Part shown: in pieces, positions 1-23,438 of the stretch
Layout: each line of letters begins with the position of its first letter
Numbering within the stretch: the stretch's first letter is position 1
IMG/VR virus record: IMGVR_UViG_3300036398_000101
Location: 1-23,438 of that record
Direction: 5' to 3' (one strand)
DNA length: 23,438 nucleotides
Source: a virus
The notes under the pieces: generated by a model
What the model saw: the letters and a program-made list of their open reading frames with translations, nothing else
Told to the model about the DNA's origin: nothing
Database searches by the model: none
Position numbers and translations under genes: made by a program

Positions 1-1
1 A

Positions 2-238
2 GATTTGGCCGATAAGTACGCCGAGGCGTATCAGGGTCACTACGGGATCATCCCGCTAGATGATTACCCAGACGGGTTTAAGGTGCAGAAAGACGCTGCT
101 GCGTACGCCGACAGCCTGCTGACGTTTGTGAAGGGCATCCGTGGCGACCTGCCGAAAAACACCGATTTGCAGAACATCATTGACGAGATCGTGGGCGAAA
201 TTGCCTCCCTTTCGTACAAGTTGGAGCGTTTTAAATAG
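2..238 (+). CDS. Unknown phage protein, 3' part (5' end outside window)
   Basis: The frame is open from the first bases (it reads Asp-Leu-Ala-Asp before any certain start), so this is most likely the 3' end of a gene that begins upstream. A TTG at 5 could serve as a start but has no visible ribosome binding site in the window. About 78 codons are visible, ending in TAG at 236-238. The piece looks soluble and helical, with an acidic, Ile/Leu-rich segment near the end and no signal peptide or membrane span. I do not recognise the family. The last G of its stop codon is the first base of the next gene's GTG start, so the two are probably co-translated. Confidence 0.6.
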   Translation, partial: DLADKYAEAYQGHYGIIPLDDYPDGFKVQKDAAAYADSLLTFVKGIRGDLPKNTDLQNIIDEIVGEIASLSYKLERFK

Positions 239-1377
239 TGCAAATTGAACAAATCGGGATCGCCACCCTGATCCCGTTTGCTAAAAACAGCCGCACACAT
301 AGCGACGCACAGGTAGCCCAGATCGCGGCCAGCATCCGCGAATTTGGGTTCACCAACCCCGTATTGATAGACGAGGCCAACGGCATCATTGCCGGTCACG
401 GGCGCGTCATGGCTGCCCGTAAGTTAAAACTGACCGAGGTGCCGTGCATACGCCTTGCCCACCTTTCGGACGCCCAAAAGCGGGCTTACGTCATTGCCGA
501 CAACAAGCTTGCCCTTAATGCCGGCTGGGATGAGGCTATGCTCAAACTGGAGTTGGCCGACCTAAAGGCGCTAAACTTTGACCTTGACCTAACGGGCTTT
601 GACACAAACGAAATAGACGCCCTATTGGCCGAAAAGGGTACGGAGGGGTTAACTGACCCCGATGCCACCCCAGAGCCGCCCGTGGAGCCTGTCACGCGCC
701 TTGGCGACGTATGGGTATGCGGCCAACACCGGGTAATGTGTGGAAGCGCAACATCCGTTGATGACGTTCAACGGTTGATGGCAGGAGCGTCGCCCGATTT
801 GATTCATACCGATCCCCCGTATGGCATGAACGCGGTAACGAAAAGTTCCGTTTTGAAAGAGCGATATAAGACAGACATTATTGGCGATGACAACGCGGAA
901 ACCGCCAAAGACGCATTTCGGTTGATATTTGGGTTGTACCCAGACGCCAAGCACATCTGGTGGGGCGCAAACTATTATGCTTCCGCATTGCCTGACAGCG
1001 AATGCTGGCTGGTATGGGACAAAAATAATGGGCAAAGCGACCAAACCGATTGCGAGTTGGCATGGGCAAATTTCCGAAGCGTCGTGCGCCAATTTACGCA
1101 AGCCAGCGAAAAAACGAACCGAGTGCATCCAACGCAAAAGCCGGTCGCGTTGATGGAATGGATTATTAAGCGGTTTAAGATTTCGGCCACAACGATTGCC
1201 GACTTCTTCGGCGGGTCAGGATCAACCCTGATCGCAGCCGAAAAAAATCAAATTACTGGATATATCATGGAGTTAGATCCAGTATTTGTGGACGTAATTG
1301 TAAAACGGTGGGAAAACTTCACCGGCCAAAAGGCCGTGCTGGAATCTACTGGCGAACCGTTCAAGGCCGCGGCATGA
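238..1377 (+). CDS. ParB-like nuclease domain fused to a DNA (N4-cytosine/N6-adenine) methyltransferase
   Basis: The protein has 379 residues and a GTG start overlapping the previous stop. Residues ~8-100 form a ParB/Srx-type domain with the sequence GHGR at 53-56, the usual box of phage ParB-like methylases. Residues ~155-370 are a methyltransferase: the catalytic motif DPPY is at 192-195 and the SAM-binding motif FFGGSGS at 323-329. The catalytic-before-SAM order is that of beta-class amino-methyltransferases. HPTQKP lies between them, as in this family. It would transfer methyl groups from SAM to adenine N6 or cytosine N4; the target sequence cannot be read from the protein. It probably modifies phage DNA before packaging, since it sits directly upstream of terminase. 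The C-terminal half is more AT-rich than its neighbours. No partner restriction gene is visible. Confidence 0.9.
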   Translation: MQIEQIGIATLIPFAKNSRTHSDAQVAQIAASIREFGFTNPVLIDEANGIIAGHGRVMAARKLKLTEVPCIRLAHLSDAQKRAYVIADNKLALNAGWDEAMLKLELADLKALNFDLDLTGFDTNEIDALLAEKGTEGLTDPDATPEPPVEPVTRLGDVWVCGQHRVMCGSATSVDDVQRLMAGASPDLIHTDPPYGMNAVTKSSVLKERYKTDIIGDDNAETAKDAFRLIFGLYPDAKHIWWGANYYASALPDSECWLVWDKNNGQSDQTDCELAWANFRSVVRQFTQASEKTNRVHPTQKPVALMEWIIKRFKISATTIADFFGGSGSTLIAAEKNQITGYIMELDPVFVDVIVKRWENFTGQKAVLESTGEPFKAAA

Positions 1378-1763
1378 AACGCAAGGAAACGCGCATTAGC
1401 GAACGCACCGGCCAACCCAAGCAAGGCCACCAAGGAGAAGGCGGCGGTCGCCCCCCGTTTGAGATTGATTATGAAGCTGTTAAGAAGCTGGCAGGCATCC
1501 AATGTACGCAGACCGAAATCGCCGCGTGGCTTGGTTGTCACGTTAATACGCTGCTAACCGACGAGAAGTTTATGGAGATTTATAAAAGCGGCATGGAAGG
1601 CGGCAAAATGTCGCTGCGCCGCCACCAATGGCGGGCGTTAGAGGAAGGCAACACGACCATGCTGGTGTGGCTTGGCAAGCAATACCTCGGCCAACGCGAG
1701 AAGAACGAGCTAACTGGCGCTGATGGCAAGGATTTGGTCATTACATGGCTGCCGCCCCAGTAG
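1374..1763 (+). CDS. Putative terminase small subunit (HTH DNA-binding)
   Basis: I choose the ATG at 1374 (129 residues), which makes an ATGA overlap with the methyltransferase; longer in-frame starts would run deep into that gene. After a basic, Gly-rich N-terminus, residues ~35-65 resemble a helix-turn-helix (TQTEIAAWLGCHVNTLL). A helical segment and the phrase MLVWLGKQYLGQRE follow, a pattern I know from small terminase-like phage proteins placed just before the large subunit. The 3' end overlaps the large terminase by 19 bases. The role would be recognition of the packaging site and handing DNA to the large subunit. The call rests on position, size and the HTH; no single diagnostic motif fixes it. 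Confidence 0.72.
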   Translation: MKRKETRISERTGQPKQGHQGEGGGRPPFEIDYEAVKKLAGIQCTQTEIAAWLGCHVNTLLTDEKFMEIYKSGMEGGKMSLRRHQWRALEEGNTTMLVWLGKQYLGQREKNELTGADGKDLVITWLPPQ

Positions 1764-3085
1764 TTATACCCTACGCCCCGCGTAAGGTTTTCATGCCGTT
1801 CCATGAGCGCACCCAACGGTGGGCGTGTCTTGTAGCTCATCGGAGAGCTGGGAAAACTGTCGCAGCCGTTAACGACATTATTCGTGCGGCTATGTTTGCC
1901 AAAAGCCCAAACCCTTTGTATGGCTATTGCGCCCCGTACCGCTCGCAAGCTAAATCGGTCGCATGGGATTACTTTAAGTTTTACGCCGCCCCTGTCACCC
2001 GTGACGTAAACGAATCCGAGTTAACAGTTGAGTTAGTCAACGGTGCCAAGATCAGGCTGTTCGGCGCCGACAACGCTGACGCGATGCGCGGCCTAGGCTT
2101 TGACGGCCTTTACCTAGACGAATATGGCGACTTTCGGCCTAGCGTGTTTGGGAACGTCTTGAGGCCGAGTTTGAGCGACAAAACCGGATGGTGCGTTTTC
2201 GGAGGCACTCCGAAGGGGCGTAATCAGTTTTGGGACATTTACGAAACCGCCACTCGTCTCCCTAGCGAGTGGTTCCTGTTGCGCCTGCCCGCCTCATCCA
2301 GCGGGATTCTCCCGGCGACCGAGCTAACCGCCGCCAGAGCGCAGTTGGCCGAGGATCAGTACCTACAGGAGTACGAGACTTCATTTGAAGCCGCAATCCT
2401 CGGCGCTTTTTTTGGCAAGGAAATGCGAGAGGCAGAGCAGCAGGGACGCATCTGCCAAGTGCCATACGACCCGAATTACCCTGTGTACACCGCGTGGGAC
2501 TTGGGTTATCGGGACGACACCGCCATTTGGTTCTATCAGATCGGGCGCGGGGAAATCCGCGTTATAGACTTCCACGCTGTCTCTGGCGCTGACATCTACG
2601 ATATTGCCGAAACGGTGACGCAGAAGCCGTACCGTTACGCCAAACACTACTTGCCGCATGACGCCAGAGCCAAGAGCCTACAGACGGGCAAAAGCATCAT
2701 TGAGCAATTGGCGACGCATCTGGATGTCGCCAAGCTGGCCGTGGTTCCTGACATTGGAGTGCAAAGCGGCATCCAAGCGGTGCGTATGATGTTGCCGCGT
2801 GTGTGGTTTGACGGCGAGAAGTGCCGCGAGGGCATTGAGGCGTTGCGCCAGTACCAACGCGAATACGACGAAGATAAGAAAGCCTATAGACAGTCACCGC
2901 GCCACGATTGGACATCGCACCCTAGTGACGCTTTCCGAATGCTTGCGGTATCATACGCCGAACAGGCTGACAAGACCCCGACCCTTGAGCCTAAACCGCT
3001 GATCGTCGGGCCAGAGAACACCGTAACTCTTAACGATATGTGGGCGGTTCACGACCGCCAAGGCTCTCGGAGGGCAAGGATATGA
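1745..3085 (+). CDS. terL: Terminase large subunit (packaging ATPase and nuclease)
   Basis: This 446-residue protein has the complete two-domain plan of a packaging motor. The N-terminal ATPase has Walker A-like HRRAGKT at 32-38 and Walker B LYLDEY at 122-127 with the catalytic Asp-Glu at 125-126, then a coupling-motif-like GGTPKG at 153-158. The C-terminal RNase H-like nuclease has likely metal-binding acidic residues in WDLGYRDD (D252), VIDFH (D275), LPHD (D306) and HPSDAFR (D394 or adjacent). It hydrolyses ATP to pump DNA through the portal and cuts the concatemer. The length is usual for the family. The start at 1745 lies inside the small subunit gene, which suggests coupled translation. 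I see no truncation or missing residue. Confidence 0.96.
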   Translation: MAAAPVVIPYAPRKVFMPFHERTQRWACLVAHRRAGKTVAAVNDIIRAAMFAKSPNPLYGYCAPYRSQAKSVAWDYFKFYAAPVTRDVNESELTVELVNGAKIRLFGADNADAMRGLGFDGLYLDEYGDFRPSVFGNVLRPSLSDKTGWCVFGGTPKGRNQFWDIYETATRLPSEWFLLRLPASSSGILPATELTAARAQLAEDQYLQEYETSFEAAILGAFFGKEMREAEQQGRICQVPYDPNYPVYTAWDLGYRDDTAIWFYQIGRGEIRVIDFHAVSGADIYDIAETVTQKPYRYAKHYLPHDARAKSLQTGKSIIEQLATHLDVAKLAVVPDIGVQSGIQAVRMMLPRVWFDGEKCREGIEALRQYQREYDEDKKAYRQSPRHDWTSHPSDAFRMLAVSYAEQADKTPTLEPKPLIVGPENTVTLNDMWAVHDRQGSRRARI

Positions 3086-3375
3086 GCGTAAACAGTCCCA
3101 CTCGGTACAACTACGTTGCCGTAGCCGCTACGAGCAGCAGCACGTTTGGCACGGCAGGCGCATACCTGCACAGCGTAGTGGTTAACGTTGCCAGCAACAC
3201 CGAAGCAACGGTCATTGTTAGCGATGGCGCAACGGAATTGGTAAAGATTCCGGCCACGCAGGCCGCTGGCGTGTATGTGATCCCGTTGGAAGTTGGCACC
3301 AAGGGCCGCATTACCGCGACTTGCTCGGGTAACTCCAACTGCCGCGTTGTCGGCTTGTTCAGCGATTACGTATGA
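3082..3375 (+). CDS. Small hypothetical beta-rich virion-region protein
   Basis: The protein has 97 residues from the ATG at 3082, which overlaps the terminase stop as ATGA and has GGAG and AAGGA just upstream. A longer in-frame start at 3040 is less likely because it lies within terminase. The sequence is Val/Thr/Ala/Ser-rich with alternating hydrophobic residues, suggesting a small beta-sandwich. It has no signal peptide, membrane span or catalytic motif. Small proteins of this composition between terminase and portal occur in many environmental phages. I do not recognise a named family. A minor virion role is only a guess from position. Confidence 0.75.
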   Translation: MSVNSPTRYNYVAVAATSSSTFGTAGAYLHSVVVNVASNTEATVIVSDGATELVKIPATQAAGVYVIPLEVGTKGRITATCSGNSNCRVVGLFSDYV

Positions 3376-3530
3376 ACCGTAAGCCGGGGCTGTACGCGAA
3401 CATTCTCGCCAAGCAAGAGCGCATCAAGGCTGGCTCGGGCGAGCGTATGCGTAAGCCCGGTGACCCCGGTGCGCCGACTGCCAAGGCGTTCCGCGAGTCA
3501 GCCAAGACGGTCAAGAAGGAAAACAAGTGA
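3372..3530 (+). CDS. Very small basic hypothetical protein (52 aa)
   Basis: The ATG at 3372 overlaps the previous stop as ATGA, and the frame runs to TGA at 3528-3530. The protein starts MNRKPGLYANILAKQERI and ends in a Lys-rich tail. Its middle (GSGERMRKPGDPGAPTAKAF) resembles tiny proteins I recall next to portal genes in environmental phages, usually left unnamed. It is strongly basic with a Gly/Pro-rich centre and is unlikely to be membrane-bound. Reality as a gene is supported by stop/start overlaps at both ends and the absence of any other gene in the gap. The function is unknown. Confidence 0.75.
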   Translation: MNRKPGLYANILAKQERIKAGSGERMRKPGDPGAPTAKAFRESAKTVKKENK

Positions 3531-3823
3531 GCGCAGCGTGGCAGCGTAGCGAGGGCAAGAACCCAAAGGGCGGGCTAAACGCCAAGGGTCGCGCTTCCTA
3601 CAAGGCCGAAACGGGCGGCACGTTGAAGCCCCCGGTAAAAGCTGGCGACAACCCCCGCCGCGCCTCGTTCCTCGCCCGCATGGGCAATATGCCGGGGCCG
3701 ATGGAAAAGAACGGCGAACCTACGCGCTTGGCTCTTGCCCTCAAGGCATGGGGCGCAGGCAGCAAGGCAGAGGCCAAGGCGAAAGCCAAGGCAATCAGCA
3801 GTCGTAACGAGAGGAAAGCCTGA
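3527..3823 (+). CDS. Small basic hypothetical protein, DUF6321-like
   Basis: The protein has 98 residues and starts with the GTG at 3527, overlapping the previous stop as GTGA. It begins with a stretch rich in Gly/Lys/Asn (WQRSEGKNPKGGLNAKGRAS) and contains FLARMGNMPGPMEKNGEPTR, and ends with an Ala/Lys-rich helix. This pattern matches a widespread small phage family that I recall being labelled DUF6321; I could not check the name. It is very basic, so nucleic acid contact is possible. It precedes the portal with a TGATG overlap. No function is established that I know of. Confidence 0.78.
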   Translation: MSAAWQRSEGKNPKGGLNAKGRASYKAETGGTLKPPVKAGDNPRRASFLARMGNMPGPMEKNGEPTRLALALKAWGAGSKAEAKAKAKAISSRNERKA

Positions 3824-5844
3824 TGGACGTATTGGTACAGCCGGAACTGAACAAGTACCTCCGCATCATCGGGCAGTACGACAACGAATTTGCCAAGTGG
3901 ACAGCGCGTACCAAGAAGATCATCAAGCGTTACCGCGACGATACCCGTGGGCAGACGCTGACTGAATCGGCCAAGTTCAATATCCTTTGGTCAAACGTGC
4001 AGACGCTACGCCCTGCCGTCTACGCCAAACTCCCCAAGGCTGACATTGGCCGCCGCTTTGGTGACAACGACCCCGTTGGCCGCGTGGCAGGACAACTGCT
4101 AGAACGCGCCATTGATTTTGAAATTGAGCATTACCCCGATTACCGCTCAACTATGTCTTACTGCGTAGAGGATCGGTTCCTCGGTGGACGCGGCACGGCA
4201 TGGGTACGTTACGAACCGCACACCGCCCCTATCGGCATTGAGGATGACGGCGTATCGGTTACCGGCGACATTGAGCAGGGCGAGGGCGCACCGCCGCAGA
4301 TGGAGCGCATAGAGTACGAATGCGCCCCGGTAGATTACGTCCATTGGCGTGACTTTGGTCACAGTACCGCCCGCACATGGGAAGAAGTCGGACAGGTATG
4401 GCGCTGGGTTTACATGACCCGCGAGGCGCTCGTAGAGCGTTTTGGCGAGGAAATGGCGGCCAAGATACCGCTAGACCAAGGCCCAGAGCCGCTGAACGCT
4501 TACAACGAGAACAAGCGTCTTTATAACCGCGCAAAGATTTGCGAACTGTGGGACAAGGAAACCCAGAAGGTTTACTGGTTCTCAAAGGGTATGCCGCAGA
4601 TCATTGATGTGCGTGACGACCCGCTCGGCCTTGAGGGTTTCTACCCCTGCCCGCGCCCGCTGTATGCCACCACGACTAGCGACACGCTCGTACCCGTTCC
4701 CGACTTTGTGCTGTACCAAGATCAGGCGATGGAGTTGGACATCCTCTCCGACCGCATTGACGGCTTGGTGAAATCGCTGCGTGTGCGTGGCGTATACGAC
4801 GCCAGCCAGCCTGCCCTGCAACGCCTAATGACGGAGGGCGACAACAATGCACTTATACCAGTTGATAAGTGGATGGCTTTCAGCGAGAAGGGCGGCCTTA
4901 AAGGCAGCATTGACCTTCTCCCGCTGGACACGCTCGCCAACGCCCTCCTCAACTGCTACCGCGCCCGAGAGGACATCAAGAGCCAAATCTACGAAATCAC
5001 GGGCATCGCAGACATCATCCGAGGCGTCTCGGCAGCCTCAGAAACGGCCACGGCGCAACAGATCAAAGGCCAGTACGCAGGATTAAGACTGCGCTCTATG
5101 CAGGAGGAGGTGGCGATGTTTGCCGCCGAACTCATCCGGCTGAAAGCACAGGTCATGTGTATGCACTACCAGCCAGAGACGATTCTGGCGTATGCCGCTG
5201 CCGAGCAGATGACCCCGGCGGATCAACAATTGATCCCGCAGGCGCTGGAACTAATCCGTAACAAGCCGTTGCGTAGCTTCCGCATAGACATTGCCTCTGA
5301 CTCGCTTGTGATGCTGGACGAGAACCAGAACAAGCAGGATCGGCTGCAATTCCTACAGGCGTTTGGTGGGTTCCTCGCCCAAGCACTCCCGGTTGGTCAG
5401 GCGTCACCCGAAATGGTGCCGATGATGATGGAGTTGCTGCGCTTTGGTATGCAGGCGTTTAAGGCTGCCCGCCCGATTGAGGGGCAGATTGACGCAACCT
5501 TGCAACAGTTGGCACAGGCCGCCCAACAGCAGCAGCCTGATGGCGAGCAACAGGGCAAGCAAGCCGAGTTGCAGCAGAAGGGTCAAATGGAGCAGGGCCG
5601 TATGCAGATGGAGGCGGCGCTACAGCAGGCCAAGCTGCAACAGCAGATGCAGATGGAGCAGCTGAAGAACCAGACCAAGATGGCGATGGAGCAGCAAAAG
5701 CAACAGTTTGAAGCGCAGTTGGAAGCCATGAAGCTGCAAAGTCAGCAGGAAGCGGCCAAGTACAAGGCTGACATGGACGCCCAGACGCGGCTCATCATCG
5801 CGCAGATGAACAAAACCCTACCCCCAACCACGTTTAACCAATGA
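3823..5844 (+). CDS. Portal protein (P22-like type, Gln-rich C-terminal coiled coil)
   Basis: At 673 residues this is the size of the large portals of podoviruses. It follows terminase and precedes scaffold and capsid, the standard portal position. The N-terminal part has many Trp/Tyr/Arg residues (for example around WVRYEP and WRWVYMTREALVERFGEE) typical of a portal wing. The middle has YEITGIADIIRG followed by ETATAQQIKGQYA, a phrase I associate with P22-like portals. Residues ~560-665 are an extreme Gln/Met-rich coiled coil, comparable with the long barrel of P22 gp1. It forms the dodecameric entry channel for DNA and the docking site for terminase and neck proteins. The start overlaps the previous stop as TGATG. 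Confidence 0.93.
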   Translation: MDVLVQPELNKYLRIIGQYDNEFAKWTARTKKIIKRYRDDTRGQTLTESAKFNILWSNVQTLRPAVYAKLPKADIGRRFGDNDPVGRVAGQLLERAIDFEIEHYPDYRSTMSYCVEDRFLGGRGTAWVRYEPHTAPIGIEDDGVSVTGDIEQGEGAPPQMERIEYECAPVDYVHWRDFGHSTARTWEEVGQVWRWVYMTREALVERFGEEMAAKIPLDQGPEPLNAYNENKRLYNRAKICELWDKETQKVYWFSKGMPQIIDVRDDPLGLEGFYPCPRPLYATTTSDTLVPVPDFVLYQDQAMELDILSDRIDGLVKSLRVRGVYDASQPALQRLMTEGDNNALIPVDKWMAFSEKGGLKGSIDLLPLDTLANALLNCYRAREDIKSQIYEITGIADIIRGVSAASETATAQQIKGQYAGLRLRSMQEEVAMFAAELIRLKAQVMCMHYQPETILAYAAAEQMTPADQQLIPQALELIRNKPLRSFRIDIASDSLVMLDENQNKQDRLQFLQAFGGFLAQALPVGQASPEMVPMMMELLRFGMQAFKAARPIEGQIDATLQQLAQAAQQQQPDGEQQGKQAELQQKGQMEQGRMQMEAALQQAKLQQQMQMEQLKNQTKMAMEQQKQQFEAQLEAMKLQSQQEAAKYKADMDAQTRLIIAQMNKTLPPTTFNQ

Positions 5845-6188
5845 AACGCACCTACGTTTTTATTGATGGCGAGTTTGTGGAGCGTCGGAAGGACGCCAAA
5901 GGGCAGTACCACTACGTTCAGCCAGACATTCAGCCATACAAAAGCATGGTTGACGGCAGCATGATCACCTCACGCTCGCAGCACCGCCGCCATTTGAAGG
6001 CGCACGGTTGTGAGGAGGTAGGCAACGACGATCCCGCTAAACACATACGGCAGGAAAAGCAGTCAAACGAGCGTTTGGAGCGCCTCAAGCACGAGGTGAA
6101 CAATCGCATGACTAACGAACAAGCTGACCGAATCATTAGGCAGTTGCGCCAAGAGATTAATTTCACCAATCCCCACAGGAGAGGCTAA
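5841..6188 (+). CDS. Small hypothetical protein between portal and scaffold
   Basis: The protein has 115 residues and its ATG at 5841 overlaps the portal stop as ATGA. It starts with a short strand-like segment (RTYVFIDGEFVER), contains YHYVQPDIQPYKSMVDGSMI and SQHRRHLKAHGCEEVG, and ends in a charged helix. The His/Cys content of the middle (QHRRHLKAHGCE) faintly suggests metal binding, but no complete zinc-finger pattern is present. Proteins with this beginning sit beside portal or scaffold genes in many environmental phages and are unnamed. The function is unknown. Confidence 0.78.
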   Translation: MKRTYVFIDGEFVERRKDAKGQYHYVQPDIQPYKSMVDGSMITSRSQHRRHLKAHGCEEVGNDDPAKHIRQEKQSNERLERLKHEVNNRMTNEQADRIIRQLRQEINFTNPHRRG

Positions 6189-7177
6189 TGGACGTTGAGA
6201 ATCAGGAAGCCCCACAGGCTGAACCGATTGACCGCAGGGCAATGCTGGAGGAACAGCTTGAGGCTGCCGAGCGTGGCGAGCCGATTGAGGCCAGATCACG
6301 CGATGAGGGCGGGCGTTTCGCTAAACCCTCCAAAGTGGAGGCAGAACCCGAGGTAGAGGAAGAAGAACCGCCGGTATGGCGTCGTCCTCCTGCGTCGTGG
6401 AAAAAGGATTTCCATGAGGTTTGGCAGAAAGCCGACCCCAAGATGCAGGAATACGCATGGCAGCGTGAGGAGCAGATGCGAGCGGGCGTGGAACCGCTGC
6501 TCTCCAAGGCGCAGTTTGCCGATGCGATGCAGGAAGCCATCAGCCCTTACATGAACACGATTCAAGGGCTTGGCTTGCAGCCAGAAAAAGCTGTTGCCGC
6601 GTTGATGGAAGCTGACCACAAGCTCCGTAACAGCGACCCGCAGACCAAAATGCAGTATTTCGCGCAGTTGGCGCAGAGTTACGGCATCAACTTGGGCGCA
6701 ATGCAGGGGCAAGCCCCCACAGCAGCGCCAAACAGCGTTGATCCGATGGTTTACCAACTGCAAAACGAACTGAACAAAGTCCGTGGCGAGGTCATGGGCT
6801 GGAAACAGCAGCAGGAAATGGTGGAAAACCAGACCCTGCTTAACGAGATCAACCAATTTAGTTTGAAGGCCGATCATTTTGAGGAAGTCCGACCGACGAT
6901 GATTCAGCTCCTACAGAGCGGAGTCGCGCAGACGTTGGATGAAGCCTATGATAAGGCCATTCGGCTTGACCCGACCTTGTTTGAACAGACGCTTAAAGCC
7001 CAACAGGCTGAAGTGGCTGCAAAACAGGCGAAGGAGGCCAATCGGGTAGCGAAAACTGCCCGCGCAGCAGCGGTGAGCGTCAGAAGTGCCACACCCGGCC
7101 CAAACACGGCTCCCAAGGCAGCAAACCGTCGCGCCCTCTTGGAGGAGGCTTTCTCCGAAACAGAGCCGCGTTTGTAA
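6188..7177 (+). CDS. Putative head scaffolding protein
   Basis: The protein has 329 residues with a TAATG start overlap. Its composition fits a scaffold: an acidic, disordered N-terminus (residues ~1-60, with EVEEEEPP), a conserved-looking SWKKDFHEVWQKADPK segment, then long Glu/Gln/Ala-rich helices (around 75-260), and a short basic C-terminal tail (after ~290). It lies between portal and major capsid, where scaffold genes usually are. It would act inside the procapsid to direct capsid assembly and leave before or during packaging. No protease domain is visible. The assignment rests on composition and position rather than on a catalytic signature. Confidence 0.78.
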   Translation: MDVENQEAPQAEPIDRRAMLEEQLEAAERGEPIEARSRDEGGRFAKPSKVEAEPEVEEEEPPVWRRPPASWKKDFHEVWQKADPKMQEYAWQREEQMRAGVEPLLSKAQFADAMQEAISPYMNTIQGLGLQPEKAVAALMEADHKLRNSDPQTKMQYFAQLAQSYGINLGAMQGQAPTAAPNSVDPMVYQLQNELNKVRGEVMGWKQQQEMVENQTLLNEINQFSLKADHFEEVRPTMIQLLQSGVAQTLDEAYDKAIRLDPTLFEQTLKAQQAEVAAKQAKEANRVAKTARAAAVSVRSATPGPNTAPKAANRRALLEEAFSETEPRL

Positions 7178-7186
7178 TTAACTGAT

Positions 7187-7193
7187 AAAGGAG
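7187..7193 (+). promoter_or_regulatory. Strong Shine-Dalgarno for the major capsid gene
   Basis: AAAGGAG lies 7 bases before the ATG at 7201. This is one of the few places in the block with a real intergenic gap and a near-consensus ribosome binding site, consistent with the high translation needed for the major capsid protein. Confidence 0.75.
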
Positions 7194-7200
7194 TCATCAA

Positions 7201-8469
7201 ATGGCATTTGCCAACTCAAGTATCAGCGACATCATTGCTACCACCATTCAGAGCCGTAGCGGTGAGCTTGCTGACAACGTGACCAACAACAATGCGTTGT
7301 TGCGTCGTCTTAAGGAGCGTGGGAACGTCAAGACGTTCTCGGGCGGTAACGTGATTTTGCAGGAAATCATGTACACCGATCCGACCACGAACAACACGAA
7401 CAGCTACTCCGGTTACGAAGTGCTGAACGTGGGTCAGAACAGCCCGATTAGCTCGGCGCAGTTCTCCATCACGCAGTACGCTTCTGCGGTGACTATCTCG
7501 GGTCTGGAGATGATCCAGAACTCGGGTAAGGAGGCCATCATTGACCTTCTTGACGGTCGCATGGAAGTGGCCGAAGCCCAGCTGGCTAACCGCATCAGCG
7601 GTGACCTGTATGGCGACGGCACCGGCAACGCGGGTAAGAACCTCACGGGTCTTGCTGCTGCTGTTCCGGATGACCCGACTGTTGGCACCTACGGCGGCAT
7701 CAATCGCGCTGTGTGGACGTTCTGGCAGAGCAAGAAGTTCTCGGCTGCCGCTGATGGCGGTGGTGCGGGCGCTGTCTCCAGCACGACGATCCAAGGCTAC
7801 ATGGACGCCTTGGCCGTGCAGCTGGTTCGTGGCACCGACAAGCCTGACCTGATCGTGGCCGACAACAACTACTATCGTTTCTACTTGCAGTCGCTACAGG
7901 CGATTCAGCGTATTACCGAGAGTGGTTCGGGCATGGCGGGCGCGGGCTTTGCCTCCCTCAAGTATTACGGCGCGGGCATGGCCTCCGACGTTGTGCTGGA
8001 CGGTGGTATCGGTTCGTCCACCTACAACAGCGGTTCGGGGAACGCCAACCATATGTGGTTCCTCAACACCAAGTACCTGATGTTCCGCCCCCACAAGGAT
8101 CGCAACTTTGTTCCGATCGGTGGCGAGCGTCAGGCCGTCAACCAAGACGCTAAACCAACATTGCACTAATGGCGTCTATAAACCCTCTCTGATTGACTTG
8201 GAAACCCGGAAGCGGGCAACAGGGGCCAAGCGAAAGCAGGCTGAACGACTAAGTGAGAGGGGGCAAACGAAAACGGTTTGCCATGCGATAGTCTGAACTG
8301 CGGTATAACCAAAGAAGCCGCAGAGGGTGATCCGAAGAGGTCGCCCCGCCATCCGAAAGGGTGGTCAGTAGCCGAAAGGCGAAGTAACAGAATGATTGTG
8401 AAACTGATTGGCTGGGCCGGTAACCTTACCTGCTCGGGCAGCCAGTTCCAAGGCGTGTTGATTGCTTAA
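7201..8469 (+). CDS. Major capsid protein, HK97-fold type; split gene, join(7201..8151, 8395..8469)
   Basis: Exon 1 encodes 317 residues and exon 2 encodes 24, giving 341 after removal of the 243-nt intron. The protein begins MAFANSSISDIIATTIQSRS and contains NVILQEIMY, SGYEVLNVGQNSPISSAQF and DLIVADNNYYRFYLQSLQ, phrases of a common capsid family of environmental podoviruses. Unspliced, the frame would add only KPTLH and stop at 8167-8169, giving 322 residues without the C-terminus. Exon 2 supplies IVKLIGWAGNLTCSGSQFQG and ends at TAA 8467-8469, which I recall as the normal end of this family, following the VNQDA at the end of exon 1. It forms the capsid shell. The start is set by AAAGGAG at 7187-7193. 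Confidence 0.92.
8152..8394 (+). ncRNA. Group I self-splicing intron in the major capsid gene (no internal ORF)
   Basis: P1: the exon end 8145-8151 (AGACGCU) pairs with the guide 8171-8177 (GGCGUCU) in six Watson-Crick pairs plus the required U8151-G8171 wobble, placing the 5' splice site after U8151. P3: 8183-8189/8255-8261, seven perfect pairs. P5: 8205-8208/8213-8216. P4: 8197-8200/8220-8223. P6: 8225-8227/8239-8241; a rival P4 of 8197-8201/8226-8230 exists. P7: GACUA 8247-8251/UAGUC 8289-8293, with the G-C pair that binds guanosine. P8: 8262-8268/8276-8282. P9 hairpins: 8298-8303/8318-8323, 8325-8332/8339-8346, 8349-8354/8359-8364 (GAAA loop), 8371-8373/8378-8380 (GAAA loop). The last base is G8394. 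P10: 8167-8170 with 8395-8398. There is no P2 and no endonuclease gene. Confidence 0.93.
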
Positions 8470-8473
8470 GGAG
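8468..8473 (+). promoter_or_regulatory. Shine-Dalgarno overlapping the capsid stop codon
   Basis: AAGGAG shares two bases with the TAA (8467-8469) that ends capsid exon 2 and lies 9 bases before the ATG at 8483. It decides the start of the next gene. It also means that ribosomes finishing the spliced capsid message terminate on top of this site. Confidence 0.7.
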
Positions 8474-8482
8474 TACACGACA

Positions 8483-8959
8483 ATGGCTGTTTCAACTAGT
8501 AATCTCATTGGCGTGGCTCTCGGCTATTCCGACACGACCGCACAGTTCAAGACCGGCACGACCGTGAACTTGGACGATGGTGGTCAGGCCATTTATGTGC
8601 AGGCGGCTTCTACCGTCAGCACCTACATGGCGGTGTCGGTAAAGGGTGACAACACCGTTGTGCCGTTGACCACGACTAACTCGGCAAGCAGTAAGGCCGT
8701 TGGCTTTGCTCAGACGTCCATTGCCTCAGCCTCTTATGGCTGGGTGCAGCTGGGCGGCAAACCGGTTGTTAACCTTGCTGCGTCATGCCTCCCGGCGGTT
8801 CCGCTCTTTACGACGGCTACCGCTGGAACGCTTGACGACGCCACGGTAACTGGCGGTCTGGTTGAGGGCATCGTTGCCCTGACCACGGCCTCTGGTGCTA
8901 CCGCGTTGACCTGCGTTGCGGGCTACCCGCACGTTGCAACGGGCGTTGTGGGCTTCTGA
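8483..8959 (+). CDS. Putative head decoration / capsid-associated protein
   Basis: I choose the ATG at 8483 (158 residues) because AAGGAG is well spaced before it; an earlier in-frame start at 8462 would sit inside the capsid gene. The protein is rich in Ala, Thr, Val, Gly and Ser with no long helices, and contains YVQAASTVSTYMAVSVKGD and GFAQTSIASASYGWVQLGG. This resembles the small beta-rich decoration proteins (DUF2190-like) placed directly after major capsid genes. It would bind the outside of the capsid and stabilise it. The evidence is composition and position, so the exact family is uncertain. It is followed without a gap by the DUF115-like gene (TGATG overlap). Confidence 0.75.
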   Translation: MAVSTSNLIGVALGYSDTTAQFKTGTTVNLDDGGQAIYVQAASTVSTYMAVSVKGDNTVVPLTTTNSASSKAVGFAQTSIASASYGWVQLGGKPVVNLAASCLPAVPLFTTATAGTLDDATVTGGLVEGIVALTTASGATALTCVAGYPHVATGVVGF

Positions 8960-9732
8960 TGAAGCCTCTGGAGATCACGGTACAGGCGGCAGGCACGGCA
9001 GAGGAGCTTTGCTCCAACATCCGCTCTGCGCTGTCCCGTGGTCTGCCAGAACTGGCCCTCGCTCCCATCAAGCACGATGGCAACATCGTATTGGTGGCGA
9101 GCGGGTGGTCTATGCCGGACTACATTGACGAAATTAAGGCGCACCGCCGAGCCGGTCGCCCGATTGTGGCTGTAAAGGCTGCACACGACTTTCTAGTAGA
9201 AAACGGGGTAAACCCCGACCTGTGGATTAACCTTGACCCGCGTGACCGCACAAACGGTATCCAGCGGCTTAACGACCACACGGTATATATGCCCGCCTCA
9301 CGCTGCCCACCGTCCACGTTTGATTACCTTAAGGGCCGCAAGGTGCTGTTATGGCATTCATGGGCAGAAGGCCCAGAAATGACCGCAATTGGCGGTGGCA
9401 AATTAGCAGTTGGTGGCGGCACTACGTCAGGACTGCGAGCAGTCAACATTGGTTATTTGCTTGGATTTCGCAACTTTACGCTGTATGGGTACGACAGCTG
9501 CAACCGCGCTGACGGCGTAAAACGCTTCACGGGCGACAAAGCCGGTGTGTCAATTGACGTATTTGTAGGCGGCCCTACGGGGCGCAAGTTTAACTGCAAC
9601 ATGGCAATGGCCCAGCAGGCCAACGAATTCCAAAAGCTGTTTGATGTGATGGGAGACATCACCGTGGATGCGCGTGGCCCCGGCTTAATTGCCGAAATCA
9701 TGCGCGTTCGTAACGAGCGCAAGGCCGCTTAA
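8959..9732 (+). CDS. DUF115 / MptE-like Rossmann-type protein (possible glycosyl- or pyrophosphokinase-type enzyme)
   Basis: The protein has 257 residues. A first nucleotide-binding-like segment runs GNIVLVASGWSM (41-52), followed by IVAVKAAHDFLVENGVNPDLWINLDPRD (~69-96). A second segment (~148-190) has GGGTTSGLRAVNIGYLLGF and LYGYDSC. The order and wording match the DUF115/MptE-like superfamily, whose members include archaeal 6-hydroxymethyl-pterin pyrophosphokinase and Maf-type flagellin sugar transferases. In phages such proteins are usually unassigned. A role in modifying a virion or host-surface glycan is a reasonable inference, but the substrate cannot be read from the sequence. It overlaps both neighbours by one base, between decoration-like and beta-rich virion genes. 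I see no missing segment. Confidence 0.75.
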   Translation: MKPLEITVQAAGTAEELCSNIRSALSRGLPELALAPIKHDGNIVLVASGWSMPDYIDEIKAHRRAGRPIVAVKAAHDFLVENGVNPDLWINLDPRDRTNGIQRLNDHTVYMPASRCPPSTFDYLKGRKVLLWHSWAEGPEMTAIGGGKLAVGGGTTSGLRAVNIGYLLGFRNFTLYGYDSCNRADGVKRFTGDKAGVSIDVFVGGPTGRKFNCNMAMAQQANEFQKLFDVMGDITVDARGPGLIAEIMRVRNERKAA

Positions 9733-10559
9733 TGGCGATCCCCTCCCGAGTATTGGGTAGCGGGGTAAACCAACTATCCACGGTGTCAATTTGCGGCGAC
9801 GGCGTTGCATCGCTGACCGCCGCTGGCACATCAGCCGGTAACGCAACAGCCATTACCTACGTTTACACCAACGTCACCACCGTTGCCTCGGGTGCTGGCG
9901 TTAAACTGCCGCCGACCGAAATGGGTGAGACGGTCATTATCAAAAACACGGGCGCAAACCCGTTGACGGTTTACCCATACGACGCCAATAGCAGCATCAA
10001 TAACGTCGGCTACGGCACTATTAACCCTGACTGCTCGGCCATGTTTTTTGCCGTTAGCAATACGTTATGGGAGGAATTGCAGGGCTTTGGCCGCTCGGTT
10101 CCCATCCTGCATTACGGTGCGTTTTCGGACACTACGACGCAAACCATTGTGTCCACCAACACCGCTTACGCGATGACGTTTAACACCACAGACGCGGCAA
10201 ATGGGGTCAGCATTGGGTCGCCCACCTCGCGCCTCGTTGTGGCAAATCAGGGCGTTTACAACGTCCAATTTTCAGCGCAGTTGGATAAAACTTCTGGCGG
10301 AGCAACAGTTATCCACATTTGGCTACGCAAAAACGGCACTAATGTGCCAAACACCACTAGCAGGGTTGTCGTACAAGGCACCGCTGCGGAGTTGGTGGCG
10401 GCATGGAATTTTGTCATCCAACTTGAACCCACCAATTATGTAGAATTGATGTGGGAAGCCAATGACGCAGACGTAGTTTTACTTGCGGCAAGCGCCACAA
10501 GCGTTTATCCCGCAATCCCCTCGGTCATTTGTACCGTAACACAGGTCAACAACCTGTAA
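9732..10559 (+). CDS. Beta-rich virion protein with C1q/TNF-like C-terminal domain
   Basis: The protein has 275 residues and a TAATG start overlap. Residues ~45-115 form a small beta domain (GETVIIKNTGANPLTVYPYD ... FFAVSNTLWEELQG) that recurs in phage head-fibre and structural proteins. Residues ~125-275 start HYGAFSDTTTQTI and continue through VANQGVYNVQFSAQL and IHIWLRKNGTNVP, the strand pattern of a C1q/TNF-like jelly roll. Such domains are often trimeric and exposed on virions. A head fibre or capsid-surface adhesin is plausible. No catalytic motif is visible. The short gap after it contains the ribosome binding site of the next gene. Confidence 0.75.
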   Translation: MAIPSRVLGSGVNQLSTVSICGDGVASLTAAGTSAGNATAITYVYTNVTTVASGAGVKLPPTEMGETVIIKNTGANPLTVYPYDANSSINNVGYGTINPDCSAMFFAVSNTLWEELQGFGRSVPILHYGAFSDTTTQTIVSTNTAYAMTFNTTDAANGVSIGSPTSRLVVANQGVYNVQFSAQLDKTSGGATVIHIWLRKNGTNVPNTTSRVVVQGTAAELVAAWNFVIQLEPTNYVELMWEANDADVVLLAASATSVYPAIPSVICTVTQVNNL

Positions 10560-10579
10560 TCCCCACAGGAGCAAGGACA

Positions 10580-11137
10580 ATGCCATTAGATAGCGACATC
10601 AACAACGCCGACGCCCAACTGCACGTTGAGTTTTACACCCGTGACGAAGGCGCAAACGCAGGCAAAACCTACGTTCGCATCATGGCACCGGGTGACAAAA
10701 CCAATATCCTTGACCAGCCGTTGCGCGACGACCACAAAGAGCGTTTCCCGCGTCAATGGCTTCATTACCAGATTCAACAGAACGAGGGTGCGGCAGAGCA
10801 GATGGGTACGCCGCTCTCGCAATGGAACAAAGACTCCCCCGAGGAAATCAACCGCGACCAAATTGCAGAGTTGAACATCCTTAAGTTTGTGACCGTGGAG
10901 CAGCTTGCGCTGGCCTCGGATGCCCAGCTTCAGCGCGTAGGCATGGGCGGCATTGGCTTGCGTGAGCGGGCGCGTTTGTACTTGAACCGCAAGAACCGCA
11001 GCGAAGCGAGCGCGGAGCTTGAGGACACCAAGAAACAGTTGGCGGCATTGCAGGCACAGATGGCATCGTTGTTGTCAGATCGCACCGACGAGCCGAAGCG
11101 CCGTGGCAGGCCGCCGAAAGAGTTAGCGGAGGCATAG
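10580..11137 (+). CDS. Hypothetical virion-region protein with AT-hook-like C-terminal tail
   Basis: I choose the ATG at 10580 (185 residues), with AGGAG at 10567-10571; an in-frame start at 10529 would lie inside the previous gene. The N-terminal half contains YVRIMAPGDKTNILDQPLRD and a Trp-containing helix (RFPRQWLHYQIQQNEG). Residues ~95-130 hold a possible helix-hairpin-helix-like segment (LQRVGMGGIGLRERARLYL). A coiled coil follows, and the tail KRRGRPPK (~176-183) is an AT-hook-type DNA contact. Similar proteins occur between capsid and adaptor genes in podovirus-like environmental phages. A DNA-contacting virion role is an inference from the tail only. Confidence 0.75.
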   Translation: MPLDSDINNADAQLHVEFYTRDEGANAGKTYVRIMAPGDKTNILDQPLRDDHKERFPRQWLHYQIQQNEGAAEQMGTPLSQWNKDSPEEINRDQIAELNILKFVTVEQLALASDAQLQRVGMGGIGLRERARLYLNRKNRSEASAELEDTKKQLAALQAQMASLLSDRTDEPKRRGRPPKELAEA

Positions 11138-11138
11138 T

Positions 11139-12047
11139 ATGGGCAGCACGATGATTCAACTCATTCAGCAATGTACGAATGAGTTAGGCATTCCGACGCC
11201 AAGCACCGTGGCAGGCAACCAAAGCCAAGAAACGGTGCAGTTACTGGCGCTGATGAACGCCGTTGGATATGAGTTGTTACGTCGTGCTGATTGGCGAGAA
11301 CTGACCCGCCAACATACGTTTTACACCGAAGCCACCACCGCAACCGGATCGTGGGTTGATGGCGTAGCGGTTATTACCGGCCTTGCCTCTACGGCAGGGC
11401 TGGATACGACCTATCAGGTGCAAGGTAATGGCATTCCGAACGCCACTTACATCACCTCGGTTGGTGCTACGACCGTCGATATTAACTACCAGCCGACTGC
11501 GACCGTTGTGAACGGTGAGGTTATCTTCCAGAAGGTCAAATACGACCTGCCGGTGGATTACTACAGCACGGTCAACCGCACCCATTGGGACAAGAGCAAG
11601 CGTTGGGAAATGCTTGGCCCCGAGTCCCCGCAGCAATGGGAATGGTTGTTGTCGGGCTATATCAGCACCGGCCCGCGTATCCGTTGGCGTTTGCTCGGCC
11701 AATACTTCCAGATTTGGCCGGGTATGAACGCGGGCGAACTGCTCGGCTTTGAGTACCGCAGCAAGGGCTGGGCATATAACGCCTCTGGCATCGTGCAAAA
11801 CAGCATGACGGCAGACAATGACACCTGTATCTATCCAGATCGGGTCATGGTTCTGGCGACCAAGCTGAAGTATTTTGAGGCCAAGGGCTTTGACACCACC
11901 GCGCTATACCGCGATTACCTGATGGAGCTTGAGGCCGCCATCGCGCAGGATACGGCAGCCGCTAACCTCTCGTTTGCCCCGCGACCGGGTACGGTGTTGA
12001 TCGGTTACGACAACATCCCCGACAGCGGCTACGGTACGGATAGTTAA
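11139..12047 (+). CDS. Head-tail adaptor protein (P22 gp4-like)
   Basis: The protein has 302 residues; GGAGG at 11128-11132 is six bases before the ATG at 11139. The N-terminal helical part (IQLIQQCTNELGIPTPSTV ... LMNAVGYELLRRADWREL) is typical of gp4-type adaptors that bind below the portal. A beta insertion (~70-125) follows, then DLPVDYYSTVNRTHWDKSKRW and a Trp-rich segment, and a C-terminal helical region (LATKLKYFEAKG, LYRDYLMELEAAIAQD). It would join the portal to the tail and close the head after packaging. Gene order (adaptor followed by a large nozzle-like protein) supports the assignment. An alternative in-frame ATG at 11151 is less favoured. Confidence 0.82.
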   Translation: MGSTMIQLIQQCTNELGIPTPSTVAGNQSQETVQLLALMNAVGYELLRRADWRELTRQHTFYTEATTATGSWVDGVAVITGLASTAGLDTTYQVQGNGIPNATYITSVGATTVDINYQPTATVVNGEVIFQKVKYDLPVDYYSTVNRTHWDKSKRWEMLGPESPQQWEWLLSGYISTGPRIRWRLLGQYFQIWPGMNAGELLGFEYRSKGWAYNASGIVQNSMTADNDTCIYPDRVMVLATKLKYFEAKGFDTTALYRDYLMELEAAIAQDTAAANLSFAPRPGTVLIGYDNIPDSGYGTDS

Positions 12048-12049
12048 GC

Positions 12050-13624
12050 ATGGCGTCCCCTACGCGCCGCAGGTTGATTCAGCGAACGCAGGCCAACGTC
12101 GCCTCGCTCCCGCCCCCGGTTGGGGGTTGGAACGCCCGCGACGCGCTTGCGAACATGGCTCCTACGGATGCCGTGACGCTGGATAACTTGTTTCCGGGCG
12201 TTTCTAGCGTGATGCTGCGTGGCGGCTACGACAAACACGCCACCGGAATGACGGGTCAGGTTGAAAGTCTGCTGACCTACAGCGCCGGAACAACGGACAA
12301 GTTGTTTGCGGTTGTTGGCGGTAGCATCTTTGACGTTACCTCCGCTGGCCCTGTTGGCGCTGCGGTAGTAAGCGGGCTTTCTAATAGCCGGTGGGAATAC
12401 ACCAACGTTACGACGGCAGGCGGCAGTTATTTGTATGCCGCAAACGGGGCTGATAAGCCGCTGCTGTACAACGGTTCATCATGGACGCCAATTGACGGGG
12501 CATCAACGCCTGCTATCACGGGCGTTACGGTAACCAAGTTAATCCAGCCGACGCTGTTTAAAAGCCGCGTTTGGTTCATTGAGAAAGACACCCTAAAAGC
12601 ATGGTATTTGCCGACAGCATCTGTGGGCGGTGCCGCACAGGCGCTTGACCTGTCATCAGTTGCCCACCTTGGCGGCAACTTGGTGGCAATGGCCGCGTGG
12701 ACGATTGACGCGGGCTACGGTGTAGACGACAACCTCGTATTTGTAACCGATCAAGGTGAAGTGCTGGTATATCGCGGCACAGACCCCTCTAGCGCCTCCA
12801 CATGGGCGTTAATCGGCATTTGGGTCATCGGTGCGCCAATTTCCCGCCGTTGTTTGCTGAAATACGGCGGTGATTTGCTGGTTTTGACGCTAGATGGCCT
12901 GATTCCGATGGCCTCGGCGCTGCAATCGTCACGGCTTGACCCCAACGTGGCGCTGTCAGACAAGATTCAAGGTGCGTTTGCGGTTGCTGCCCGCACTTAC
13001 AAAAACAACTTTGGCTGGGGGATGTTGTATCACCCGCTAAACAATGCCTTGATGGTTAACGTACCGGTGTCAACTGGCGCACAAGTGCAGTTTGTAATGA
13101 ACAACATCACGAAGGCGTGGTGTCGGTTTACCGGCTGGTACGCCAACTGCTTTGCTTTGCTAAACGATGAGCCTTATTACGGCTCTGACGGCTATGTAGC
13201 AAAAGCGTGGACAACCGGAACCGGATCAGCTGGTTACAACGACAACAGCCAAGCCATCAACACCCGCGCATTGCAGGCGTTTAACTACTTTGACACCCGT
13301 GGCGTTATCAAATACTTCACCCGTGGGCGCGTTACGACCTACAGCAACGGCCAGCCGACCATCGGCGTTGGTATTGCGGTGGATTTCCAGACCGATGACT
13401 TCCTTGGTGCGCTGTCATTTGTGGCAACGAATTACGGCCTGTGGGACGTAGGTCTGTGGGATCAAGCAATCTGGGGCAGCAACAGCATTGCCAATAACAC
13501 CGTTGTGGGCTTAAGCGGCATCGGATATTGCGGCGGCATTATTTTTAACAGCAGCAGCAAGAACGTTTCGCTTGAGTGGGCATCAACCGACATCGTGTAT
13601 CAACTCGGATGGGCTGGAATATAG
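12050..13624 (+). CDS. Tail nozzle / DNA stabilisation-like protein (T7 gp12- or P22 gp10-like)
   Basis: The protein has 524 residues and starts two bases after the adaptor stop. After a basic N-terminus it has LPPPVGGWNARDALANMAP and DAVTLDNLFPG, an opening I know from podovirus tail nozzle proteins. Repeating beta units follow (YLYAANGADKPLLYNGSSW, VWFIEKDTLKAWYLPT, LVFVTDQGEVLVYRGTDP, WCRFTGWYANCF), consistent with a beta-propeller as in T7 gp12 and P22 gp10. It would form the hexameric lower tail tube through which DNA leaves. Position directly after the adaptor fits this. I see no frameshift. Its last 16 bases overlap the GNAT-like gene. Confidence 0.82.
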   Translation: MASPTRRRLIQRTQANVASLPPPVGGWNARDALANMAPTDAVTLDNLFPGVSSVMLRGGYDKHATGMTGQVESLLTYSAGTTDKLFAVVGGSIFDVTSAGPVGAAVVSGLSNSRWEYTNVTTAGGSYLYAANGADKPLLYNGSSWTPIDGASTPAITGVTVTKLIQPTLFKSRVWFIEKDTLKAWYLPTASVGGAAQALDLSSVAHLGGNLVAMAAWTIDAGYGVDDNLVFVTDQGEVLVYRGTDPSSASTWALIGIWVIGAPISRRCLLKYGGDLLVLTLDGLIPMASALQSSRLDPNVALSDKIQGAFAVAARTYKNNFGWGMLYHPLNNALMVNVPVSTGAQVQFVMNNITKAWCRFTGWYANCFALLNDEPYYGSDGYVAKAWTTGTGSAGYNDNSQAINTRALQAFNYFDTRGVIKYFTRGRVTTYSNGQPTIGVGIAVDFQTDDFLGALSFVATNYGLWDVGLWDQAIWGSNSIANNTVVGLSGIGYCGGIIFNSSSKNVSLEWASTDIVYQLGWAGI

Positions 13625-14052
13625 TTAGCGGCCCTCAAGTGGGGGCATGGGTCACGGCGCAGACGGAAGGGGCGTTTGATCCCTCTCGGTCAGTTGCCAT
13701 CGGCCTTGAGCGTGACGGGGAGTTGGTAGCGGGGACGGTTTACGAGAATTGGAACGGGCGATCCGTTGTTTGCCACATTGCTTGGCAGCGGGTCACTCCG
13801 GCTTATATGGCGGCTGTGTACGATTATGCGTACAACGTCGCAGGAGTTGATAAGATAATAGGGCCAATCAGCAGCAACCATACCCGGGCGCTCGCATTGG
13901 TCAGCAAGATGGGATTCTCGGAAGAGGCGCGAATTAAAGAAGCCGCGCATGATTCTGGGGATATTGTTTTGATGACGCAGACACCCGACAAGTGTCGATA
14001 CTTGGAGCCTCGGTATGGGCAAAAAATCACCGGCACCGCCGCCAGCGCCTGA
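13609..14052 (+). CDS. GNAT-like acetyltransferase domain protein
   Basis: I choose the ATG at 13609 (147 residues); it begins MGWNIVSGPQVGAWV, and the alternative GTG at 13576 has no clear ribosome binding site. The segment SVAIGLERDGELVAGTVYEN fits the first strands of the GNAT fold. NHTRALALVSKMGF (90-103) is the typical C-terminal acetyl-CoA-side element, in which a helix ends in GF. The central pyrophosphate-binding loop (Q/R-x-x-G-x-G/A) is not clearly recognisable, so catalysis is not certain. GNAT-like genes are often found between tail genes of podovirus-like phages, with unknown substrates. It overlaps genes on both sides, which argues that it is part of the virion transcript. Confidence 0.75.
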   Translation: MGWNIVSGPQVGAWVTAQTEGAFDPSRSVAIGLERDGELVAGTVYENWNGRSVVCHIAWQRVTPAYMAAVYDYAYNVAGVDKIIGPISSNHTRALALVSKMGFSEEARIKEAAHDSGDIVLMTQTPDKCRYLEPRYGQKITGTAASA

Positions 14053-16591
14053 CTACACCACCCTTGCGATTAAGCAGGGTGAAGCCAATATGGCTGCCGC
14101 CAGACAGTCGGCGTATATGTCTAATCCCAACGTTTACGGCCCGACTGGCAGTCAGGTTGTTACGTGGACAAAAACGCCCACCGTAGACACCGACGCTTAT
14201 AACAAGGCGTTACAAGCGTGGCAGGATCGTGGCGCACAGTACGGTTTTGAGGGAATTGGTGAAGCGCCAAGCCAAGAACAGTTCACGACCTACATTGAGC
14301 AACCAACGATTACGCAAAGCCTTGGAAGCCCCGAGGCGCTGCAAGCGTTACGCGCTCAAGAGCGAGCGCAACTGTCTATGTCGCAAGCCGCTGAAGGCGC
14401 GGCGGGCGGGTTACGCAACCTTGGCATTGCGTCGGCATTTAGCCCGCAAAACCTGCCGTCTCTGCAATACAACGTCCCGGGCGCAGGCGGTTTGCAGCGT
14501 GAGTTAACACCGCCAAGCGAATCCATCGGATATACGCAAGCCGGAGAAGCAATTAGTGGCATTGCAGGCGCGCCGCAAGCGGGATATACGCCAGTTGGTG
14601 CGTTTTATGCCGAACCGCTGCCGGGAACGATGGGCGCTGGGCAAACGGCAACTGGTGCTGTGCCGGTGCAAGGTGCAAGCAACGTACAAAATCAATTTTT
14701 TGGATTGGCGCAGGGCGGCCCCGCCGCACCTACCGACCTCGGTCAATTAGGCACATCGCAGTTTTATTCACAGGCAGCCCCCGACGGGCAGATGTTTGGC
14801 ACCGCACAAGGCGGCCCCGCAGGCGGTTTGTTTGGCATGGCAGGCGCAGGCCCGCAAGGAATCAACCTGCAAGGGCTTGATTTGTCTGGCATTGGCGGTG
14901 TGGCTGGTGGCCCACAACAGGGTCAGTTTGGTTACGCGCAGCAGTTTGTTGGTGGCCCGCAATTACAAGGGCAGATTGACGTATCCAACATTGCACAAGG
15001 CCCAATCAATGCAGGCACAACGGCGCAGCAGGCGATCCTGTCGCGTTTGTCGCCGCAATTGCAGGGCGAACGTCAGGCGCTTCAAACGCAGTTGATTAAC
15101 CAAGGCTTGCGACCCGGTGGCGAAGCGTACAACTCTGCCATGTCGGCTCAAATGCAGAAGGAAAACGACCTTCTTCTGCAAGCCGCCGCGCAGGGCATCA
15201 GCCTTGACCAAGCCGCACGACAGCAACAGTTTGCCGAGCAGCAGTCTCGCGCCATGTTTGCCAACCAAGCGCAGCTGCAAGGCTTTGGCGCTGGCATGGA
15301 GCAGGCGGGTCTATACAACACCGGCCTTGGTCAAAACCTGTCGCAGTCGCTTGCCACGCAAGCCGCGCAGAATCAGGCGCAGCAGCAAGCGTTCCAGCAG
15401 CGGTTGCAGGCGGGTGAGTTTGGGCAGGAAGCGCAACTGGCGTCATTTGGTACGCAGCAGTCAGCGCAAGATGCGTACAACCGCGCCATTGCCCAGAACT
15501 TTGCACAAGCCCAAGCCGCACAACAGATGGGCAATCAGGCTATCGGGCAGAATTTTGAGCAGGCATTAGCCGCCCAACAAGCGCAAAACGCAGCCATTGG
15601 TCAAAACTACCAGCGGGCGCTTGGCGCAAGTGAATTTAACCGCGCTGGCTTGCTCGCGCAGTTTGGTATGGGGCAGCAGGCACAGGAGCTTGCTAACCAA
15701 GCCCTCGCGCAAAACTATCAGACAACGTTTGATCAGGCTCGTTTGCAAAACGAAGCCATGCAGCAAGTCTTTAACCAGACGGTTGCACAGGCCGAATTGG
15801 CAAATGCTGCCCGTTCGCAGAACTTCCAACAGGAATTGGCTGCACAGCAAACCAATTTAGCGCGTCAAGCTCAACAGGCTGGTCAGTCGCAGGAAGCAGC
15901 GCAGTTTTATAACCAAGCGCAGGCTCAAGCGATGCAGCAGGAGTTGGCGCGTCAGGCGGCACAGAACCAAGCGCAATCGCAGCGATTTAATCAGCTGATG
16001 ATGCAACAAGATCAGCGTAATGCTGCCATTGGTCAAGGTTTTGACATTGGCGCACAACGAGCCGCGTTCCAGAACCAAGCGCAGCAACAGCAGTTCCAAC
16101 AGAACATGGCGCAGCAGCAGTTCTACAACACAGCGATTCAGCAGGCGTTGGCGCAGCAGGCGGCAATTCGCAGCATTCCGGTCAACGAGATCAGCGCGTT
16201 GTTGTCAGGCGGTCAGGTCAGCGTGCCGCAATTCCAAGGCTACAGCGGCGTCACGGTCGCTCCCGCGCCCATCTTCCAAGGTGGTCAGGCGCAGGATGCA
16301 GCCGCGATGCAGCGGTATGGCATCCAAGCCAATCAGGCTGCGAGCAATGCGGGCGGGTTGTTCAACCTTGCAGGCTCGCTCGGTAGCGCAGCCATCATGG
16401 CGTCAGATCGCCGTTTGAAGTCCAACATCGTGCGCGTAGGTACGCATCCGCTCGGCATAGGCGTGTACGAGTACGACATCTTTGGCGAGCGTCAGCGCGG
16501 CGTCATGGCTGACGAAGTTGAATCTGTGATGCCAGAGGCGGTAGTAACGCATCCGGCTGGCTTCCAAATGGTCAACTACGGGATGCTCTAA
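14015..16591 (+). CDS. Large Gln/Ala-rich virion protein ending in a peptidase S74 chaperone domain
   Basis: The protein has 858 residues; GGAG at 14004-14007 precedes the ATG, which lies inside the GNAT-like gene. The N-terminus (KSPAPPPAPDYTTLAIKQGE) is basic and Pro-rich. Residues ~100-340 are Gly/Pro/Gln-rich and contain the twice-repeated phrase AQGGPA. Residues ~340-740 are an exceptionally Gln/Ala/Asn-rich helical region with ~18-residue repeats such as AIGQNFEQALAAQQ. The last ~62 residues begin SDRRLKSNI (S797, K802), with GVMADEVESVMPEAV downstream: the intramolecular chaperone/auto-protease domain (peptidase S74) of phage fibres and spikes. Family knowledge predicts trimer folding followed by cleavage just before S797. 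The rest resembles an internal or ejection protein more than a fibre, so the final location is uncertain. Confidence 0.85.
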   Translation: MGKKSPAPPPAPDYTTLAIKQGEANMAAARQSAYMSNPNVYGPTGSQVVTWTKTPTVDTDAYNKALQAWQDRGAQYGFEGIGEAPSQEQFTTYIEQPTITQSLGSPEALQALRAQERAQLSMSQAAEGAAGGLRNLGIASAFSPQNLPSLQYNVPGAGGLQRELTPPSESIGYTQAGEAISGIAGAPQAGYTPVGAFYAEPLPGTMGAGQTATGAVPVQGASNVQNQFFGLAQGGPAAPTDLGQLGTSQFYSQAAPDGQMFGTAQGGPAGGLFGMAGAGPQGINLQGLDLSGIGGVAGGPQQGQFGYAQQFVGGPQLQGQIDVSNIAQGPINAGTTAQQAILSRLSPQLQGERQALQTQLINQGLRPGGEAYNSAMSAQMQKENDLLLQAAAQGISLDQAARQQQFAEQQSRAMFANQAQLQGFGAGMEQAGLYNTGLGQNLSQSLATQAAQNQAQQQAFQQRLQAGEFGQEAQLASFGTQQSAQDAYNRAIAQNFAQAQAAQQMGNQAIGQNFEQALAAQQAQNAAIGQNYQRALGASEFNRAGLLAQFGMGQQAQELANQALAQNYQTTFDQARLQNEAMQQVFNQTVAQAELANAARSQNFQQELAAQQTNLARQAQQAGQSQEAAQFYNQAQAQAMQQELARQAAQNQAQSQRFNQLMMQQDQRNAAIGQGFDIGAQRAAFQNQAQQQQFQQNMAQQQFYNTAIQQALAQQAAIRSIPVNEISALLSGGQVSVPQFQGYSGVTVAPAPIFQGGQAQDAAAMQRYGIQANQAASNAGGLFNLAGSLGSAAIMASDRRLKSNIVRVGTHPLGIGVYEYDIFGERQRGVMADEVESVMPEAVVTHPAGFQMVNYGML

Positions 16592-16842
16592 TGCGGTACA
16601 CCAAAACCTTCAAAGAGCGAAACGACGCACAGCGATTGGCAGAAATGCTGGCAATGCAGGAGGCTAACCAGCGGGTCAGCACCGATTACGGCGCAATGCC
16701 GACAATGGCGACGCCAAGCGCCTCTGTTGATCCGTTAGAACTGCTTAAAATGCGGCAAATGGCTAATCGCCGCGTCGGCCAAAGCGTTGGACGCAACACT
16801 TATGACACCGTAACGCCCATGAACACGCAAGGATTAGCATGA
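16591..16842 (+). CDS. Small hypothetical protein carrying the LAEMLAMQE motif
   Basis: The protein has 83 residues and its ATG overlaps the previous stop (TAATG). The N-terminal helix contains QRLAEMLAMQE at 14-24. This phrase recurs in altered form in the next two genes. A second helical segment (LELLKMRQMANRR) follows a flexible middle. It is rich in Met, Gln and Arg, with no membrane span or catalytic motif. I do not recognise a named family. Position between the S74 protein and the internal virion candidates suggests a small virion component or assembly factor. Confidence 0.7.
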   Translation: MRYTKTFKERNDAQRLAEMLAMQEANQRVSTDYGAMPTMATPSASVDPLELLKMRQMANRRVGQSVGRNTYDTVTPMNTQGLA

Positions 16843-17261
16843 ACGGATTTACCCCAGACCGTAAGCCGCAGCAGATGGCGCGTATGCTTGCAATGCAAGA
16901 ACGCAATCTGTCGCTGAATAGCCCCGGCAACAATATGCGTAACGTGCCGCAACCGAATCTGATGTACGCAGGTGGTACGCCTAACACTAACCCCGGTGTG
17001 CCGCCGCAAGCCATGAACTTTAATGGCCCGCCGCAGTCGCGTCAGGGCGGTATGCCGATGGGATATGGCCCCCCGATGGGTGGTACGGGCAACCGAGGTA
17101 TGGCACCTCCCGCCCCGGGCGGCATGAGCCGTGGGATGTCACCGCAGATTGGCGGCAATCGCCCGCGTGGCCCCGGTGCAATGGGTTACCCCGCCTCCCC
17201 CGGCATGACAACGCCGCAGGGAGGTGGCTACAGAGGGGATTTTGACTATGGCACAGAGTAA
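16839..17261 (+). CDS. Gly/Pro/Met-rich low-complexity protein with the MARMLAMQE motif
   Basis: The protein has 140 residues; the start at 16839 overlaps the previous stop as ATGA. Residues 11-21 read QQMARMLAMQE, close to the motif of the preceding protein. From about residue 30 to the end it is Gly/Pro/Met/Asn-rich and probably disordered, with repeats of the GGMPMGYGPPMGG kind. Such composition suggests a flexible linker or a protein that stays unfolded until bound. No homology is recognised. The end overlaps the next gene by 14 bases. Confidence 0.7.
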   Translation: MNGFTPDRKPQQMARMLAMQERNLSLNSPGNNMRNVPQPNLMYAGGTPNTNPGVPPQAMNFNGPPQSRQGGMPMGYGPPMGGTGNRGMAPPAPGGMSRGMSPQIGGNRPRGPGAMGYPASPGMTTPQGGGYRGDFDYGTE

Positions 17262-18507
17262 AGTTCGCACCGTTCCCACGTTCCGCGCCCCGTCAGCTTA
17301 CGAAGAAGAAATGATGAGGGCGCAGCGCCAACAGCAGTTGGCCGAAATGCTGCGTCAGCAGGCTTTTACGCCTGACGAGGAGCCGTACACTTTCCAAGGC
17401 TTTCGTGCCACGCCATCCCCAACTAACGCACTTGCTCGCGTACTATCTGCGTATACATCTAAAAAGTTAGGCGAAAAAGCCGAAGAAGCCGAGGGTAAAG
17501 CGCGTCAAGCCGACCTTGAGGCATTTGAAACGCTGCGCCGCGACCTTGGCCCGCAGACGCGCACCGTCGCCCCCGATATGTTTGGCGATCCGATGGAAAT
17601 GGGCAGCAAGTACACGCCGCCCGTGACCGAAACGGTCATGCCTACCTATCAACAGCGCGAGGAAACATTGAGCCGTGCGCTGGCAAGCGGTACGCCAATG
17701 GCGCAGCGGTACGCACAGTTGATGCTGTCGCGTCAGCCGCAGGTCAGCCTTGAGGCGATCATGGAAGCATCGCCAGAAAGTCGCCAAAAATACCAAGAAA
17801 CGGGCGATCCGTTTGCGTTGGCAAAGCCACCAAAAGCGCCTAATTTGCCAAGCAGTTATGAAGAATATTTGATTGCGTCTAAAGACCCCAACTATTCAAG
17901 ATTTATAACTGAAAACAAAGGCAACAAGACTATTGTGTTGCCGGGCGAAAGAACAACTAACGTATTGTCTGATGAATTTGCCAAAGGTATTGCAGCACAA
18001 GACCTTGAAACCATCAAAACAGGCGACGCCGCGTTAGGGCAAATTGAAGTTGCAAACAATGTGCGTGATTTGCTTCAGCAAAACCCAATTACCGGCACGG
18101 GAGCACCCGCACGACTTGCGCTTGAAAAAGGTTTGGCAAGTGCAGGCTTTATTGCGGGTGATCGTGCAAGCGTTACAGAGAATTTGTCGGCAAATCTCGC
18201 CAAAGCAACACTTTCCCTTGTTAAAACAAGTGGTTTGGGTTCTGGTCAAGGATTTACTGATAGCGACCGCAAATTCTTGGAAAAAGCGGCAGCGGGTCAA
18301 ATTGAAATGACTGACAAAAATTTGCGTTACCTTGCTGACTTGAACGACAAGGCGGCGCGAGCCAACATTGCTCGTAGTAATGCTGTTAGAGCGCGTTACC
18401 GAGAGTTGCCCAATTTCCGGGGAATGCCGGGAATGTTGCCGAATATTGACTTACCGCCCGTATATGGCAGTCAGTTGCCCCCCGGCGCAAAGTTGGATCG
18501 TCGGTAA
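17248..18507 (+). CDS. Putative internal virion / DNA ejection protein
   Basis: I choose the ATG at 17248 (419 residues), after AGAGGGG; an in-frame start at 17224 would lie further inside the previous gene. The N-terminus is helical and Gln-rich (QQQLAEMLRQQ at ~28-38). The middle is Pro-rich. Residues ~205-400 are a compact helical domain containing NLSANLAKATLSLVKTSGLG, GFTDSDRKFLEKAAAGQIEM and LADLNDKAARANI. I recall this pattern from the C-terminal half of unnamed internal virion proteins of environmental podoviruses. The DNA from ~17830 to 18370 is visibly more AT-rich than its surroundings. Ejection through the tail is inferred from position and composition. Confidence 0.75.
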   Translation: MAQSKVRTVPTFRAPSAYEEEMMRAQRQQQLAEMLRQQAFTPDEEPYTFQGFRATPSPTNALARVLSAYTSKKLGEKAEEAEGKARQADLEAFETLRRDLGPQTRTVAPDMFGDPMEMGSKYTPPVTETVMPTYQQREETLSRALASGTPMAQRYAQLMLSRQPQVSLEAIMEASPESRQKYQETGDPFALAKPPKAPNLPSSYEEYLIASKDPNYSRFITENKGNKTIVLPGERTTNVLSDEFAKGIAAQDLETIKTGDAALGQIEVANNVRDLLQQNPITGTGAPARLALEKGLASAGFIAGDRASVTENLSANLAKATLSLVKTSGLGSGQGFTDSDRKFLEKAAAGQIEMTDKNLRYLADLNDKAARANIARSNAVRARYRELPNFRGMPGMLPNIDLPPVYGSQLPPGAKLDRR

Positions 18508-18518
18508 GAGGTATCAGC

Positions 18519-20621
18519 ATGGCTTACCAAGAAGGCGCAACAGCAACCAACGACAAGACGGGTCAGCGGTACATTTTCCGAGGTGGAAAGTGGGAAGAAT
18601 TAACGCCGCCGCCACCGACTTCAGCGCGAACAATGGGCGCAAACTTGTCGCCCACAGCGCAAGGCGCAATGACGTTTGGGCAGGGCGCGACGTTCAATAT
18701 GTTGGACGAGTTGGCGGGCGCTGCTGCGCTTGGGCAAATGGGTCAATCTTACGCAATGGGCGGCACAAACGTCGCTCCAACTCGCGCCGATTACACCGCT
18801 CCGCGTGACATCGTGCGCGGCGGCACAGAACGCTTTGCCGAAACCAATCCAAACCTTGCCCTTGGCCTAGAAATGGCTGGTGGCTTGGCTACGTTGCCGA
18901 TCAGCATGGGTGGCTCTGCTGCGCCTGTTGGCGCAAACATCGCTTCTCGCGCTGGGCGTTACGTCGCCCCCGTTGCAGCGCAGAGCGCCGTCAGCGCGGC
19001 AGGCGCAAGTGAAGCCACCGAGCCGTCAGAGCTTGGCATGGACATCCTGTATGGCACGGGCGTTGGTACTGCTACGGGCGGCTTAACGGGTCTTGGCATC
19101 AAAGGCGGTGGTTCGTTAATTCGCCGCGTGACGCCGAACATGAAGCGCGACTTTGAATTGCAGCCCGCTCGGGAGCGCCTTGCACAGCTGTTGCAGCGCG
19201 ATGCGTACTCTCGTATGCCGCCTGACACGCTTGCCAAGCAGGATCGCATTGCCGAGATTGAACGGCAGTTGAAAGTGCTTCCCGGCCCGTCACAGTTAAA
19301 GGCTCGGCTGCAAGAAGAACTGACTGCGCTGACTAGCGGCGTTGAGGCTGACCCGACCGAGATTGCTGCCGCTCGGCTGCAACGTCCCCGTGGCGGTGGC
19401 CTTGGCCCAGAAGCTCCCATCGCCGCAACTGGCTCTGCAACGCGAAGCGAGTTAGCGTTGCTGCGTAATCAGCCCGGCTCTACCGAGGGGATGATTGAGC
19501 GCGGTACTCGCCCGCTGGTAAATCGCCGCGGTGATCGTTTAATTGAGGCATCAGATCGCTTGCTTGAGGCAGAGGGAGTGCCTTTCCGCGCTACGGTTCG
19601 CCAATACACAGAGCAAGCTAAAGCCAAATCAGCGCCGTACTACAACCAGCTGCAAGATTTGGATTTCCCAGTAGACGCCAAACTAGCCGAAATACTGAAC
19701 CGCGCTCGCAAAGCATACAGCGAGGCAGAAGAATTGGCGTTAGTGTCGGGAATGCCAGAAAAACTTAACCTTAACGAGTTGCGCCCCGGTGATCGTGTTC
19801 CGTTTGGCGTGTTAGACACGTTGAAACGGGCGCTTTACGACATTGAGGAAGGCGCAAAGGGTGAGTTTGGCAAAGCAACCGAAAAAAGCCGTGCATACAC
19901 AGGTTTGCGCCGTGAATTGACGGAAAAACTTGACCAAATTTCACCGAAAGACGATCAAGGTCGCAGCATTTATCAGCTTGCCCGTGAAAATTTTGGCAGC
20001 GAAACGCAAATTGCCGAGGGCATGAAGCGTGGCCGCGATGTTATGACGCAAGACATTGAAGAATTGTCTGAAATCATTGATGACATGGAACCCGCGCAGT
20101 TGCGGGCATTCCGTCTTGGCGCTGCACAAGCATTAAGGGATCAGGCGGGAACGCCAGCAGGTCAAACCAAACTGATGAGCTTGCAGAAATCTCCCGCAAT
20201 GCAAAAGCGATTGAGATTGGTGTTTGGCAACAACTTCCGCGAGTTTCAAGCCACGGTGTTGCGTGAGGCAGAACTGCAAAAGACTGCCCGAGCGGGTGAA
20301 GGGTCGCAAACCTTCCGTTTAGGAGCGGGCGAGCAAGATCAAAGTGCGCTTGCCAAAGCGTTGCAGGCGGCGCAACTCGCACAGGGCGACGTTTTAAGCA
20401 GCGCCGCTGTTGTTGCAGCCAAAGACAAAGGCAAAAAACTTAACGAAAGGCAGCGTCAACAGTTAGCAGAATTGCTGTTGCTGAAAGGCCAGCCTGCACA
20501 AGACGAATTGCGTAATGTGCGTTTGTATCTAGAGCGACGCGCAGCGGCACAGCGCCGCGCACAAGAGGCGTCGGGTCGCATTGGCGCATTCGGCGCTGGT
20601 TACGGCGCAGGACAGGAATAG
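18519..20621 (+). CDS. Large internal virion / ejection-type protein
   Basis: The protein has 700 residues; AAGAGG at 18506-18511 precedes the ATG. It starts with a short domain (ATATNDKTGQRYIFRGGKWEE) found at the N-terminus of many phage internal proteins. Residues ~112-205 are Gly/Ala-rich and weakly hydrophobic (LEMAGGLATLPISMGGSAAP, YGTGVGTATGGLTGLGIKGGG), resembling segments that could enter a membrane. Long charged helices follow to the end. It has no lytic transglycosylase Glu motif that I can see. Together with the two preceding virion candidates it resembles the trio of ejected proteins in P22 and T7. The role is inferred, not shown by a catalytic motif. Confidence 0.78.
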   Translation: MAYQEGATATNDKTGQRYIFRGGKWEELTPPPPTSARTMGANLSPTAQGAMTFGQGATFNMLDELAGAAALGQMGQSYAMGGTNVAPTRADYTAPRDIVRGGTERFAETNPNLALGLEMAGGLATLPISMGGSAAPVGANIASRAGRYVAPVAAQSAVSAAGASEATEPSELGMDILYGTGVGTATGGLTGLGIKGGGSLIRRVTPNMKRDFELQPARERLAQLLQRDAYSRMPPDTLAKQDRIAEIERQLKVLPGPSQLKARLQEELTALTSGVEADPTEIAAARLQRPRGGGLGPEAPIAATGSATRSELALLRNQPGSTEGMIERGTRPLVNRRGDRLIEASDRLLEAEGVPFRATVRQYTEQAKAKSAPYYNQLQDLDFPVDAKLAEILNRARKAYSEAEELALVSGMPEKLNLNELRPGDRVPFGVLDTLKRALYDIEEGAKGEFGKATEKSRAYTGLRRELTEKLDQISPKDDQGRSIYQLARENFGSETQIAEGMKRGRDVMTQDIEELSEIIDDMEPAQLRAFRLGAAQALRDQAGTPAGQTKLMSLQKSPAMQKRLRLVFGNNFREFQATVLREAELQKTARAGEGSQTFRLGAGEQDQSALAKALQAAQLAQGDVLSSAAVVAAKDKGKKLNERQRQQLAELLLLKGQPAQDELRNVRLYLERRAAAQRRAQEASGRIGAFGAGYGAGQE

Positions 20622-20631
20622 GAGATAAACG

Positions 20632-22590
20632 ATGAGTTTTAACGGCAGCGGCACATTCCTCATCAACTCGGCAGGGCAGCCTGTCGTTGCTAACACCGTC
20701 ATTTCGTCCACGGTCTTTAACCAGTTGACCGCTGACCTTGCTACGGGTCTATCCACTTGTATCACCAAGGATGGACAGACCACGCCCACGGCTAACATCC
20801 CGATGGGTAACAACAAGATCACCGGCATGGCACCGGGTACGCTCGGCACCGATGCGGCAAACCTGACGCAGGTACAAACCAGCGTTGCCAAGTTAATTAC
20901 CTCTGTTTCGGGCGCTGACACCATTACCGGCATCATGTCGCCTACCTTGCTGTCGTATGCGGCGGGTCAGATGTTCTACTTTGCGTCAGTTGGCGCAAAT
21001 ACCGGCGCTGTTACGCTCAACATTGACGGCTTGGGCGCTAGAGCGGTTACCCGTGACGGTTCATCGGCGCTAATCGCTGGCGACATCAACTCTGGCGAAA
21101 TCGTGGTGGTCATTTACGACGGCACCCGATTCCAGATGATTAATGCCGCAAACTCGTTCGGCAACACGACGATTAACGGCACCCTGACCGTCACCGGCAA
21201 GAGCAACCTTGCGGAAGTGTCCACGCCGTCGATGAATGCGACGGTTGCGGTGATCGGTACGCTTACCGCTACGCAAGCCTCTGTTGCTTCTGCCAACCTT
21301 GGGACGGCAGTTGTCACGAATTTGACGGCTACCAACGCCTCGGTCACCTCGGCCAACGTTGGCACCGCTGTAGTCACTCGGTTGGATGCTACGGGAGCAT
21401 CAGTTGCCTCCATTAACGCTGCTGTGGCGCTCTTTACCACGGCCACCGTCACCAACTTGCAGGCCACCGGAGCGTCGATTGCATCGGCCAACATCGGTAA
21501 CTTGTCGTTGGTCGGCGTTTCGGTCGCCTCGGCTAATTTTGGTGTAGCCAACGTCACCGACCTACGCGCTGCGGGGGCATCGGTCACCTCTGCTAACGTC
21601 GGAACGGCGGTTATCACGACCGGCACCGTCACTAGTTTGACGGCAACCGGAGCCAGTATTGCCTCGGCTAACCTCGGCACGGCCAATATCACCGCGCTGA
21701 CCCTAACCGGGGTGTCGGTGGCGTCGGCTAACGTCGGCGTTGCCAATATCACCGACCTACGAGCTGATGGTGCATCGGTAACGTCGGCCAACGTCGGCAC
21801 AGCGGTCATTACCAACGGCACGGTCACTAACCTTTCGGCCACTAGCGCCTCGGCTGCCTCCATTAACGCAGCGGTCGCGCTGGTAACGACAGGAACGGTC
21901 ACTAACCTAACCTCTACCTCGGCTTCTATCGCCTCGGCCAATCTCGGTACGGCGGTCATTTCCAACCTCACGCTGACGGGCGCATCTATCGCCTCGGTCA
22001 ACGTTGGGGTTGCCAATGTCACCGATTTGCGGGCTGATGGCGCGTCAATCACCTCGGCCAATGTTGCTACCGCTGTAGTAACGAATCTGACGGCCACGGG
22101 GGCTTCCATTGCCTCGGCCAACGTTGGTACAGGGGTGGTAACAACGCTGACCGCTACGGGCGCAAGCATTGCCTCTGCCAACGTTGGTACGGGCGTTGTC
22201 ACTACGCTGACCGCAACCGACGCCTCTATTGCCTCGGCTAACGCAGGAACGGCGGTAGTAACCAACCTGACCGCTACCAGCGCGTCAATTGCCTCGGTCA
22301 ACGCCGGGGTGGCGCTGCTGACAACGGCCACGGTAACCAACCTTGCAGCTACTAATGCGTCCATGACATCAGCCAATCTGGTGTTGGCGCGGTTTATTGG
22401 TAGCTCGTCGGGTTACGTTGGATTGCAGGCGGCGGCTGCCGCTGGATCGACTACTTACACGTTGCCAACCGCTGACGGCGTTGGTGGGTATGTACTCACC
22501 ACAAACGGGTCAGGTGTTTTATCATGGGTCGCCCAATCAGGCGGCGGCGGTGGTACTGGAAGCAACGCATTTGCATGGTTTATTTCGTGA
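20632..22590 (+). CDS. Tail fibre protein with 77 pentapeptide-type repeats
   Basis: The protein has 652 residues; AGGAG at 20620-20624 precedes the ATG. The N-terminus includes NIPMGNNKITGMAPGTLGTDAAN, a segment common in phage tail fibres. Residues ~85-185 look beta-rich (YFASVGANTGAVTLNIDGLG). Residues 206-590 are an unbroken run of 77 pentads (ASIAS-ANVGT-AVVTN-LTATG and variants). The C-terminal ~60 residues include YTLPTADGVGGYVLTTNGSG and LSWVAQSGGGGG, a common fibre ending. It would bind host surface structures. A strong repeat-driven open frame exists on the opposite strand but is a shadow. Confidence 0.88.
   Translation: MSFNGSGTFLINSAGQPVVANTVISSTVFNQLTADLATGLSTCITKDGQTTPTANIPMGNNKITGMAPGTLGTDAANLTQVQTSVAKLITSVSGADTITGIMSPTLLSYAAGQMFYFASVGANTGAVTLNIDGLGARAVTRDGSSALIAGDINSGEIVVVIYDGTRFQMINAANSFGNTTINGTLTVTGKSNLAEVSTPSMNATVAVIGTLTATQASVASANLGTAVVTNLTATNASVTSANVGTAVVTRLDATGASVASINAAVALFTTATVTNLQATGASIASANIGNLSLVGVSVASANFGVANVTDLRAAGASVTSANVGTAVITTGTVTSLTATGASIASANLGTANITALTLTGVSVASANVGVANITDLRADGASVTSANVGTAVITNGTVTNLSATSASAASINAAVALVTTGTVTNLTSTSASIASANLGTAVISNLTLTGASIASVNVGVANVTDLRADGASITSANVATAVVTNLTATGASIASANVGTGVVTTLTATGASIASANVGTGVVTTLTATDASIASANAGTAVVTNLTATSASIASVNAGVALLTTATVTNLAATNASMTSANLVLARFIGSSSGYVGLQAAAAAGSTTYTLPTADGVGGYVLTTNGSGVLSWVAQSGGGGGTGSNAFAWFIS
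21247..22401 (+). repeat. Tandem 15-bp-unit coding repeat, mostly in 60-bp modules
   Basis: This part of the tail fibre gene encodes the 77 consecutive pentads (residues 206-590). Most modules are 60 bases (four pentads), for example those starting at 21277 and 21337. Others are 75 bases (21397 to 21472) or 45 bases (21472 to 21517), always multiples of 15. Codons differ between copies, so the amino-acid pattern is better conserved than the DNA. Confidence 0.9.
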
Positions 22591-22599
22591 GGGCATGAC

Positions 22600-23400
22600 A
22601 TGACTACGTTAGTTTTAGACGCAACCACAAAATCTATCGTTGTCGCCATGTCCGGGTCGGCGACGACTACGAACCCCGACTTTACCGCTGCATGGGCTGA
22701 TGACACCGGCTCGGCGTTTACCGAGGGAGCCAGCGACGGTGCGCTAAACGGCACCAATTCGGTGACTTTGGTAGCCGCGCCAGCATCCAGCACTCGGCGC
22801 GTGATCAAATCAATCACGATTGAAAACAAAGACACGGCAGCGGTCACGATCACCGTTTCCTACAACAACAACAGCACCTTACGCACCATTGCCACGGTCA
22901 CGTTGAACGTAGGCGACACATGGACAACCACCGGCACGTTTGACACCAACGGCTCGTTTAAGCAGACCCTTGGCACGGTCAACCTTTCCTCTGGCGTTAC
23001 CGGCACGTTGCCGGTTGCTAACGGAGGTACTGGCACAACGACCGGCTCATTGGTCAACTGCACGGTTGATGGAACCAACCCGGTCGGTTACCGCAACATT
23101 CCGCAGTCAGGCTCGGCCAAAACGACGAGCTACACGCTTGCCACGGGCGATGTAGGCGAATTTATCAACGTCGGCACTGGTGGATCGGTGACGATTCCTA
23201 ACAGCACCTTTGCCGCTGGCGATGTGGTGTCAATTTTCAACGACACAAGCGGTGCCATTACGATCACTTGCACCATTACAACCGCCTATATCGCAGGCAC
23301 AGATGCGGATAAGGCTACGGTCAGCTTGGCAACGCGAGGTGTGGCGACGATACTGTTCCTCTCTGGTACGGTCTGCGTTATCAACGGCAACGTGAGTTAA
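22600..23400 (+). CDS. Fibre-associated / receptor-binding-type structural protein
   Basis: The protein has 266 residues and starts ten bases after the fibre gene. The N-terminal ~120 residues are a beta domain (RRVIKSITIENKDTAAVTIT, LNVGDTWTTTG). The phrase VTGTLPVANGGTGTTT near the middle is a well-known connector in phage tail fibre proteins. The last ~85 residues (FINVGTGGSVTIPNSTFAAG ... FLSGTVCVINGN) are a second beta domain that resembles the N-terminal domain of the protein at 9732-10559. It probably forms part of the fibre or its tip. No enzyme motif is visible. Confidence 0.78.
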   Translation: MTTLVLDATTKSIVVAMSGSATTTNPDFTAAWADDTGSAFTEGASDGALNGTNSVTLVAAPASSTRRVIKSITIENKDTAAVTITVSYNNNSTLRTIATVTLNVGDTWTTTGTFDTNGSFKQTLGTVNLSSGVTGTLPVANGGTGTTTGSLVNCTVDGTNPVGYRNIPQSGSAKTTSYTLATGDVGEFINVGTGGSVTIPNSTFAAGDVVSIFNDTSGAITITCTITTAYIAGTDADKATVSLATRGVATILFLSGTVCVINGNVS

Positions 23401-23403
23401 GCC

Positions 23404-23438
23404 ATGAGCGGCATTATGAGTTTGCTGCTCGCCGCCAA
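23404..23438 (+). CDS. Start of a further gene, cut by the window end
   Basis: An ATG at 23404, four bases after the preceding stop, opens a frame that continues to the window end (11 complete codons, MSGIMSLLLAA). A second in-frame ATG is at 23416. There is no strong ribosome binding site. Too little is present to name it; the Leu/Ala-rich start could be part of a membrane segment or an ordinary helix. Confidence 0.4.
   Translation, partial: MSGIMSLLLAA

Follow-up and report, generated by a model that had tools for sequence, protein, structure and literature searches.

A tail-fibre shaft of 77 uninterrupted pentads is predicted to form a quadrilateral beta-helix of adjustable length

Analysis of a 23,438-nucleotide stretch of viral DNA (the window; IMG/VR record IMGVR_UViG_3300036398_000101, positions 1 to 23,438) revealed a tail-fibre gene whose product carries a shaft of 77 contiguous five-residue units, or pentads. 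We propose, with a probability of roughly 0.6, that this shaft forms a quadrilateral beta-helix in each chain and serves as an adjustable spacer between a virion-bound N-terminus and exchangeable C-terminal modules. The pentad register is conserved in relatives, where shaft length varies, positions 1 and 3 of the pentad stay nonpolar and the modules behind the shaft are swapped.

Results

The tail-fibre gene lies among structural genes of a tailed phage

Tailed-phage structural proteins encoded in the window include a terminase, a portal and a virion protein containing an S74 domain. Its source is an uncultured phage that is likely podovirus-like, because the portal shares 33-39% identity with its counterparts in Bradyrhizobium phage ppBjS10J-1, Myxococcus phages Mx8 and Mx9, and Stenotrophomonas phage BUCT555. 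The tail-fibre gene (20632..22590, + strand; 652 aa) was identified by open reading frame (ORF) calling and by 78 related viral loci, and a Shine-Dalgarno-like AGGAGAT (20620-20626) stands just 5' of it. Its product comprises a conserved fibre N-terminus (residues 1-205; 20632..21246, +), the shaft (residues 206-590; 21247..22401, +), for which about 19 coils of a quadrilateral beta-helix are predicted, and a C-terminal cap common to 16 relatives (residues 591-652, SSSGYVGLQ...GSNAFAWFIS; 22402..22590, +).

The S74-containing virion protein (14015-16591, +) is an 858-aa Q/A-rich protein with repeated AQNF/AIGQNY-like segments and a C-terminal S74 chaperone domain (Pfam E 3.5e-5); this S74 end is unusual in that the best PHROG match of the protein is to head and packaging. 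Upstream, a 524-aa protein (12050-13624, +) without a Pfam match is assigned to PHROG 5107 (E 1e-125), whose label, amidase, may be wrong here.

The pentad register of the shaft is uninterrupted

An earlier note on this DNA, made from the sequence alone, had described residues 206-590 as 77 consecutive pentads, and this held: the shaft corresponds exactly to 21247-22401 and divides into 77 pentads with zero register breaks. Residue identity within the shaft was 0.49 at a lag of 20 residues (z = 20 against composition shuffles) and was also raised at lag 25 (z = 9) and at lags 40, 60 and 65, while identity at lags 19 and 21 fell below chance. The hydrophobicity spectrum was dominated by periods of 2.5 and 5.0, and a five-state cyclic HMM placed 387 residues in register with 0 breaks (shuffles averaged 1.7 repeat-state residues). 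The note also described modules of 15, 20 and 25 residues as keeping the register, and all three spacings are present between L-type pentads in the window, where 17 intervals measure three pentads once, four pentads eleven times and five pentads five times.

We considered whether a 15-residue repeat of the triple beta-spiral, a common viral fibre shaft fold known from adenovirus fibres, had been misread as three pentads. Although 15-residue modules are present, such a fold is recognized by a dominant repeat of about 15 residues, and in this shaft lag 15 is weak (z = 4.2) and lag 20 dominates. Furthermore, the shaft contains no proline and matched no fibre of this kind, which makes a triple beta-spiral very unlikely.

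Selection on the protein maintains the pentad pattern

The shaft is dominated by A, T, S and V, and ~4.2 copies of a 60-bp unit (20 residues, one coil) are still visible in the DNA (22052..22303, +). Both features would be expected if the shaft were low-complexity sequence without a defined solenoid, its register arising from slippage of a 15- or 60-bp unit. However, 61% of same-residue pairs 20 residues apart in the window shaft use different codons. Given this codon difference and the few 60-bp units visible in the DNA, the periodicity is a property of the protein.

Comparison of 112 close-relative pairs corroborated this result. Positions 1 and 3 had been described in the earlier note as mostly small or hydrophobic, and they are indeed A/L and V/A/I, respectively, with their nonpolar character kept across relatives: 97% of amino-acid changes at position 1 and 90% at position 3 exchanged one nonpolar residue for another. 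The corresponding shares were 31, 33 and 6% at positions 2, 4 and 5, where mostly polar residues are involved. Among close relatives, 30-39% of codons differ synonymously only, versus 8-22% with an amino-acid change. Since positions 1 and 3 stay nonpolar while synonymous sites diverge, and since most codons differ at lag 20, the pentad pattern is kept by protein-level selection and not by recent slippage, and we regard the low-complexity explanation as extremely improbable. Side-chain volume at position 1 falls as that at position 3 rises (r = -0.52, z = -7.7), which fits A-x-V and L-x-A pentads filling one common core volume.

A 420-aa antisense ORF (21114-22376, -) mirrors the shaft; it is probably a by-product of shaft codon periodicity and no gene.

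Shafts of relatives differ in length mostly by whole pentads

An IMG/VR scan recovered 78 loci that share the N-terminal region, and scanning with the shaft alone brought in additional contigs. Counting a shaft as a run of at least 75 residues gave 59 sequences with the window included (42 distinct, 11,507 residues); when the additional contigs and second shafts were taken in, relatives contributed 54 distinct stretches of 60 residues or more. Shaft length ranged from 16 pentads (L055, L059) to ~85 (L003), and shorter or cut runs also exist (seven pentads and then a stop in L058; six pentads in L077). The earlier note had proposed counting repeats in relatives for gain or loss in 15-bp steps. 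Of the 343 gaps that separate relatives of at least 78% identity, 325 were multiples of five residues, although these pairs are not independent of one another. In pairs at least 98% identical outside the gap, the indels measured 20, 20, 20 and 60 residues, which is to say whole coils.

The same note had named indels out of the five-residue register as evidence against its reading, and these occur marginally: 15 of the 42 distinct shafts carry a single 3-residue unit, but length otherwise varies almost entirely by multiples of five. The remaining 27 shafts (window included) are unbroken, and each of the 15 shafts with a break has exactly one, for 15 breaks in total. In 14 of these, an LGA or IAS-like triplet stands before VSIGSANIGT or its close variant ASIGSANIGT, at either of two sites along the shaft; the remaining break, in L037, is a seven-residue deletion that likewise leaves a unit of three. 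The breaks therefore look as if they arose three or four times independently across about 2,300 pentads, and the shaft tolerates a shortened pentad. This exceptional triplet module, found with VSIGSANIGT or ASIGSANIGT in L003, L005, L007, L010, L013 and others, may move by recombination.

The protein encoded at L138:1696-6645, which is fibre-like and has an Mtd domain at its N-terminus, contains a shorter in-register pentad stretch (GTVTN LTSTD STITT ADIDT AYVNT GVVTT), so other phages may also use this type of pentad.

Structure prediction points to a 20-residue coil

AlphaFold2 modelling of the full-length protein gave mostly low confidence (pLDDT 49.5): the model was poor except in the distal shaft, and the N-terminal part was not confident as a monomer. 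Residues 391-590 modelled alone from 58 sequences yielded a strand pattern with a period of 20 at moderate confidence (mean pLDDT 65, pTM 0.61), from an alignment that mixes repeats offset by whole modules and may favour a 20-residue coil. The monomer prediction suggested by the earlier note thus returned the coil period of a four-pentad turn, and we treat the square helix itself as a prediction of moderate confidence.

Foldseek found no significant match with either the shaft-only model (best E 0.32) or the full-length model. VIA-align, which re-scores Foldseek's own candidates only, placed pentapeptide-repeat proteins in all of its top 16 rows for the shaft segment (Z 15.5-17.8, rmsd 2.7-3.6, 167-192 of 200 residues), and the row that followed had Z 13.1. 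The full-length model also matched a parallel beta-helix of the P22 tailspike kind (2vfn, Z 14.8, rmsd 4.6). Leucine-rich-repeat rows obtained with the full-length model were set aside (rmsd 8-16).

Sequence comparisons led to the same superfamily. Searching the PDB with the shaft returned pentapeptide-repeat proteins at E-values from 2.6e-9 to 0.06, the designed beta1 proteins first (2.6e-9), followed by NP275-NP276 and HetL; the reversed shaft and one shuffled shaft returned zero pentapeptide matches from the PDB. A profile search of solved structures again recovered pentapeptide-repeat proteins, plus one weak heparinase-like row. In Pfam, the shaft matched Pentapeptide_4 (PF13599) with an E-value of 4.6e-7, and this match was gone in three full shuffles, in the reversed shaft and upon exchange of columns 2 and 3, and remained, weakly, in phase-preserving shuffles. 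The Pfam matches are sub-threshold and present in 7 of 58 shaft segments; an unrelated model, bPH_5, scores four segments, one of them better than any Pentapeptide_4 match.

The shaft departs from canonical pentapeptide-repeat proteins

The pentapeptide-repeat superfamily has been defined by at least eight contiguous consensus repeats together with a right-handed quadrilateral beta-helix (PMC8145042), and the consensus published in 2019 is (A/C/S/V/T/L/I)(D/N/S/K/E/I/R)(L/F)(S/T/R/E/Q/K/V/D)(G/D/E/N/R/Q/K) (PMC8145042). With 77 contiguous pentads, the shaft far exceeds the required number of repeats. An ordinary PF00805 or PF13599 domain fused into a fibre would account for the unit length, the register, the A-N-V/L-x-x pattern and the best sequence matches, all of which the shaft shares with this superfamily. 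However, only 1 of the 77 window pentads (1.3%) fits the consensus at all five positions, and no pentad fits it in the other phases of the shaft. The central L/F occurs in 14% of pentads, the position being mostly V/A/I, and position 1 is L in about a fifth. The Pentapeptide_4 match reaches 30.2 bits against a cut-off of 38 and PF00805 was not reported in the Pfam search, so the shaft passes the curated cut-off of neither family. An ordinary domain of this kind is therefore highly improbable.

The idea of a divergent pentapeptide-repeat protein, put forward in the earlier note, survives in part: the predicted coil, the top structure matches and almost all of the sequence matches among solved structures belong with that superfamily, but the consensus and the curated cut-offs are missed. 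Because the consensus is unmet and the fold is predicted only, we do not classify the shaft among the pentapeptide-repeat proteins; it is not a canonical member of the family but most likely works like one. With the known proteins (PF00805, PF13599; NP275-NP276, HetL, MfpA, QnrB1, AlbG, designed beta1) it shares a five-residue unit, inward positions 1 and 3 and a predicted four units per coil, whereas its core is A/L plus V/A/I where theirs is A plus L/F, its units number 77, and it belongs to a virion fibre.

Other fibres offer further comparisons. The trimeric P22 tailspike, a phage adhesion protein, also has a shaft with a parallel beta-helix, but the tailspike helix is three-sided with long irregular coils, in contrast to the predicted 20-residue coil and strict pentad unit described here. 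The fibre of Stenotrophomonas phage BUCT555, whose Mx8-like portal is related to that of the window, has the same N-terminal region, but its tblastn match is limited to residues 1-200. A shaft-only tblastn search against cultured phages returned no record, for which the low-complexity filter is perhaps responsible. Literature on pentapeptide repeats with tail fibre, phage tail, tailspike or virion described no such shaft; most subscription papers and preprints lay outside this search. The pentapeptide protein of Vibrio phage 24, for which a 75-bp in-frame deletion relative to CP-T1 has been reported (PMC5690320), was considered as a fibre and set aside as probably not one, since its gene is far from the tail genes and adjoins genes for a methylase and a regulator.

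A constant base carries exchangeable tips

The N-terminal region is common to the tail fibres of BUCT555 and of Pseudomonas phages (tblastn), and in bacterial genomes, mostly proteobacterial MAGs, only N-terminal relatives were found. Behind the shaft, C-termini of at least five kinds occur among the relatives: the AWFIS cap, a homologue of the next ORF of the window, S74 with a coiled coil, WRDAGP and VLYCG. A base that stays constant, a rod of variable length and tips that can be exchanged make up the layout of an adhesion fibre, in which the rod would set the reach. Relatives that share the N-terminus and the shaft often carry S74 at their C-terminal end, as do intramolecular-chaperone (endosialidase) fibres, unlike the window protein, which has no S74 and ends in the short AWFIS-type cap.

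The next ORF (22600-23400, +; 266 aa) shows 40-48% identity to the C-terminal portion of L002, L009, L016, L031, L033 and L063, where its counterpart is fused in frame behind the shaft. From this comparison, the arrangement appears to be a split or fusion of a fibre/tip gene.

S74 chaperone domains act on trimers, and their presence in relatives suggests a trimeric fibre. Residues ~95-170 also weakly resemble gp47 of the solved phage tail fibre 9b45 (E 0.007), which was deposited with three chains. Three chains would then have to be arranged somehow, and we considered an intertwined homotrimer in which every pentad contributes one short strand to a beta-prism or beta-helix built by all three chains. 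Neighbouring strands would then belong to different chains, and the monomer model would be an artefact. In addition to the S74 domains, the resemblance to a three-chain fibre and the poor folding of the N-terminal part as a monomer are consistent with this arrangement, as is the distribution of pentad types. Overall, five-pentad spacings between pentads of one type are nearly as common as four-pentad spacings (118 vs 157), and equal pentad types therefore leave one face of a four-sided helix; no compensation of 25-residue by 15-residue modules, which would keep them on one face, was seen. On the other hand, the monomer prediction, which leaves intertwining between chains out of account, is moderately confident with a regular 20-residue coil, no trimeric fibre shaft appeared among the sequence matches or top structure matches of the shaft segment, and we know of no intertwined fibre with five-residue units. 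We thus consider intertwining unlikely.

By analogy with tailspikes, three chains, each with its own square helix, probably lie side by side in the fibre. A hydrophobic stripe for such packing is not clear, with outer-face means of -0.75, -0.57, -0.80 and -0.27.

Discussion

In the mechanism that we favour, each chain would wind its 77 pentads with one pentad per face and four per coil, giving about 19 coils. Positions 1 (A/L) and 3 (V/A/I) would fill the core, while positions 2, 4 and 5 (T, S, N, G) would face out or form corners. Because one pentad would equal one quarter-turn, the rod could gain or lose whole pentads or coils and stay wound. The pentad array could thus act as an adjustable spacer from the virion-bound N-terminus to the exchangeable C-terminal modules, a function that we infer from the ability of whole pentads and coils to come and go.

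Pentad solenoids may, more tentatively, represent a separate class of phage fibre shaft, undescribed in the papers searched: a three-chain rod, made of bundled square helices or an intertwined pentad prism, with quarter-turn length steps and variable end caps. This broader possibility is one toward which we do not lean.

If the square-helix spacer is correct, phage fibres would use a square beta-helix as an extendable rod, a job likewise undescribed in the papers searched. Length would change in steps of ~0.12 nm per pentad and ~0.48 nm per coil, assuming the usual beta-stacking distance, and the natural series from 16 to ~85 pentads would offer graded native solenoids with A/V/I/L cores for studies of repeat-protein folding. 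For the phage, the reach of the fibre could evolve independently of receptor binding.
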